In this document: piece after piece, positions 1 to 64,000 of the stretch
Numbering within the stretch: position 1 is the first letter of the stretch
Layout of the letters: every line of letters begins with the position of its first letter
Assembly: GCA_015062205.1 (NCBI GenBank)
Contig: SUVB01000058.1
Coordinates: forward strand, 124,001 to 188,000
Direction of reading: 5' to 3'
DNA length: 64,000 nt
From: Desulfovibrio desulfuricans
GTDB lineage: Bacteria > Desulfobacterota > Desulfovibrionia > Desulfovibrionales > Desulfovibrionaceae
Program-made: the position numbers and the translations under genes
The notes under the pieces: generated by a model
What the model was told of the DNA's origin: nothing
The model's database searches: none
Seen by the model: the letters and a program-made list of their open reading frames with translations, nothing else

Positions 1-254
1 GCGTGGCCAACTGCCACGCCCTGAGCGTGCTGGAAGACATCTACCCCGTCCATTACAGGGAATTCATGGAGATGATGGATCGGCAGGGCGTGGCGCTGCC
101 CAAGGGCATCTGCAAGGGCCTCACGGATGCCCAGTTCGACGCCCTGTATGGGGCGAGCATTGTGCACGAGAAGCCGCTCTCCAACCGGCTGGGGCCGGAT
201 TTCAGGAAGATCCTCACCCCGGAGAATGTGCGTTCGCGCTTTGAGCGCATGTAG
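1..254 (+). CDS. Iron-containing alcohol dehydrogenase, KdnB-like (C-terminal part only)
   Basis: The gene runs in from the left edge, so only about the last 83 residues are visible. They read through ANCHALSVLEDIYP and end in a HEKPLSNRLG / ILTPENV tail. I recognise this tail from iron-type alcohol dehydrogenases annotated as 3-deoxy-manno-octulosonate 8-oxidase (KdnB). The catalytic domain is outside the window. A DegT-type aminotransferase follows 82 bases later. An oxidase followed by a transaminase is the logic of 8-amino-sugar (Kdo8N-type) synthesis: a hydroxyl is oxidised and then aminated. Family membership is a reading of the tail only; the substrate is inferred from the neighbours. 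Confidence 0.5.
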   Translation, partial: VANCHALSVLEDIYPVHYREFMEMMDRQGVALPKGICKGLTDAQFDALYGASIVHEKPLSNRLGPDFRKILTPENVRSRFERM

Positions 255-336
255 GCGGCCGTCAGGCCGTATCCCGTCCCGCAGCCCGTTTCGCGCCGTC
301 GGCACGCCCGGCGGCGCGTCCGCACAAGGAATGCCT

Positions 337-1524
337 ATGGATTGCAGAATCAATTTCAGCGGTCGCGCCATCCGCTATACGGAAGAGGAAATCGCCGCCG
401 TGGTGGAGGCCATGCGCGAGGCCGACCCCCTGACGCAAGGCCGTTACATGGCCGCCTTTGAGAAAAAATTCGCCGCCTATCAGGGCGTGCCCGAGGGTTC
501 GTGCTTCACCACCATGAACGGCGTTTCCGCGCTGGAAATGTCGGCCCAACTCTGCCGCCTCAAGCCCGGCGACGAGGTGGTCATGCCCTCGCACACCTTC
601 ACGGCCTCGGCCTATCCCTACGTCAAGAAGGGCGCGACAATGGCCTGGGCCGACGTGGATCTGCACACCCGCGTGGTCACGGCCGAAACCATTGAGAAGG
701 CCGTCACCCCGCGCACAAAGGCCGTGGTGGTGGTGCACCTCTACGGCTATGTGGCCGACATGCCCGCTATTGCCGACCTCTGCCGGCGCAGGGGCCTCAT
801 CCTCATTGAGGACGCGGCGCAGGCCATCGGCTCGGAGCTGGACGGCAGAAAGGCGGGCAGCTTCGGCGACATGGCCATCTTCTCCTTCCACTCGCACAAG
901 AACCTGACCACGCTCGGCGAGGGCGGCATGCTCTACGTGCGCGACCCGAAACCGGCGGCCCTTGTGCCCGCGCTGCGCCACAACGGCCACTGCGCCTACG
1001 ATTTCGCGCGGCCCGACTACTGGAAGCCCGCCATGGGCAATGTGGACATGCCCATGCTGGACGGGGAATTCCTGCAGCCCAACAACTACTGCCTGGGCGA
1101 GGTGGAATGCGCGCTGGGGGCCAAGCTGCTTGACCGCATCGACCGCATCAATGATGAAAAGCGCGCCCGCGCCCTGCGGTTCATGGACGGTCTGGCCGAT
1201 TTTCCCGAACTGGAGTTCCACCGCGTGGAAACCCGCCGCCACAACTACCACCTGCTGGCGGCCCGCATGACCACGGGGCCGGAGAAGCGCGACGCCTTCA
1301 TGCGCGCCATGTTCAACGACAAGGGCGTCAAGTGCGTGGTGCAGTATATCCCGCTGAACCGGTACGACTACTACCGCCGCCTCGGCATGGGCGAGGCGCA
1401 GTGCCCCAATGCCGACGCCTTCTTTGACAGCATGATCTCCTTCCCCTTCCAGCACTGGATGAGCGAGGAGGACTTTCAGTACATGCTCAAAAGCACGCGC
1501 GAGGTGCTGGCGAGCCTGCGCTGA
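337..1524 (+). CDS. DegT/DnrJ/EryC1/StrS-family sugar aminotransferase
   Basis: The 395-residue protein is a PLP-dependent aminotransferase of the family that aminates keto-sugars for surface polysaccharides. The sequence shows a GDEVVMPSHTF motif, an EDAAQAIGSELDG motif and the PLP lysine at about K188 in FHSHKNLTTLGEGG. Two in-frame ATGs lie six bases apart. AAGGA abuts the first and is correctly spaced for the second, so I start at 337. The gene sits between a KdnB-like dehydrogenase and two CMP-sugar synthetase-like genes, so it probably aminates an acidic sugar before CMP activation. It could be a KdnA-like transaminase, but I cannot prove the substrate. Confidence 0.85.
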   Translation: MDCRINFSGRAIRYTEEEIAAVVEAMREADPLTQGRYMAAFEKKFAAYQGVPEGSCFTTMNGVSALEMSAQLCRLKPGDEVVMPSHTFTASAYPYVKKGATMAWADVDLHTRVVTAETIEKAVTPRTKAVVVVHLYGYVADMPAIADLCRRRGLILIEDAAQAIGSELDGRKAGSFGDMAIFSFHSHKNLTTLGEGGMLYVRDPKPAALVPALRHNGHCAYDFARPDYWKPAMGNVDMPMLDGEFLQPNNYCLGEVECALGAKLLDRIDRINDEKRARALRFMDGLADFPELEFHRVETRRHNYHLLAARMTTGPEKRDAFMRAMFNDKGVKCVVQYIPLNRYDYYRRLGMGEAQCPNADAFFDSMISFPFQHWMSEEDFQYMLKSTREVLASLR

Positions 1525-1605
1525 GGGTATTTTGCCGGACGCGGAGCGGGCGACGCATGTCTGTTCCGCTCCGCGCGTCCGCGGTCCGCTGCCCCAACTC
1601 CAGCC

Positions 1606-3243
1606 ATGAAAGAACGCTGCATCGTCATTCCCGCCATCAAGAAAAATGCCGTCATCCCCGACCAGCTCGTGAAAAAGCTGGCCGGGGTGACGCTGATTGA
1701 GCGGGCCATCCTCACGGCCCGCGCCGTGCTGCCGGGGCAGGACATTGTGGTGCTCACCGACAGCCAGGAAATATCCCTCATCTGCGAGCGCATGGGCGTG
1801 CGCTTCCACCGCAACAGCGGGCTGTGTTTCAGGGGGCTCGACATTGTGGCCGAGATGCGCGGCCTGCTGTCCGAACTGGGGCGGGAGTATGGGCACTGCA
1901 TGGTGCTGCGCGCCTCCTGCCCGCTGCTCACCTGGGTGGACGTGGAAGACGCCTGGAAGCATTACTGCCGCACGGGGGCGGACGGGCTGGTGACGGTGCG
2001 CAAGCTGCGCCACCGCCTCTGGAATTTGCGCGGCGACGGTCTTGACGGCCTGCTGGACCCGGATGAGGCCAGCCGCGCCGGCGAGAAAACCCTGGTGGCG
2101 GAAAGCCGCGCCCTGCTCATCCTGCGTCTGCCCCTTCCGGCCGACGCGGCGGCCCCCCTGACGCGCGGCCGCGTGGTTCCCTGGTTCCTGGGCGACCGGG
2201 CCATTGAGATTCAGGGCTATCAGGACTGGTGGATCTGCGAACGCCTGCTGCAGCGGCGGCATGTGGTCTTTGTGGTGGCGGGCTTTCCCGCCATCGGCAT
2301 GGGGCATGTCTTCCGCGCGCTCATGCTGGCGCACGAGATCACCAGCCACAAGGTGAGTTTTGTCTGCACGCGCGCAAGCGAACTGGCCGTGGAACGCATT
2401 GCGGAAAAGGACTATCCCATCACCCGCCAGGGGCCGGAAGATCTGGCCGACACGGTGCTGGGCATGCGGCCGGACCTGGTCGTCAACGACATGCTGAACA
2501 CGGATGCGGCCTACATGGGCCGCCTGACGGCGGCGGGCGTGCGCTGCGTCAATTTCGAGGACGAGGGGCCGGGCGCGGCGCAGGCGCGTCTGGTCGTCAA
2601 CGCCCTCTATGAGGATGCGGCCTCCACGGAGCAGCTGCGCTGCGGGCCGGAGTACTTCTGCCTGCGCGACGAATTTCTGAACGCGGCACGCAATCCTTTC
2701 CGGCCGGAAGTCAAAACGGTGCTCGTCACCTTCGGCGGCACAGACCAGTTTGACAGTTCCCGTCGCGTGCTGGACATCATTGAGCCCATCTGCCGGGGGG
2801 CGGGCATAACCGTCCGGCTGGTGGTCGGGCCGGGCTATGCTCACAGGGAAGCCATGGAGGAGCATCTGCGTCGGCTGGACAATCCCCTTGTGCAGTTCAC
2901 CTGGGCCACCAACGTCATGAGCCGTATGATGGAAGGGGCGGATCTGGCCGTCTGCTCCGCCGGGCGCACCGTGTACGAGCTGGCCCACATGCGCATCCCC
3001 GCCCTGGTGCTGGCCACGCACGAGCGCGAGGCGCGGCATACCTTCGCCCGGCCGCGCAACGGCTTCGCCTTTGTGGGCATCATGGGCCGCGTGAGCGACG
3101 TGAAAATACGCAATGTCTTTCTGGCCATGTGCAGGACACCGCGCCGCCGCCGCTTCTGGGAGCGGCAGAACAGCCTGGACTTTACGCCCAACAAGGCGCG
3201 CGTGGTGGGGCTGTTGCAGGATATCTTGCAGGAGCAGCAGTAA
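1606..3243 (+). CDS. Fusion protein: cytidylyltransferase-like domain plus PseG/SpsG-like domain
   Basis: The 545-residue protein has two parts. Residues 1-210 resemble acylneuraminate cytidylyltransferases (an LRASCPLL segment like the family's LQPTSPLR). The usual RGGSK nucleotide-binding stretch near the N-terminus is replaced by IPAIKKNAVIP, so CTP transfer is doubtful. Residues 220-545 match PseG/SpsG-like proteins of the GT-B fold: a FPAIGMGHVFRALMLA motif near the start, then NDMLNTD, VTFGGTD and a SAGRTVYELAHM signature. In related pathways PseG hydrolyses a UDP-sugar, and SpsG pairs with SpsF in spore-coat polysaccharide loci. An SpsF-like gene follows 41 bases downstream. It probably acts in making or transferring a CMP-activated surface sugar; the exact step is unknown. 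Confidence 0.75.
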   Translation: MKERCIVIPAIKKNAVIPDQLVKKLAGVTLIERAILTARAVLPGQDIVVLTDSQEISLICERMGVRFHRNSGLCFRGLDIVAEMRGLLSELGREYGHCMVLRASCPLLTWVDVEDAWKHYCRTGADGLVTVRKLRHRLWNLRGDGLDGLLDPDEASRAGEKTLVAESRALLILRLPLPADAAAPLTRGRVVPWFLGDRAIEIQGYQDWWICERLLQRRHVVFVVAGFPAIGMGHVFRALMLAHEITSHKVSFVCTRASELAVERIAEKDYPITRQGPEDLADTVLGMRPDLVVNDMLNTDAAYMGRLTAAGVRCVNFEDEGPGAAQARLVVNALYEDAASTEQLRCGPEYFCLRDEFLNAARNPFRPEVKTVLVTFGGTDQFDSSRRVLDIIEPICRGAGITVRLVVGPGYAHREAMEEHLRRLDNPLVQFTWATNVMSRMMEGADLAVCSAGRTVYELAHMRIPALVLATHEREARHTFARPRNGFAFVGIMGRVSDVKIRNVFLAMCRTPRRRRFWERQNSLDFTPNKARVVGLLQDILQEQQ

Positions 3244-3284
3244 CCTGCGGCCGACTGCCGCGAAACCGTGCATAAGGAGTGTCC

Positions 3285-3977
3285 ATGTCCGCATACGGCA
3301 AGGTCATTGCCATTGTTCAGGCCCGGCTGGGCTCCAGCCGTCTGCCGCTGAAATCCCTGCTCTGCCTGCGCGACGTGCCCGTCATCGACTGGGTGACGCA
3401 GCGGCTTGCCCAGGCCTCCCGGCTGGACGGCATGCTTGTGGCCGTGCCCGACACGCCGCTGGACGCCGTACTGCTGGAACATTTGCGCCGTCGGAATGTG
3501 CCCTGCATGGCCGGGCCCGAAAATGACGTGCTGGAGCGTTACCGTCTGGCCGCGCGGCAGGCCGGCGCCGGGCTTGTGGTGCGTGTCTGCGCGGACAATC
3601 CGCTCATCTGGGGCGAGGCTGTCGACAGGCTGGTCGATTTCTATGAACAGGGCGCGTGGGACTACGCCTACAACCACATCCCCCGGGAAAACCTCTGGCC
3701 CGACGGCCTCGGCGCGGAGATATTCTCCCGCGAGCTTCTGGAGCGCATGGCCGACGAAGCCGTGGAACCCTCGCAGCGGGAACACTGCTGCAACTACATC
3801 TGGGACAACAGGGAGCGCTTCCGCATCGGCACCTTTGACCCCGGGGAGGACTGGCTGCGCCGCCCCGACCTCAAGCTGGACATGGACTGCCCGGACGACT
3901 TCCGCCGCCTGGCGCTGCAGCCCATCCGGCCGGACATGGACGCCCGCGACATTGTGCGCCTCTTCGGGGAGGCATAG
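3285..3977 (+). CDS. SpsF-like cytidylyltransferase
   Basis: The 230-residue protein belongs to the GT-A-fold nucleotidyltransferases typified by SpsF. The N-terminal VQARLGSSRLP motif matches the family's IQARMGSTRLP and contains the nucleotide-binding GSSR. VRVCADNPLI supplies the metal-binding Asp region, and LDMDCPDDF is a typical C-terminal motif. AAGGAG at 3274-3279 is spaced correctly for ATG 3285; the GTG at 3279 in the ORF track is less likely. It follows the cytidylyltransferase-PseG fusion in the same direction and retains the motifs the fusion has lost. It may therefore be the functional CMP- or NTP-sugar synthetase of the operon. Confidence 0.8.
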   Translation: MSAYGKVIAIVQARLGSSRLPLKSLLCLRDVPVIDWVTQRLAQASRLDGMLVAVPDTPLDAVLLEHLRRRNVPCMAGPENDVLERYRLAARQAGAGLVVRVCADNPLIWGEAVDRLVDFYEQGAWDYAYNHIPRENLWPDGLGAEIFSRELLERMADEAVEPSQREHCCNYIWDNRERFRIGTFDPGEDWLRRPDLKLDMDCPDDFRRLALQPIRPDMDARDIVRLFGEA

Positions 3978-4048
3978 CGCATTTTTCTGCAGATTGCGCC
4001 ATGCTGCCGCCGGGACGCGGGACGTTCCGGCGGCCTTGCTGTTTTTTG

Positions 4049-5464
4049 CTACAGATAGGGCGAAAAGATCCAGCAGGCGGCATTGCGCAGCTTGACGGGC
4101 AGGGGCAGGCTTTCGAGCATGCCGGCGGTGATTTCCAGGCCCCGGCTGATAGCGTGGTCGATGTGGCCGGTGATGGAGGCGTTGAACGCCGGGTCGAACA
4201 CTTCCATGTTCAGCTCGAAATTGAGGCGCAGGCTGCGCGCGTCCAGATTGGCGGAACCGATCTGGGCGTAGTAGCCGTCCACGGCCAGCAGCTTGGTGTG
4301 GGCAAAGGGCGGCGGCTGCAGCCACACGCGCACGCCTGCCTCCAGCAGTGTGGGCAGCAGGCGGAACTGCGCCCAGTGCACATAGAAAAGGTTGTTTTTT
4401 GCGGGCAGCGCCACGCGCACGTCCACACCGCGCTGCCCGGCGGAACGCAGGGCGGACACAAGCCCGTGCGAGGGCAGGAAATAGGGCGTCATGATGCGCA
4501 CGGAGGTGCGGGCCGCACTGATGACGCCGCAGTAGACGTCATTGAGAATGTCCGCGTCGGAACCGGGGCCGTCCATGATGATGCGGCAGCGGCTGTCGCC
4601 CCTGGGCAGGGAGCTTGCGGGCGGCAGGGGCGTGTAGTTGCCCGTGCAGAAGCCCCAGTTGAGCAGAAAGGCGCGTCGCAGCTGGTCCACGATGGGCCCT
4701 TCGCAGCTGAAGTGCATGTCCTGCACGTAGTTGGCCTTGCCGGCGGTCAGGTTGTCGTCTGCGATGTTCATGCCGCCGGTAAAGGCCACGCTGTCGCAGA
4801 TGAGCATTTTGCGGTGATTGCGCAGATTAATGCCGAGATTGGGCGGGAAAAGACTCGGCGGCAGGAATTGCGCCACCTTGACCCCGTACTGCGGCAGTTT
4901 CTTCCAGGGCTTGCGCAGGGAATAGAGCACGCCGATGCCGTCCACCAGCAGGCGCACGTCCACACCGCGCGCGGCGGCCTGCGCCAGGGCCTTGCTGAAG
5001 GCCTGCGCCGTCCTGCCGGCATTGAAGATATAGGTGCACAGGAAGACGTGGTCCCTGGCTTCGCGGATGGCCGCGAGCATGGCGGGATAGGCCTCGTCGC
5101 CGTTGTGCAGGGGGGTCAGGGCATTGCCGCCGCACAGATGCTGCTCCGTGAGGACGCGCCCGATGTGCTCCATGCGTACAATGCTTTCCGGCACATGCTC
5201 CGGCGGGGCCGCAGAGAAGGGCGGATGGGCGTAGTCCGGCTCCAGGGGTTCCTGACGGCGCATGATACGGCTGGCGCGGCTTTCCGCCCGGCTGATGCCG
5301 AAGCAGGCATAGAGCAGCGGCCCCACGAGCGGCAGCAGCAGCGCGGCGACCGTCCAGCCCAGGGCGGCGCGGGGATCGTGCTTGGTCAGCAGCGCGTGGC
5401 AGACCGCTATCCACGAAAGGATGTGGATGGCCAGCAGGCCGAGGGAATCAGCGACAAGAAGCAT
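4049..5464 (-). CDS. cls: Cardiolipin synthase (phospholipase D family)
   Basis: The 471-residue inner-membrane enzyme joins two phosphatidylglycerol molecules, or transfers a phosphatidyl group, to make cardiolipin. Two hydrophobic segments lie at about residues 5-25 and 33-55. Two HKD motifs follow: H217/K219/D224 in NHRKMLICD and H389/K391/D396 in AHTKLLAVD, each followed by the expected GGMN and GSANLD residues. No Shine-Dalgarno precedes the ATG. A TACTAT hexamer ends five bases before it, so a leaderless transcript is possible, although no good -35 accompanies it. The gene is convergent with the sugar operon on its left. Confidence 0.93.
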   Translation of the reverse strand: MLLVADSLGLLAIHILSWIAVCHALLTKHDPRAALGWTVAALLLPLVGPLLYACFGISRAESRASRIMRRQEPLEPDYAHPPFSAAPPEHVPESIVRMEHIGRVLTEQHLCGGNALTPLHNGDEAYPAMLAAIREARDHVFLCTYIFNAGRTAQAFSKALAQAAARGVDVRLLVDGIGVLYSLRKPWKKLPQYGVKVAQFLPPSLFPPNLGINLRNHRKMLICDSVAFTGGMNIADDNLTAGKANYVQDMHFSCEGPIVDQLRRAFLLNWGFCTGNYTPLPPASSLPRGDSRCRIIMDGPGSDADILNDVYCGVISAARTSVRIMTPYFLPSHGLVSALRSAGQRGVDVRVALPAKNNLFYVHWAQFRLLPTLLEAGVRVWLQPPPFAHTKLLAVDGYYAQIGSANLDARSLRLNFELNMEVFDPAFNASITGHIDHAISRGLEITAGMLESLPLPVKLRNAACWIFSPYL

Positions 5465-5536
5465 GGATCATAGTACGCGGCCGCAGGCGCGCCCTGTGCC
5501 GGGCGAGCCGCCCCGTGACGCCGCGGTCCGAAACCT

Positions 5537-5959
5537 TCAGCGGCGCACCGCCAGCAGGGTTGTATCCGTATGGCGCAGAACGCGTTCGGTGATGGAGCCC
5601 AGCATCATGTCCTGCAGGCCGTCGCGCCCGTCGGTGTACATGACGATGAGGTCCGCGTTCTCCTCGTGCGCAACGCGCACGATGGTTTCCGCCACAGTGC
5701 CTTCTTCCACGCGGCAGCGGCAGGGCAGGTTCTTCTGCTTCAGCTCCGCGCCGATGGTGTTGAGCAGGGTCTGTCCCTTGGCTCTGGCGTCAGCCAGCAG
5801 GTCGGCGTGATCCTGGCCGCCGACGACCAGGGAAATGGGATCGAAAATGTGCAGCAGCACAATCTCGCCCTGCGTCAGGGGAAGGGCGCTGCGCAGGGCC
5901 GTCCGCGCCCGGGAAAGGCCGTTTTTGCCGCTGACGGGAATGAGAATGGTCTTGTACAT
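5537..5959 (-). CDS. Universal stress protein (UspA family)
   Basis: The 140-residue single-domain Usp fold begins MYKTILIPVSG and ends GSITERVLRHTDTTLLAVRR. The C-terminal glycine motif that binds ATP in many family members is present as GRDGLQDMMLGS. It is three residues shorter between the second and third glycines than the usual G-2X-G-9X-G(S/T), so ATP binding is uncertain. A good SD (GAGAGG) precedes the ATG. It lies between cls and the large sensor-like gene on the same strand and may be co-transcribed with them. Usp proteins are general stress and persistence factors; no specific partner can be read from the sequence. Confidence 0.9.
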   Translation of the reverse strand: MYKTILIPVSGKNGLSRARTALRSALPLTQGEIVLLHIFDPISLVVGGQDHADLLADARAKGQTLLNTIGAELKQKNLPCRCRVEEGTVAETIVRVAHEENADLIVMYTDGRDGLQDMMLGSITERVLRHTDTTLLAVRR

Positions 5960-6004
5960 GAGCCTCTCGCAAAGGTTGAAGGAAATGGCGCTGCGCCTGC
6001 CGCC

Positions 6005-9000
6005 TCAGCGGCGGGGCGTCAGGGCGATGCGGTTGCGCTCCACCGCCACTGCCAGCTCCGGCAGAAGATCCTGCAGCGCGTGCAGGTCTCCCGCCTTGGC
6101 CGCGCGTTCCACGCAACGGGCCATACGGGTCAGCACGCGGAAGCCGAAGGCGTCCGATTCCGCGGCGATGCGTTCCGCAGCCTCGCCCACCACAATGCAC
6201 CGCCGGTTTTTGAAGCCCTGCTGGGCGTCCTGCATGGCCGCGTCCAGGCGCGCCACAAGCTGGGGAATGGTCTGGTCGGCGTCCCCTGACGGCGTGGGCG
6301 CGGCGCGTCCGCCGCTGCCGTTCTCAGGCTGCGCGCCGCCCGTCGGCACAGGCGCGCCGACCGACGTATAGGAGGAGGGTGCCGGTTCGGGAGCCTGCAC
6401 TGCGGGCTCGGGGAGAGATTGTTCCGGCAGCGGCGGGGTATCGGCCGTCGCCGCATGCCCGGAGCCGAGAAGGCTTTCCGCCGCGCCCGCAATGAAGTTC
6501 ATGAAGGGGCTTGCCTTGCCGCCGTTCGGCGTCGTGGGCTTCTCCGCCGCCGGCGTTGCCCTGCCCGCTGCTTCTGCCGGGCCGTGAGCGGGCCTGTCGC
6601 CGGAGCTGTCCAACAGCTTGAGAATGAGCCTGCCGGCGTCGGTGTGCGGCAGTTCCGGCTCTTCGGGCCGGGAGTCTGCCGGGCGTTCGGGTCTGGTGAC
6701 AGGCATGGGCTCGCCCACCCATTCCCCGGGCGCTGTCAGGCTGGGGCTGACATAACGCGAGCGCGGCGATGCCGGGGCGGCAGGGGGCGGCGGGGCGGCC
6801 GGACGTTCAGCCTGTTCCTGCGCGGCGGCGGGCTTTGTGCCGTGCCCGACGGGCGTGCCGATGGGCATGGGCTCGCCCACCCATTCGTCAAAATCGTCGT
6901 TCCATGCATTCATGGACGCCGTGATTCCGGCAGGGCGGGGCGCGGCGTCAGCGTGACGCGGCGCGTGCGCGTTGACCGGCGTCAGCGTGGCCTCCCCTTC
7001 GCGGCGCAGCATGGCCGCAAGGCCTTTCGCGTCCGACAGGGGTTCCGGCTGCGCATTCTGCGGGGGAACGGCCTGTGGCGCAGGGGCCGCTTCTCCGGCG
7101 GACGGCGCGGGGGGCGTTTCTGCCTGCGGGGGCCACGGAAGCGGGGCACCGTTTGAGCTGTCGGCCCCGGCGGTGTCCTGTTCGGCGGGGGCCGCCGCCT
7201 GTGCGGCAGAATCCGCATCCGGGGCAAGGGCGTCATGCACCGCCTTTCCTGCAAGCGGGGCGCCGGCGGGCATTGCCGCCGTTGCGGCTTCGGCGGTGGG
7301 GCGCCCATCACCCGTTGCTTCCGGCGTCACGGGGGGGGCCGACGGGGGCTGCGGCATTGCAGGAACGTCCGGCCGGGCAGGAGCGGCGGAAGGTTCCATT
7401 TCCTGCTGCCTGTCGTCATGCGGCGGCATGGCCGCGACGGGAGCCTCCCCTGCTTCGGGCGTGTCAGTCCCGTCCCAGTGCGGGCCGTCCATGCCTGCCG
7501 CCGTCAGGAATTCTTCCGCCACGGCGTCGCCGCCGTACGGCGCGCCCGCGTCTGCGGACGGGGCCGTTTCCCCGCTGTTTATATGTTCCGGCACCTCGGG
7601 CGCGGCCGCAGGTTCCACGGGCGCTTCCGCATCCATCGGAGACGCGGGCCCGGCCGCCCCCGGCAAAATGGCCGTCTCCATCGGGGCGGCGTGTCCCTGC
7701 GCGGGGAGCGTGCCGGTCGCGACAGCGCGTGCGGGCTCCTCTTCAGCCGTCACGCCCATGCTGAGCGGTCGGAAAAAGGCAGCATCATCCGGTTCGGCGG
7801 CGGGCTGCCCCGCGGGAACGTCAGCATCGGGCCCGGTCGGGCGGATGTCGGGCATTGCGCCGGGCTGCGCAAAGGGGGACGTGCCGAAAAGATCGGGCAG
7901 CGGCTCCGCCGGGTGGGCCTCGGGCAGCGTTTTCGTGACCGGGTTGCCGTCGGCTGCTTGCGCCCGGGCGTTGTCGGCGGGGGCGGCCAGACCGGCCTCG
8001 TCCAGCACTTCACGGACAGTGGCGGCGAAGGCCTCGGCGTCCACGGGTTCCAGCAGGGCGTGCGTATAGCCCCTTTCAGCCAGGGAATCCCACTGGCTGT
8101 CATCCGTCGTGACGGCGAGGGCCTTGAAGACGGGCAGGCCCGACTGCATGGCTTCCGCCTCAAAACGGCCCAGCGCGTCGCCTTCGGCAGGGGTATTGTG
8201 CGCGGGCTGGGCCACGACCATCATGGCCGGAGCCTCCCTGTTGCATTGCAGCGCCTCGTGCATGCTGCGCGCTTCCGTGCTGCGGCAGCCCAGGGACGTG
8301 ATCATGCGGGCGAGCGTCTGCCGGGTCACGGCGTTGTCCGCCACGACGGCGATGGTGGGCCGGCGGCGCGTTTCCGCGTCTGCTGCCGGCTCCTCTGCGG
8401 CCTCCAGCGGCGTGAGATGCAGGGTAAAGGCAATGGATGCGCCCTGCGGTCCGCATTCCACGGTGAGATAGCCGTTGTTGGCTCCGGCCAGTTCCCAGGC
8501 GCGGGTCAGCGCCAGTGAGGAGCGTCCGCGCGGGGGAATGCCGGAACCGGTGTCGGTCACGGTGAAGAGCAGATGCCCGGGATCGGCGCTTTCCGGCACG
8601 CGCCGCACGGAGAGGTGCACGGCCCCGCGCGTGGTGGCGCGGACGGCGCTTTCCAGCAGCAGGTCGAGCGTTTCGCGCAGGGCCTGAACCTGCCCCTCGT
8701 ACATGTGTCCCAGCAGGGGCGGCATGTACCAGGCAATGCCTATGCCCGCGTTTTCCGCCGCAGGGGCAACGCTGTCATGGGCCTCACGCACAAGGTGCTG
8801 CAGGTTGAAGGCCGTGCGTTGCTCGTTTTTGCGCGCCTGTTCCTGCGTTTTGCCGGGATTGTCGATGAGCTGCGCCATTTCCCCGGCGGCGGCGAGCATG
8901 TTTTCGGCGTATTGGCGCACCGCCGGCGGCAGGGAACAGCCGCCGAGGGCGGCGCCTTCGCGCATGAGGCGGTCAAGAGGCGGCCGCAGCAGGTTTTCCC

Positions 9001-10384
9001 ACGCATGGATGTCTGCTGCGGGCGCAGTGTCCGTCGGGCGCGGCGCGCTGTCTGTGGGCGGCGTGGCGGCAACGGGGGGCAGCAGGCGCAGATTGGGATC
9101 GTCCAGGGGCTGATCAAGGGTAATGGGCGCGTCGTCCATGCCGGCGCTTGTCAGCACGGCGTCCAGTGAAAGCGCTCCCTGGGGCGTCGCGGCGGAAGTC
9201 TGCGCGTCATTTTCCCGCACGGCGTCGCGGGGAAGGCCCGTGCCCGCGATGAGCAGGGCGCTGAGGGCCGTGCCCCACAGCGGGGCCGACGCCAGCAGTT
9301 CCGGGGCAAAGCCGTAATCCATGCCCAGAATGCCCGCCGCCGTGAACAGCGGGGGAATGAGGCAGCCCAGCAGGAAGCGGCGCGCGCCGCCGAAGCCCAT
9401 GACAGCCCCGCACAGGGCGGTGAACGTAAAGATGATGGTGCATGCGGGCCAGAGGGAAAGGTAGCGGATGGTCCAGCCGAAGCCGGGCAGAAGGGGCAGC
9501 AGGGCCACAACCGCGCCGGGCAGGGTGAGCAGCATGAACTGCGCGTCCAGCAGGCGCGAGCGCCCCCTGGCGCGCAGCAGGTGACGGCCCACATGGGGCA
9601 GCAGCATCAGGGCCAGCCCCGGGCTCAGCACGGCAGCGGCCTGCCCCGACGTGATGCCGCCCGAGCCGTACGCGGGCATGCCCAGGAAGCCCTGCACCAA
9701 GGCCATGCCCACATACAGGGCCGTCCAGATGCGCCACTGGCCTTTTTCGGAGAGCCAGCGCAGCAGGCACAGCAGCATGACGACGCCCAGGGCCAGCAGG
9801 GCGGCCTTGCCGGAAAGCCCCGCCCAGTCGGAGGCGGCATTCTGGGGCGTGCGCAGCATCGGCGCGAACCAGATGCCGGGCAGGCCGTCAAGGCGGATAT
9901 AGCAGGTGCGGGCTTCAGGCCCCGACTCGGGGAGCAGCAGCAGGTTACGGTCTCCGGGCGCGGTTTCGCGCCATTCGAGGCCTTCCGTGACGGGGTTGAG
10001 ACGCGGTTCGTAAAGAACCGGGCCTGCGGGCGCATCCTGCCCCAGATCAAGAAGCAGGGCCTGCGGGCGGCCTCCCTCCGGCAGGGGGGCGAGGGTGAAG
10101 CGCAGCCACGTGACGCCCACCACATCGGGCAGCCCCCTGACGTCCAGGGGGCGGAAGGAGGAGGCGTTGGCGGGGGTGGCGATTTCCTCCACATCCATCG
10201 TGCCCGTCACGTCGATAAAATATTCCAGAAGGGGCTGCAGGGGGGTGCTGGGCGCGGCGGGCGCAGACGGCAGCATGCCGCCGCAGGCTGTCGCGGGCGC
10301 GCTGCAGTGAAGGCAGGCAAGGCACAGAAAGAGCATGCAGGCCCGCAGCCATACGCGGGCAATGCCGGAGGGGGTCGTCGTCAT
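6005..10384 (-). CDS. Very large 7TM hybrid sensor-kinase-like protein with degenerate phosphorelay sites
   Basis: From ATG 10384 (AGGCGG eight bases upstream) the protein is about 1459 residues. It has, in order: a signal peptide; an extracytoplasmic domain of the 7TMR-DISM type; seven or so membrane helices (about 190-400); a dimerisation/ATPase region (about 480-680); a receiver-like domain (about 690-810); some 500 residues of Pro/Ala-rich linker; and a helical C-terminal HPt-like segment. The ATPase G1 box VTDTGSGIPP is present. By eye, the usual HE-x-R-T-PL helix reads NLLRPPL (no His), the N-box reads LLESAVRAT (Asn lost), the receiver DD reads AD and its acceptor Asp reads A (MMVVAQP), and the HPt His is missing. 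The linker carries EWVGEPMP twice. It looks like a pseudokinase signalling scaffold. An earlier ATG at 10426 is possible. Confidence 0.75.
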   Translation of the reverse strand: MTTTPSGIARVWLRACMLFLCLACLHCSAPATACGGMLPSAPAAPSTPLQPLLEYFIDVTGTMDVEEIATPANASSFRPLDVRGLPDVVGVTWLRFTLAPLPEGGRPQALLLDLGQDAPAGPVLYEPRLNPVTEGLEWRETAPGDRNLLLLPESGPEARTCYIRLDGLPGIWFAPMLRTPQNAASDWAGLSGKAALLALGVVMLLCLLRWLSEKGQWRIWTALYVGMALVQGFLGMPAYGSGGITSGQAAAVLSPGLALMLLPHVGRHLLRARGRSRLLDAQFMLLTLPGAVVALLPLLPGFGWTIRYLSLWPACTIIFTFTALCGAVMGFGGARRFLLGCLIPPLFTAAGILGMDYGFAPELLASAPLWGTALSALLIAGTGLPRDAVRENDAQTSAATPQGALSLDAVLTSAGMDDAPITLDQPLDDPNLRLLPPVAATPPTDSAPRPTDTAPAADIHAWENLLRPPLDRLMREGAALGGCSLPPAVRQYAENMLAAAGEMAQLIDNPGKTQEQARKNEQRTAFNLQHLVREAHDSVAPAAENAGIGIAWYMPPLLGHMYEGQVQALRETLDLLLESAVRATTRGAVHLSVRRVPESADPGHLLFTVTDTGSGIPPRGRSSLALTRAWELAGANNGYLTVECGPQGASIAFTLHLTPLEAAEEPAADAETRRRPTIAVVADNAVTRQTLARMITSLGCRSTEARSMHEALQCNREAPAMMVVAQPAHNTPAEGDALGRFEAEAMQSGLPVFKALAVTTDDSQWDSLAERGYTHALLEPVDAEAFAATVREVLDEAGLAAPADNARAQAADGNPVTKTLPEAHPAEPLPDLFGTSPFAQPGAMPDIRPTGPDADVPAGQPAAEPDDAAFFRPLSMGVTAEEEPARAVATGTLPAQGHAAPMETAILPGAAGPASPMDAEAPVEPAAAPEVPEHINSGETAPSADAGAPYGGDAVAEEFLTAAGMDGPHWDGTDTPEAGEAPVAAMPPHDDRQQEMEPSAAPARPDVPAMPQPPSAPPVTPEATGDGRPTAEAATAAMPAGAPLAGKAVHDALAPDADSAAQAAAPAEQDTAGADSSNGAPLPWPPQAETPPAPSAGEAAPAPQAVPPQNAQPEPLSDAKGLAAMLRREGEATLTPVNAHAPRHADAAPRPAGITASMNAWNDDFDEWVGEPMPIGTPVGHGTKPAAAQEQAERPAAPPPPAAPASPRSRYVSPSLTAPGEWVGEPMPVTRPERPADSRPEEPELPHTDAGRLILKLLDSSGDRPAHGPAEAAGRATPAAEKPTTPNGGKASPFMNFIAGAAESLLGSGHAATADTPPLPEQSLPEPAVQAPEPAPSSYTSVGAPVPTGGAQPENGSGGRAAPTPSGDADQTIPQLVARLDAAMQDAQQGFKNRRCIVVGEAAERIAAESDAFGFRVLTRMARCVERAAKAGDLHALQDLLPELAVAVERNRIALTPRR
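6690..6900 (-). repeat. Duplicated EWVGEPMP peptide motif in the linker of the pseudo-hybrid kinase
   Basis: The octapeptide EWVGEPMP is encoded twice, about 155 bases apart, at roughly 6705-6728 and 6861-6887. The contexts are PGEWVGEPMPV and DEWVGEPMPI, inside an otherwise low-complexity Pro/Ala-rich linker. The shared DNA, CATGGGCTCGCCCACCCATT, is nearly identical in both copies. Conserved short motifs in disordered linkers often dock partner proteins; that role is inferred. Confidence 0.7.
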
Positions 10385-10495
10385 GGTTGTTCCGCCTGTA
10401 AGTACGCCGGAAAGTCTTTGTTGCATATCCTCTCCCGGCCCGGACGGCGGGCGCGGGGACGTTCGGCGCGCCGCCCGCATGCGGCCCGCGACTGC

Positions 10496-11272
10496 TCAGC
10501 GCAGCGTCCTGAGTATGTCGGAAACGGGGCGGCCGTCCGGGGCGCGCGCGGCGGGGTTGACCGCCAGCAGGCGCTGCCAGGCCTTCATGGCGTCATCCTT
10601 GCGGTGCAGATCGAAAAACAGCACCACACCCTCGTTGAACATGGCGTTCTCGTGGCGGGGATTGACGCTGGAAGCCCGGCGGAAGTTCGCTACGGCCTTT
10701 TCAAACTCGTCCAGTTCGCGGTACATGATGCCGAGATCCGTCAGCACGTCGGCATTGTCCGGCGCGAGGGCGAGGGAGCGTTCATAGGCGGAGGCCGCCT
10801 TGCGCGGCTGGCCCGTGTCAAAATAGAGATTGCCCAACTCCGTCCAGGGGCGCGGATTGCCGGGCTCCTGCAGGACGGCCTGTTCCAGACCGGCGATTTT
10901 GGCGGCCAACTCTGCGGGGATGGGCGGCTGCCGGTCCGGCGCGGACGGCTGCTTCGGAGGTTGTGCGGGCGCGGACGGCTGCGCGGGAGGTTGCGTGGAC
11001 GGGGCCTGCGCCGCAGCCTGCGGGGCGGGGGCCGGTGCGGTTCCCGGCGCGGCGGTTTCCGGCGCGGATGCGAGCCTCGGGGGGATGAGGCTGCCGACAA
11101 AGAGGCCCAGCACCAGCGCAAGCCCCACACTCAAGAAGAAGACGCTTTTGCTGATGCCGTCCGTTGCGGACGTCGCGGGAGAGAGTTCCACCGGAGAGGA
11201 GGGACAGGCGGCGGGCTGTGCGGCCGCAGATGCGGTATCGGAAGGTTTTTTCTTGCGTTTGTCGCTGGCCAT
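10496..11272 (-). CDS. Membrane-anchored tetratricopeptide repeat protein
   Basis: From ATG 11272 (GAGGA four bases upstream) the protein has 258 residues. A polar Lys/Ala N-terminus precedes one membrane helix at about 45-65 (SVFFLSVGLALVLGLFVG). A Pro/Ala/Gln-rich linker follows to about 125, with short repeated units such as QPSAPAQPP. Three TPR units then run to the C-terminus (WTELGNLYFDTGQ, ADVLTDLGIMYREL, NAMFNEGVVLFFDL). TPRs bind proteins, so it probably scaffolds an assembly on the periplasmic side. It lies 112 bases upstream of the pseudo-hybrid-kinase gene on the same strand and may be transcribed with it. The longer ORF in the track has a non-protein-like N-terminal extension. 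Confidence 0.8.
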   Translation of the reverse strand: MASDKRKKKPSDTASAAAQPAACPSSPVELSPATSATDGISKSVFFLSVGLALVLGLFVGSLIPPRLASAPETAAPGTAPAPAPQAAAQAPSTQPPAQPSAPAQPPKQPSAPDRQPPIPAELAAKIAGLEQAVLQEPGNPRPWTELGNLYFDTGQPRKAASAYERSLALAPDNADVLTDLGIMYRELDEFEKAVANFRRASSVNPRHENAMFNEGVVLFFDLHRKDDAMKAWQRLLAVNPAARAPDGRPVSDILRTLR

Positions 11273-11647
11273 GAAATCCTCGTATACGGGCGTGACCGGA
11301 GTCTGGAATTCACAGCCTACAACCGGAGGGCAAAAGAGGCAAGTCCGCGTGTGGCGGGCGCGGACGGGAGAGCGCTGCCGCGCAGCTTCCCCTGCCTGCG
11401 CGCCCGGCCATGCCCTTGCAGCCGCCGGGCAACGGTTTGCCGAAGCTGCATGCCCCGGCATCGGGCCGGGGAGCATGCAGGAAGTCAGCGCGGGTTGCGC
11501 GGATTGCGAGCGGGCACAGGCGAACGCGGCGCGGCCCGGAGGCCGGCGAAGACCGTGCGGGCCGTCAAAGGCGGAAAGCAGGCCGCCGGTGACAGGCATG
11601 GCCGGCAGGGGGCTGCCGGCGGCAGCCGCGTGGCCTCTGCAGGGGCG
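11273..11647. other. Non-coding gap between serS and the TPR gene
   Basis: This 375-base gap has no credible gene. It holds an imperfect GC-rich hairpin near 11446-11484 (CTGCATGC arms around a CCGGC stem), which may end the serS transcript, though no U-tract follows it. The promoter of the TPR gene should lie close to 11280-11340, but I see no convincing hexamers. Confidence 0.4.
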
Positions 11648-12922
11648 CTACCTGGGCTCAATGACCTCCACGCCGTCCATGTAGGGAACCAGAACCTTGG
11701 GCAGCACGAGGCTGCCGTCCTTCTGCTGGCCGTTTTCCAGGATGGCGGCCATGGTGCGTCCCGTGGGCAGGCCGGAGCCGTTGAGAGTGTGCAGCCAGGC
11801 AGCCTTGCCGCCCTTGGGCTTGAAACGGATGTTGGCCCGGCGGGCCTGAAAGTCCGTGCAGTTGGAGCAGGAGGAGATTTCGCGGTAGGTCTTTTGCGCG
11901 GGCAGCCACACTTCCACATCATAGGTCTTGGCGGAACTGAAGCCCATGTCGCCGGTGCAGAGGGTGATGACGCGGTAGGGCAGCTCCAGCAACTCCAGCA
12001 GTCTGCAGGCGTGGCCGCGCATGATTTCCAGCTGGTTGAAGCTGTCGTCCGGATGGGCAAAACGCACCATTTCCACCTTGGTGAACTGGTGCATGCGGAT
12101 GATGCCGCGCGTGTCCTTGCCGGCGGAGCCCGCCTCGGAGCGGAAACAGGGCGTGGCGGCGCAGTAGGCGCGGGGCAGATCGGCCTCGTCCAGCGTTTCG
12201 CCCGCGTGCAGGTTGGTCAGCGGCACTTCGGCGGTGGGGATGAGGTAGTAGTCGGCCTCGCGCAGCTTGAAGAGATCCTCCTCGAACTTGGGCAGCTGGC
12301 CTGTGCCGGTCATGGTGGCGCGGTTGACCATGTAGGGCGGGCAGACCTCGATATAGCCCTCATGCCGGGTATGCCGGTCAAGGAAGAAATTGACCAGCGC
12401 CCGTTCCAGCCGTGCGGCCCAGCCCAGTTCCACCACAAAGCGGCTGCCTGTGAGGCGCGCTGCGCGCTCAAAATCCAGCCCGCCCAGGGCTGCGCCCAGT
12501 TCGCCGTGTTCGCGCGGGGGAAAATCGAAGTTGCGCGGCTCGCCCCAGCGGCAGACCTCCACATTTTCCGTCTCGTCGCGCCCCACGGGCACGGAGGCGT
12601 CAGGCAGGTTGGGCACGCGCATGAGCCACGTCTCCACGTCGGCCTTTGCCTGGGCGGTTTCGACGTCCAGTTCCTTGATGCGGTCCGAGAGTTTGCCCAG
12701 TTCGGCCAGCAGGGCGGAAGCGTCTTCGCCCGCCCGCTTTTTGGCGGCAACATCGGCCGAGGCCGCGTTGCGCCGGCTCTTGAGCGATTCCACTTCCGTC
12801 AGAAGTTCGCGGCGGCGCGCGTCCAGCCGCAGAAAATCGTTCACGTCCAGATCGGAATGGCGGTCCGCCAGGGCCTTGCCCAGCACTTCGGGCTGTTTCT
12901 GCACCAGTTTGAGATCAATCAT
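11648..12922 (-). CDS. serS: Seryl-tRNA synthetase
   Basis: The 424-residue class II synthetase charges tRNA-Ser. The N-terminal 110 residues form the expected helical arm ([20 protein letters not shown]) that contacts the long variable arm of tRNA-Ser. The catalytic core has motif 2 around [20 protein letters not shown] and motif 3 around [20 protein letters not shown]. Length and motif order are normal. GGAG is spaced correctly for ATG 12922. It is divergent from the Re-citrate synthase gene. Confidence 0.98.
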
Positions 12923-13130
12923 AACCGCTCCTGCATGCCTGTGGTCTTTTCGCGCAAGGCGTCAAAACATACTGCGTGTAGCACGCCGCGCCTCCGGCCG
13001 CAAGGCGCGCTGCGCGGGAGATTTCGCCGCCGTTCGGCCGCGCGGCACTGGACGCGCCGGGGTTAAGCCGCTATACGAATTCCCTGCACAGACACCTTCT
13101 ACACGCGCCGGACGCGAGCAGGCAGACACC

Positions 13131-14963
13131 ATGAGCAACATCATCCATGATTCCGGGCACAGCCATACCCTGGTTCTGCATGAGCCGGAAAAGCCGCAAC
13201 TCTACCGCGAGCTTTTCCCCTACACCAGCATCTGCCGCACCTCTTTTGACGAGGTGCTGCTCGCGCCGCGCCCCGCCGAGCAGATGCGCATCACCGACAC
13301 CACCTTCCGCGACGGGCAGCAGGCCCGCCCCCCCTATACGGTGAAGCAGGTGGCGAAGATGTTCGACTTCCTGCACCGCCTGGGCGGCAAGACCGGGCTC
13401 ATTTCCGCCTCGGAGTTTTTTCTGTACTCCGCGCGCGACCGCAAGTGCATAGACGTGTGCCGCGCCCGCGGCTACCGTTTTCCCCGCGTGACGGCCTGGA
13501 TACGCGCCAACAAGGAAGACCTCAAGCTGGCCCGCGACATGGAGTTTGACGAGACAGGCATGCTCACCAGCGTGTCCGACTACCATATCTTCCTCAAGCT
13601 GGGCAAAACCCGCAGGGAAGCCCTGGACATGTACACCGGCCTAGCCGAACAGGCCCTGGAATGGGGCATCATTCCGCGCTGCCACTTCGAGGACGTGACC
13701 CGTGCGGACATCTACGGCTTCTGCCTGCCCCTGGCCCAGCGCCTCATGGAACTTTCGCGCCAGAGCGGCATGCCGGTGAAAATCCGCCTCTGCGACACCA
13801 TGGGCTACGGCGTGCCCTACCCCGGCGCGGCCCTGCCCCGCTCGGTGCAGCGCATCGTGCGCGCCTTCACCGATGAGGCGGGCGTGCCCGGCGAATGGCT
13901 GGAATGGCACGGCCACAACGACTTCCACAAGGTGCTGGTCAACGGCGTCACGGCCTGGCTGTACGGCTGCGGCGCGGTCAACGCCACCCTGTTCGGCTTT
14001 GGCGAGCGTACGGGCAACACCCCCCTGGAGGCCCTGCTTGTGGAGTATATTTCGCTCACCGGCGAGGATGCCGCTGCGGATACGACCATCTTGAGCGAGG
14101 TGGCGGAGTTTTTTGAAAAGGAGCTCAACTACCGCATCCCGCACAACTATCCCTTTGTGGGGCGCGACTTCAACGCCACGCGTGCGGGCGTGCATGTGGA
14201 CGGTCTGGCCAAGAACGAGGAAATCTACAATATTTTCGACACGTCCCGGCTGCTGGGACGCCCGGTGCCCATCATCATCACCGACAAGTCCGGCCGCGCG
14301 GGCGTGGCGTACTGGATCAACGCCAACCTCAACCTGCCCAGGGAGCGGCAGGTTTCCAAGAAGCATCCGGCCGTGGGCCAGATCTACGACGCCGTCATGG
14401 CCGCCTACGAAAGCACGGGCCGCACCACCAGTTTTTCGCACGAAGAGATGGAGGCGCTCGTGCAGCGCTTCATGCCCGAACTTTTCGCGTCCGAATACGA
14501 TCGCATGAAGCGCCTGGCGGGCGAACTTTCGGCCAATGTGCTTATTCGCCTTTCGCGCAGCCGGGAGTTGCTGGATTTCAGCAAGCAGGCCTGCGCCCGG
14601 CTGGACGCCTTTGCGCGCGAATATCCTTTCATTCAGTATTGCTATCTTACGGATGCCACGGGCAGCCTGCGCTGCGCCGCCATCACCGACCCGGCCTACA
14701 GGGAGAAATATGAAGCCCTGCCCATCGGCTACGACTTCTCCCAGCGCGAATGGTTCAAAATGCCCATGCAGACCGGCGACCTGCACATCATGGACGTGTA
14801 CCAGTCGCACTTCACGGACAAGCTCATCATCACCGTGTCCTGCGCCGTCACGGATGAAAAGGACAATATTGTGGGCGTGCTCGGCGTGGACATCCAGCTG
14901 GAGCAGCTGCTCAGGCGCGCCCGCGCCCTGCAGCAGGAAGCGGCCGACGACGAGGGCGAGTAG
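13131..14963 (+). CDS. Re-type citrate synthase / isopropylmalate-synthase-like enzyme with C-terminal Cache-like domain
   Basis: The 610-residue protein opens with an HMGL-type TIM barrel (DTTFRDGQQ, metal-ligand segments EWHGHNDFH and NATLFGFGERTGNTPLE). It resembles the (Re)-citrate synthases that replace the ordinary enzyme in Desulfovibrio and some clostridia, condensing acetyl-CoA with oxaloacetate. The next genes encode isocitrate dehydrogenase and aconitase, which supports that assignment over 2-isopropylmalate synthase. Residues from about 480 to 595 are an added domain (FIQYCYLTDATGSLR, YDFSQREWFKMPM, DEKDNIVGVLGVDIQLEQLL) that reads like a Cache/PDC ligand-binding domain. That domain is normally extracytoplasmic, but here there is no membrane helix. 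It may be an allosteric sensor, possibly replacing the LeuA regulatory domain. Confidence 0.8.
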   Translation: MSNIIHDSGHSHTLVLHEPEKPQLYRELFPYTSICRTSFDEVLLAPRPAEQMRITDTTFRDGQQARPPYTVKQVAKMFDFLHRLGGKTGLISASEFFLYSARDRKCIDVCRARGYRFPRVTAWIRANKEDLKLARDMEFDETGMLTSVSDYHIFLKLGKTRREALDMYTGLAEQALEWGIIPRCHFEDVTRADIYGFCLPLAQRLMELSRQSGMPVKIRLCDTMGYGVPYPGAALPRSVQRIVRAFTDEAGVPGEWLEWHGHNDFHKVLVNGVTAWLYGCGAVNATLFGFGERTGNTPLEALLVEYISLTGEDAAADTTILSEVAEFFEKELNYRIPHNYPFVGRDFNATRAGVHVDGLAKNEEIYNIFDTSRLLGRPVPIIITDKSGRAGVAYWINANLNLPRERQVSKKHPAVGQIYDAVMAAYESTGRTTSFSHEEMEALVQRFMPELFASEYDRMKRLAGELSANVLIRLSRSRELLDFSKQACARLDAFAREYPFIQYCYLTDATGSLRCAAITDPAYREKYEALPIGYDFSQREWFKMPMQTGDLHIMDVYQSHFTDKLIITVSCAVTDEKDNIVGVLGVDIQLEQLLRRARALQQEAADDEGE

Positions 14964-15023
14964 CGGAGTCGCGCAGGCGACATGGCATGTACCTGTCCCG
15001 CAAGCGGACAAAGGAAGATCCCC

Positions 15024-16166
15024 ATGCACAGGAAAATCTACTGGATTGAGGGCGACGGCATAGGTCCGGAAATCTGGCGGGCCGCCCGCCCTGTCATTGA
15101 CGCGGCCTTGGCCGCCGAAACTGCGGACGTGACTCTGGACTGGCAGGAGCTTCTCGCCGGTGAAAAGGCCGTGAAGGAAACCGGCTCCCCCCTGCCCGAG
15201 GCCACCCTTGACGCCCTGCGCACGGCCGACCTTGCCATGAAGGGGCCGCTCGGCACGCCCGTGGGCACAGGCATGCGCAGCCTCAATGTGGCTCTGCGCC
15301 AGGGGCTGGATCTCTATGCCTGCATCCGTCCGGTGCGGCACTTCGAGGGGCTGGAAACGCCGGTCAAGCACCCTGAGCGCGTCAATATGGTCATCTTCCG
15401 CGAGAACACGGAGGACGTGTACGCGGGCGTGGAGTTCGCCGCCCTGACCCCGGAGGCCCGCAAACTGGCCGCCTTTCTGCGCGAGGAACTGGGCGTGACC
15501 AAGGTGGGCGACGCGGCGGCCATCGGCATCAAGCCCATGACCGAGGCCGGTTCCAAGCGCCTGGTGCGTCGGGCCCTGCGCTTTGCCCTGGACAACGGGC
15601 TGCCCAGCCTCACTCTTGTGCACAAGGGCAATATCATGAAGTTCACCGAGGGCGCGTTCCGCCAGTGGGGCTACGACGTGGCCGCGCAGGAATTCGGCGA
15701 CAGAACCTGCACGGAGAAGGAACCCGCGCCCGGCCGCCTCGTGGTCAAGGACCGCATTGCCGACGCCATGTTCCAGGAGGCCCTGCTGCGGCCCGAACAG
15801 TACAGCGTGCTCGCCACGCCCAACCTCAACGGCGACTACATTTCCGACGCGCTGGCCGCGCAGGTGGGCGGCTTGGGCCTCGCGCCCGGCGTGAACATGT
15901 CCGACACGCTGGCCTTCTACGAGGCCACGCACGGCACCGCCCCCACCATCGCCGGGCAGGACAGGGCCAACCCCGGCAGCGTCATCCTCTGCGGCGCGCT
16001 CATGCTGGAACACATCGGCCAGTCCGGGGCCGCCGAGCGCATCCGCCGGGCCGTGAGCCGCGCCATTGCGGGCAGGGCCGTCACCGCCGACCTCGCCCCC
16101 AACGTCACCGGCTCCCGCGTGGTGGGCTGCCGGGAATTCGGCGAGATTATCGGGGCGAATTTGTAA
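15024..16166 (+). CDS. icd: Isocitrate dehydrogenase (NADP-type)
   Basis: The 380-residue enzyme oxidatively decarboxylates isocitrate to 2-oxoglutarate. The start IEGDGIGPEI, the FRENTEDVYAGVE substrate loop, the KGNIMKFTEGAF segment and ATHGTAPTIAGQD are family signatures. It is shorter than the E. coli enzyme (about 416) and closer to archaeal-type dimers. AAGGAAG precedes ATG 15024; the upstream ATG at 14982 has no SD. It lies 60 bases after the Re-citrate synthase gene, in a block that also contains aconitase. Together these supply 2-oxoglutarate for glutamate synthesis in an organism that probably lacks a complete TCA cycle. Confidence 0.95.
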   Translation: MHRKIYWIEGDGIGPEIWRAARPVIDAALAAETADVTLDWQELLAGEKAVKETGSPLPEATLDALRTADLAMKGPLGTPVGTGMRSLNVALRQGLDLYACIRPVRHFEGLETPVKHPERVNMVIFRENTEDVYAGVEFAALTPEARKLAAFLREELGVTKVGDAAAIGIKPMTEAGSKRLVRRALRFALDNGLPSLTLVHKGNIMKFTEGAFRQWGYDVAAQEFGDRTCTEKEPAPGRLVVKDRIADAMFQEALLRPEQYSVLATPNLNGDYISDALAAQVGGLGLAPGVNMSDTLAFYEATHGTAPTIAGQDRANPGSVILCGALMLEHIGQSGAAERIRRAVSRAIAGRAVTADLAPNVTGSRVVGCREFGEIIGANL

Positions 16167-16272
16167 ACGCCCCGCGCAGGGAGTCGCCCGGCCGGAAGGT
16201 CTGGGGCCGCCCAACGTGCGCAACACCCCTGTCCTTCGCATTGCGCTGCGAAATAAAAGTTTTTGAAGAGTC

Positions 16273-16317
16273 GGGGGGGGAAGGGAAACTTTTTCAAAAA
16301 GTTTCCCTTCCCCCCCC
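16273..16317. terminator. Perfect 22-bp inverted repeat between icd and the LysE gene
   Basis: GGGGGGGGAAGGGAAAC followed by TTTTT is mirrored exactly by its complement, with a single central C. The 22-bp arms occupy 16273-16294 and 16296-16317. It lies 106 bases after icd and just upstream of the SD of the next gene. It most likely ends the icd transcript in both directions, or is a dispersed extragenic palindrome. No long U-tract follows, so the terminator role is inferred. Confidence 0.65.
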
Positions 16318-16328
16318 AAAGGAAAAAC

Positions 16329-16994
16329 ATGATTCCCTTGGAAAGCCTGCTGCTCTATGTGCCTATGGCGGCGCTGTTTGTGATGCTGCCGGGGCCGGAC
16401 TTCGCGCTGATTGCGAAGATATCGCTGCTGGAGGGGCGGCCGCAGGGGCAGGCGGCGGCCTGCGGCGTGGCTCTGGGCATCGGCGTGCACACCACGGCGG
16501 CCATGCTGGGAATTTCGGCCGTCATCGCGCATTCGGCCTTCTGGTTCAGCGTGCTGAAATATGTGGGCGCGGCCTACCTTGTCTGGCTGGGCGTGAAGGC
16601 CCTGCGGCACGGCGGGGCCACCGGCGCGGCCGCGGCGCGCACGGCGGCGGAAGGCGTTGCACCGCCGCGGGCTGTGAAGCTGACGTTTCGTCAATGGCGT
16701 CGCTGCTTCGCGCAGGGTTTTTTGACCAACGCGCTGAATCCCAAGGCGGTCATTCTGTTCCTGACCTTTCTGCCGCAGTTCATGGACCCGGCCGCGCCGC
16801 TGGGGCCGCAGTTCCTGACATTGGGCGGCATCATGTCCGGCCTGTGCCTGGTCTGGTATGTTCCCCTGGCCTATATGCTCGGGCGCATCCGCCGCCTGTT
16901 CGCCAGCGACAGGTTCCAGACCCGGCTGCAGCGCTGCACCGGCGTCATCTTCATCGCTTTCGGCCTGAAGCTGGCCACGGCGCATGCCCGTTAA
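16329..16994 (+). CDS. LysE/RhtB-family amino-acid exporter
   Basis: The 221-residue membrane protein begins PLESLLLYVPMAALFVMLPGPDF, the conserved N-terminus of LysE/RhtB transporters, with GPDF as the signature. Five to six membrane segments are visible, as is the NPKAVILFLTFLPQF motif. Such proteins export amino acids such as threonine, homoserine or lysine. AAAGGA precedes ATG 16329; the track's earlier start would translate the hairpin and is rejected. It is placed between isocitrate dehydrogenase and aconitase. That suggests export of a 2-oxoglutarate-derived amino acid, but this is inference only. Confidence 0.9.
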   Translation: MIPLESLLLYVPMAALFVMLPGPDFALIAKISLLEGRPQGQAAACGVALGIGVHTTAAMLGISAVIAHSAFWFSVLKYVGAAYLVWLGVKALRHGGATGAAAARTAAEGVAPPRAVKLTFRQWRRCFAQGFLTNALNPKAVILFLTFLPQFMDPAAPLGPQFLTLGGIMSGLCLVWYVPLAYMLGRIRRLFASDRFQTRLQRCTGVIFIAFGLKLATAHAR

Positions 16995-17033
16995 CCCGCG
17001 TCGCCCTGCGACCGCACTACAAGAGGTGGCCCC

Positions 17034-19331
17034 ATGATTGAGCTTGTGAACAATGCCGTGGTCATTGACGGCGAGAGCATCAGGACGGTGGAGGAAGCCC
17101 GCGCCAAGGGCGCGGATGTGGAGGCCGCGCGCAAGAACACGCTGGCCGCGCGCATTCTGGCCGCGCACAACACGGCTCCGGAAGGGGAGGGCGCGCTGCG
17201 CATCCGTTTTGACGCCCTGGCCTCGCACGACATCACCTATGTGGGCATCATCCAGACGGCACGGGCCAGCGGTCTGAAGGAATTCCCCATGCCCTACGCG
17301 CTGACCAACTGCCACAACAGCCTGTGCGCCGTGGGCGGCACCATCAACGAGGACGACCACGTCTTCGGCCTGTCGGCGGCGCGCAAGTACGGCGGTATCT
17401 TCGTGCCCCCCCATCTGGCGGTGATCCACCAGTACGTGCGTGAAATGATGGCCCAATGCGGCGGCATGATTCTCGGCTCGGACAGTCACACCCGCTACGG
17501 AGCGCTGGGCGTCATGGCCGTGGGCGAGGGCGGGCCGGAGTTGGTCAAGCAGCTTCTGGGCAAAACCTGGGACGTGCCCGCGCCGCAGACGGTGGCCGTG
17601 TGGCTCACGGGCGCGCCGCGCCCCGGCGTGGGGCCGCAGGACGTGGCCCTGACGCTCATCGGGGCCGTGTTCAAAAACGGCTTTGTGAAGAACAAGGTGC
17701 TGGAGTTCATGGGGCCGGGCGTGGCGAACCTCTCCGTGGAATACCGCTGCGGCGTGGACGTGATGACCACGGAGACCACCTGTCTCTCCTCCATCTGGAT
17801 CACGGACGACAAGGTGCGGCAGTACATGGCCAATCACGGCCGCGCCGGGGACTACCGCGAGTTGCGCCCTGAAGGCCCGGCCTGCTATGACGCGCTGATC
17901 CGCATTGAACTGGACAAGGTCGTGCCCATGATAGCCCTGCCCTTCCACCCCAGCAACGCCTGGCCCGTGGCCGAAGTGGCGCGGCACGGCAGGGAGATTC
18001 TTGCGCAGACGCAGGCCGAGGCCGAACGCCAGTTCGGCGCGGCGGCCGCATCGCTCAACCTGCCCGGCAAGCTGCGGGACGGCGGCGTGTGGGCGGATCA
18101 GGGCATTATTGCGGGGTGCGCGGGCGGCAGTTTCGAGAATCTCGCCACGGCCGCGGCCATGCTCAACGGGCAGAACACGGGCAACGGGGCGTTCAGCCTC
18201 TCGGTCTATCCGGCCAGCCAGCCGCAGGGGCTGGCGCTGGTGAAAAACGGCGCGGCGGCGAAACTCATGCTGGCCGGGGCCGTCATTAAGAACGCCTTCT
18301 GCGGCCCCTGTTTCGGCGCGGGCGACACCCCGGCCAACGGGGCGCTCTCCATCCGCCACGCCACGCGCAATTTCCCCAACCGCGAGGGCTCCAAGCCCGC
18401 CAACGGCCAGCTTTCGGCCGTGGCGCTCATGGACGCGCGCTCCATTGCCGCCACGGCGGCCAACGGCGGCCGCCTGACCCCGGCCACGGAACTGGACTGG
18501 TCCGCGCCGGGGCTGGCCGACATCGACCTGACCTATGCCTTTGAGCCGGAAATTTACCGTCGCCGCGTGTTCAACGGTTACGGCCGCGCCGAACCGCAGG
18601 CCGATCTGGTGTTCGGCCCCAACATCACGGACTGGCCCGTCATGAGCGCCCTGCCGGAGCATCTGCTTCTGCAGGTGGCCAGCGTCATCACCGACCCCGT
18701 GACCACCACGGACGAGCTGATTCCCTCGGGCGAGACTTCCTCTCTGCGCTCCAATCCGCTGAAGCTCTCGGAGTACGCGCTTTCGCGCAAGGATCCCGCC
18801 TACGTGGGGCGGGCCAAGGCCGTGGCCGCGCTGGAAAAGCAGCGTCTCGCCGACCCCGCCGACGCCGAGTTGCTCGGTCTGGCGCGTTCCCTGTGGGCCG
18901 CCTGCGGGCGGGAGGACCTAGTCGGGCTTGCCGACCTCAAAAGCGTGGGACTGGGCTCGACCATCTTTGCCATGAAGCCCGGCGACGGTTCCGCGCGGGA
19001 ACAGGCCGCCTCCTGCCAGAAGGTGCTGGGCGGCTGGGCCAACCTGGCGGCGGAATACGCCACCAAGCGCTACCGTTCCAACCTTATCAACTGGGGCATG
19101 CTGCCCTTTATCGTGGACGCCGCGCTGGCCGACAGCCTGGCTGTGGGCGACTGGCTGGCCGTGCCCGATGTGCGCGCCGCCGTGCGCGCCGCCAGGGGGG
19201 AAATCGCGGCCTTTGTGCTGCACGGGGGGCAGGCCCGCCCCGTGACGCTGACCCTGCGCGATCTCACCACGGACGAGCGGCAGATCATCCTCGACGGCTG
19301 CCTTATAAACTTCTATAACAGCAGCAACTAG
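17034..19331 (+). CDS. Aconitate hydratase
   Basis: The 765-residue [4Fe-4S] hydratase interconverts citrate and isocitrate. Family features are LGSDSHTRYGALG, GCAGGSFENL and CGPCFGAGDTPANGALSIRHATRNFPNREG. The last of these carries the cysteines expected to hold the cluster and the mobile NREG substrate loop. The C-terminal swivel domain includes KRYRSNLINWGMLPF. AAGAGGTGG precedes ATG 17034. With the Re-citrate synthase and isocitrate dehydrogenase genes upstream it completes the oxidative route from oxaloacetate to 2-oxoglutarate. I leave out a symbol because the aconitase class (AcnA versus the shorter mitochondrial-type) cannot be fixed by eye. Confidence 0.93.
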   Translation: MIELVNNAVVIDGESIRTVEEARAKGADVEAARKNTLAARILAAHNTAPEGEGALRIRFDALASHDITYVGIIQTARASGLKEFPMPYALTNCHNSLCAVGGTINEDDHVFGLSAARKYGGIFVPPHLAVIHQYVREMMAQCGGMILGSDSHTRYGALGVMAVGEGGPELVKQLLGKTWDVPAPQTVAVWLTGAPRPGVGPQDVALTLIGAVFKNGFVKNKVLEFMGPGVANLSVEYRCGVDVMTTETTCLSSIWITDDKVRQYMANHGRAGDYRELRPEGPACYDALIRIELDKVVPMIALPFHPSNAWPVAEVARHGREILAQTQAEAERQFGAAAASLNLPGKLRDGGVWADQGIIAGCAGGSFENLATAAAMLNGQNTGNGAFSLSVYPASQPQGLALVKNGAAAKLMLAGAVIKNAFCGPCFGAGDTPANGALSIRHATRNFPNREGSKPANGQLSAVALMDARSIAATAANGGRLTPATELDWSAPGLADIDLTYAFEPEIYRRRVFNGYGRAEPQADLVFGPNITDWPVMSALPEHLLLQVASVITDPVTTTDELIPSGETSSLRSNPLKLSEYALSRKDPAYVGRAKAVAALEKQRLADPADAELLGLARSLWAACGREDLVGLADLKSVGLGSTIFAMKPGDGSAREQAASCQKVLGGWANLAAEYATKRYRSNLINWGMLPFIVDAALADSLAVGDWLAVPDVRAAVRAARGEIAAFVLHGGQARPVTLTLRDLTTDERQIILDGCLINFYNSSN

Positions 19332-19370
19332 CGGACGGCGGGACGCGCTCTTGCGTGCGCCCTTCATTTC

Positions 19371-19404
19371 CGGTCCCCGGAGGCATGCTCCGGGGACCGT
19401 TGCG
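19371..19404 (+). terminator. Terminator after the aconitase gene
   Basis: A 12-bp perfect stem, CGGTCCCCGGAG / CTCCGGGGACCG, encloses a GCATG loop and is followed by TTGCGTTT. It lies 40 bases after the aconitase stop codon and should end the TCA-block transcript. Confidence 0.7.
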
Positions 19405-19546
19405 TTTCCGATGAGTTGCGGTGTTGCGGTCTTGCGGTTCGCGCCGGCATTGCTCCCCGCGCCGTTTTGCGGTATTAGGCAGGGGCCGCCCTCCGTGACG
19501 CACGGCGGCCGGGGACGGAGGAAAGAAGCCTTGCGAGGGTTGCAGT

Positions 19547-20158
19547 ATGCTGGAAGCGTTGTGGATAGCCCTGGGCTATGTGCTCGGCTCCGTGCCGTGG
19601 GGACTGGTCATCGCCAAAACCTTCTGCGGCGTTGACCCGCGCGAAAGCGGCAGCCGCAACACCGGAGCCACCAATGTGGCGCGGCTGTGCGGCTTCGGCT
19701 GGGGCGTGGCCACCTTGGCCTGCGACCTGGGCAAGGGCGCGCTGCCCGTCTGGCTGGCCTTGCGCATCAATCCCTCGCCGTTCTTTGTCAGCGCGGTGGG
19801 GCTGGCCTGCATAGCGGGGCATGTCTTTTCTTGCTTCATGAAATTCCGGGGCGGCAAGGCCGTGGCCACGAGCATCGGCGTGTTCCTGCCCTTGGCGTTC
19901 CTGCCTCTGCTGGCTGCCGCCGTGCTGTGCGTGCTTGTCATTTGGCGCAGCGGCTTTGTGTCGCTGGGTTCGCTGACGCTGGTGACGGCCCTGCCCGTGG
20001 GGCTGGCCGTGGCCGGGCAGTGGGCCTGGCTGCCTCTGGCCTGCTGCGTGTGGGCCGTGGTGGTCTGGAAACACAGGGAAAATATCGCCCGCCTGCGGGC
20101 CGGCACGGAAAAGAGTTGGCTCAAGGGCCGGCACGAGCAGCAGGACGGACAGGCATAG
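19547..20158 (+). CDS. plsY: Glycerol-3-phosphate acyltransferase PlsY
   Basis: The 203-residue integral membrane enzyme transfers an acyl group from acyl-phosphate to glycerol-3-phosphate, the first step of phospholipid synthesis. The three PlsY motifs are present: [24 protein letters not shown] and the [15 protein letters not shown] loop. Five membrane helices can be drawn and the length matches the family. The gene precedes threonine synthase by 53 bases on the same strand. Confidence 0.97.
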
Positions 20159-20211
20159 CGGCGCGCCGCCGCGACAATCCGCACTGCGGCTACAGTCAAG
20201 GAGTGGTGGAA

Positions 20212-21657
20212 ATGGCTCACGCGGAATTTCCGGCCTATCGCGGCCGCATGGAATATGTCTGTCTGGACTGCGGGGCGCGCTATCCCGGCGACAGCCTGCT
20301 GTACACCTGCCCGCAGTGCGGCGGCGTGTTCCTGCTGGAAAATCTGGATTTCGGGAAGCTCAGGGAACGCAGCGGCGCGCAGTGGCGGGAGTTGTTTGAC
20401 GCCCGTTGCGCGACCCGCGCCACGGCCCTCAGGGGCATTTTCCGCTACTACGAGTTGCTGGCCCCCCTCATGGACGAGGAGGACATCGTCTATCTGGGCG
20501 AGGGGCTCACGCCCATTGTGGAGGCCGCCCCGGCCCTGCGCGACCGCGTGGGCGTGCCCTTCGGCTACAAGAATGACGGGCAGAACCCCAGCGCCTCCTT
20601 CAAGGACAGGGGCATGGCCTGCGCCTTCAGCTTCCTGAAATGGCTCTGCCGCCGCGAGAAATGGGACGAGGTGCTGACCGTCTGCGCCTCCACGGGCGAC
20701 ACGTCCGCCGCCGCCGCGCTCTATGCCGCCTATGTGGGCGCGCCGCTCAAGTCCGTGGTGCTGCTGCCCCACGGCAGGGTGACGCCCCAGCAGCTTTCGC
20801 AGCCGCTGGGCAGCGGGGCCACGGTACTGGAGCTGCCCGGCGTGTTCGACGACTGCATGAAGGTGGTGGAGCTGCTGGCCGAGAACTACCGCGTGGCCCT
20901 GCTCAACTCCAAGAACGGCTGGCGCATCCTCGGGCAGGAATCCTTCGCCTATGAGACGGCCCAGTGGTACGGCTGGGACGTGTCCGGCCTGTGCATTTTT
21001 GTGCCCATCGGCAACGCGGGCAACGTCACGGCCATCATGTCCGGCTTCCTCAAGCTGCTGGACCTCGGCGTCATCACGTCGCTGCCGCGCATGTTCGGCG
21101 TGCAGTCCGAACATGCCGACCCGGTGTGGCGCTATTACGACGCGCCCATAAACGCGCGGCGCTGGCAGCCCGTGACCGTCGCGCCCAGCGTGGCGCAGGC
21201 CGCCATGATCGGCAACCCCGTGTCCTTCCCGCGCGTGCGCAGGCTGGCCGAGCGTTTTGTGGAACAGGGCGGCGAGCGGGCCTTTCAGGTGGTGCGCGTT
21301 ACCGAGCAGCAGATCATGGACGCCATGATCACGGCCAACCGCCACGGGCACATCGCCTGCACGCAGGGCGGCGAATGCCTGGCGGGCCTCATCAATGCGA
21401 AACTGCTGGGCCTCATCGGCCCGGACGAACACGCGGTGCTGGACTCCACGGCGCACGCGCTCAAGTTCGCGGGCTTTCAGGAAATGTACTTCAATGACGG
21501 CTTCCCGCCCGAATACGGCGTTACGCCGGACAAGAGCCTCGCCAACAGGCCGGAACTGCTGCTGCCCGAAAGCGCGCGGCAGGGACGGGATGTGGCCGAG
21601 TTCGCCCGCATGGGTGCCGAGGCCGTGGTCAGGCGGCTGGGGTTGCAGAAGAAGTAG
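20212..21657 (+). CDS. thrC: Threonine synthase
   Basis: The 481-residue PLP enzyme converts O-phosphohomoserine to threonine. An N-terminal zinc-ribbon-like segment carries two CxxC pairs (CLDCGARYPG, CPQCGG). The PLP lysine lies in NPSASFKDRGMA, the phosphate-binding loop is GNAGNVTA, and STGDTSAAAA follows the usual pattern. AAGGAG eight bases upstream fixes ATG 20212. Homoserine dehydrogenase, which supplies the pathway, lies 5 kb downstream. Confidence 0.95.
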   Translation: MAHAEFPAYRGRMEYVCLDCGARYPGDSLLYTCPQCGGVFLLENLDFGKLRERSGAQWRELFDARCATRATALRGIFRYYELLAPLMDEEDIVYLGEGLTPIVEAAPALRDRVGVPFGYKNDGQNPSASFKDRGMACAFSFLKWLCRREKWDEVLTVCASTGDTSAAAALYAAYVGAPLKSVVLLPHGRVTPQQLSQPLGSGATVLELPGVFDDCMKVVELLAENYRVALLNSKNGWRILGQESFAYETAQWYGWDVSGLCIFVPIGNAGNVTAIMSGFLKLLDLGVITSLPRMFGVQSEHADPVWRYYDAPINARRWQPVTVAPSVAQAAMIGNPVSFPRVRRLAERFVEQGGERAFQVVRVTEQQIMDAMITANRHGHIACTQGGECLAGLINAKLLGLIGPDEHAVLDSTAHALKFAGFQEMYFNDGFPPEYGVTPDKSLANRPELLLPESARQGRDVAEFARMGAEAVVRRLGLQKK

Positions 21658-21670
21658 AAACGACAGGGAA

Positions 21671-21713
21671 AAGGGATAGCCAGGGGGCCGCAGCCCCTTG
21701 GCTATCCCCTTTG
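21671..21713. terminator. Bidirectional terminator between thrC and the convergent minus-strand gene
   Basis: AGGGATAGCCAGGGG and CCCCTTGGCTATCCC form a stem of about 15 bp with one G-T pair, followed on the plus strand by CTTTG. A run of A bases precedes it, so it can work in both directions. Confidence 0.75.
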
Positions 21714-21793
21714 TATGCGTTCGGCGCGATACCTGCCGCATCAGGCGGCGCTTCATGTAACGCTGCTGCGGCGCCGCAGGGGCGGGAATTTCC

Positions 21794-23749
21794 CTACAGT
21801 CCCAGCAATTCCTTCCAGCGCGGCAGCGCGGCATCCAGTTCCAGATAGTCCTGCGGCAGGGGCACGGCCGTGGGCCGGGCCAGCGCGGCCGCCACGTCGA
21901 CCGGCGTGCCCGTGCGCGGCAGGCCGGGCACGTCCTGCAAGGGGCAGAGGTCAAAATCGTCCGCCGGCAGCATGGCCATGACCGGCAGGCCCCTGACGGC
22001 CGCCTCCAGCGTCACGGTGGTGGAGTTGGAGGCCCACACGACCACGCCGGGCTTGAGCTGATCCGCAATGGGGCCGTCCGCCACGCTGATTTCTGCGGCG
22101 CGTTTGCCCAGCAGGGCGCGCAATCTGCTTTCCACGGGCAGGTAGGGGTGCGGTTTGACGCGCACCTCCCAGCCGTCCGGCAGGCCGCCCGTCAGGGCGC
22201 GGGCCAGCAGAGCCAGGTGCGCCTCGGTTTCGTCGCGGAAAAAGCTCGTCACCACCAGCAGGCGACGCGGCGCGGGCGCTGTTGCTGCAGTCGGCGGGGG
22301 GGGCAGGGGCGTGTCGGCCAGGTAGAGGTAGCGCAGGGCCTCCACAACGCCCAGGCGTTCTGCGGGCACGCCCGCCTCACGCCACTGCCCGCAGGCCGAC
22401 TGCCCGTTGCCGCGTATGGCGTCGGGTTGGAAATCCGCCTCCGCGCCCGTGAACGTGCGCGGGTCGTCAAAATAGCGGAAGTCCGTGGGCCGGATGGTGG
22501 AGTGCTGCGCCCCGATGACCGGGCCGTTGCCCGCCTCGTGCATGCTTTGCGTGAGCATGCGTTCCCAGGGGCAGTTCTCCAGCGGAAAGAGGGTCCATCG
22601 TTGCGGCCCGGCCAGAGCCGCGTACCGCTGGAAGGCGCGGTGCTGGAGGCAGCGCTCCAGGCAGCGCCAGCCGCGGAAGGATTCCGCCCAGTACCGGCCC
22701 AACTCGTTCCAGAAGTTCAGGCGCGAACCGGCCAGCCGGAAGGACGGCCGCACAACCTTTTCCAGCTTCCACGAGGCCAGGCACAGGCGGGCGTAGCGCA
22801 GCCACGCGGCCAGCACGTCGCGCAGACCCAGGAATTCCTCCAGATAGTGAAAGCTCGCGCCGTCAACGCCTGCGGCGCGGAAGCGGTCGCGCAGGTCGAT
22901 GCACTGCCCGAAGTCAAGCTGCGGCGCGGGGAAGCGGATGAACAGCCAGCGCACAAACTGTCCGCCCTCCGCATGGGCCCGGCGGTTCAGCGCGTCGTGC
23001 AGGGCCTCCCAGTAGCGGGAGCGGTAGCGGCCCTGTTGTGCCGCCTCCATGTCCACATTGGGGAAATAGGTGACGATGGTGGCGGGGCGGCCTGCCGTTT
23101 CGGGCAGGGGCGCGAGGCGGCGCAGGGGCTTGAGGCGGCGGCGCACGGTCCACCACCAGTGCGCGTAGCGCAGCACGGCGCGCAGGGGCGCGGGCAGGGC
23201 CGCATACAGACGGCGCAACGGGCTGCCCGCAGGACGCGCCGGGGTCGCCCCGTCCTCTTCCGCAAACATGCGGCGGCTTGCCGCGCACAACTGCTTCAGG
23301 GAGCGTCGCAGGCGCATGTCGCCGCCGCGCACGCGCAATGACGTGCAGCCTTCGGCATCCATAAGCCGTTCCAGGGCGCGCAGCTTGTAGAGCGTGTACA
23401 GGCCCGGCGTCATCTTGGGATGCCGCTCGTAGAGCAGGGAACACCACCACATGGAGAGCTTCGCGCCGCAGCGGAGGTGGTGCTGCACCTCGCGCCCGGC
23501 CACGCGCAGGCGGCCCGTTTCATAGGCCCAGGCCGCGTGTTCGGCCCGGATGGCCTTCAGGTCGTCGCGCAGGCGGGCTTCCAGAGATATCTCGCCTCCG
23601 GGGGCATCCCAGCCGGCCCAGCGCACCACAAGGCGTTCCGCTGCCGGGCCTTCGGGCCGCCCGTCGGGGCCGTAGCCGCGCGCATTGTCGTGCGGGAACG
23701 ATTCGGGCCCGGCCCTGCCGATGACAAGAAAACACTCTTTCGCGGGCAT
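21794..23749 (-). CDS. Putative surface carbohydrate biosynthesis protein (TIGR04326-like)
   Basis: The 651-residue soluble protein has no signal peptide. The segment LSMWWCSLLYERHPKMTP and the following ALERLMDAEG resemble the large surface-carbohydrate proteins first grouped from Leptospira O-antigen loci (TIGR04326). The C-terminal half looks like a GT-B-type glycosyltransferase. It contains LLVVTSFFRDETEAHLALL, VRVKPHPYLPVES and VVWASNSTTVTLEAAVRGLPVMAM, the last typical of donor-sugar binding. GGAGG precedes ATG 23749. It is not in an obvious polysaccharide cluster here; mtnA follows it on the same strand. The specific activity is unknown. Confidence 0.55.
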   Translation of the reverse strand: MPAKECFLVIGRAGPESFPHDNARGYGPDGRPEGPAAERLVVRWAGWDAPGGEISLEARLRDDLKAIRAEHAAWAYETGRLRVAGREVQHHLRCGAKLSMWWCSLLYERHPKMTPGLYTLYKLRALERLMDAEGCTSLRVRGGDMRLRRSLKQLCAASRRMFAEEDGATPARPAGSPLRRLYAALPAPLRAVLRYAHWWWTVRRRLKPLRRLAPLPETAGRPATIVTYFPNVDMEAAQQGRYRSRYWEALHDALNRRAHAEGGQFVRWLFIRFPAPQLDFGQCIDLRDRFRAAGVDGASFHYLEEFLGLRDVLAAWLRYARLCLASWKLEKVVRPSFRLAGSRLNFWNELGRYWAESFRGWRCLERCLQHRAFQRYAALAGPQRWTLFPLENCPWERMLTQSMHEAGNGPVIGAQHSTIRPTDFRYFDDPRTFTGAEADFQPDAIRGNGQSACGQWREAGVPAERLGVVEALRYLYLADTPLPPPPTAATAPAPRRLLVVTSFFRDETEAHLALLARALTGGLPDGWEVRVKPHPYLPVESRLRALLGKRAAEISVADGPIADQLKPGVVVWASNSTTVTLEAAVRGLPVMAMLPADDFDLCPLQDVPGLPRTGTPVDVAAALARPTAVPLPQDYLELDAALPRWKELLGL

Positions 23750-23820
23750 GAACGCTTTCCTCCGCGTCTGTTCACGATGTGGGCATGCCCTTTGGACGGG
23801 CGTTACGGCGCTGCCCCGCG

Positions 23821-24870
23821 CTATGCCTGGCGCGCAAGGGCCGCGCGGATGGATGCCGCATACGGCGGCCGCAGCACGCCCGTTTCGGTGACGATGCCGC
23901 TGATGCAGTCCGCCGGGGTCACGTCAAAGGCGAAATTGTACACGGGCACATGCTCGGGGCAGATGCGCACCGGGCCCACATGGGTCACCTCCCGCTCCGG
24001 ACGCTGCTCGATGGGGATTCCCGTGCCGTCGGGCGTGGCAATGTCAATGGTGGAAAGGGGCGCGGCCACGTAGAAGGGAATGTTGAAATGCCGCGCCAGC
24101 AGGGCCACGCCGCAGGTGCCTATCTTGTTGGCCGTGTCGCCGTTGGCGGCAATGCGGTCCGCGCCCACCACCACGCACTGCACAAGCCCCCTGCCCATGA
24201 GCAGCGCGCAGGCGTTGTCGCAGGCCACGGTGACGGGAATGCCGTCCCTGTGCAGCTCCCAGGCGGTCAGGCGGGCGCCTTGGAGGAAGGGGCGCGTTTC
24301 GTCGGCGATGACACGGATGTTCTTGCCCGCGTCCACCGCGCCGCGCACCACGCCCAGAGCCGTGCCGTAGCCCGCCGTGGCCAGCGCGCCCGCATTGCAG
24401 TGGGTCAGCACGGTATCGCCGTCGTGCAGCAGCGCTCCGCCGTGGCGGCCGATGGCGCGGCAGATTGCCACGTCTTCCTTCTGCATGGCCGCGGCTTCTT
24501 CCTGAAAGGCCGTGAGCAGGGCATCGCGGCTGAACTGCTTCATATCCGCCGGCCTCTGCCGCAGGCGGCGCATGCGTTCCACGGCCCAGCGCAAATTGAC
24601 CGCCGTGGGGCGCGCGGCTGCCAGCCGATCCAGCTGCGCGTCCAGACGCGCCTGCCAGTCCGGCCCGTCGGCTCCATGCAGAGCCAGCACGCAGCCCCAA
24701 GCGGCGGTGACGCCGATGGCCGGAGCCCCGCGCACCACCATGACCTGCAGGGCCTCAATCACGTCGTCGGCGCTGCGGCAGACGAAATCCTCCTCGCGCT
24801 CGGGCAGCAGGCGCTGGTCAAGCAAATGCAGTGCAACCTCCCGGGCGTCAAAACGGATGTGATCTTCCAT
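23821..24870 (-). CDS. mtnA: Methylthioribose-1-phosphate isomerase
   Basis: The 349-residue enzyme of methionine salvage isomerises 5-methylthioribose-1-phosphate to the ribulose form; it is related to eIF2B. The motifs [31 protein letters not shown] (catalytic Cys) and [17 protein letters not shown] (catalytic Asp) are intact. GGAGG sits seven bases before ATG 24870; the longer ORF in the track is not needed. No other salvage gene is visible nearby. In such organisms the enzyme may also serve 5-deoxyribose disposal. Confidence 0.95.
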
Positions 24871-24890
24871 GCAACCCTCCATGCCGTGCA

Positions 24891-24919
24891 AGGATACACA
24901 AGAGCCCCGCACATGAAAA
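24891..24919 (-). promoter_or_regulatory. Possible promoter of mtnA
   Basis: On the minus strand TTTTCA, a 17-base spacer and TATCCT lie just upstream of mtnA, giving a leader of about 14 bases. Each hexamer matches four of six consensus positions. Confidence 0.35.
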
Positions 24920-24963
24920 GCGCGGCGGCGCACGCCGTGACAGGACAAACGGCGGCTCGCCGC

Positions 24964-24993
24964 TTTACAAAAGCCCGCGCGGCTGGCTATGCT
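24964..24993 (+). promoter_or_regulatory. Probable promoter of the alaC-hom operon
   Basis: TTTACA, an 18-base spacer and TATGCT lie on the plus strand, with a predicted start near 25000. The resulting leader of about 130 bases has no structure I recognise as a riboswitch. Confidence 0.45.
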
Positions 24994-25131
24994 GTTCCAC
25001 TGCAATGCCGCCCTGCATGGCAAGGAGCGCGCGGGGCGGTTCAGGTTCATGCGGCAGGGCAAGATTTACGCCCGTGCGGTGCGGGCGCACGCCGGCCGCG
25101 TCCACAGTGGATACAGCAGGAGCTATTGGAG

Positions 25132-26313
25132 ATGGAAGAATTTTCGCGCATACGTCGCCTTCCGCCTTACGTTTTTGCGGTGGTGGGGGACCTCAAGATG
25201 CGTCTGCGTCGGCAGAATATCGACATCGTGGACTTCAGCATGGGCAACCCGGACATGCCGACCCCCGCGCCCATTGTGGACAAGCTCGTCGAGGCCGCCC
25301 AGAAGCCGGTGAACCACCGCTATTCGCTTTCGCGCGGCATTCCCAATCTGCGCAAGGCCGTCTGTGACCGCTATGCGCGCCATTTCGGCGTGCAGCTTGA
25401 TCCGGACAGCGAGGCCATCGTGACCCTGGGTTCCAAGGAAGGTCTGGCCCACCTCTCCCTGGCCATGCTGGAGCCGGGCGACGTGGTGCTGGCGCCGGAC
25501 CCGACCTACCCCATCCACAAGTATGCGCCCGTCATCGCCGGGGCGGACGTGCGCAGCGTGCCCATCGGCCCCGGGCGCGACTTCTTTGAAGACCTGGAGG
25601 CCGCCACGCGGCAGGCCTGGCCCAAACCCAAGGTGCTGTTCATCTGCTATCCGCACAACCCCACCACCGAAGTGACCGACCTGGAATTCTTCGAGAAGGT
25701 GGCGGACTTCGCCAAGGAGAACGGCCTCTGGGTCGTGCACGACATGGCCTACGCCGATCTGGTGTTCGACGGCTACAAGGCCCCCAGTTTTCTGCAGGCC
25801 AGGGGCGCCAAGGATGTGGGCGTGGAATTCTTCTCCATGTCCAAGAGCTATTCCATGCCCGGCTGGCGCGTGGGCTTTGCCGTGGGCAACAAACACCTCA
25901 TCCACGCGCTTGCGCGCATCAAGAGCTATCTGGATTACGGCATGTTCCAGCCCATCCAGATCGCGGCCACCGTGGCGCTCAACGGGCCGGAAGACTGTGT
26001 AGAGCACATCCGCCAGGTCTACCAGGACAGGCGCGACCACCTTATTGACGGCCTGAACCGCATCGGCTGGACAACCCCCGCGCCCAAGGCCACCATGTTC
26101 GTGTGGGCGCGCATTCCCGAACCCTTCCGCAAGATGGGTTCCGTGGAATTTTCCAAGCTGCTGCTGCAGGAGGCGCATGTGGCGGTCTCGCCGGGGCTGG
26201 GTTTCGGCTCCTACGGCGACGAGTACGTGCGCCTGGCCCTGATTGAGAACGAGCAGCGCACGCGGCAGGCCATCAGCAACATACGGCGGCTGCTGTCGGG
26301 CGTGGGCGACTGA
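25132..26313 (+). CDS. alaC: Alanine aminotransferase-type class I/II aminotransferase
   Basis: The 393-residue PLP enzyme is of the AlaC/YfdZ group, which makes alanine from pyruvate with glutamate as donor. The N-terminus [18 protein letters not shown] and the NPDMPTP motif are typical. The PLP lysine lies in [18 protein letters not shown] and the C-terminal arginine in [15 protein letters not shown] immediately precedes ATG 25132. Homoserine dehydrogenase follows after 83 bases. The hom linkage could also fit another transaminase role, so the substrate is likely but not proven. Confidence 0.85.
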
Positions 26314-26396
26314 AGGGAACGGTAACGCGCAACAGCGCGGCGGCGCCTTGCGGCCCGCCGCCTCCGGCCCGGCCGGGCGAAACACGCGGAGAACAC

Positions 26397-27719
26397 ATGA
26401 CCAGAAACAGCGAAAAGCCCCTTGTGGCGGGCCTGGCCGGTTTCGGCACCGTGGGCGGCGGCCTTGTGCGGCTGCTGCAGGAAAATGCGGATATCATCCG
26501 GCGGCGGGCCGGGCGTGACATCCTGCTGAAAAAGGTGCTGGTGCGCAATGTCGCCAAGGCCCGTGCGGCCCAGCTGCCTCCCGGCGCGGAACTCGTCACC
26601 GACCCCCACGCCCTCACCGACGATCCGGAAATCGACGTGCTGGTGGAGCTTATCGGCGGCATTGATCACGCCCGCGCCCTTATTGACCGCGCGCTGGATC
26701 AGGGCAAGCACATTGTCACAGCCAACAAGGCCCTGCTGGCCGAAGAGGGGCTGGAGCTGTTCCGCAAGGCGGCCCGCAGGAAGCGCATCCTGCGCTACGA
26801 GGCCAGCGTGGCCGGGGCCATTCCCATTGTGGAGGCCCTCAAGGAAAGTCTGACGGGCAACCGCGTGCAGTCGCTCATGGGCATTCTCAACGGCACGAGC
26901 AACTATATCCTCTCCGAGATGACCAGCAACGGCATGGAGTTCGACGTGGCCCTGCAGCAGGCCCAGCGTCTGGGCTACGCCGAGGCCGACCCCACGCTGG
27001 ACATCGACGGCCACGACGCCGCCCACAAGCTCATCTTGCTCATCCGCCTGGCCTACGGGGTGCACTATCCCTATTCGGCGCTTTCCGTGCGCGGCATTCG
27101 GGGGCTCTCCGGCATGGATATCCGCCTTGCGCGGGAATTCGGTTACCGCATCAAGCTCATCGGGCAGGTGCGCGAGGCTCCCGGCGGCGAGAACGGCCAG
27201 GTGCGGCTGGAGGCCGGGGTTTTCCCGGCGCTGGTCTACCACAAGTACCTGCTGGCCCGCGTGGGCGGCGTGTACAACGCCGTGCGCGTGGAGGCCAATG
27301 CCGCGGGCGCGCTGTTCTTCCACGGGCGCGGCGCGGGCGACCTGCCCACCGCCGGGGCCGTGCTCGGCGACCTGCTGGCCGTGGCGCGCGACGAGCGCCC
27401 CAACAACACGGGCTTTGCCGACAGGGAGTTGCCCAAGGCCTGCATCGTGCCGCCGGAGGAATGGCGCTCCTGCTACTATGTGCGCGTCATGGTGCAGGAC
27501 GCGCCGGGCGTGCTGCGCGACCTCTCGGGCTGCATGGCCGCCGAGGGCATCAGCATGGCCCAGGTCATCCAGAAGAGCGACGAAGGGCAGGGCGTGCCCC
27601 TGGTGTTCATGACGCACGAAACCACGGCCCGCGCCATGAGCGACGCCCTGCAGCGCACCCTGGACGCGGGGCTGCTCAGAGAGCCCGCGGTCTATTTCCG
27701 CGTGCTGGGCGGGGAATAA
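26397..27719 (+). CDS. hom: Homoserine dehydrogenase
   Basis: The 440-residue enzyme reduces aspartate semialdehyde to homoserine on the way to threonine and methionine. It has an N-terminal Rossmann motif (GFGTVGGGLV), a catalytic region including TANKALLAEEGLELF, a GILNGTSNYIL loop, and a C-terminal ACT domain from about residue 355 (YYVRVMVQDAPGVLRDLS) that normally gives threonine feedback. GGAG precedes ATG 26397. It forms an operon with the upstream aminotransferase and probably the small yjbQ gene 29 bases downstream. Confidence 0.96.
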   Translation: MTRNSEKPLVAGLAGFGTVGGGLVRLLQENADIIRRRAGRDILLKKVLVRNVAKARAAQLPPGAELVTDPHALTDDPEIDVLVELIGGIDHARALIDRALDQGKHIVTANKALLAEEGLELFRKAARRKRILRYEASVAGAIPIVEALKESLTGNRVQSLMGILNGTSNYILSEMTSNGMEFDVALQQAQRLGYAEADPTLDIDGHDAAHKLILLIRLAYGVHYPYSALSVRGIRGLSGMDIRLAREFGYRIKLIGQVREAPGGENGQVRLEAGVFPALVYHKYLLARVGGVYNAVRVEANAAGALFFHGRGAGDLPTAGAVLGDLLAVARDERPNNTGFADRELPKACIVPPEEWRSCYYVRVMVQDAPGVLRDLSGCMAAEGISMAQVIQKSDEGQGVPLVFMTHETTARAMSDALQRTLDAGLLREPAVYFRVLGGE

Positions 27720-27748
27720 ACGCGCCGCGGGCTTTGCAGGAGGGACGT

Positions 27749-28168
27749 ATGGAGCGGCTTTCCTTTGCCACGCGCAGCCGTTGCGAGATGCTGGACATTA
27801 CGGCGGAGCTGGCCGCCCTTGTGCGCCGCAAGGCTGCCGAGGGCCGCTGGAGAAGCGGCGCGCTGGCCCTGTTCTGCCCGCACACCACCTGCGGCCTCAC
27901 CGTCAACGAGGGCGCGGATCCGGACGTGCGCCGCGACATGCTGACCTTCTTCAAGCGCCTTGTGCCGGAGGAGGGCGACTACCGCCATGCCGAAGGCAAC
28001 AGCGACGCGCACATCAGGACGACGCTGCATGGGCCGTCGCTGCTGCTCATGGTGGAGGAAGGGGAGTTGCGCCTCGGCACATGGCAGGCAGTGTACCTCT
28101 GCGAGGGCGACGGGCCGCGCCGCCGTTCGCTCTGGGCGCAGTTCCTGCCCGGCTGTCGGGACGAGTGA
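27749..28168 (+). CDS. YjbQ-family protein (UPF0047)
   Basis: The 139-residue protein belongs to the YjbQ/UPF0047 family. Some members show weak thiamine-phosphate synthase activity, but the true role is open. The conserved FCPHTTCGLTVNEGADPDV segment and the HIRTTLHGPSLLL segment carry the conserved histidines. GGAGGG precedes ATG 27749. It follows hom closely and is probably translated from the same message. Confidence 0.88.
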   Translation: MERLSFATRSRCEMLDITAELAALVRRKAAEGRWRSGALALFCPHTTCGLTVNEGADPDVRRDMLTFFKRLVPEEGDYRHAEGNSDAHIRTTLHGPSLLLMVEEGELRLGTWQAVYLCEGDGPRRRSLWAQFLPGCRDE

Positions 28169-28297
28169 CAGCTGCGGCGCAGTGACGCCCCCGCCGCCGC
28201 AGCGCGGGCATCGTCAGGGCAGAAAACATCACGGCAGTCCGCGTTTTTCGTCCGCGTGCCGCCGCCGCACGACCGGGCATGGCCGCCCGGAGCCGCC

Positions 28298-29560
28298 ATG
28301 ATCCTGCATATCGACATGGACGCCTTTTTTGCCTCTGTGGAGCAGCTGGACAACCCCGCCTTGCGGGGCCTGCCGCTCATTGTGGGCGGGGGCAAACGCG
28401 GCGTGGTCTCCACCTGTTCCTACGAGGCCCGCAGGTTCGGCGTGCACTCGGCCATGCCCATGACCGAGGCGCGCCGCCTCTGCCCGCAGGCCGTGGTGCT
28501 GCACGGGCGCTATCGGCGCTATGCGGAAGTCTCGCGGGCGGTCATGGCGGCCCTGGGGGAATTTTCGCCTCTGGTGGAACAGGCCAGCGTGGACGAGGCC
28601 TATGTGGACGCCGCGGGGCTCACGCGCCTGTTCGGCCCGCTGGAGCAGCTCATTGCGAACATGAAGGCGCGGGTGCGCGAGGTCACGGGCGGGCTGACCT
28701 GTTCCGTGGGAGCCGCGCCGGTGAAGTTTCTGGCCAAGATATGCTCCGACATCAACAAGCCCGACGGCGTGTTCATTTTGCTGCCCGGCGAGGTGGACGA
28801 TTTTTTGCGCGAGCTGCCGGTGAGCAGAATTCCCGGCGTGGGCCGGCGCATGACGGCGGATCTGCGCGGGCTGGGCGTGACCACCGTGGGACAGTTGCGC
28901 CGCTTCAGCCCGGAATTCATGGCGCGGCGTTACGGCAAGTGGGGCAGCGCGCTTTTCGAGCGCGCCCACGGGCGGGATGCGCGCCGCGTGCAGCCGGAAC
29001 ACGAGGCCAAGAGCGAGAGCGCGGAATGCACCTTTGAGGAAGATACGCGCGACCGCGAATTTTTGCAGCGCGCCCTGCTGGCGCATGCCGAACGCGTGGG
29101 GACGCGGCTCAGGCGGCAGGGCTTCAGGGGGCGCACGGTGACGCTCAAGGTCAAGTTCGCGGATTTCCGGCAGATCACGCGCTCCCGTACGCTGCCCGAG
29201 GGCGTCAATGCTACGGAGACCATTTTTGAGGTGGGGCGGGCCCTGCTGGCGGAGCTGCCCCTGCCACAGCCGGTGCGGCTCATCGGGCTGGGCGTATCCG
29301 GTTTTGACGCGCCCGCCGCGCAGCTCTTCCTGCCCGGCGCGGGCTGGGCCGCGCCGCCGGGCTTCGACCCGCAGACGGAGGCCCGGCGGGGCAGGCTGGA
29401 CGCGGCGCTGGACAGCCTGCGCGAAAAATTCGGCAAGACCGCCGTGCAGCGCGGCCGCCTGTTTGCCCCTGCAGGGAAAGCCCTGCCCCCCTCCCGCGAG
29501 GAAGCCCCTGCCGGGGAACCGGCAGGCGACGGCGGGAGGGGGCGGGGCCGGCGGCGGTGA
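28298..29560 (+). CDS. dinB: DNA polymerase IV (Y-family translesion polymerase)
   Basis: The 420-residue enzyme copies past damaged bases. The start [15 protein letters not shown] and the [12 protein letters not shown] motif supply the catalytic acidic residues. [21 protein letters not shown] is the helix-hairpin-helix. A little-finger domain follows to about 345. The C-terminal QRGRLF could be a weak beta-clamp-binding motif, after which a low-complexity Pro/Gly/Arg tail runs to the stop. ATG 28298 begins the conserved domain directly. No LexA box of a kind I can recognise is visible. The tail ends just before the truncated permease gene, on the opposite strand. Confidence 0.95.
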
Positions 29561-29577
29561 TGGTGACGACGGCCACG

Positions 29578-29775
29578 GGCGCGGCTGCGATGCGCCAGAT
29601 AGGTCATGGGCCCCACCAGCACGGTGATGATGATCAGGGGCCACATGCCTGCCCTCCCCGCCGTGATGGGCAGAAAGAGGATGCCCGCGCCCACGGCGGT
29701 GCCGAAGAGCTTCAGCATCCGGAGCGTGTCAAACTTGTTCCGGCGCTGCTGCTGCGTGCCTGTTACGGCACACAC
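29578..29775 (-). pseudogene. Remnant of a serine-type HAAAP permease (SdaC-like), N-terminal fragment only
   Basis: From a GTG at 29775 with AGGAG upstream, about 66 residues match the N-terminus of SdaC-type amino-acid transporters. [18 protein letters not shown] and [15 protein letters not shown] correspond to TM1, and GPMTYLAHR ends TM2. After AHRS the reading dissolves into Arg/His/Pro-rich non-membrane sequence that runs antisense into the dinB tail. A full transporter has about 420 residues and 11 helices, so roughly 85 percent is missing. A deletion whose endpoint lies near 29575 is the simplest explanation. The start and SD are intact, so a short peptide may still be made. Confidence 0.75.
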
Positions 29776-30152
29776 CTCTCTCCTGTGTGGGAAAGGACCT
29801 CGCAATCCCTCCACGGGTATCCGGCTCCGGCCGGTGCGCAATACGGCGTCCCCCTCGTCTTCCGGTCCGGCGGAGAGGGCCTGTCGCGCGTTGCGCCGTT
29901 GTCCCCGGGGAACCATGTGGGGGAAAGCATCTGCAACGGCCGCGCGGCCGTTGCAGGCGCAGCGCGAACCGGCGGCATGCCGGCATCCGCACCGCCGCGC
30001 CCGTTTGGGCAGACGCGGGCGCGGCGACACAGGTTGTACAGAATTACGTATATGCGTCAGGTGACATGTTTTGCCCATGTCCGCAAGCGAAATCTTGTCT
30101 GCCCGCGCTTGCGGCCTTTGCGCGCATGCCGTACATGCAGGGAGGAGGCCTT
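29776..30152. other. Intergenic region between the permease remnant and dgt
   Basis: The 377 bases lack a credible gene. They contain the 26-bp palindrome listed separately and, near 30035-30065, a more AT-rich stretch that may hold promoters for one or both flanking genes. The dgt SD (GGAGGAGG) lies at the right end. I could not settle on promoter hexamers. Confidence 0.4.
29931..29956. repeat. Perfect 26-bp palindrome upstream of the permease remnant
   Basis: Starting at 29931, CTGCAACGGCCGC is followed directly by its own reverse complement, with no central spacer. It lies about 155 bases upstream of the permease-remnant start and about 200 bases upstream of dgt. It could be a regulator site or an RNA hairpin in the leader of the lost transporter gene; the sequence does not say which. 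Confidence 0.6.
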
Positions 30153-31493
30153 ATGCAAACATACCGCGAACAGTGGGGACGGTTGCTGGCCCCCCACCGC
30201 AAGACCGGGGAGGGGCGGCGGCTGGACGGCATGGACAGCGCGCGCACGCCCTTCCTGACGGACTATGACCTCATCGTGTTTTCCAGTTCGTTCCGCAGGC
30301 TGGGCAGGAAAACGCAGGTGCATCCCCTGGCGCGCAATGACCACATCCACAACCGGCTGACCCATTCGCTGGAAGTCAGTTGCGTGGGCCGTTCCCTCGG
30401 TCTCTACGCGGGCGAGGAACTGCGGCGGCGCGGCGACCTGCCGGAACCCTTCACGCCCGAGCACATCGGCCAGATACTGCAGGCCGCGTGCCTTGCGCAC
30501 GACATCGGCAATCCGCCCTTCGGCCACGCCGGGGAGGAGGCCATCCGCGACTGGTTTGTCGAGGCCAGCAAGGGAGCGTATTTCCGGGAACTGCCGCCCG
30601 CGTCCATAGCGGATTTTGTGTGCTTTGACGGCAACGCCCAGGGCTTCCGTGTGCTCAACGCGCTGGAGAACAACAAGGACAGGGGCGGTCTCAGGCTGAG
30701 CTTCCCCGTTGTCGGCGCACTGGTCAAGTATCCCCGCTCGGCGTACGAGGCGCAGGGCATGGGGACGCGCAAGTTCAACTTCTACGCGGCGGAACGCGAG
30801 CTCTTCGCGGAGGTCTTCACCGTGCTCGGGCTGGAAGGGAGCACGGGCTTTTGCCGTCACCCGCTTTCCTACCTGCTGGAGGCCGCCGACGACATCTGCT
30901 ACCGCATCATTGACATGGAAGATGCCTGCGAACTGGGCATCATCACCTATGCGGACTTCACCTCGGCCATGTCCTGCCTGCTTTCGGACGCGGAGCGCGA
31001 CGAGCGCCGGCTGGAAGCCATGGATACGGACCGGCGGCGCGCGGGTATGCTGCGCACCGTGGCCATGGGCCGCATCATTGCCTCAGTCATCCGCACCTTC
31101 ATGGATGTCTACGCGGACATTATGGCGGGGACGCTCGCGGGGGGGCTGCTGGACCATGCCCAGGAAGATGTGGCGGCCTTCATGAAGGCCGCCAGGGGCG
31201 TCTTCAATAACAAGATTATGAATGACCCGCAAAAGACGGCTCTGGAAATCGGCGCGTACTCTTTGTACCGACGGCTGCTGGACGTGTTCATTCCCGCCTG
31301 CTTCCACCATGTGCACAGCGCCCCCATGAGCTATCAGGAAACGCGCGCCCTTACGCTGATGGGGGCCAACGCCCCCGGCAGGAATGAGGGCGTCTATGCC
31401 GCGTATCTGCGCGTGCTGGACTTCGTCGCCGGCATGACGGACGAGTACGCCACCTTCATCTCGCGGCAGTTCTCCGGGACGGAGGGGCGCTAG
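30153..31493 (+). CDS. dgt: Deoxyguanosinetriphosphate triphosphohydrolase-like dNTPase
   Basis: The 446-residue HD-domain enzyme splits dNTPs to deoxynucleoside and tripolyphosphate. The HD signature is complete: HNRLTHSLEVS supplies the first His, ACLAHDIGNPPFGHAGE the HD pair, and YLLEAADDICYRIIDMEDA the final Asp. GGAGGAGG precedes ATG 30153; the much longer in-frame ORF has no protein-like N-terminus. Length is intermediate between short and E. coli-type Dgt. A shared terminator separates it from cysC on the other strand. Confidence 0.92.
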   Translation: MQTYREQWGRLLAPHRKTGEGRRLDGMDSARTPFLTDYDLIVFSSSFRRLGRKTQVHPLARNDHIHNRLTHSLEVSCVGRSLGLYAGEELRRRGDLPEPFTPEHIGQILQAACLAHDIGNPPFGHAGEEAIRDWFVEASKGAYFRELPPASIADFVCFDGNAQGFRVLNALENNKDRGGLRLSFPVVGALVKYPRSAYEAQGMGTRKFNFYAAERELFAEVFTVLGLEGSTGFCRHPLSYLLEAADDICYRIIDMEDACELGIITYADFTSAMSCLLSDAERDERRLEAMDTDRRRAGMLRTVAMGRIIASVIRTFMDVYADIMAGTLAGGLLDHAQEDVAAFMKAARGVFNNKIMNDPQKTALEIGAYSLYRRLLDVFIPACFHHVHSAPMSYQETRALTLMGANAPGRNEGVYAAYLRVLDFVAGMTDEYATFISRQFSGTEGR

Positions 31494-31546
31494 AGCGGCG
31501 GGTCTCCGCAGCAGTCCGGCCGCAGGCCATGCCGACGCGGCAGAAA

Positions 31547-31598
31547 AAAGGAACCGTGCGGACTGCAATCCCCAGGGATGCGGCCGCACGGTTCCTTT
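31547..31598. terminator. Bidirectional terminator between dgt and cysC
   Basis: AAAGGAACCGTGCGG and CCGCACGGTTCCTTT form a perfect 15-bp stem around a 22-base loop. A-runs on the left and T-runs on the right flank it, so it fits termination from both convergent genes. Confidence 0.8.
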
Positions 31599-31624
31599 GC
31601 GTGCAAGCGGGCCTATTGTGCGCG

Positions 31625-32221
31625 TTACAGCGCGATGGCGGCGGCGCCCAGATACGGCCTCTGCGCCGCCGGGAGCATGTGATCCAGCCTGTGCCGCCAG
31701 GTCCGGCCCTCATTCAGCGCGTCCAGCGTCAGGTCGCGCAGCTGCTCGTAGCAGACGCCGAGTTCATACCTGTCGGTATCAATGATGCAATCCGCATGGC
31801 GCGGCTCGTCAAAGGCGTCCGAAACGCCCGTGAGGTTGTCCACGCGCCCCTGAGCCGCCCTGGCATACAAGCCCTTGGTATCGCGCTGCGCAAGGGTGTG
31901 CAGCGAGCAGCGCACCCAGACCTCCCGGTACTGCGGCAACACGGCGCGATTCTGCGCGCGCATGCTCTCATACGGGGTGATGGCCGCCACCACGCAGGCC
32001 TTGCCCTGCCCCTGCAGATCCAGCACATGGTCGCGCATGGCGTTGATGTTGCGGATGCGGTCCGCAGGCGTGAAGCCCGTGATGCCGAACTGCCGGCGGA
32101 AGCGGTCGCCGTCAATGAGCTCGGTTTCAATGCCCTGCCCTTCGAGATACAGGCGCAGAAGAGAGCCGAGGGTGGTCTTGCCGCTGCCGGAAAGTCCCAG
32201 TAACCAGATGATGGGCTTCAT
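31625..32221 (-). CDS. cysC: Adenylylsulfate (APS) kinase
   Basis: The 198-residue kinase phosphorylates APS to PAPS. Its Walker A motif is GLSGSGKTT at residues 9-17. DGDRFR, the conserved VVAAITPYESMRAQNR segment and VRCSLHTLAQRDTKGLYARA follow APS kinases. GAGG precedes ATG 32221. In a sulfate reducer, dissimilation uses APS directly, so PAPS made here would serve sulfation or assimilation. A sulfotransferase partner is not visible in the window. Confidence 0.9.
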   Translation of the reverse strand: MKPIIWLLGLSGSGKTTLGSLLRLYLEGQGIETELIDGDRFRRQFGITGFTPADRIRNINAMRDHVLDLQGQGKACVVAAITPYESMRAQNRAVLPQYREVWVRCSLHTLAQRDTKGLYARAAQGRVDNLTGVSDAFDEPRHADCIIDTDRYELGVCYEQLRDLTLDALNEGRTWRHRLDHMLPAAQRPYLGAAAIAL

Positions 32222-32848
32222 GCGAACCTCGCTTGCGTTGAGCCTTGTTATTGTATCCGCGCAGCCTGCGCGTCCGGAACGGCCGCCGCCCGCGCGTGTA
32301 CTGGCTGGTGCTCGGGAATGCTCCCTCGCAGGTCGGCGTGTTGTTGTTCACGGGATGCCATTTCGACAGCAAAATTGAGGCCAAGATAAATTTTTACTGT
32401 ATTTTACATATGTTGCATAGAAGGCTTTGCGGGGGAAGGCATTTTTGACAGATGGGCGCGGCAACTCTGTCAGCGTGCTGACAACGCCGGTAGGCCGTCG
32501 GCGGTCTGGAGCAGGTCAGCCTGAAACGGTGCCCCGTTCGCCCCGGATGGCCTCCGGACCTGTGCGCGGGCCTGCTGTTCCGCGAATCCTGCGCTTGCGG
32601 GCTTTTCGCGAGAGCCAGGCCGGCACATGCCGGCGCTGTGGACATGGACTCCATGTCCTCTCCATGCCTCTCGCGCCATGTTCATCGAAATCAGCCCGGA
32701 AAAATGAGAGCGGCCGCCCCCTTTGCGGTGGGCGGCCCTGCGCTCTCCCCGGGGAGTGGCGGCGGGAGACAGGCGGACGCCAAAAATGGAGAAAGCCCGC
32801 TCGGCTCAAGGCCTTGCGGGCTTTCTCAAACGTGGATGAATGCTTTGT
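32222..32848. other. 627-base gap between cysC and the tRNA pair
   Basis: No gene is supported. An AT-rich stretch lies at about 32360-32430. The tRNA terminator sits at the right end and the cysC promoter region at the left end. The short ORFs in the track here have no protein-like composition. Confidence 0.5.
32789..32827 (-). terminator. Terminator of the tRNA-Val/tRNA-Asp transcript
   Basis: GAGAAAGCCCGC and GCGGGCTTTCTC form a perfect 12-bp stem. On the minus strand it is followed by CATTTTTGG. It starts 22 bases after the tRNA-Asp 3' end. Confidence 0.8.
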
Positions 32849-32925
<77 letters not shown>

Positions 32926-32931
32926 GCGGGA

Positions 32932-33007
32932 TGGTGGGCAGTACAGGACTTGAACCTGTGACCCCCGCCGTGTGAAGGCGATGCTCTACCAGCTGAGCTA
33001 ACTGCCC
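32932..33007 (-). tRNA. tRNA-Val (CAC)
   Basis: The 76-base gene has the acceptor stem GGGCAGT/ACTGCCC, the D arm TAGCTCAGCTGGTAGAGC, the anticodon loop TTCACAC giving CAC, the T arm with GGTTCAAGTCC and an encoded CCA. Anticodon CAC reads the GUG valine codon. Confidence 0.95.
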
Positions 33008-33020
33008 TCCCGGAGTTCGA

Positions 33021-33049
33021 TTTCTATGCAAAAGCCGGGCATGAGTCAA
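33021..33049 (-). promoter_or_regulatory. Promoter of the tRNA pair
   Basis: On the minus strand TTGACT, a 17-base spacer and TAGAAA lie 14 bases upstream of the tRNA-Val 5' end. This fits a sigma-70-type promoter and a short 5' leader. Confidence 0.75.
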
Positions 33050-33210
33050 GTGAAAAGTGCAGTAAAAAAAATTTAACAAAACCATGCTATCAATCAATTG
33101 ATTTTACAAGAAAAAAGTTTTTATCTCAAAAATGTCCGCAACGTGGGAGCTTGCGGAGCGGCAGGGGGAATGCTAGACCTCCCTATCTTTTTTGCGCTGA
33201 GGCCTTATCC

Positions 33211-34194
33211 ATGAAGTTTTTTCTGCATACTGCGGCGATTGCTCTGTGTATATTCGTGGTGTCCCCTGTGCCCGTCCGGGCCCGCGTGGTGGACGGCAAT
33301 GTTATCATGGATCAGCCGATGCACGAGAACTTGTGCGCCCTGACCTTTGACGACGGGCCTTCCGTCAATACGCCGCAACTGCTGGACACTCTTGCCGGTT
33401 ACGGCATCCCGGCCACGTTTTTTCTGCTGGGAAAAAACGCGGAGCGATATCCTGACATCGTGCGCCGCATCCTTGCCGAAGGGCACGAGGTGGGCAACCA
33501 TTCGTATTCGCACCCCAACTTGCGGGCCATCAGCCCTGCGCGCAAGGAGGATGAACTGCGCCGAACCGACGCCATCCTGCGCAGGCTAGGCGCGGCTCCC
33601 GTGTTTATACGCCCCCCCTACGGTTCCTACGATGCTTACGTGGAGCGGGTTGCGGAAAGTCTGGGGGCGTCGCTTGCGCTCTGGTCGCTGGACAGCCGCG
33701 ACTGGCAGCGCCTGCCCGTTAACTACGCCGCACTGCGCAGCACGCGCGGCACGGTCTACGCGCCGGGCACGCTGCGCGGCGTTTTTCTGTTCCACGACAC
33801 CCACAAGCGTACCGTGGAGGATTTGCCGCGCGTCATCCGTGACCTGCGGGCCGGCGGCTGCCAGCGTTTCGTCACCCTGAGCGATTACCTGGAAGGCCTT
33901 ATGGACCCGGAACCGGGGCTGCTCATGACCCGAACCGCGCCCGCGCGTCCCGCAGCGCCGGCGGAGCCTCCGCTTATGGCCCGGCACGCGGTGGAGGGCG
34001 TTGATGGCCTGGAGGAGCCGATGCACAGTTATCCCGCAGGGTCCACCCCCATCCCGCTGGGGCGCAGCAGCACGCCGTGGCAGGCAGGAGGCGGAACGGA
34101 CCAACACGCGCCGCTGCCGCAGACAGCCGATCCGGGTATGCCCGACCTGCCGGCAGCGCCTCTCGCTGCGCCTGCGGCCGGGTCGGCTTCCTGA
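33211..34194 (+). CDS. Secreted polysaccharide deacetylase (NodB homology domain)
   Basis: The 327-residue protein begins with a signal peptide (KFFLHTAAIALCIFVVSPVPVRA). A NodB domain follows at about residues 40-225, with intact metal and catalytic motifs: LTFDDGP, HEVGNHSYSHPNL (HxxxH), RPPYGSYD and FLFHDTHKRT. Such enzymes remove N-acetyl groups from peptidoglycan, chitin-like or exopolysaccharide chains. The last 95 residues are Pro/Ala-rich and probably disordered. The gene starts in an AT-rich leader (33055-33145) between the tRNA pair and this ORF. No cognate polysaccharide operon adjoins it, so the substrate is open. Confidence 0.9.
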   Translation: MKFFLHTAAIALCIFVVSPVPVRARVVDGNVIMDQPMHENLCALTFDDGPSVNTPQLLDTLAGYGIPATFFLLGKNAERYPDIVRRILAEGHEVGNHSYSHPNLRAISPARKEDELRRTDAILRRLGAAPVFIRPPYGSYDAYVERVAESLGASLALWSLDSRDWQRLPVNYAALRSTRGTVYAPGTLRGVFLFHDTHKRTVEDLPRVIRDLRAGGCQRFVTLSDYLEGLMDPEPGLLMTRTAPARPAAPAEPPLMARHAVEGVDGLEEPMHSYPAGSTPIPLGRSSTPWQAGGGTDQHAPLPQTADPGMPDLPAAPLAAPAAGSAS

Positions 34195-34202
34195 CGACCC
34201 GG
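34178..34202 (+). terminator. Possible terminator at the end of the deacetylase gene
   Basis: CCGGGTCG and CGACCCGG form an 8-bp stem that overlaps the stop codon and is followed by GCTTCGCTTTCCC. The weak T-tract keeps confidence low. Confidence 0.4.
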
Positions 34203-34403
34203 GCTTCGCTTTCCCATGCCCAATCGGGCCGGATCCCCCGCCGACGCCGCAGCACGGCGGCATGATTTGCCGGTATGGGGATGGGGCACACCGTCCCCGT
34301 GTCTGGAGCATCCGGCGTCGTGAGCCGGTTTGGCGGGCGATGCCTGCCTGCAGGTCATGGCCGCTGCGCCACGTCCGGGCGCCTGCCGATGGGGAAGGCA
34401 ATC

Positions 34404-35621
34404 TCAGGAGAGGCGGCGCTTGAAGTCTTCGTAGCCGAATTCCCGCAGCAGGCGAAAGCGGATTTCGCCTTCCCGTTCCTCACAGATGCCGATGGAGGGC
34501 AGGCGCAGGCCGTTAAAGGTTGTGGTCTTGACCATGCTGTAGATGGCCATGTCCTCAAAGACCAGGCGCTGTCCCGCTTGCAGGGGCGCGGAGAAGGAAT
34601 ACTCGCCGGCCGTATCCCCCGCCAGGCAGGATTTGCCCGCCAGACGGCAGGTCCAGACATTTTTGCCGGGTTCGCCTGCCAAAACGGCAGCGCCGTCGGC
34701 CTCATAGCGCACGCGCGGGCGGTAGGGCATCTCCATGACGTCCGGCATGTGGCAGGGCACGCCGATGTCCAGAATGGCCACCGGCATGTCCGCCTGCACC
34801 ACGTCAAGCACTGTGGCCGTGAGCCAGCCGGCGTCCAGGGCAACGGCCTCGCCCGGCTCCAGATAGATTTGCGCGCCGTAGCGGTCACGCCAGGTCGTGA
34901 GGCAATGGCAGAGCAGGCCCAGGTCATAGCCCGGCCTGGTAATGTGGTGCCCGCCGCCCATGTTGATCCAGCGGCAGCGGGGGAGCCACGGGCCGAATTT
35001 TTCTTCCACGGCGGCCAGCGTGCGTTCCAGCGCGTCGGCCCCCTGTTCGCAGAGCGTGTGAAAATGCAGGCCGGAGATGCCCTCCAGCGCATCGGGGGCA
35101 AATTGCGCGCGGCGTATGCCCAGCCGCGAGCCGGGCGCGCAGGGGTTGTAAATGGCCGTCGCGCCTTCCGAGTGCTCGGGGTTGATGCGCAGCCCGCACT
35201 GTATCTGCCGGTCAGGGCAGCGGCTTCTGTTGTGCATGGTTATCGCCGGGGCGAACTGCCGCCACTGGGCGATGGAGTTGAACACAATGTGGTCCGCCAG
35301 CGTCAGCAGTTCCGCCATTTCCCGCCGGTTCCAGGCCGCGGCGAAGGCGTGCACCTCGCCGCCGAATTCCTCGCGGGCAAGACGGGCCTCATCCACGGAA
35401 CTGGCGCAGGCCCCCCACAGGGGGCCGCTGCCCTTTTCGCGCGAGAGCAGGGGAAAGGTGGCCCAGGCCGCATACCCCTTGAGGGCCAGCAGTATTTTTG
35501 CCCCCGTGCGTTCCTGTACGCTGTTCAGGATGGCGGCATTAACGAGGAGCTGCGCCTCGTCAAGCACAAAACAGGGCGAAGGAATCCGGGCGGGATCAAA
35601 CAGCAGGTGCCGGCAGTGCAT
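34404..35621 (-). CDS. nspC: Carboxynorspermidine decarboxylase
   Basis: The 405-residue PLP enzyme is of the alanine-racemase-fold decarboxylases. It makes norspermidine or spermidine from the carboxylated precursors in bacteria using the alternative polyamine route. The PLP lysine sits in ILLALKGYA. The motifs GLHFHTLCEQ, INMGGGHH and CHMPDVMEMPYRP match NspC. AGGA lies seven bases before ATG 35621; the longer start in the track is unnecessary. The partner dehydrogenase is not in the window. It lies 98 bases after atpC on the same strand, separated by a hairpin. Confidence 0.9.
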   Translation of the reverse strand: MHCRHLLFDPARIPSPCFVLDEAQLLVNAAILNSVQERTGAKILLALKGYAAWATFPLLSREKGSGPLWGACASSVDEARLAREEFGGEVHAFAAAWNRREMAELLTLADHIVFNSIAQWRQFAPAITMHNRSRCPDRQIQCGLRINPEHSEGATAIYNPCAPGSRLGIRRAQFAPDALEGISGLHFHTLCEQGADALERTLAAVEEKFGPWLPRCRWINMGGGHHITRPGYDLGLLCHCLTTWRDRYGAQIYLEPGEAVALDAGWLTATVLDVVQADMPVAILDIGVPCHMPDVMEMPYRPRVRYEADGAAVLAGEPGKNVWTCRLAGKSCLAGDTAGEYSFSAPLQAGQRLVFEDMAIYSMVKTTTFNGLRLPSIGICEEREGEIRFRLLREFGYEDFKRRLS

Positions 35622-35661
35622 GCAGATTCCTGGTGTGGATTGCGTCGAGGGCAGAAACGCG

Positions 35662-35703
35662 AACGGCCGCAATGCACGGTACTCCCGCGCCATTGCGGCC
35701 GTT
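35662..35703 (-). terminator. Hairpin terminator between atpC and nspC
   Basis: AACGGCCGCAATG and CATTGCGGCCGTT form a perfect 13-bp stem with a 16-base loop, placed 17 bases beyond the atpC stop codon. The T-tract on the minus strand is weak (CGCGTTTCTG), so some readthrough to nspC is possible. Confidence 0.6.
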
Positions 35704-35719
35704 CCGGAAAAAAGGTCGT

Positions 35720-36121
35720 TCAGCGCATCTGGGCCAGCTGCAGGCGCATGACAGCGCGCTGCAGAGAAGCCTCTGCGCGCGTCACGTCCACCTTGTCGGA
35801 GTGCTCGGCAAGGCGTTTCTCCGCGCGTTCCTTGGCGGCCATGGCGCGGGCGGTGTCGATGTCGGCCGCCAGTTCGGCCGATTCCGCCAGGACGGTCAGC
35901 ACGTTGTTGTTCACGTCGGCAAAACCGCCGGAAATGAAGACTACTTCGTCCTTGCCGTCCGCGCGGTAGCGCAGCCCGCCGATTTTCAGAGCGGAAAGCA
36001 GGGAAACGTGCTGGGGCAGTACGCCGAATTCACCCTCCACGCCGGGGCAGACGGCCATCTCCACCGCAGTGCTGACCACGGTCTTGTCCGGCGTGACCAC
36101 TTCAAGTTGCAGCGTGCCCAT
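35720..36121 (-). CDS. atpC: ATP synthase F1 epsilon subunit
   Basis: The 133-residue subunit begins TLQLEVVTPDKTVVS and contains the beta-sandwich segment GEFGVLPQHVSLLSALKIG. A C-terminal helical hairpin rich in Ala/Glu/Arg can inhibit ATP hydrolysis. It is the last gene of the ATP synthase operon, 98 bases after atpD. Length and layout are typical. Confidence 0.96.
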   Translation of the reverse strand: MGTLQLEVVTPDKTVVSTAVEMAVCPGVEGEFGVLPQHVSLLSALKIGGLRYRADGKDEVVFISGGFADVNNNVLTVLAESAELAADIDTARAMAAKERAEKRLAEHSDKVDVTRAEASLQRAVMRLQLAQMR

Positions 36122-36219
36122 AGATTCTCCTTCGCTCCTGATGTGCGTTCGTTCCCGTTTCCGGACCGCGTCCGCGCAGGGACGCGGTCCGGTGCGAAAA
36201 CGCGCTGTTGGTCGGCGCT

Positions 36220-38533
<2,314 letters not shown>

Positions 38534-38560
38534 GCTTATCTCCCTTTACAGAGGGGGCCC

Positions 38561-40069
<1,509 letters not shown>

Positions 40070-40072
40070 GTG

Positions 40073-40624
40073 CTATTCACCCCTCTTGAATGTCTCCCGA
40101 AGGATTCCCAACTGCGCGCGCAGACTTGCGTCCAGCACCCGGTCACCCATTTTGAGCACCATACCTCCCAGGATGTCTTTGTCCACGGCAAAGGTCAGCT
40201 CAATATCGGCGCCGGCTTTCTTTTGCAGCGTTTCCTTGAGCTTGGACTTTTTGTCGGCGGAAAGTTTCACTGCGGTGACGCACTGGCCGCGGATGACGCC
40301 CTTGGCCTCGTCCAGCAGTTTGCCGTAACATGCGGCTATTTCGCCCAGAAAAGCGAGTCGCTCCTTGTCTGCCAGCAAAAAGCAGAAATTCCGGAGGGTC
40401 GCGTCTGCCTTGAGTTTGGTCAGCAGTTTGTCAAGGAGCGCCTTTTTTTCTTCCACGCCGATGACCGGGCTTTTCAGCGTAAGGTCAAGGGCGGGAGCAG
40501 CGGCAAGCATTTCGCCAATGGCCGCAAGGCATTCTCCGCGCGCGTTCAGGGCGGCATCCCCATCCTTCCTGCCCAACGCAAACATGGCGTTGGCATACCT
40601 GCGTGCAACCACGGTGTTCATCAA
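40073..40624 (-). CDS. atpH: ATP synthase F1 delta subunit
   Basis: The 183-residue peripheral-stalk subunit begins NTVVARRYANAMFALG, has an N-terminal helical domain, and ends with the conserved GGMVLKMGDRVLDASLRAQL segment. It overlaps the end of atpF by four bases (ATGA), indicating translational coupling. Confidence 0.96.
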   Translation of the reverse strand: MMNTVVARRYANAMFALGRKDGDAALNARGECLAAIGEMLAAAPALDLTLKSPVIGVEEKKALLDKLLTKLKADATLRNFCFLLADKERLAFLGEIAACYGKLLDEAKGVIRGQCVTAVKLSADKKSKLKETLQKKAGADIELTFAVDKDILGGMVLKMGDRVLDASLRAQLGILRETFKRGE

Positions 40625-41202
40625 TGGAGCACCACCTTGTTAAGGGAGTTGGCAATAAGCTTGTCGTGTTCGTCCGCCGTGAGTCTGGAGCGCAGGGCGG
40701 CCTCGGCGGCGTCCACAATTTCGTCGGCAATGGCGGCGCGCACCTCGGCGATGATGGCGCGGCCCTCATTTTCCGCCGTCAGGCGGGCCTGCTCCACAAT
40801 CTGGGCGGCCTGCCGCTGCGCTTCTTCCACGATGCCGTGTTTCAGGGCTTCGGCCTGTTTGCGGCTTTCGGTCAGGATGGCTTCGCGCTCGGCGTCAAGG
40901 TTGGCGATGCGGCTCTCCACGGAGGCCAGCTGCTCCTTGGCCCTGGCGCGGCGCTCTTCCAGTTCGTCCAGCGTGTTCTTGATGGTTTCGCGGCGGCCCT
41001 TGAAAAAGCGTTTTGCCAGGCCGCCCACGAAATGCCAGAGGATGGCGGCAAAGAGGATCAAGTTGACCACGCGCCAACCGAAGTCGCCCCAGCGGGGCGC
41101 GTCATGCCCTTCGGAAGCCAGCGCCTCCACAGGCATGACCGCCAGCGCGGCACAGGCGAAAACGAGCGGCAGGATGAAACCCGCGTGTTTCCATTTGCTC
41201 AA
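40621..41202 (-). CDS. atpF: ATP synthase F0 b subunit, with signal-like N-terminus
   Basis: A TTG at 41202 gives a 193-residue protein (SKWKHAGFILPL...). There is no ATG before the first hydrophobic segment in this frame, so the TTG start is inferred; the long upstream extension in the track is not protein-like. Residues 6-28 form a cleavable-signal-like helix, and residues 45-62 the membrane anchor (VVNLILFAAILWHFVGG). The rest is a long charged coiled coil forming the stator. It follows the shorter b' gene and overlaps atpH. Confidence 0.88.
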   Translation of the reverse strand: MSKWKHAGFILPLVFACAALAVMPVEALASEGHDAPRWGDFGWRVVNLILFAAILWHFVGGLAKRFFKGRRETIKNTLDELEERRARAKEQLASVESRIANLDAEREAILTESRKQAEALKHGIVEEAQRQAAQIVEQARLTAENEGRAIIAEVRAAIADEIVDAAEAALRSRLTADEHDKLIANSLNKVVLH

Positions 41203-41299
41203 AGCCCACCCCCTCTGTTCAGAGATAGCCGATACTGAAAGGAGCCAGTCTACCCCGGGGCGTGCGCCCCGCTGCGGCCTTGCGGCCGGAAAAATGCCG

Positions 41300-41719
41300 T
41301 CAGCCCTTGATGAGGCGATCAGCCACAGTGCCCGCGAGGGCGTTTGTCTGCTTGCGCAGGGCGGCAAGGGCCTCGGCCGCCTGGGCCTGAAGGGCCGCGC
41401 GCGTCTCCGCCAGGATGGCGCGGGCCTTCTGCTGCGCCTCGCCCACGAGCTGCTGCTGTTCCTTCACGCCGGCGGCGCGGCTTTCTTCGCGGTTGCCGCT
41501 CGCGTCCTGCCGGGCGCGGGCCAACTCGGCCTCGTAGTTGGCGAGGCGTTCGGCGGCCTGATTTTCAAAGGAACCGGCCTCGTCGGACATGCCGTCCATG
41601 ATGCCGTTGCGTTTCTTGATGATTTCACGGATGGGCCGGATTAGGAGGATGTTGAGGACAAAGAGGGCGATGAAGAAATTCGCCAGCTGAAACAGCAGGG
41701 TAATATTGAGATCCAGCAT
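41300..41719 (-). CDS. ATP synthase F0 b' subunit
   Basis: The 139-residue protein begins LDLNITLLFQLANFFIALFVLN (membrane anchor), followed by LIRPIREIIKKRNGIM and a coiled coil. GGAGG seven bases upstream supports ATG 41719. The earlier ATG at 41773 would lie upstream of the predicted transcript start. It is the first gene of an operon ordered b', b, delta, alpha, gamma, beta, epsilon. The a and c subunits are absent here and must be encoded elsewhere. Confidence 0.92.
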   Translation of the reverse strand: MLDLNITLLFQLANFFIALFVLNILLIRPIREIIKKRNGIMDGMSDEAGSFENQAAERLANYEAELARARQDASGNREESRAAGVKEQQQLVGEAQQKARAILAETRAALQAQAAEALAALRKQTNALAGTVADRLIKG

Positions 41720-41771
41720 GCCGCATCCTCCCGTGAGTGGCGGATTGAAGGAAAAAACATAAAGCTCCTGC

Positions 41772-41800
41772 AAGATAGCTGCTTACCCCTGTTATGTCAA
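41772..41800 (-). promoter_or_regulatory. Strong promoter of the ATP synthase operon
   Basis: On the minus strand a perfect TTGACA, a 17-base spacer and TATCTT lie 53 bases upstream of the b' start codon. The predicted start near 41765 leaves a leader of about 45 bases. It is the best consensus promoter in the window. Confidence 0.85.
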
Positions 41801-41944
41801 AGGGTATTGGTGACAAATTTCGCAAAGTCTGCATTTTTTTCTGCGGCACGTCCTGCGGACGGCGCAAACCTGTGTTGCGGGGAAGGGAGAAGCGACAGGC
41901 GGGCATGCAGTATGCGCCGCAGGCGCCATGCGCGACACGCGTTA

Positions 41945-41962
41945 TGATTGTGTACACAATCA
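41945..41962. promoter_or_regulatory. 18-bp palindrome resembling a GntR-type operator
   Basis: TGATTGTGTACACAATCA is a perfect 18-bp palindrome, about 145 bases upstream of the -35 of the atp promoter. Its core TTGTGTACACAA resembles sites of GntR/FadR-type regulators (TTGT-N-ACAA). No such regulator is encoded in the window, so the binding protein is unknown. Confidence 0.5.
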
Positions 41963-42072
41963 ATATGCGTCATTCCGTGACAGAGTGTTGTTGAGGGCCG
42001 GGAAAGGATTGTCCCGTCGTGCGGCGGGTTGCGTCACGGGCGGGAACAGTCGCATGCGGGGACAGTGCAGTT

Positions 42073-43113
42073 TCATGTCGGCAGCCATTCCTGCGGTTGG
42101 TAGCCCGCCGCGTCCAGCCATTGCGCGGCCTCTTCCGCAGCGCCGTGCGCGGTCAGCGCGTTGAGCAGGAACCCGTGGCCCGGCGGGGGTGCGGCATCGC
42201 GCCCCACCACGCGCACGCCGTCCACGCGGTTGCCGATTTTTTTCGGATCAATATCAATATATGCGGCCGGGCGGGGGCCGCGTTCCCAGAGCGGGGCAAG
42301 GCGGTGGCGCGCCATGCGTCCCCCGCCCACGACCCAGACCGTGGGGTGGAAGGGGTTGGCGCGCGCAAGGTGGCGGGCCAGCCAGACGGCGCGCAGCCGG
42401 TCGCAGGCAGGGCGGGAATACCGCGGGTCGGCCCGGGTGGCCCGGGTGGGCGCGTCATTCCACGTCAACAGCGTCTGCGGCAGTTTTTCCATCAGCGCGC
42501 CCGCGTCCAGCCAGCGCAGCCAGAGTTCCCAGTCTTCCGGAAAATTCCCGTCGCGGTAGCCTCCCCATCGGTCAACGGCCTCCCTCCGGAACATGACGGA
42601 GGGATGGCATACGGGCGTATCGCGAAAGCGCGCGCGGGCAATGTCTTCCGGGGAGAGCACGTCGTTCTGCCGGTCCACGAAGTGCGCAAAGCCGTGGGCC
42701 AGCCGGTTGTCGCCGCCAAAGGCCACGCGGCTTGCGGAAAGGCTGAGGGCAGGCTTGGCGTACAGATGGGCCGCCTGCAGGGCCAGCCGCTGGGGATGGG
42801 CCGTATCGTCGGCATCCATACGGGCGATAAGGCGGCCGCGCGCAACTTCCAGCCCCGCAGTGAGGGCCGCAGCGACGCCCTTGTGCGCCAAGCGCAGACT
42901 GCGCAGCCGCGAACCCAGCCTGTCCGGGGCCGACCAGAGGGTCAGCAGGGCTTGCGTGCCGTCCGTGGAACCGTCGTCCACGGCCACGATTTCGTAGTCG
43001 GGCAGGGGCGCGCCGGGGGCCGGGCGCTGGTCGCGCAGGCTGTGCAGGGCCGCATCCAGCGTGGCGGCCGCGTTCCAGACGGGCAGCAGGACGGAGACGA
43101 GCGGCGCGGGCAC
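42073..43113 (-). CDS. Family 2 glycosyltransferase with C-terminal Rossmann-like domain
   Basis: The 346-residue protein starts at a GTG with GGAGGA upstream. The N-terminal GT-A domain has VSVLLPVWNAA, the DDGSTDGT motif and the metal-binding DxD in RMDADDTAHP, followed by FPEDWELWLRW. The last 85 residues form a separate domain with a WVVGGGRMARHRLAPLW nucleotide-binding loop and YIDIDPKKIG, like the small Rossmann domains seen beside some glycosyltransferases. It probably adds a sugar to a surface glycan. The gene ends a minus-strand operon with shikimate kinase and an M24 peptidase. Confidence 0.85.
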   Translation of the reverse strand: MPAPLVSVLLPVWNAAATLDAALHSLRDQRPAPGAPLPDYEIVAVDDGSTDGTQALLTLWSAPDRLGSRLRSLRLAHKGVAAALTAGLEVARGRLIARMDADDTAHPQRLALQAAHLYAKPALSLSASRVAFGGDNRLAHGFAHFVDRQNDVLSPEDIARARFRDTPVCHPSVMFRREAVDRWGGYRDGNFPEDWELWLRWLDAGALMEKLPQTLLTWNDAPTRATRADPRYSRPACDRLRAVWLARHLARANPFHPTVWVVGGGRMARHRLAPLWERGPRPAAYIDIDPKKIGNRVDGVRVVGRDAAPPPGHGFLLNALTAHGAAEEAAQWLDAAGYQPQEWLPT

Positions 43114-43146
43114 GGCGGGAGTCCTCCGGATACGGCGGGTACGGGG

Positions 43147-43689
43147 TTACGCGGCGGGCGGGCGGGCGTCGCCGGGACGCAGCATGTCCGCAATCTGCGT
43201 GCAGAGTTCGTCCGGGGGGAGGACGGCGTCCAGCGTGTGGTGGGCAGTTTCCCTATAGAGCGGATGGCGCTTTGCCAGCACTGCGGCCACCTCCTCCAGC
43301 GGGCTTTGGCCGGTGAGCGAGGGGCGCTGGGCGGCCAGTGGTTCCGACGCCAGACGCTGCGCCAGGATCGCCGCAGGCGCGTGCAGGTAGAAAACTGTGC
43401 CGCGCGCGCGCAGGAATGCGCGGTTTTCCGCCGCCAGCACGATGCCGCCCCCCGTTGAAACCACGCCGCCCCTGCGCAGGCCGCCGACCACAGTACGCAG
43501 GGCCGCGCTTTCCCGCGCGCGAAAACCCGGCCAGCCTTCGGCGGCCACGATGTCGCGCACGCTGCGGCCTTCGGCGCGCAGCAGGAATTGATCCGTATCC
43601 GCAAAGGGCAGGTCAAGGCGCGCGGCCAGCAGTTTGCCCACTGTGGTTTTGCCTGCGGCCCGCGCGCCCACGAGAAAGATGATGTCCAT
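43147..43689 (-). CDS. Shikimate kinase
   Basis: The 180-residue kinase phosphorylates shikimate at O3 in aromatic amino-acid synthesis. Walker A reads GARAAGKTTVG at residues 8-18. ADTDQFLL supplies the Mg and shikimate-binding Asp, and VVSTGGGIVL is the conserved GGG loop. RPSLTGQSPLEEV is close to AroL-type proteins. A second ATG 12 bases upstream (43701) is also possible; neither has a good SD. It lies between the M24 peptidase and the glycosyltransferase. Confidence 0.9.
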   Translation of the reverse strand: MDIIFLVGARAAGKTTVGKLLAARLDLPFADTDQFLLRAEGRSVRDIVAAEGWPGFRARESAALRTVVGGLRRGGVVSTGGGIVLAAENRAFLRARGTVFYLHAPAAILAQRLASEPLAAQRPSLTGQSPLEEVAAVLAKRHPLYRETAHHTLDAVLPPDELCTQIADMLRPGDARPPAA

Positions 43690-43754
43690 AGGCAGTTGCA
43701 TGGCGCGGAGCGGCCGGACGGCGCAGTCCCGGGCCGGGCGCTCCGCGCGTGTTG

Positions 43755-44828
43755 TCAGAGAATGCGAACGCCGTCCTCTTCCACAAGGACGGTGTATTCC
43801 CAGCGCACGCCGCCCCACTGGGGATAGTACAGGCCCGGCTCCACGGTGACGACCATGCCGGGTTCCAGCACGCCTGCGGAGCGGGGCGAGAGGCTGGGGG
43901 CCTCATGCGTCTCCAGCCCGACGCCGTGCCCCAGCCCGTGGGTGAAGGCGTCGGCCGTGCCCGCCCGTTCAAAGACCGCATGGGCCAGGGCGTAGGCTTC
44001 GGCCAGGGGCAGACCGGGGCGCATGCCCTCTATGGCGGCCGTTTGCGCCCGGCGGGTCAACTCCAGCGAGCGGCGAAAATCGTCGGCAGGGGCATGGCCC
44101 ACCCAGAAGGTGCGGGTCTGGTCCGAGCAGTAGCCGTCCACGCGGCAGCCCACATCAATGAGCACCGGGCAGTTTTCCGTGATGACATCCCCACCCGGCA
44201 CGGCGTGGGGCAGGGCGGCGTTGCGGCCCACGGCCACAATATTGGCGAAAGCCAGTTCCGACGCGCCGTTCTCGCGGAAGTAGCGTTCAATGCTCCAGCT
44301 GATCTCGGCCTCGCTGCGGCCCGGCGCAAGCTGCCCTTCCACCCATTGCAGCAGCCTGTGGTTGAGGGCGAAGGATTTTTCCAGCGCGGCCACTTCGCAC
44401 GGCTCCTTGATGCGGCGCAGCCGTTCCACCAGCCCGTCGGCGGCCTCGATGAACAGTCCCGGCCCGGCCTTGGCGAGCGCGCGGGCAAAGGCCAGGCTGA
44501 CGCCCTGCGCCTCAATGCCGACGCGGCTCCCGCAGCGGCGCAGCAGGCCGTGGAGCTGCCCGGCGGCATTCCCGCCGTAGATGAAGATGCGCTCCGCATC
44601 CCACAGGCGGGCGGCGGCGTCCCTGTAGCGGGCGTCGGTGGCCAGCCAGTCGCGGCCGTCGGCGCTGATGACAAGCCTGCCCGCGCTCTCGTTGCACTGC
44701 GGGTCGTGCAGTTCGAAGCCGGAAAGGTAAAACCTGTTGGCGGCCCGGCTGACAAGCAGGGCGTCAAGGCCGCGCGCGTGCATGGCCCGACGCAGTTTTT
44801 CGCGCCGGGCGGCGAAAATGTCGTTCAT
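43755..44828 (-). CDS. Xaa-Pro aminopeptidase-type M24 metallopeptidase
   Basis: The 357-residue enzyme has a creatinase-like N-terminal domain and a pita-bread C-terminal domain. The five metal ligands are recognisable: Asp in VLIDVGCR, Asp in DQTRTFW, His in FTHGLGHGVGL, Glu in TVEPGLYYP and Glu in RWEYTVLVEE. It should remove N-terminal residues before proline. GGAG precedes ATG 44828. It is the first gene of a three-gene minus-strand operon. Confidence 0.93.
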   Translation of the reverse strand: MNDIFAARREKLRRAMHARGLDALLVSRAANRFYLSGFELHDPQCNESAGRLVISADGRDWLATDARYRDAAARLWDAERIFIYGGNAAGQLHGLLRRCGSRVGIEAQGVSLAFARALAKAGPGLFIEAADGLVERLRRIKEPCEVAALEKSFALNHRLLQWVEGQLAPGRSEAEISWSIERYFRENGASELAFANIVAVGRNAALPHAVPGGDVITENCPVLIDVGCRVDGYCSDQTRTFWVGHAPADDFRRSLELTRRAQTAAIEGMRPGLPLAEAYALAHAVFERAGTADAFTHGLGHGVGLETHEAPSLSPRSAGVLEPGMVVTVEPGLYYPQWGGVRWEYTVLVEEDGVRIL

Positions 44829-44847
44829 GCAAAAACTCCTGCCCTGC

Positions 44848-44876
44848 ACTATACGCCCCCTGCTCCCGGCTGAAAA
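44848..44876 (-). promoter_or_regulatory. Probable promoter of the M24 peptidase-shikimate kinase operon
   Basis: On the minus strand TTTTCA, a 17-base spacer and TATAGT end 19 bases upstream of the M24 peptidase start codon, giving a leader of about 12 bases. Confidence 0.5.
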
Positions 44877-44905
44877 GCCCCGGACGGCGGCAGGGTCGGA
44901 CTACG

Positions 44906-45187
44906 TTATGTCTTGCGGGGGCGGCCCCGCATTCTCGCCGGCGGCTTTGGGGCCGCCAGTGCCGCCTCAACGGAGCGCATAAGTTCCGACGGCTGCATCC
45001 CGAACGCCCCGGCAAGCAGCGCCGGCGCAGTGACGGAATCTCCACGCCGCCCCTGTTCCAATTTTGCAATGTAAGCTTCAGAAAGTCCGGCGAAACCGGT
45101 CAGTTGGGCTTGGGCCCCTCCCCTCGCCCGTCGTGCTTCCCGGACAGCAGTGCCGATGGCGGACTCAAGGCCGATAATGTCATCCAT
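44906..45187 (-). CDS. Small XRE-type helix-turn-helix regulator
   Basis: The 93-residue protein has an HTH of the phage-repressor type at about residues 8-62. It reads AVREARRARGGAQAQLTGFAG followed by LSEAYIAKLEQGRRG, the recognition helix and its usual continuation. A basic GRPRKT tail ends it. The start is uncertain: ATG 45187 or an in-frame GTG at 45205. It is divergent from the DPGTGS-methyltransferase-phosphotransferase cassette, with an imperfect dyad between them, so it is a candidate local regulator. Confidence 0.75.
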   Translation of the reverse strand: MDDIIGLESAIGTAVREARRARGGAQAQLTGFAGLSEAYIAKLEQGRRGDSVTAPALLAGAFGMQPSELMRSVEAALAAPKPPARMRGRPRKT

Positions 45188-45219
45188 CCGGCATGGGTAG
45201 CGCACCTCTTGCGCAATTA

Positions 45220-45249
45220 TTGATACAAGTGTAACAAATTATCGAGCAA
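45220..45249 (-). promoter_or_regulatory. Candidate promoter and operator of the small HTH gene
   Basis: On the minus strand TTGCTC, an 18-base spacer and TATCAA would start transcription near 45213. An imperfect dyad, TTGATACAA/GTGTAACAA (45220-45237), covers the -10 and spacer, as expected for autoregulation. Both readings are weak-to-moderate. Confidence 0.4.
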
Positions 45250-45317
45250 AGAACCGCGACGGACGGTGCGCAGGCAATTTTGCCGTACTTCAGGAACAGT
45301 AACCGGGAGGGCTCAAT

Positions 45318-45581
45318 ATGCTTTTCACAAGATGCGGCGCAGCGCTTCTTTTCTGCATGTGCGTTGAAGCCATGTTGCCGAACGCTGCCCATGCGTATTT
45401 TGATCCCGGCACGGGCAGCATGCTCCTGCAGGCATTGGCCGCAGGACTTATCGGCGTCGCGGCATTCTGGCGTCACATCAAGGAAAAAATATCGAGCGTG
45501 TTTTCTTCAAAAAAAATAAAGAACAATGAATTTAGTTCAGGGATCTTTTCGGGACAGGTCTGGGTATGTCTACTGCATTGA
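45318..45581 (+). CDS. Small DPGTGS membrane protein
   Basis: The 87-residue protein has a signal-like helix (TRCGAALLFCMCVEAMLPNAAHA), then AYFDPGTGSMLLQALAAGLIGVAAFW, which contains a second membrane helix, and a basic tail (HIKEKISSVFSSKK). I recognise short proteins with the Y-x-DPGTGS-x-x-x-Q pattern beside surface-glycan or phosphotransferase genes; their function is not established. GGGAGG six bases before ATG 45318 is a strong SD. Its 3' end overlaps the methyltransferase gene by 56 bases in another frame, so the two are probably coupled. Confidence 0.8.
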   Translation: MLFTRCGAALLFCMCVEAMLPNAAHAYFDPGTGSMLLQALAAGLIGVAAFWRHIKEKISSVFSSKKIKNNEFSSGIFSGQVWVCLLH

Positions 45582-46908
45582 TGAAAGGATAATTCGGTCT
45601 GTCAATGCATCATATCTGAAAGACTGGCAAGCCGCCGTATCTTCGGGCTTGCTTGAGGAATGCCTTGCGAAAAAGTGGCTGCCGGGTTTTCATGAAGTCT
45701 CCCCCCCGGAAGAGAATGCTGCCCTGGGGCTTGAAGTGGAGCGCATTCCCTTCATCTCCTATCCTTATGAATGGTGCTTTTCCCAGCTCAAGGACGCCGC
45801 GCTGCTGACTCTGGATCTGCATGTGGCGGCGCTGGAAAAGGGCTTAGTTCTGAAAGATGCCAGCGCCTACAACGTACAGTTTGTGGGGAGTTCACCCCGG
45901 TTCATTGACCTGCTTTCCTTCGAGCGATGGAAGGAAGGCGTCCCTTGGCAGGCATACCGCCAGTTCTGCATGCATTTTCTGGCCCCCCTCGCCTTGAGCC
46001 GCTATCTGGGGCTCTGGGCCGGAACCTTGACGCAGATGCGCACGGACGGCATCCCCCTTGCGCGCGCGGCCGCCCTGCTGCCGTGGCGTGCCCGCCTGCG
46101 CCCCGGGCTGGCATTGCACCTTTTTGCCCACGCGGCCATGGAAAAACGACATGCAGACGCGCGCAACGCGGCGGGAAAACTGAAAGACGTCTGTATGCGC
46201 AGGGAACAGCTCATCAATCTTGCCCTGTCGCTGCGCAGCCTTATTGAAAAAATGAAGCCGCCGAAAGCGGCAACCCAATGGGGCGGGTACTACGGCGACA
46301 CCAACTATACTGAAGCCGCTCTTGCCTTCAAACGGGAGAAAGTCGCGGCAATTGCGGCGGCCGCAGGCAAGCCCGCAGGCATTGCCGTCGACTTGGGGGC
46401 CAACACCGGAATGTTTTCCGCCTTGCTGGCGCCGCATTTCCGCTATGTGCTGGCTCCGGACGGCGACGCGCTCGCTGTGGAACAGCATTACGCAGCCCTG
46501 CGGAACAAGGGCAACAGTTCGATCCTGCCCCTCGTGCTGGATTTGAGCAATCCCTCGCCGGCGCTGGGCTGGGCCAATGCCGAGCGGGCTTCCTTCACAG
46601 GGCGCTGCAAGGCTTCCATGGTTGCGGCCCTTGCCCTTGTGCATCACTTGGCGCTCACCGAAGGGATCCCCTTCAGGGAGCAGGCTCGCTTTTTCGCCGA
46701 TATGCTGGACGACGGCGGGGTGCTGCTGCTGGAATTCGTTCCGCCCGACGACAGCCAGGTGCAGCGCATGACTCTGGCCCGGCAGGATGACTTGGGCTGG
46801 TATCGCCTGCCCGCTCTCCTGAACGATTTTGCTGCGGATTTCGTGCTGGAAAACAATATTCCCATAGCGGAATCCCAAAGGAGCCTCTTCGTATGGAGGA
46901 AAAGATAG
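45526..46908 (+). CDS. SAM-dependent methyltransferase (NoeA-like)
   Basis: The 460-residue protein has an N-terminal domain beginning GSFRDRSGYVYCIDERIIRSV, which matches the FRDPSG-V start of NoeA-related methyltransferases. A kinase-like pocket residue set follows (LKDASAYNVQFVGSSPRFIDLLSF). A class I methyltransferase domain runs from about 265, with SAM motif I VDLGANTGMFSALLA. There is no SD at the ATG, so translation probably depends on the overlapping small gene. The next gene starts one base after its stop. NoeA was named for a nodulation role; here a surface-glycan or secreted-polymer substrate is more likely. Confidence 0.8.
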   Translation: MNLVQGSFRDRSGYVYCIDERIIRSVNASYLKDWQAAVSSGLLEECLAKKWLPGFHEVSPPEENAALGLEVERIPFISYPYEWCFSQLKDAALLTLDLHVAALEKGLVLKDASAYNVQFVGSSPRFIDLLSFERWKEGVPWQAYRQFCMHFLAPLALSRYLGLWAGTLTQMRTDGIPLARAAALLPWRARLRPGLALHLFAHAAMEKRHADARNAAGKLKDVCMRREQLINLALSLRSLIEKMKPPKAATQWGGYYGDTNYTEAALAFKREKVAAIAAAAGKPAGIAVDLGANTGMFSALLAPHFRYVLAPDGDALAVEQHYAALRNKGNSSILPLVLDLSNPSPALGWANAERASFTGRCKASMVAALALVHHLALTEGIPFREQARFFADMLDDGGVLLLEFVPPDDSQVQRMTLARQDDLGWYRLPALLNDFAADFVLENNIPIAESQRSLFVWRKR

Positions 46909-46909
46909 C

Positions 46910-48553
46910 ATGAAGATGCAAGGGTTACGAATTTTGAGTGTAGTGAATTTTTTTTGCATATTCCCGATTTTTCTTGTCTGGCTGTGTTATTATTTGAATG
47001 TCAATGATCGTATGGCCAATCAATATGAATGTCTGAAAATCAGCATCATATTTTTTTTATGCATATCAATAGTAATTTATACTTTAATACATTTTCTTGA
47101 AAAGTTATGTAAATACTTCTCGTATGCCTATCTTGCATTTGACATTATTTTTGTTGCACTATGTGTGCTGGCTGTGTTGTTCCCTATAGAGCATATACTT
47201 CTGGATGGTAAAGAAGTTGCTGATGTACCATTTGGCGTAACAATAAAACAAGTCTGTATTTTTATTGTTGTATTTTTGCTCACATTTTTATTTTGTAAAG
47301 TAAAGAGAGACGAGTTTATTTTTTTGAAGCATGCATTCAGCATATTCTGTTGCATTTTTATTTTGTATGCTGCAGTGCAGATGGATAAAGACGCAAATGC
47401 CGCGTTGCCTTCCACGATGGAAGAAAAAAATTTCACCTTCGGTGACAGGAATGTCATCCTGCTGGTGACGGAAACCCTGCAGGGGAATTATTTCAAAGAG
47501 ATTTTTGACGAAAGCCCTGAGATTTTTTCCGAATTCACTGGCATGACGCTCTTTGACAAGGCCGTCACCGCTACCAACTGGTCTCCCTTTTCCACCAACC
47601 AGATTTTCAGGGGCGGCAACAACTGGCAATCTTTCCAGACGCGCGCCGAGGCGGTACAGGCGCTGGAGGAGGATTCCCTCATAACGGACGCCCGAAAATA
47701 TGGCTTCCGTTTTTCCGGTGGCCGCTATACGCCTGTGAAGGCACAATACTTCACAGGCAAAACGGAAGATAGCAATATCCCGTTTCGGGTTCGTTTACCC
47801 AAAATTATCCTGACAAATTCGCGTTATTATTTTGCCGCATTCAGGCGCGTTATTCCAGCTGTATTATGGCCTCGTATCAATAAACTTGAAATGAAAATAT
47901 TTTGGAAATATCTTGGTAGCGGGCAATATCCCAACAAAATATCTGCAAAAAACAATTTACTGCATATCAAGAATACTGCAAGGAAATCTTCTGGAAACGC
48001 GTTCTTTTATTTTTTCAACTACATGACGCACAGGGAAATACTCTTTGATCGGAATGGCACGCCGGTACCTGGTCTACCTCAAAATAAGGATACACAAAAA
48101 GAAGAATACAGGTATGCCGTTGCTCTTTATGGAGATTTTTTTGCAAAGCTGAAAAAGATAGGCGTCTATGACGATGCATTGATCGTCATAACCGGCGATC
48201 ATGGTACCTACGATGAACCCTTCGGTTCGTATAACCCCGCAGTCTTTGTCAAACCGCCGCATGCGCAAGGGGGACTTCGTGTTTCATCTGCCAATCTCTT
48301 GCTCAGCGACCTCCGCGCTCTGATTGCCGCCTACATGCATGACGACGCCGCTTGCGAGGCCGGCTTTACCGGCATAGCGGCTGCCGCCGGGCCGCGACGT
48401 TTTGATGTCTTCGTCTACCGGCCGTCGAAAAACATCCTGCCGGGGAACAAATGGGAAAACGACAACGGCACTGCTTACGTGCGGATACCCATTGAAGGAG
48501 ATATCGCCACTGTCCGTAACGTGCTGAAGGCGCATGAAAAGCAAAGGCCATGA
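46910..48553 (+). CDS. Sulfatase-fold membrane phosphotransferase, EptA/LtaS-like
   Basis: The 547-residue protein has five membrane helices in its first 155 residues (about 7-25, 39-60, 66-90, 108-126, 136-154), the layout of phosphoethanolamine transferases. A periplasmic sulfatase-fold domain follows. NVILLVTETLQGNYF has Glu where EptA and LtaS bind metal (ETAR/LES), ATNWSPFSTN is the likely nucleophile region, and VITGDHGTYDEPFGSYNPAVF supplies the Asp-His pair. It probably moves a phospho-group from lipid to a surface molecule; sulfatase action is less likely. GC is markedly low from 46930 to 47420 and 47760 to 48150, suggesting recent transfer or relaxed codon use. Confidence 0.75.
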   Translation: MKMQGLRILSVVNFFCIFPIFLVWLCYYLNVNDRMANQYECLKISIIFFLCISIVIYTLIHFLEKLCKYFSYAYLAFDIIFVALCVLAVLFPIEHILLDGKEVADVPFGVTIKQVCIFIVVFLLTFLFCKVKRDEFIFLKHAFSIFCCIFILYAAVQMDKDANAALPSTMEEKNFTFGDRNVILLVTETLQGNYFKEIFDESPEIFSEFTGMTLFDKAVTATNWSPFSTNQIFRGGNNWQSFQTRAEAVQALEEDSLITDARKYGFRFSGGRYTPVKAQYFTGKTEDSNIPFRVRLPKIILTNSRYYFAAFRRVIPAVLWPRINKLEMKIFWKYLGSGQYPNKISAKNNLLHIKNTARKSSGNAFFYFFNYMTHREILFDRNGTPVPGLPQNKDTQKEEYRYAVALYGDFFAKLKKIGVYDDALIVITGDHGTYDEPFGSYNPAVFVKPPHAQGGLRVSSANLLLSDLRALIAAYMHDDAACEAGFTGIAAAAGPRRFDVFVYRPSKNILPGNKWENDNGTAYVRIPIEGDIATVRNVLKAHEKQRP

Positions 48554-48577
48554 GGGGACGAGGCGGGTGGCCGCCGG

Positions 48578-48607
48578 TTGACCGGCCGCCCTCTGTGCGC
48601 CTATAGT
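48578..48607 (+). promoter_or_regulatory. Promoter of pyrK-pyrD, apparently giving a leaderless message
   Basis: TTGACC, an 18-base spacer and TATAGT end seven bases before the pyrK ATG, which would make the A of ATG the likely +1. There is no SD between them (CACCCGC). Confidence 0.6.
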
Positions 48608-48614
48608 CACCCGC

Positions 48615-49424
48615 ATGTCGCAACCAAATTCCTGCGAGCTTGAAGTGCTCGACCTTGTGCCCTTCGGGCAGACAGGCAATGAAAGCCGCTTTTTTGCCCT
48701 GCGTCTCGCCCGTCCCGACTGGAAGGCGTGGCGTCCCGGCCAGTTCGTGATGCTGCGGCCGCGCAATTTCGGCCTGGATATTCTCTGGGCCAAACCTCTG
48801 GGCATCTGCCACATGACCGCGCGTCACATGATCTGCTTTTTTCAGGTGCGCGGCCGGGGCACGCGGCGCATGGCGCGGCTGCGGCCCGGCGATGTGGTGC
48901 GCGTGTGGGGCCCGCTGGGCAACGGTTTCGCCATGGAGCCGGACACCCCCACCCTGCTGCTGGCCGGGGGCATGGGCATTGTGCCCTTTGTGGGCTATGT
49001 GAGCGAGCATCCCAAGCCGTGGAACGTGTCCATGCTGTTCGGCCACCGCGAGCACATCAGCTGCTACCCCGTGGACAGCATCAACGAGCATGTGCCGCTG
49101 GACAGCCTGCGCGAGCCGGAAAACGGCGACCTGGACAACTTTATCTTCACCATTCAGGAACGCATGCGCGAATACGCCGAACAGAAGGGGCTGGTGCTGG
49201 CCTGCGGGCCCACGCCCTTCATGCGCACGGTGCAGAAATTTGCCGCCGAGTTGGGCGTGCGCTGCCAGCTTTCGCTGGAAAACCGCATGGCCTGCGGCGT
49301 GGGCGCGTGCCTTGGCTGCGTGACCAAAACCACGCAGGCCTGGCCCGTGGAAGCCAAGCGCGGCGGACATGTGCAGGTGTGCAACCACGGCCCCGTGTTC
49401 TGGGCCGACCAGGTGGAACTGTAA
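48615..49424 (+). CDS. pyrK: Dihydroorotate dehydrogenase electron-transfer subunit
   Basis: The 269-residue FAD/[2Fe-2S] protein takes electrons from PyrD to NAD. The FAD domain (RPGQFVMLRP), the NAD domain (LLLAGGMGIVPFVGYV) and a C-terminal cysteine set (RMACGVGACLGCVTKT and VQVCNHGPVF) that binds the 2Fe-2S cluster are all present. The ATG has no SD but sits at the predicted transcription start. pyrD follows after 57 bases. Confidence 0.95.
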   Translation: MSQPNSCELEVLDLVPFGQTGNESRFFALRLARPDWKAWRPGQFVMLRPRNFGLDILWAKPLGICHMTARHMICFFQVRGRGTRRMARLRPGDVVRVWGPLGNGFAMEPDTPTLLLAGGMGIVPFVGYVSEHPKPWNVSMLFGHREHISCYPVDSINEHVPLDSLREPENGDLDNFIFTIQERMREYAEQKGLVLACGPTPFMRTVQKFAAELGVRCQLSLENRMACGVGACLGCVTKTTQAWPVEAKRGGHVQVCNHGPVFWADQVEL

Positions 49425-49481
49425 CCGGGCGAATGCGCGGCCGCGGGCACCGGCCCGCGCCGGCACGCCGGAGAGAGCGGC

Positions 49482-50417
49482 ATGGATGTTTCCGTCACCC
49501 TCAGGGGGCAGACCCGCGACCTGACCCTCAAGAATCCCGTGCTCACGGCATCGGGCACGTTCGGCTACGGACTGGAATTCGCCACGTACGGCGATCTGGC
49601 CTCGCTGGGCGGCATGGTGGTCAAGGGCCTTTCCCTGCGGCCCCGCGAGGGCAACCCCACGCCGCGCATCATTGAAACCACGGCGGGCATGCTCAATGCC
49701 GTGGGCCTGCAGAACGACGGCGTGGAAGCGTTCTGCACGGAGAAACTGCCCCGCCTGCCCTGGCGGGAAACCGCCGTCATTGCCAATATCTATGCCGCCT
49801 CCGTGGACGAGTTCGCCGAGTTGGCCGCCCGGCTGGACGCGGAGGAGGGCGTGGCCGCGCTGGAGGTCAACGTCTCCTGCCCCAACGTGAAGGCCGGGGG
49901 CGCGCTTTTCGGGCAGGACCCGGCCCTGGCCGCCGCCGTTACGGCCGCCGTGCGCCGCGCCGCGCCGCGCAAGCACGTCATGGTCAAGCTCTCGCCCAAC
50001 GTCACGGATATCGCCCTCATGGCGCGCAGCGTGGAAGACGCCGGGGCGGACAGCATCTCGTGCATCAACACCCTGCTGGGCATGGCCGTTGATCTGCAGA
50101 CCCGTCGTCCCTCGCTGGCCAATGTGGTGGGGGGACTCTCCGGCCCGGCCGTCAAGCCCGTGGCGCTGCGCTGCGTGTGGCAGGTCGCGCGGGCCGTGAA
50201 GATTCCCGTGGTGGGCCTGGGCGGCATCCTCACGGCCGAGGATGCCCTGGAATTCCTGCTGGTGGGCGCGCAGGCCGTGCAGGTGGGCACGGGCAACTTT
50301 GTGCGGCCTGACTGCGCCTTTGCCCTGGCGGCGGAACTGCCTGCGGCCTGCGAGCGCCTGGGCATCGACGACCTGGCCGCCTTTTGCGGCAGCCTGCAGC
50401 CGGACGCCCGCTCCTGA
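49482..50417 (+). CDS. pyrD: Dihydroorotate dehydrogenase, class 1B catalytic subunit
   Basis: The 311-residue FMN enzyme oxidises dihydroorotate to orotate. NPVLTASGTFGYG, the catalytic cysteine motif EVNVSCPNVKAGG, VMVKLSPNVTDI and VVGLGGILTAEDALEFLLVGAQAVQVGT match the class that works with PyrK. A GGAGAG is present upstream. Its neighbour pyrK confirms the NAD-linked form. Confidence 0.96.
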   Translation: MDVSVTLRGQTRDLTLKNPVLTASGTFGYGLEFATYGDLASLGGMVVKGLSLRPREGNPTPRIIETTAGMLNAVGLQNDGVEAFCTEKLPRLPWRETAVIANIYAASVDEFAELAARLDAEEGVAALEVNVSCPNVKAGGALFGQDPALAAAVTAAVRRAAPRKHVMVKLSPNVTDIALMARSVEDAGADSISCINTLLGMAVDLQTRRPSLANVVGGLSGPAVKPVALRCVWQVARAVKIPVVGLGGILTAEDALEFLLVGAQAVQVGTGNFVRPDCAFALAAELPAACERLGIDDLAAFCGSLQPDARS

Positions 50418-50426
50418 GGCCCCGCC

Positions 50427-51557
50427 ATGCCGCCCGTCGTCATTCCCGTCCGCTCCGCCGTGGATTTCAACGCCTTTGTGGACCTGCCCTTCCGTCTGCA
50501 CGCGCAAAGCCCCCAATGGACGCCTGATCTGCGTTTTGAAACCGTGGCCCTGCTCACCCCCGGGCAGCATCCCTTCTGGGCAACGGCCCGGCGCGAGCTC
50601 TTCCTCGCCCTGCGCGACGGCCGCCCCGTGGGCCGCATTGCCGCCATTGTGGACGAAAAGTACAATGCCTACGCCAATGAGGCCTGCGGCGCGTTCGGCT
50701 TTTTTGAGTGCGAGAACGACGGGGAGGCGGCGCACGCCCTGCTCGACGCCGCGCGCGACTGGCTCCGGACGCAGGGCATGGCCTTCCTGCGCGGGCCGCT
50801 GAACCCCTCCACCAACTACACCTGCGGCCTGCTGGTGCACGGCTTCAACCTGCCGCCCGCCGTCATGATGCCCTGGAATCCCCCCTACTACGCGGAACTG
50901 CTGGAAGGATGGCATCTGCGCAAGGAGCAGGATCTCTTCGCCTACCTCATTGAACGCGACCGCATGACGCCGCCCGAGCGCCTCAGTGAGGAGGTGGCCC
51001 GGCTCAGGGCCGAGGCGCGCTTCACCTGCCGCACCTCCGGCAAGGCCACGCTGGAGGAGGACATCCGCACCATGCTGGAGCTGTACCGGGTTTCCTGGGC
51101 GAAGAACTGGGGGTTCTCGCCCCTCTCCGAAGGCGAGGCCGCGCGGCATGTCAGGGAGCTGTCCGGCGTGCTGGACCCCGAATTTTTCGTGCTCTTCTTT
51201 CACGGCGACGAACCGGCGGCGGGCATGGTGGCCCTGCCCGACATGGCCCCGCTGCTGCGGCGGCTCAAGGGCGGGCTCGGCCTCACCGCGCCGTGGCACT
51301 GGTGGCGCGCCCGGCCGGAGATCCGCGGCGGCTATCGCATCATCCTGTTCGGCATCCGCGAGGAATACCGCCTGCTGGGCCTGCCCCTGCTGCTGCTGGA
51401 CTTCATGCTGGAAAAGGCGCGGCAGAAGCCGCAGTTCCAGTGGGTGGAAGGCTCCTGGGTACTGGAGGACAATGTGCCCGTCTGTGAACTCATCGAGGAC
51501 TTCTGCGGTCGGCTGACCAAACGCTACCGCATCTACCGCCGGGAGATCGGGGCATGA
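50427..51557 (+). CDS. YghO/bacterial ceramide-synthase-like GNAT acyltransferase
   Basis: The 376-residue protein has the double-GNAT layout of YghO and of bacterial ceramide synthase (bCerS). FVDLPFRLHAQSPQWTPDLR, GRIAAIVDEKYNAYANE, GAFGFFECENDGEAAHALLDAARDWL, RGPLNPSTNYTCGLLVHGF and MPWNPPYYAELLEGW are the family's landmarks. bCerS adds a second acyl chain to a sphingoid-type base. YghO of E. coli has no known function, so homology alone does not prove ceramide synthesis. Its stop overlaps the start of a CerR-like gene. No serine palmitoyltransferase is in the window. Confidence 0.75.
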   Translation: MPPVVIPVRSAVDFNAFVDLPFRLHAQSPQWTPDLRFETVALLTPGQHPFWATARRELFLALRDGRPVGRIAAIVDEKYNAYANEACGAFGFFECENDGEAAHALLDAARDWLRTQGMAFLRGPLNPSTNYTCGLLVHGFNLPPAVMMPWNPPYYAELLEGWHLRKEQDLFAYLIERDRMTPPERLSEEVARLRAEARFTCRTSGKATLEEDIRTMLELYRVSWAKNWGFSPLSEGEAARHVRELSGVLDPEFFVLFFHGDEPAAGMVALPDMAPLLRRLKGGLGLTAPWHWWRARPEIRGGYRIILFGIREEYRLLGLPLLLLDFMLEKARQKPQFQWVEGSWVLEDNVPVCELIEDFCGRLTKRYRIYRREIGA

Positions 51558-52642
51558 GCGCGGCGGACGCTGCCGCCGCATTCCCGCATCTGGCGGGCAG
51601 GGCGGTGCTGCTCACGGGCGGCACCGGCTTTGTGGGGCGGCATCTGCTGCCGCAGCTGCTGGAGGCCGGGGCCCGCGTCACCTGCCTCGTGCGCGCCTCG
51701 TCCGACACGTCGCGCCTGCCGCGCGGGGTTGCCGTGGCGCAGGCCGACCTGCGCACGGGCGAAGGCCTGGACGCGGCCCTGACGGGCAGGGACGTCATCA
51801 TCCACATGGCTGCCCTGCTCTTCGGCCTGGGCTGGCAGGACTATCTGCGGGCCAACGCCCTGGCCGCCGGCCGTCTGGCCGAGGCCGTCGCACGCCTGCG
51901 CACCGCGGGCCGGTTGCGCGGGGACTGCCGCCTTGTGCTGGTCTCCAGTCTGGCGGCCACGGGTCCCTGCGCCGTGGAACCCGGCGCGGCGGACGATGCC
52001 GCGCCCGCGCCAGTCTCGGCCTACGGCTGGTCCAAGCTGCTCACGGAACAGATATTGGGCCGCGCGCTGGGGGAAGGCCTGGTCACGCTGCGGCCGCCCA
52101 TCATCTACGGTTCCGGCGACAGGGGGCTGCTGCCCGTGTTCCGGGGGGTCAAACGCGGCGTGGCCGTGAGTCCCGGCCGGGGGCGGGAGTTCCCGGTGAG
52201 CGTCGTGCACGCGGACGACATGGCCCGCGCCGTGCTCTGCGCCTGCCGCCCCGAGGCCCGGGGGGTCTACCATCTCAATGACGGGCAGGTTCACACCATG
52301 ACCGGTTTCTGCCGCTGCATGGGGTCGGCCGTGGCCCGCGCCCTGGGGCGGGAGCCGCGGCCCGCGCGCGTCATCCGCATGCCCCTGCCCGTCATGGCCG
52401 TCACCGCCGCGCTCTCCTCGGCGTGCGGCACGGTCGCCGACGCCCTGTGCCGCCGTTTTGCCGGGCACGGGCTGCGCCGCGCGCCGGAGTGGAATCTGGA
52501 CAAATACCGCGAGGCGCGGCAGCCGGGCTGGGTCAGTGACGGCCGCCGCATCTGCCGCGAACTGGGCTTCACGCCGCAAACCGGCCTTGCGGACGGCCTG
52601 CTGGAGGCGGCGCAGGGCTATGTCCGCGAGGGGCTGCTGTGA
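51554..52642 (+). CDS. NAD-dependent epimerase/dehydratase, possibly CerR-like
   Basis: The 362-residue short-chain dehydrogenase of the extended type starts with LLTGGTGFVGRHLLPQLLEAGA, the NAD-binding glycine motif. The catalytic Tyr-Lys pair is in SAYGWSKLLTEQ and VSSLAA supplies the Ser. It overlaps the upstream acyltransferase by four bases (ATGA), which suggests a paired function. In sphingolipid-making bacteria an epimerase-family enzyme (CerR) reduces 3-ketodihydroceramide. The assignment to that role is inferred from the pairing; a surface-sugar epimerase cannot be excluded. Confidence 0.75.
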   Translation: MSAADAAAAFPHLAGRAVLLTGGTGFVGRHLLPQLLEAGARVTCLVRASSDTSRLPRGVAVAQADLRTGEGLDAALTGRDVIIHMAALLFGLGWQDYLRANALAAGRLAEAVARLRTAGRLRGDCRLVLVSSLAATGPCAVEPGAADDAAPAPVSAYGWSKLLTEQILGRALGEGLVTLRPPIIYGSGDRGLLPVFRGVKRGVAVSPGRGREFPVSVVHADDMARAVLCACRPEARGVYHLNDGQVHTMTGFCRCMGSAVARALGREPRPARVIRMPLPVMAVTAALSSACGTVADALCRRFAGHGLRRAPEWNLDKYREARQPGWVSDGRRICRELGFTPQTGLADGLLEAAQGYVREGLL

Positions 52643-54624
52643 AAATCACCATACAGGAACTTTCCAAATCCTTCGGCGGACGGGACATTTTCAGCAACTT
52701 CTCGCTGGAGGTGGATTCCGGCGTGCGCCTGTGCGTGTGCGGGCCCAACGGCACGGGCAAGTCCACGTTGCTGCGTCTGCTGGCCGGGGTGGAAAGTCCG
52801 GACGGGGGACGGGTCATCCTGCCGCGCGGCTGCCGTCTGGGCTATGTGGAACAGGAATTTGCCGAGGATGTGCTGGACACGCCCCTGCTGACCTATGTGC
52901 TGGACGTGCTGCACGACTGGAACGACTTCTGGGCGCAGTGGGAGGACGCCGCCGCCCGCAAGGATGAGGCGCGCCTTGCCGAACTCATGCGCCGTCAGGG
53001 CGAGCTGGAGGCGCAGTACGGCTACAACCCCGAGCACCGCGCCAAGGCTGTGCTCTCCGGACTCGGATTCAGCGAGCGCAAGTGGGGGCGCACGCTGCGG
53101 CAGCTTTCCGGCGGCTGGCGCGAGCGCGCCAAGCTGGCCCGTGTGCTTACGGCCGGAGCCGACGTGCTTCTGCTGGACGAGCCCACCAATCATCTGGATG
53201 TGGAAGCGGTGGAATGGCTGGAGTCCTTTTTGCTGGACTTCAGGGGCGCGCTGGTCTTTGTGGCGCACGACCGCATGTTCATGGACAATGTGGGCACGCA
53301 TGTGCTCTATCTGGGACTTTCCCGCCCGGTGTTCCGCAAGGCCACATACACGCAGTTCCTGGCCCTGCAGGAGGAATACAACCAGCAGCGCGAACGCGAG
53401 GCGCGCGCCCTGCGCGACGAGCTGGACCGCAAGATGGCCTTTGTGGAGCGCTTCCGCGCCAAGGCCACCAAGGCCCGGCAGGCCGGCTCCCGCCAGAAGA
53501 TGGCGAAAAAGCTGGAAAAGGAACTGGAAGACTACCGGCCCGAGCCCAAACGGAAGGAACTGAACTTCACCTGGCCGGAAGCGCCGCATTCGGAAAAGAT
53601 CGTCGTGGCCGCCGCCGATCTGGCCTTCCGCTTCCCCGACGGCAAGAGCATGTGGCCGCCGCTCACCTTCACGCTCTACAGGGGGCAGCGCGTGGCCCTG
53701 GTGGGGCACAACGGCTGCGGCAAATCCACGCTGCTCAAACTGCTGGCGGGCACGCTGGAGCGCTGCGGCGGCAATGTGGTCACGGCCTCGCAGATGCGCA
53801 TGGGCTACTACACCCAGCACCAGATGGAAACCCTGCGTCCGGACACCACGGTGCTGGGCGAAATCCGCCGCCTCTCCGACCCGCACACCACGGAAGAGGA
53901 GCTCATGAGCGTGCTGGGGCTCTTCCTGCTGGGGCAGGAGTATTTCGACAGGCAGGTGAGTGCGCTCTCCGGCGGGGAAAAGAGCCGCCTCGTGCTGGCC
54001 TCGCTCTTCCTCAAGCGCTGCAACTTCCTGCTGCTGGACGAGCCCACCAACCATCTGGATCTGGAAAGCCGCGAAGCTCTGGCCGCGGCGCTGCAAAAAT
54101 TCACGGGCTCCCTGCTCATGGTGGCGCATGACCGCTGGCTGCTCTCGCAGGTGGGGGCCGAAATCTGGGAGCTGAACGACAAGGGCCTGACCGTGCATGC
54201 GGACTTCGCCGCCTATGACGCGCAGCGGCGCGCCGCTGCGGCGGGAGTTTCCGGCGGCAGCGCCGTCCGGCCTGCGCCGGGCGGCGAAGACAGGGGCAAG
54301 GCCGCTCCCCAGGCCCTTTCGCGCGAGGAGCAGAAGCGCCTCAAGCGCGAGCAGGCCGAAAAGCGCAATGCCCTGCACAAGGAACTGAAGCCGCTTCAGG
54401 CGCGGTACGAGACGCTGGAGGCGGAACTTGCGCGCGTCATGGATGAGCAGGGCGCAGCCGAAACACAGCTGGCCGACCCCGCGGTCTACGCCGACCACGC
54501 CCGTTCCGGCGAGCTGCTCCGGACCTTTGAGGACTGCAAGCGGCGCAGCGAGGAACTGCTGGAGGAAATGACGGCCCTTGAGGCGCGCATGGAGGCCGTC
54601 AGGGCAAAGGCCGACGCGGGGTAA
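52639..54624 (+). CDS. ABC-F family ATPase (Uup-like)
   Basis: The 661-residue soluble protein has two ATPase domains and no membrane part. The Walker A motifs are GPNGTGKSTLL and GHNGCGKSTLL, with LSGGWRERAKLARVL and LSGGEKSRLVLAS as signatures and LLDEPTNHLD in both. A linker follows the first domain. The C-terminus from about 560 is the charged coiled coil (REEQKRLKREQAEKR) typical of Uup. It starts at a GTG overlapping the upstream stop, so it is coupled. Such proteins act on stalled ribosomes or DNA structures. Confidence 0.93.
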   Translation: MKITIQELSKSFGGRDIFSNFSLEVDSGVRLCVCGPNGTGKSTLLRLLAGVESPDGGRVILPRGCRLGYVEQEFAEDVLDTPLLTYVLDVLHDWNDFWAQWEDAAARKDEARLAELMRRQGELEAQYGYNPEHRAKAVLSGLGFSERKWGRTLRQLSGGWRERAKLARVLTAGADVLLLDEPTNHLDVEAVEWLESFLLDFRGALVFVAHDRMFMDNVGTHVLYLGLSRPVFRKATYTQFLALQEEYNQQREREARALRDELDRKMAFVERFRAKATKARQAGSRQKMAKKLEKELEDYRPEPKRKELNFTWPEAPHSEKIVVAAADLAFRFPDGKSMWPPLTFTLYRGQRVALVGHNGCGKSTLLKLLAGTLERCGGNVVTASQMRMGYYTQHQMETLRPDTTVLGEIRRLSDPHTTEEELMSVLGLFLLGQEYFDRQVSALSGGEKSRLVLASLFLKRCNFLLLDEPTNHLDLESREALAAALQKFTGSLLMVAHDRWLLSQVGAEIWELNDKGLTVHADFAAYDAQRRAAAAGVSGGSAVRPAPGGEDRGKAAPQALSREEQKRLKREQAEKRNALHKELKPLQARYETLEAELARVMDEQGAAETQLADPAVYADHARSGELLRTFEDCKRRSEELLEEMTALEARMEAVRAKADAG

Positions 54625-54670
54625 CCGGGTTGCGCGGCATCCCCTGCAACAGGGCGTTTTCGGAGGAGGC

Positions 54671-55075
54671 ATGCGGCATATCGAGGTGGCGGCGGGGATC
54701 ATCTGGCGCAATGGGCGCTTTCTGGCCGGGCAGCGCCGGACCGACACGCCCCTGGAAGGATACTGGGAATTTCCCGGCGGCAAACTGGAAGGCGCGGAAA
54801 CGCCTTTGGAGGCTCTGCGGCGGGAATTGGCCGAGGAACTGGGCATCGGCGTGCGCGAGGCCGCGTTCTGGAAAAACGTGGAGCATGCCTACAGCGAGCG
54901 CGGCTTTGCCGTGCGCCTGCATTTCTTTCATGTCACGGCCTTCACGGGCGAACCCTGCGGCAGGGAAGGCCAGAACCTGCGCTGGGTGACAGCGCGCGAG
55001 GCTCTCGAACTGGGCTTTCTGCCCGCGGACGCGGCCCTGCTGGAAGACCTCCAGGCCGGGCCGCCGCGCTCCTGA
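54671..55075 (+). CDS. mutT: MutT/NUDIX hydrolase
   Basis: The 134-residue protein cleans oxidised dGTP or similar nucleotides. The Nudix box is complete (GGKLEGAETPLEALRRELAEELGI). The start HIEVAAGIIWRNGRFLAGQR and the YWEFPGGK lead-in are MutT-like. GGAGGAGG precedes ATG 54671. It follows the ABC-F gene by 46 bases and may share its message. Confidence 0.9.
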   Translation: MRHIEVAAGIIWRNGRFLAGQRRTDTPLEGYWEFPGGKLEGAETPLEALRRELAEELGIGVREAAFWKNVEHAYSERGFAVRLHFFHVTAFTGEPCGREGQNLRWVTAREALELGFLPADAALLEDLQAGPPRS

Positions 55076-55302
55076 CGCGCCCGCGCGCAGGCGTCCTGCT
55101 TCGGGGGGCGTCTTGCTTCCGCAGAATAATCAGCCGCCGAAAAATCTCGGCGGTGCCGGCGCGGCGGCGCAGCGTCATAGGTCACTGTGCCGCTTTTCCT
55201 GCACCGGCGAGAATCTCCACGAAAAAAATCGGGAAAGCTGTCTTCCGTGTATGGCGTTTTGCGGCCCGGTACGCTATATCTCTTTTGCCGTAGAAAAAGA
55301 GG

Positions 55303-55344
55303 AAGTCCGAAACGTCTCTCCCGCGGGGCTGACGTTTCGGACTT
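55303..55344. terminator. 14-bp hairpin upstream of the GGDEF-EAL gene
   Basis: AAGTCCGAAACGTC and GACGTTTCGGACTT form a perfect 14-bp stem around a 14-base loop. On the minus strand it is followed by CCTCTTTTTC, so it can end minus-strand transcripts. On the plus strand it lies just ahead of the GTG start of the next gene and could shape its leader. Which role it has is open. Confidence 0.55.
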
Positions 55345-55370
55345 GACGTTTGCCTGCCGTCGGGGGCTCC

Positions 55371-58300
55371 GTGCGCATCAAACAACACACCTTTCTCACC
55401 TGTGTCGGCATCATGGTCATTTTCGCCGTCATCTCCTACATGATGAGCGAGATCGTGGTGTCGCGCGATGTGGACGGCATAGAGAGCCGGCAGGCCGAGG
55501 AAAGCATGCGCCTCTTGCAGGGCTGCCTGCGCGCCGAGGGAGCGCAGGCGGACCGCTATGCGGCCGAACTGGCCTTCAGGGAGGATGTCTACCGTTTCAT
55601 GCGCGACCGCGGGGGGCGCTTTGCTGCGGAATATTTCGACACGGAAGCGCTTGTGGGCATGCGGATTTCCTCTGCCTCGCTCTATTCGGAGGAGGGCAGG
55701 CCGGTTTTTTCCCAGACCACGGCGGGCAATGACGGGGATGATGCCGGGCAGGCGGAGGAACGGCGGCTGTGCGCCCGCGTGGCGAACGTCCTGCTGGAAG
55801 GCGCGGCGGATGCCCTCAGCGGCCTGCTGGCGGTGGACGGCCGCATCTTCGGGCTCTCCGCGCACAAGATCCGCGGCAGCGTGCGCCCCCGGACGCCTGC
55901 GGGAGCGCTGGTTCTGACGCGGCCGATGGACGCCGCTTTCCTCCAGAGATTCAGGGAAGTCACGGGGCTGCATTTTGCCGTGGAACCGGCATCGGCCTTT
56001 GACGCTGTTCCGGCCGTGACGGACAGCGCCACGGGCTACAAGCTCGTGCGGGAGGCCGATGCCGTAACGGTCTATGCCGTCATGCGCGACGTGTTCGGCG
56101 ATCCCGTCCTCTGCCTGCGCCTGGATGCCGGCAGGGACGTGGCCGAGTTGGGACGGGGCATGGGCCGCAAGAATTTCCTGCTGATTGCCGCGTTCGGGCT
56201 GATACTGCTGCTGGCCTTCCTGCTGTTCACGGAAGCGCATATCCTGCGGCGCGTCGTCTCCATCCAGCGGCAGGCCCGGCGCATCGGACGGGGCAAGGGC
56301 GTGCTGCGCAGGATCGTCATCCCCGGCGATGACGAAATCCATGACCTTGCCATGAGCATCAACCGCATGGTCGGGGCCCTGCAGTCCAGCGAGAGATTCC
56401 TGGGCGCCGCGCTGGACACGCTGCAGGCCGGGGTGGTTTCCATTGATCCTGAAACCCGCCGCATCCTCAACGTCAACGCCTTTGCGCGGCGTTTCCTCGG
56501 CCTGCCGCGCGAGGACATTGTGGGCAGGGCCTGCCGTGAGGTCATCTGTTCCCGGAAGGAGGGGGACTGCCCGCTGATCGCGCATCCTGATACGCCGGTA
56601 CGGTCGCTGCTGCAGATCAACGGACGGCAGAAAAGCCTTGTGAAGTCCGGGCGCGCCGTTGAGCTGAACGGGAAGAAAATTATCCTGGAAACCTTCATTG
56701 ACATCACGGAGCTGGAAAAAACCCGCCACGAACTGAGCAAGTCGGAAGAACGCTATCGGATGCTGTTCATGAACACCGGCATGGCGTCGGCCGTCGTCAG
56801 CGACAAGGGGCGCATCCTGCTGGCCAATACCGAATTTGCCGGCCTTGTGGGCCTGCCGCGCGCCGACATTGAAGAAAAGTTGCATTTGTCGCATTTCTTC
56901 AACGAGGGCATCCTGTGCCCCGGCGACGGGACGTTCCGCAGCGTCGCCCCCGGCGAAAGCGCCCGGTGTGAGGGGCGGATAATCGGCCGCGACGGCCGCG
57001 CCATTGACGTGATGATCACCTGGGCGGGCCTTGACGGCGGGCGCTGCATCCTCTCCCTGCTGGACATTTCCGAGCGCAAGGACATGGAGACGGAACTGGC
57101 CTACAGGGCCGACCATGACATGCTTACGGGGCTGCCCAACAAGCGCCTGCTCACGGAACGGCTGGAAAAGGCCATGGCTGCGGCGCGCGGCACAGGCCGC
57201 ATGGTGGGGGTGCTGCTCGTCGATCTCGACCGTTTCAAGGGCGTGAATGACAGCTTCGGGCACACGCTGGGCGACAAGCTGCTGCGGCAGGCCGCCGGAC
57301 GGCTGAGCGCCCTCATGAAGCTGGACGACTGCGTGGCGCGCACGGGCGGCGACGAATTTCTCTTCGCCGTCAGCGACGTGACGGACAGGAGCCAGCTGGA
57401 AGATCTGGCCAGGAGCATCCGAACCTCCCTGAACCGCTGCTTTTACGTGGAAGACAATTCCATCTATCTCGGCGCGAGCATCGGCATAACCTGCTTTCCC
57501 GCAGACGGGGAGAATGCCGAAACCCTGCTGCGCAACGCCGATCTCGCCATGTACCGCTCCAAGGAGCGCGGCAAAAACGCCTACACCTTCTTCACCAATG
57601 AGCTGAACATCGACGTCACCAGCAAGATGACCCTGGAGACGGCCCTGTTCAAGGCCGTGGAGAACGAGGCGCTTGAGGCCTACTACCAGCCCAAGGTGGA
57701 CATTGTGAGCGGCCGCGTGGCGGGCTGTGAAGCGTTGGTGCGCTGGCGGCGGGAAGACAAGTTCGTGCCGCCCCCGGCCTTCATCCCCCTGGCGGAGGAA
57801 ACAGGGCTTGTCACGCGGCTGGATATGTTCATGCTGCGCAGCGCGTGCCGGCAGATACGCGTCTGGATGGAAAAGGGCTGCGATCCGGTTCCCGTGGCCG
57901 TCAACATGTCCGCCCGCACCATCCAGTCCGAGGGTTTTGTGGAAAAGGTGCGGCGCATCCTCCGCGAGGAGGACATGCGGCCGGATCAGGTGGATATGGA
58001 GATCACCGAAACAGGCCTCATGTCCGACCTGCATGCGGCGTCGGGAATCATCTCGCAGCTAAGCAACGCGGGCATCAGGATTTTTCTGGATGATTTCGGC
58101 ACGGGCTATTCCTCGCTGCAGTATCTGCATTCCATGCCCATTGCCTGCCTGAAAATCGACAAAAAATTCATTGATGACCTCAATGCCCCCGAAGGCGATT
58201 CCAGGGAGCTTGTGACGACCATCATCGCCCTGGCCACGGGCCTTGGCATGTCCACCGTGGCCGAGGGCGTGGAGCGCAAGGAGCAGCTGGATTTCCTGGC

Positions 58301-58469
58301 CGAAAACGGCTGCCGGGTCATCCAGGGCCATATTTTTTCCAAAGCGCTCAGCGGGGCGGAGTTCGCGGAATTTTTGCTGCACCAGAAGGAACGCATTGAC
58401 GCCGTGCTGCGGCACGACGACCTGTGCCGGTTCTGCCCCCTGCCGTCGGCCCCGGCCCCGACGGCATGA
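55371..58469 (+). CDS. Membrane GGDEF-EAL receptor for cyclic di-GMP
   Basis: The 1032-residue protein starts best at GTG 55371 (weak SD), directly before KQHTFLTCVGIMVIFAVISYM (first membrane helix). A periplasmic CHASE4-like region (about 35-260), a second helix (about 265-290), HAMP and two PAS domains follow. The first PAS carries a cysteine-rich loop (ACREVICSRKEGDCPLI). GGDEF is intact at residues 658-662 (GGDEF). EAL is intact at about 787-789 (EALVRW), with DDFGTGYSSLQYL further on. Both active sites look functional, so it could make or break c-di-GMP, depending on the signal sensed outside. Confidence 0.9.
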   Translation: MRIKQHTFLTCVGIMVIFAVISYMMSEIVVSRDVDGIESRQAEESMRLLQGCLRAEGAQADRYAAELAFREDVYRFMRDRGGRFAAEYFDTEALVGMRISSASLYSEEGRPVFSQTTAGNDGDDAGQAEERRLCARVANVLLEGAADALSGLLAVDGRIFGLSAHKIRGSVRPRTPAGALVLTRPMDAAFLQRFREVTGLHFAVEPASAFDAVPAVTDSATGYKLVREADAVTVYAVMRDVFGDPVLCLRLDAGRDVAELGRGMGRKNFLLIAAFGLILLLAFLLFTEAHILRRVVSIQRQARRIGRGKGVLRRIVIPGDDEIHDLAMSINRMVGALQSSERFLGAALDTLQAGVVSIDPETRRILNVNAFARRFLGLPREDIVGRACREVICSRKEGDCPLIAHPDTPVRSLLQINGRQKSLVKSGRAVELNGKKIILETFIDITELEKTRHELSKSEERYRMLFMNTGMASAVVSDKGRILLANTEFAGLVGLPRADIEEKLHLSHFFNEGILCPGDGTFRSVAPGESARCEGRIIGRDGRAIDVMITWAGLDGGRCILSLLDISERKDMETELAYRADHDMLTGLPNKRLLTERLEKAMAAARGTGRMVGVLLVDLDRFKGVNDSFGHTLGDKLLRQAAGRLSALMKLDDCVARTGGDEFLFAVSDVTDRSQLEDLARSIRTSLNRCFYVEDNSIYLGASIGITCFPADGENAETLLRNADLAMYRSKERGKNAYTFFTNELNIDVTSKMTLETALFKAVENEALEAYYQPKVDIVSGRVAGCEALVRWRREDKFVPPPAFIPLAEETGLVTRLDMFMLRSACRQIRVWMEKGCDPVPVAVNMSARTIQSEGFVEKVRRILREEDMRPDQVDMEITETGLMSDLHAASGIISQLSNAGIRIFLDDFGTGYSSLQYLHSMPIACLKIDKKFIDDLNAPEGDSRELVTTIIALATGLGMSTVAEGVERKEQLDFLAENGCRVIQGHIFSKALSGAEFAEFLLHQKERIDAVLRHDDLCRFCPLPSAPAPTA

Positions 58470-58481
58470 CCGCTGGGCGGT

Positions 58482-59096
58482 TCAATCCCGCGCCTGTGGC
58501 CCCAGCAGCATTTCCAGCACGGCGTCGGCCAGCAGGGCGGCGGCTTCCGTGACGCGCGGGGCCAGGGGCGGCGCCGTGAGCACATCCGTGGTAAAATCGC
58601 CCACCAGCACCATGTTCCCCAGCGCGCGCCGGGTCATGGCGGGGCCGCCCCAGCCGCCCATGCCCGAGGCCGAGGCCACGCGGCAGCCCGCCAGCAGGGC
58701 GCTTTCCACCAGCAGGCTCTTGTCGTCGGGGCGGTCAAAGGCCTCCACCCACACGGGGCAGCGGGCCAGCGTCGCCGTCATGGTGTCGCGCGTCAGACGA
58801 CGGCGAAGAGGTTCCACGTCAATTTCCGGGTTCAGCTCACGCAGCAACTCCGCCAGGGCGTCCACCTTGGGGCGGCCCACATGGCGGGGCCAGTACTGCT
58901 GCCGGTTGAGGTTGGAGGCGTCCACCACGTCGTCGTCCACCAGAAGCAGATGCCCTACGCCGCAGCGGGCCAGCATGAGGGCGGCGTTGGAACCGAGCCC
59001 CCCCGCCCCTGCCACGCCCACGCGCGCCCGGCGGAGCGCGTCCAGCTGCTCCGGGCTGAAATAACGGGCAAGGCCTGCATAGAGGATGTTTTCCAT
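58482..59096 (-). CDS. thiF: ThiF-family adenylyltransferase
   Basis: The 204-residue protein adenylates the C-terminus of ThiS. GVAGAGGLGSNAALMLARCGVG is the nucleotide-binding loop and VVDASNLNRQQYW the conserved Asp/Asn/Arg/Gln set. The zinc CxxC motifs of longer ThiF are absent, consistent with the short family-2 form. It is the last gene of thiSGHF. Confidence 0.92.
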   Translation of the reverse strand: MENILYAGLARYFSPEQLDALRRARVGVAGAGGLGSNAALMLARCGVGHLLLVDDDVVDASNLNRQQYWPRHVGRPKVDALAELLRELNPEIDVEPLRRRLTRDTMTATLARCPVWVEAFDRPDDKSLLVESALLAGCRVASASGMGGWGGPAMTRRALGNMVLVGDFTTDVLTAPPLAPRVTEAAALLADAVLEMLLGPQARD

Positions 59097-59120
59097 GGGC
59101 GTTGCGGGCGCGAACGACGG

Positions 59121-60245
59121 TTATGCGGGAACCGCCGTGGGGTCTTCCCAGTCCTTGAGCACGGCCTGGTAGCCGATGCCCGTGAGCGAGGCGACCATTT
59201 CTTCCAGGCTGCGGCGGTCGGTGATTTCAAACTGGCCGGGATTGTGCAGGTCTTCGGTGGCCCGGCCGCCCACGGCCGTGGAGACCCCGGCGGAAACGCG
59301 CGTCACGCCGATGGGCACCAGATGGTCGCGCATAAACGCGCTTTCACGGCTGGAACAGGTGATGCCCGCGCGCGGCAGGAAACAGCGCAGGGCCGTGACA
59401 TACTGCACGAACAGGCGGTCATCCACGGCGTGCTGCACCGTGAAGCTGCCTTCGTGCGGGCAGATGCGCGGGATGGACACGCTCACGTCCACGCCGGGGT
59501 AGCGCCGCTGCAGCCACCAGGCATGCAGGCCCGTGGCGAAGGCGTCGCGCACGAAGCTTTCCAGCCCGAGCAGCGCGCCCACGCCCAGGCTGCGCATGCC
59601 GCCCTCGGCCGCGCGCTGCGGCGCGTTGAGGCGGAAGCCGTAATCGTGCTTGGGGCCCACAGGGTGCAGCCATGCGTACAACTCCGGGCTGTATGTTTCC
59701 TGGAACATGGTCATGCTGTCCACGCCCGCCGACGCCATGAGGGCGTACTCGTCCGTGGTCAGGGAGTAAACCTCGATGCCCACCGAGGCAAACCGGGGCT
59801 TGATGCGCCGGGCCACTGCCGCAATGTACTCCGGTGAGGAGACCTTGCGCGCGTCGCCCGTGAGCACCAGAATGTGCCGGAAGCCCCGGTCGGCGATGAC
59901 ATCGGCCTCGGCCGCGGCTTCCTCCACGCTGAGGTGGCGGCGCGGCTGCGTGTTCTTGGCGTTGAAGCCGCAGTAGCGGCACTGATTGGTGCACACGTCC
60001 GAAATGTACAGCGGCGTGAAGATGTTCACCGCCCGGCCGAAATAGCGCAGCGTCAGTTCGTGCGCGCGCCGGGCCATGCCCTCAAGGTGCGGTGCGGCCG
60101 CCGGGGAGAGCAGGGTCAGAAAGTCCTCGGGCCGCAGGGTATCCCTTTCCAGCAGGGCGGGCACATCCTCGTTTTTGGCGCGTGCTGCGCCTTCGTCCCG
60201 CCTGTCCGTCGGCCAGGCCGCAAGATAGTCCTGAAATGTTTCCAT
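59121..60245 (-). CDS. thiH: 2-iminoacetate synthase
   Basis: The 374-residue radical-SAM enzyme cleaves tyrosine to dehydroglycine for the thiazole ring. The [4Fe-4S] motif is CTNQCRYCGF. The family landmarks GFRHILVLTGDARKVSS and VGIEVYSL are present. It starts at ATG 60245. It sits between thiG and thiF in the riboswitch-controlled operon. Confidence 0.95.
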   Translation of the reverse strand: METFQDYLAAWPTDRRDEGAARAKNEDVPALLERDTLRPEDFLTLLSPAAAPHLEGMARRAHELTLRYFGRAVNIFTPLYISDVCTNQCRYCGFNAKNTQPRRHLSVEEAAAEADVIADRGFRHILVLTGDARKVSSPEYIAAVARRIKPRFASVGIEVYSLTTDEYALMASAGVDSMTMFQETYSPELYAWLHPVGPKHDYGFRLNAPQRAAEGGMRSLGVGALLGLESFVRDAFATGLHAWWLQRRYPGVDVSVSIPRICPHEGSFTVQHAVDDRLFVQYVTALRCFLPRAGITCSSRESAFMRDHLVPIGVTRVSAGVSTAVGGRATEDLHNPGQFEITDRRSLEEMVASLTGIGYQAVLKDWEDPTAVPA

Positions 60246-60259
60246 GGCGCGAACCCCGT

Positions 60260-61042
60260 CTACCGTAAAAAGCCCGTGAGCGGCGACGAGGCTTCCGCCC
60301 CTTGCCCGCGCGACTTCATCGCGCCCGGTCCGGCCAGCCACGCGGCGCGCCCGGCGCGCACGGCGTCGGCAAAGGCCCGCGCCATGACCACGGGATTTTC
60401 GGCCGAGGCGATGGCCGTGTTCACCAGGCAGGCCGCCGCGCCCATTTCCATGGCCTCGCAGGCCTGCGAAGGCCGCCCGATGCCCGCATCCACCACAATG
60501 GGCAGGTCCAGCTCCTCAATGAGAATGGCGATCATCTCTCTGGTGCGCAGCCCCCGGTTGGTGCCGATGGGCGCGCCCAGCGGCATGACGGCGGCGGCTC
60601 CGGCGTCGGCGCAGGCCCGCGCCACATACAGGTCGGGATTGATGTAGGGCAGGACGGTGAAGCCTTCCTTGACGAGCAGTTCCGTGGCCCTAGCGGTTTC
60701 ATAGCCGTCCGGCAGGAGGTGGCGCATATCGGAGATGACCTCTATCTTCACCCAGTCGCCGCAGCCGGCGGCGCGGGCCAGCCGGGCCAGCCGCACGGCC
60801 TCTTCCGCGGTGCGCGCGCCGGAGGTGTTGGGCAAAAGGCGCATGTGCGGCGGGATGTGCCCCATGATGCCCTGCGGGGCTTCGCCCGGTTTGCCCACAC
60901 GGCGCATGGCCACGGTAATCACCTCCGCGCCGCTGGCCTCGGCCACCGCCGGGATGAGGCTGTCTGCGCCGTATTTGCCTGTGCCGATAAAAAGGCGGCT
61001 TTTCAGAGATACGCCGCCGAGTTCAAACATATCGTCATGCAT
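60260..61042 (-). CDS. thiG: Thiazole synthase
   Basis: The 260-residue TIM-barrel enzyme forms the thiazole phosphate. The segments [63 protein letters not shown] and [30 protein letters not shown] are all family landmarks. ATG 61042 or 61030 may be the start; both lack a clear SD. Downstream, thiH starts 14 bases after its stop. Confidence 0.95.
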
Positions 61043-61131
61043 GCTGTTCTGCCTGTACCGCGCGGATGCGCGAAAAAAACGCCCGTAGGGGCAAAAGGAT
61101 TCCCAAAGATGCGCGAACTCAGCGGCCGGGT

Positions 61132-61332
61132 CTAGCCGCCGCCCACAAACTGCACAATTTCCAGCCGGTCGCCCGGCATGAGCGTGGTGTCGGCGAAGGC
61201 GTCGCGGGGGACGATGTCGCCGTTGCGTTCCACAACCACGGCGGTGGCGTCGTGCCCCCGCGCGGCCAGAAAATCGGCCACGCTGGTCTGTTCCGCGGCC
61301 TGTTCCGCCGCGCCGTTGACAATGAGTTCCAT
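61132..61332 (-). CDS. thiS: Sulfur carrier protein ThiS
   Basis: The 66-residue ubiquitin-fold protein begins [10 protein letters not shown] and ends in the required GG (QFVGGG), which is activated by ThiF and carries the sulfur for the thiazole. GGAG six bases before ATG 61332 supports the start. It is the first gene of the thi operon, 52 bases after the riboswitch terminator. Confidence 0.95.
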
Positions 61333-61384
61333 AGGCGTCTCCACAAGGAAGGCCTCCGCCTTCCGTGCCGTTGCCGGGGGGTGA

Positions 61385-61418
61385 CAAAAAGCCCGCATAA
61401 CCTGTGCGGCTGCGGGCG
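61385..61418 (-). terminator. Terminator of the TPP riboswitch (expression platform)
   Basis: On the minus strand GCCCGCA and TGCGGGC form a seven-base-pair stem followed by TTTTTG. It lies between the aptamer and thiS, so TPP binding can end transcription. Confidence 0.8.
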
Positions 61419-61437
61419 CGAACCTGCCTGGGCAGGC

Positions 61438-61544
61438 GGCTTCCCTTCGTCGGCACTGTCCGCGTCAGGTGCAGAACCACAGTATGGTGGTCCTAGGGGT
61501 CAGGCTCGTTCGTCCTTTCTCAGCCCGTGGGGCTCCCCCAGCCG
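61438..61544 (-). promoter_or_regulatory. TPP (THI-box) riboswitch aptamer
   Basis: The minus strand reads CGGCTGGGGGAGCCC, then GGGCTGAGA, GAGCCTGACCC, ACCTGACGCGGACAGTGCC and CGAAGGGAAGCCG. These match the TPP aptamer landmarks CTGAGA, ACC-CTGA and the GCG-AGGGA end. The outer helix CGGCT/AGCCG closes it. It precedes thiSGHF, as expected. Confidence 0.93.
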
Positions 61545-61552
61545 GTGCGCAG

Positions 61553-61581
61553 AATATAAGCATCTCGGCGGCGCATGGCAA
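61553..61581 (-). promoter_or_regulatory. Promoter of the thi operon
   Basis: TTGCCA, a 17-base spacer and TATATT on the minus strand predict a start near 61546, just before the aptamer's first helix. Confidence 0.75.
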
Positions 61582-61650
61582 GCGGAAGCCGTGTCCTGCC
61601 CCGCATGTCGGGGCGTTTCGGCAGCGGGGGACAGCGCAGGAGGCCGGCAT

Positions 61651-63210
61651 TCAGCGTTCCCCGGCGTCGCGTCGCCGGGACTTGCGGAAGCGGATGAAGA
61701 TTTCGTGCAGTTCCTGGCGCGTGAAACCCATGACGGCGGGCAGGCCCAGACAGAGCAGGGCCACGCAGGCCGTGTACACCACGCCGGAGACGAGGAAGCG
61801 CGTCAGTGACTCCAGTCCGCCGAGGCCCAGGGCCAGCGTGGCCTGACGGCAGCAGAAGGCCAGCGCCAGCAGCACGGCGAGGCTCCAGACCTGATGGGCC
61901 GCATTGCGCCGGAAATTCAGCGGAATGAAGCGTGAGGCCAGCCACAGATAGATGTTGACCGTCACCATCTGCACGCAGACCGTCTTGACGGCCAGCCCCA
62001 CCGCGCCCAGCCCCAGCCCGAACAAATGGGGCGGGGCCAGCAGGAACCAGGCTGCGGCGAAGCCGTAGACGCATTCCAGCGCGGCCATGTTGCGCAGCAC
62101 CTTGGTGCGTCCCGTGGCGTGAAAGACGGAACCGGCCAGTTGCCCGTAGGCCTGGTGCAGGGGATAGAGGGCCATGATCTGCACGGGGAGTACGGCGGCG
62201 GTAAAGTTTGCGCCGCCGAAAAGAGCCACCAGGGCCGGGCCTTCGGCCAGCGTGAAGCAGGAGAAGTAGGCCGCCACCACATAGAGCAGCGGGGCGAAGC
62301 GGGAAAGCAGACGGCCCATGGCCTCCCTGTCGTGGTTGCCCCAGGCGATGGAGAGTTCGCGCATGATGAGCGGCGTCATGGCCGAGACAAAGAGAAAACA
62401 GGCCATGCTCACTTTTTGCGACAGGGCGAAGAAGCCCTGTTCCACGCTGCCGTCGAACCACTGCAACAGCCAGCGTTCGGTCGTGAGCATGAGAAAGGAA
62501 AGCAGCGCCTGGACGAACAGCGGGTGACTGTAGTCGAAAAATTCCCGTCCGTAGGCGCGCAGCTCGCCGCGCGTCAGGCGGAAGTGCAGTTCGGCTCCCT
62601 CCTGCCGCCAGCAGGCGCGCGTCACAAGCCAGTAGCCCAGGGCCGTGGCCCCCAGCATAAGGTACTGCTGGCCGAAGAGCGTGCCGATGTTCAGCCGGCC
62701 GCCCCAGAAGAGCAGGCCCAGCAACCCCACCGCCACAAGCGAGACCACGGTGCGCACCATTTCGGAGGAGACGGTGGCCCCCACGGCGTCGTTCATGGAG
62801 CGCAGCACGCGTCCCCACCAGGTCAGGAAAGCCCACAGGGCGGCCAGCGGGGCGAGCCACAGGGGCACGTCAGGCATGAGCAGCCCGCCGATGCGGGGCA
62901 GCTGCATGCACAGGGCGACCAGCAGGCTGACGCCCAGCACGGCCGCCGTCACGCGCATGTAGAAGCCGATGAGGCCGGTTTCGCGCTGACGGCGGGAGAG
63001 GGCGTTGTAGAAGCAGGTGGAGGTGCCCATGTCCAGAAAGCCGAAGAGCTGCTGGAACACGTTGGTCGCAAAGCTGTAGTTGCCGTACATCTGCGGGCCG
63101 AGGGCGCGCGGCAGAATGGCCTCCATGACCAGATACACGGGCACGGAGGCGACGTTGGCCAGCAGTTTGAACGCATAGCGTCGGGCCAATGTGGGAGTGG
63201 CGTTGGGCAT
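61651..63210 (-). CDS. Wzx-like oligosaccharide flippase
   Basis: The 519-residue membrane protein has about 12-14 helices and belongs to the polysaccharide-export (MVF) superfamily. It begins RRYAFKLLANVASVPVYLVMEAILPRALGP, with YGNYSFATNVFQQLFGFLDMG, typical of O-antigen flippases. It moves a lipid-linked oligosaccharide to the periplasmic side. It is separate from the sugar genes at the left end of the window. The thi promoter lies just beyond its 3' end, so its transcript could run into the thi operon. Confidence 0.85.
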   Translation of the reverse strand: MPNATPTLARRYAFKLLANVASVPVYLVMEAILPRALGPQMYGNYSFATNVFQQLFGFLDMGTSTCFYNALSRRQRETGLIGFYMRVTAAVLGVSLLVALCMQLPRIGGLLMPDVPLWLAPLAALWAFLTWWGRVLRSMNDAVGATVSSEMVRTVVSLVAVGLLGLLFWGGRLNIGTLFGQQYLMLGATALGYWLVTRACWRQEGAELHFRLTRGELRAYGREFFDYSHPLFVQALLSFLMLTTERWLLQWFDGSVEQGFFALSQKVSMACFLFVSAMTPLIMRELSIAWGNHDREAMGRLLSRFAPLLYVVAAYFSCFTLAEGPALVALFGGANFTAAVLPVQIMALYPLHQAYGQLAGSVFHATGRTKVLRNMAALECVYGFAAAWFLLAPPHLFGLGLGAVGLAVKTVCVQMVTVNIYLWLASRFIPLNFRRNAAHQVWSLAVLLALAFCCRQATLALGLGGLESLTRFLVSGVVYTACVALLCLGLPAVMGFTRQELHEIFIRFRKSRRRDAGER

Positions 63211-63303
63211 GCCGCAGGGTAGCCTGTTTCACCGGCGCGCTCAAGCGGGGCGCATTCCGGCGCGGACGGCAGGGCGGCAGTTGCGCGGGCGCGCCCCTTT
63301 GAG

Positions 63304-63332
63304 TTTACGGCCGCGCGGTTTTGCCGTATGGT
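63304..63332 (+). promoter_or_regulatory. Probable promoter of ilvD
   Basis: TTTACG, a 17-base spacer and TATGGT lie 42 bases upstream of the ilvD start codon. Confidence 0.45.
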
Positions 63333-63374
63333 GCGGGCCTGTTCGGAGTCGTCTTTTACCACGAGGAAAATGTC

Positions 63375-64000
63375 ATGGATGCCGAAGAACGCAGCAAAAA
63401 AATGAAATTCGGGCTGGAAAAGGCCCCCCATCGCTCCCTGCTCTATGCCCTGGGCCTGACCAGGGAGGAAATGGAACGCCCCCTGGTGGGCGTGGTCAAT
63501 GCCGCCAGCGAAGTGGTGCCCGGCCATATGCATCTGAACAGTCTGGCCGAGGCGGTCAAGGCCGGGGTGCGCATGGCGGGGGGCACGCCCCTGCAATTCC
63601 CGGCCATCGCCGTGTGCGACGGCATCGCCATGAATCATGAGGGGATGCGCTTTTCCCTGCCGTCACGCGAATTCATTGCGGATTCCATCGAAATCATGGC
63701 CCGCGCCCACGCCTTTGACGCGCTGGTGTTCATCCCCAACTGCGACAAGTGCGTGCCCGGCATGCTCATGGCCATGATGCGCCTGAATATCCCTTCGGTG
63801 CTGGTTTCCGGCGGGCCCATGCTGCCGGGCGACATCGGCCCGCACCAGCGCGGTGACCTCATCACCGTGTTCGAGGCTGTGGGCAAGGTGCGCAGCGGAG
63901 CTATGACCGAGGAGGAACTGGAGCGTCTCACCGAGCGGGCCTGTCCCGGCTGCGGGGCCTGTGCGGGCATGTTCACGGCCAATTCCATGAACTGTCTGGC
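63375..64000 (+). CDS. ilvD: Dihydroxy-acid dehydratase (N-terminal part)
   Basis: About 208 residues are visible before the window ends; the ORF track does not list it. The enzyme dehydrates dihydroxy-acids to the 2-keto acids of valine and isoleucine. Visible landmarks are [38 protein letters not shown] and [20 protein letters not shown], where the cysteines bind the Fe-S cluster. GAGG precedes ATG 63375. The usual DGIAMGHDGMR reads [11 protein letters not shown], a small variation. The rest of the gene lies to the right. Confidence 0.95.

Follow-up and report, generated by a model that had tools for sequence, protein, structure and literature searches.

RetS and DivL are, by analogy, the closest functional precedents for the protein described here. 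RetS of Pseudomonas (6dk7/6dk8/7n0e) has the domain order DISMED2-7TM-DHp-CA-REC and no G-boxes; it does not autophosphorylate but inhibits GacS autophosphorylation via its core, it keeps a DHp phosphatase Thr and the REC2 Asp, and one of the three mechanisms described for it is phosphate-independent (PMC5992135). The Caulobacter pseudo-histidine kinase DivL (4q20) functions without kinase activity and is an example of a kinase fold put to another use (PMC4211667). It carries a conserved Tyr in place of the His, retains the N, G1, F and G2 boxes and lacks a 7TM region, REC or HPt. Besides a kinase fold kept after the loss of catalytic residues, RetS/DivL-like pseudo-histidine kinases are defined by a second trait, signalling through binding another two-component protein. 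In the Sinorhizobium 7TMR-DISMED2 receptor RgsP, which is paired with the envelope partner RgsM, the N-terminal sensory part is essential whereas enzymatic output is not (PMC6107284). RgsP has a cytoplasmic PAS-GGDEF-EAL part and no kinase ancestry, and serves as a precedent for a 7TMR-DISM protein whose sensory part and envelope partner outweigh its enzymatic output. The Caulobacter hybrid kinase ShkA (6qrj) is itself active. In RcsD (YojN) a degenerate kinase core precedes a C-terminal HPt, which is active. To our knowledge, the pseudo-histidine kinases described in bacteria, RetS and RcsD among them, retain some working phosphotransfer part.

Here we compare with these systems a protein encoded in a window of 64,000 nucleotides from Desulfovibrio desulfuricans (contig SUVB01000058.1, positions 124,001 to 188,000), whose genome comprises 2.65 Mb. 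No paper on this locus was found in the open-licence literature. A first-pass annotation of the letters had described an open reading frame of about 1459 residues with the domain order of a hybrid kinase. The frame proved to be exact and lies on the minus strand (Table 1), and profile, ortholog and fold evidence bear out the order. Anatomy, residue losses, stepwise decay and purifying selection, as read from sequence comparison and structural models, indicate that the whole His-Asp-His relay of a 7TMR-DISM receptor has been turned into non-catalytic folds. We consider it probable that this pseudo-hybrid histidine kinase has been fixed as a phosphate-independent transmembrane receptor or scaffold with output via its pseudo-REC and pseudo-HPt.

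Table 1. Features of the pseudokinase locus, in window positions.
Feature	Position	Strand	Evidence
Pseudo-hybrid histidine kinase CDS, 1459 aa	6005..10384	-	ATG at 10384; orthologs
7TMR-DISMED2-type periplasmic sensor domain, residues 53-147	9944..10228	-	PF07696 weak here; all-beta in model
7TM region, residues 188-400	9185..9823	-	PF07695 in orthologs; helices in model m92dbb452f27e
PHVGRH family signature, end of TM3, H264 and H268	9581..9598	-	Family versus outgroup comparison
DHp-like helices, residues 455-515	8840..9022	-	Alignment; PDB profile matches to RetS, ShkA
CA/HATPase-like domain, residues 516-665	8390..8839	-	PF02518 in orthologs; alignment with intact-kinase relatives
Pseudo-receiver, residues 676-800	7985..8359	-	Alignments; profile matches to receivers 7qz2, 3hdv
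Ala/Pro-rich linker, residues 801-1371	6272..7984	-	Variable length, weakest constraint
Pseudo-HPt four-helix bundle, residues 1372-1459	6008..6271	-	PF01627, AlphaFold, Foldseek, intact-HPt alignment
TPR protein gene, upstream partner	10496..11275	-	Pfam, synteny
Downstream neighbour gene (presumably universal stress protein, UspA-type)	5537..5959	-	Synteny in genus
Further downstream neighbour gene (presumably cardiolipin-synthase-like, PLD family)	4049..5464	-	Synteny in genus

The protein consists, in this order, of a 7TMR-DISM sensor, a DHp/CA kinase core, a REC domain, a linker and an HPt-type bundle. Residues 1-27, which precede the DISMED2-type domain, look like a signal sequence. Pfam signals in the window copy are faint for 7TMR-DISM (DISMED2, E = 0.012) and just below the cut-off for HATPase_c. 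Among relatives, DISMED2 was positive in 26 of 32 members (best 5e-10), 7TMR-DISM_7TM in 9 of 32 orthologs (best 5.5e-8), HATPase_c in 28/29 orthologs and Hpt in 20/33 members. The pairing of a DISMED2 periplasmic domain with 7TM_DISM that defines a 7TMR-DISM protein is therefore recognized via the orthologs, the window copy lying below the Pfam cut-off. The linker, put at 500 residues by the first-pass annotation, is indeed long but measures 571 aa (A 22%, P 18%), and ranges from about 50 to 840 aa across orthologs.

Searched against the PDB, the kinase-core profile matched ShkA (6e-17) and RetS (5e-16) as well as GacS and DivL, and the receiver part matched stand-alone receivers. AlphaFold modelled 773 residues with a pLDDT of 87 and the HPt part (101 residues) with a pLDDT of 88. 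Foldseek grouped the core with the same four proteins, ShkA being the best match in both profile and fold. The C-terminal bundle has the four-helix fold of an HPt domain: its top Foldseek match is HptB (7c1i; TM 0.79, rmsd 1.1) and the HPt of RcsD (1sr2) ranks third, with E-values that are weak because the domain is small. The sequence profile of the pseudo-HPt found no true HPt in the PDB, whereas the fold search did. In its degenerate core followed by a C-terminal HPt fold the protein resembles RcsD; with RetS it shares the order from DISMED2 to REC and a CA domain predicted to be unable to autophosphorylate, but its ATP lid is deleted and a pseudo-HPt is added on the long linker.

The motif PHxGRH is near-fixed across the family, including members with an intact kinase (L106-L120 compared); outgroup 7TMR kinases are without it, and likewise without H264. 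Its histidines are possible metal or heme ligands. The single Cys of the periplasmic sensor, C161 (9902-9904), is shared by 32 of 34 same-genus orthologs and could be redox- or heme-related.

To follow the relay residues, the window protein was aligned with 35 same-genus orthologs. The phospho-His of DHp corresponds to N464 (codon 8993-8995), in a column that holds N, D, E, S, A, G, K or Q and His in 0 of the 32 same-genus sequences having it. The phosphatase Thr of HxxxT is P468, and no aligned same-genus sequence has Thr at this position. The N-box Asn is replaced by S579, with Ser in 29 of 31 sequences (one Asn, L045; one Asp, L054), the G2 box reads SSLAL (622-626), and alignment with intact-kinase relatives shows that all degenerate members have a deletion of about 20 residues that removes the entire F-box/ATP lid. 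The receiver carries Q726 (codon 8207-8209) as phosphoacceptor, the column being Q, H, R, A, C, E or L and Asp in 0/35, and E779 for the Lys (Glu in 25/35). The HPt phospho-His column, confirmed by aligning intact HPts from this genus and its relatives, contains E1404 (codon 6173-6175) here and His in no aligned family member. The G1 box DTGSGI (611-616) is kept, with D611 in 31/32, as is the REC Thr T759 (34/35).

The first-pass annotation had thus correctly recognized the replacement of the phosphoacceptor His, the N-box Asn, the receiver acceptor Asp and the HPt His, and the ortholog alignment that it had suggested, with about 35 same-genus sequences, restores neither the kinase His nor the REC Asp nor the HPt His. 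It was mistaken in taking the second Asp of the receiver DD pair as lost: the pair is A682/D683, in which the first acid is gone and the second is still Asp here and variable in orthologs. Its statement that only the G1 box survives holds for G1 but misses T759, and the loss extends beyond the sites it listed, since the lid, G2 and the HxxxT Thr have disappeared too.

A hybrid histidine kinase (HisKA-HATPase_c-REC-HPt) has a DHp His, an ATP site, a REC Asp and Lys and an HPt His; here G1 alone is left of the ATP site and the others are absent. The phosphatase Thr and REC Asp that RetS uses on GacS are likewise missing (P468, Q726). The kinase fold is kept and its catalytic residues are lost, as in other pseudo-histidine kinases, and the replaced His and a fold apparently repurposed to function without kinase activity are shared with DivL. 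With no lid, N box, His or Asp, the core is without the requisites of any known phosphate-transfer route. A relay in which phosphate travels via unusual residues is very unlikely: although 11 of 35 orthologs have His at the REC acceptor position and H536 and H775 are frequent, the acceptor columns are scattered (N/D/E/S/A/G and Q/H/R/A/C/E), and the loss of the ATP lid and N box leaves such a relay no phosphate source.

Conservation is distributed unevenly over the protein. The C-terminal half of the pseudo-receiver (AITxDDSQWDxLAxAGFTHALLEPV) is conserved and its acidic pocket degenerate. Mean column identity is 64% in the pseudo-HPt, compared with 50% in core plus REC and 46% in the sensor. 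Few columns of the bundle are less conserved than the one that once held the phospho-His, and charged residues of helices 3-4 are near-fixed (R1416, R1420, E1426, D1433, D1439, E1443, E1449, R1450), which suggests that the working surface of the pseudo-HPt may have shifted off the receiver-docking face. In plants, AHP6 is a decoy HPt that damps a phosphorelay. A tethered pseudo-HPt that docks receivers and accepts no phosphate would act similarly, and the retained HPt fold and Pfam match, the missing His and the status of the bundle as the best conserved module, which outlasts the others, fit this idea. We nevertheless regard it as improbable, as much of exposed helix 2, the receiver-docking site on known HPts, is poorly conserved together with the phospho-His column, and conservation is concentrated on helices 3-4.

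All 36 sampled same-genus relatives contained a match, one of them a contig-edge fragment alone, and in a second sample each same-genus genome had exactly one copy. The named relatives that the sensor profile detected belong almost entirely to Desulfovibrio, D. piger among them; Desulfovibrio sp. A2 and Mailhella are more distant. Independent genomes show the same layout, and an assembly or frame error was rejected on this ground. A 2962-aa ORF in L115 (L115:2377-11262) was considered as an N-terminal fusion; its upstream part holds masked bases read as X, and its length was therefore not interpreted.

Using NG86 on close pairs and ignoring pairs with saturated dS, we obtained dN/dS values of 0.04-0.4 in the sensor, kinase-like and receiver-like domains, 0.03-0.18 in the pseudo-HPt and 0.23-0.57 in the linker. 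Judged from these comparisons, the phosphorelay-dead receptor is fixed and under purifying selection throughout Desulfovibrio, and this selection is strong in every folded domain. The progressive loss of catalytic residues and of whole modules might be expected of a pseudogene on its way out, an explanation to which we give next to no credence: the frames in same-genus genomes are open at 742-1970 aa, the gene block is conserved, and dN/dS well below 1 in close pairs together with the universality of the gene rule it out. The earlier suggestion of selection for a non-phosphorelay role, such as a scaffold or allosteric receptor, gains support from genus-wide fixation and from dN/dS well below 1 in every domain, and also from the folds in confident models, from independent module losses sparing the sensor and HPt-like bundle, and from conserved gene partners.

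The family reaches other genera of the Desulfovibrionaceae. In two members of the sister genus g17, L113 and L114, the kinase (VSHDLRTPL, LLGNAVRFT, full lid, GLGL) and the receiver (ADD, D, K) are both intact and score strongly in Pfam, but the HPt is already without His. L117 and L118 of g17 combine an intact kinase with a degenerate receiver, and L119 has lost the kinase core. The Nitratidesulfovibrio-type sequences L107-L111 (including Desulfovibrio sp. A2) and Mailhella L186 and L188 have a dead, lidless kinase and keep the REC Asp in the motif MDGDMP/LDGHMP, which shows that decay from an active kinase ancestor was stepwise. Members from Desulfovibrio have lost the phosphotransfer residues of kinase, REC and HPt alike, and the outgroup 7TMR hybrids L065, L121, L122 and L124 have an intact kinase core. 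Since shared canonical motifs in the kinase columns could bias the tree, it was redone on sensor columns alone; g17 falls outside all dead-kinase sequences with a support of 100 (sensor plus core) and 78 (sensor alone). Trees and residue states together indicate that the HPt His is absent family-wide, that the kinase core, on the simplest reading, was inactivated a single time on the branch leading to the remaining members, and that the receiver was inactivated several times. Orthologs with canonical residues, which the first-pass annotation had named as evidence against its reading, are lacking within the genus and present in the sister genus (L113, L114), and thus date the loss rather than refute it.

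Among sequences uncut by a contig end, DHp and CA are deleted in L061-L063, L174-L176, L178, L179 and L185 and separately in L119, CA and REC in L057/L161 (742 aa), and DHp in L056, L058, L146 and L149. All these lineages retain the sensor and the HPt-like bundle. The sensor is present in every family member and the bundle in nearly every one; it was not found in L120, L157 and L138, of which L138 and L157 lie away from a contig end.

These deletions bear on the question of whether the DHp/CA pseudo-core, like that of RetS, heterodimerises with another histidine kinase and blocks or biases it. Both proteins belong to the same architecture class (7TMR-DISM with a degenerate CA), RetS ranks near the top of the profile and fold matches, its core inhibits GacS without kinase activity of its own (PMC5992135), and other HATPase_c proteins are encoded in the genome. 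However, mechanisms 1 and 2 of RetS require the REC Asp and the HxxxT Thr, both absent here, so that the phosphate-independent mechanism alone could apply (PMC5992135), and the loss of DHp and CA in several lineages that still hold the gene in place makes it unlikely as a common denominator. We therefore consider such an antagonist rather unlikely. The common denominator is the sensor together with, bar a few exceptions, the HPt-like bundle, which favours a phosphate-independent receptor or scaffold.

A same-strand TPR gene lies immediately upstream in 30 of 33 same-genus loci and also in five other lineages (g17, g21, g33, g26 and Mailhella); an adjacent TPR gene is absent in L115, L116, L120 and a termite-gut subclade. 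The TPR protein has one predicted TM helix and, according to Pfam, a CcmH/CycH(CcmI)-like TPR domain, which is likely periplasmic given the N-terminal basic segment and single hydrophobic helix. In 22/33 same-genus loci the TPR-pseudokinase pair comes after ccmF, ccmC and another TPR gene, which form a System I cytochrome c maturation cluster. This ccm-tail arrangement is seen in L035-L038, L040, L041, L043, L050-L053, L061-L063 and others. The linkage does not extend to the whole genus; in the sublineage to which the window belongs, the pair has moved behind serS, with the TPR partner still present. The UspA-like and cardiolipin-synthase-like genes are the usual downstream neighbours in the genus. 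A scan for promoters gave no match, and the coding strand has no terminator-like site in the TPR-to-kinase or kinase-to-usp gaps, both of which are weak evidence. Two plus-strand genes beside the cardiolipin synthase gene (1606-3977), kept in the closest relatives alone, resemble nonulosonic-acid/CMP-sugar or spore-coat-polysaccharide type enzymes. In the intact-kinase genus, the gene next after the kinase encodes a TetR-type regulator (L113:5283-5861, L114:4378-4959, L118:4788-5363).

For the phosphate-independent receptor or scaffold we propose that a periplasmic cue, probably read jointly with the single-TM TPR protein of the adjacent upstream gene, would alter the conformation of the 7TM receptor, which, like RgsP, may work with an envelope partner. 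The change would be relayed without phosphate by protein contacts of the pseudo-core, with further contacts made by the pseudo-receiver, through its conserved C-terminal half, and by helices 3-4 of the long-tethered pseudo-HPt, and the protein would act as a scaffold or allosteric receptor in the membrane. Its gene neighbourhood suggests that it may report on envelope or c-type cytochrome biogenesis. It counts against this proposal that the TPR gene is not an obligate neighbour, that the HPt-like bundle is not universal and that the ccm linkage is partial. Only tentatively do we suggest the more specific scenario in which, in the Desulfovibrionaceae, the whole phosphorelay was converted stepwise to a phosphate-free receptor with a new output surface on pseudo-HPt helices 3-4, and the CcmI-like TPR protein is its periplasmic co-receptor reporting on c-type cytochrome biogenesis.

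All three relay modules of this protein are dead, yet selection persists, and living relatives show the intermediates, with the HPt alone dead, HPt and kinase dead, or everything dead. The order of decay and the role of a phosphate-free signalling fold would therefore be directly open to experiment in culturable sulfate reducers from the gut and the environment.
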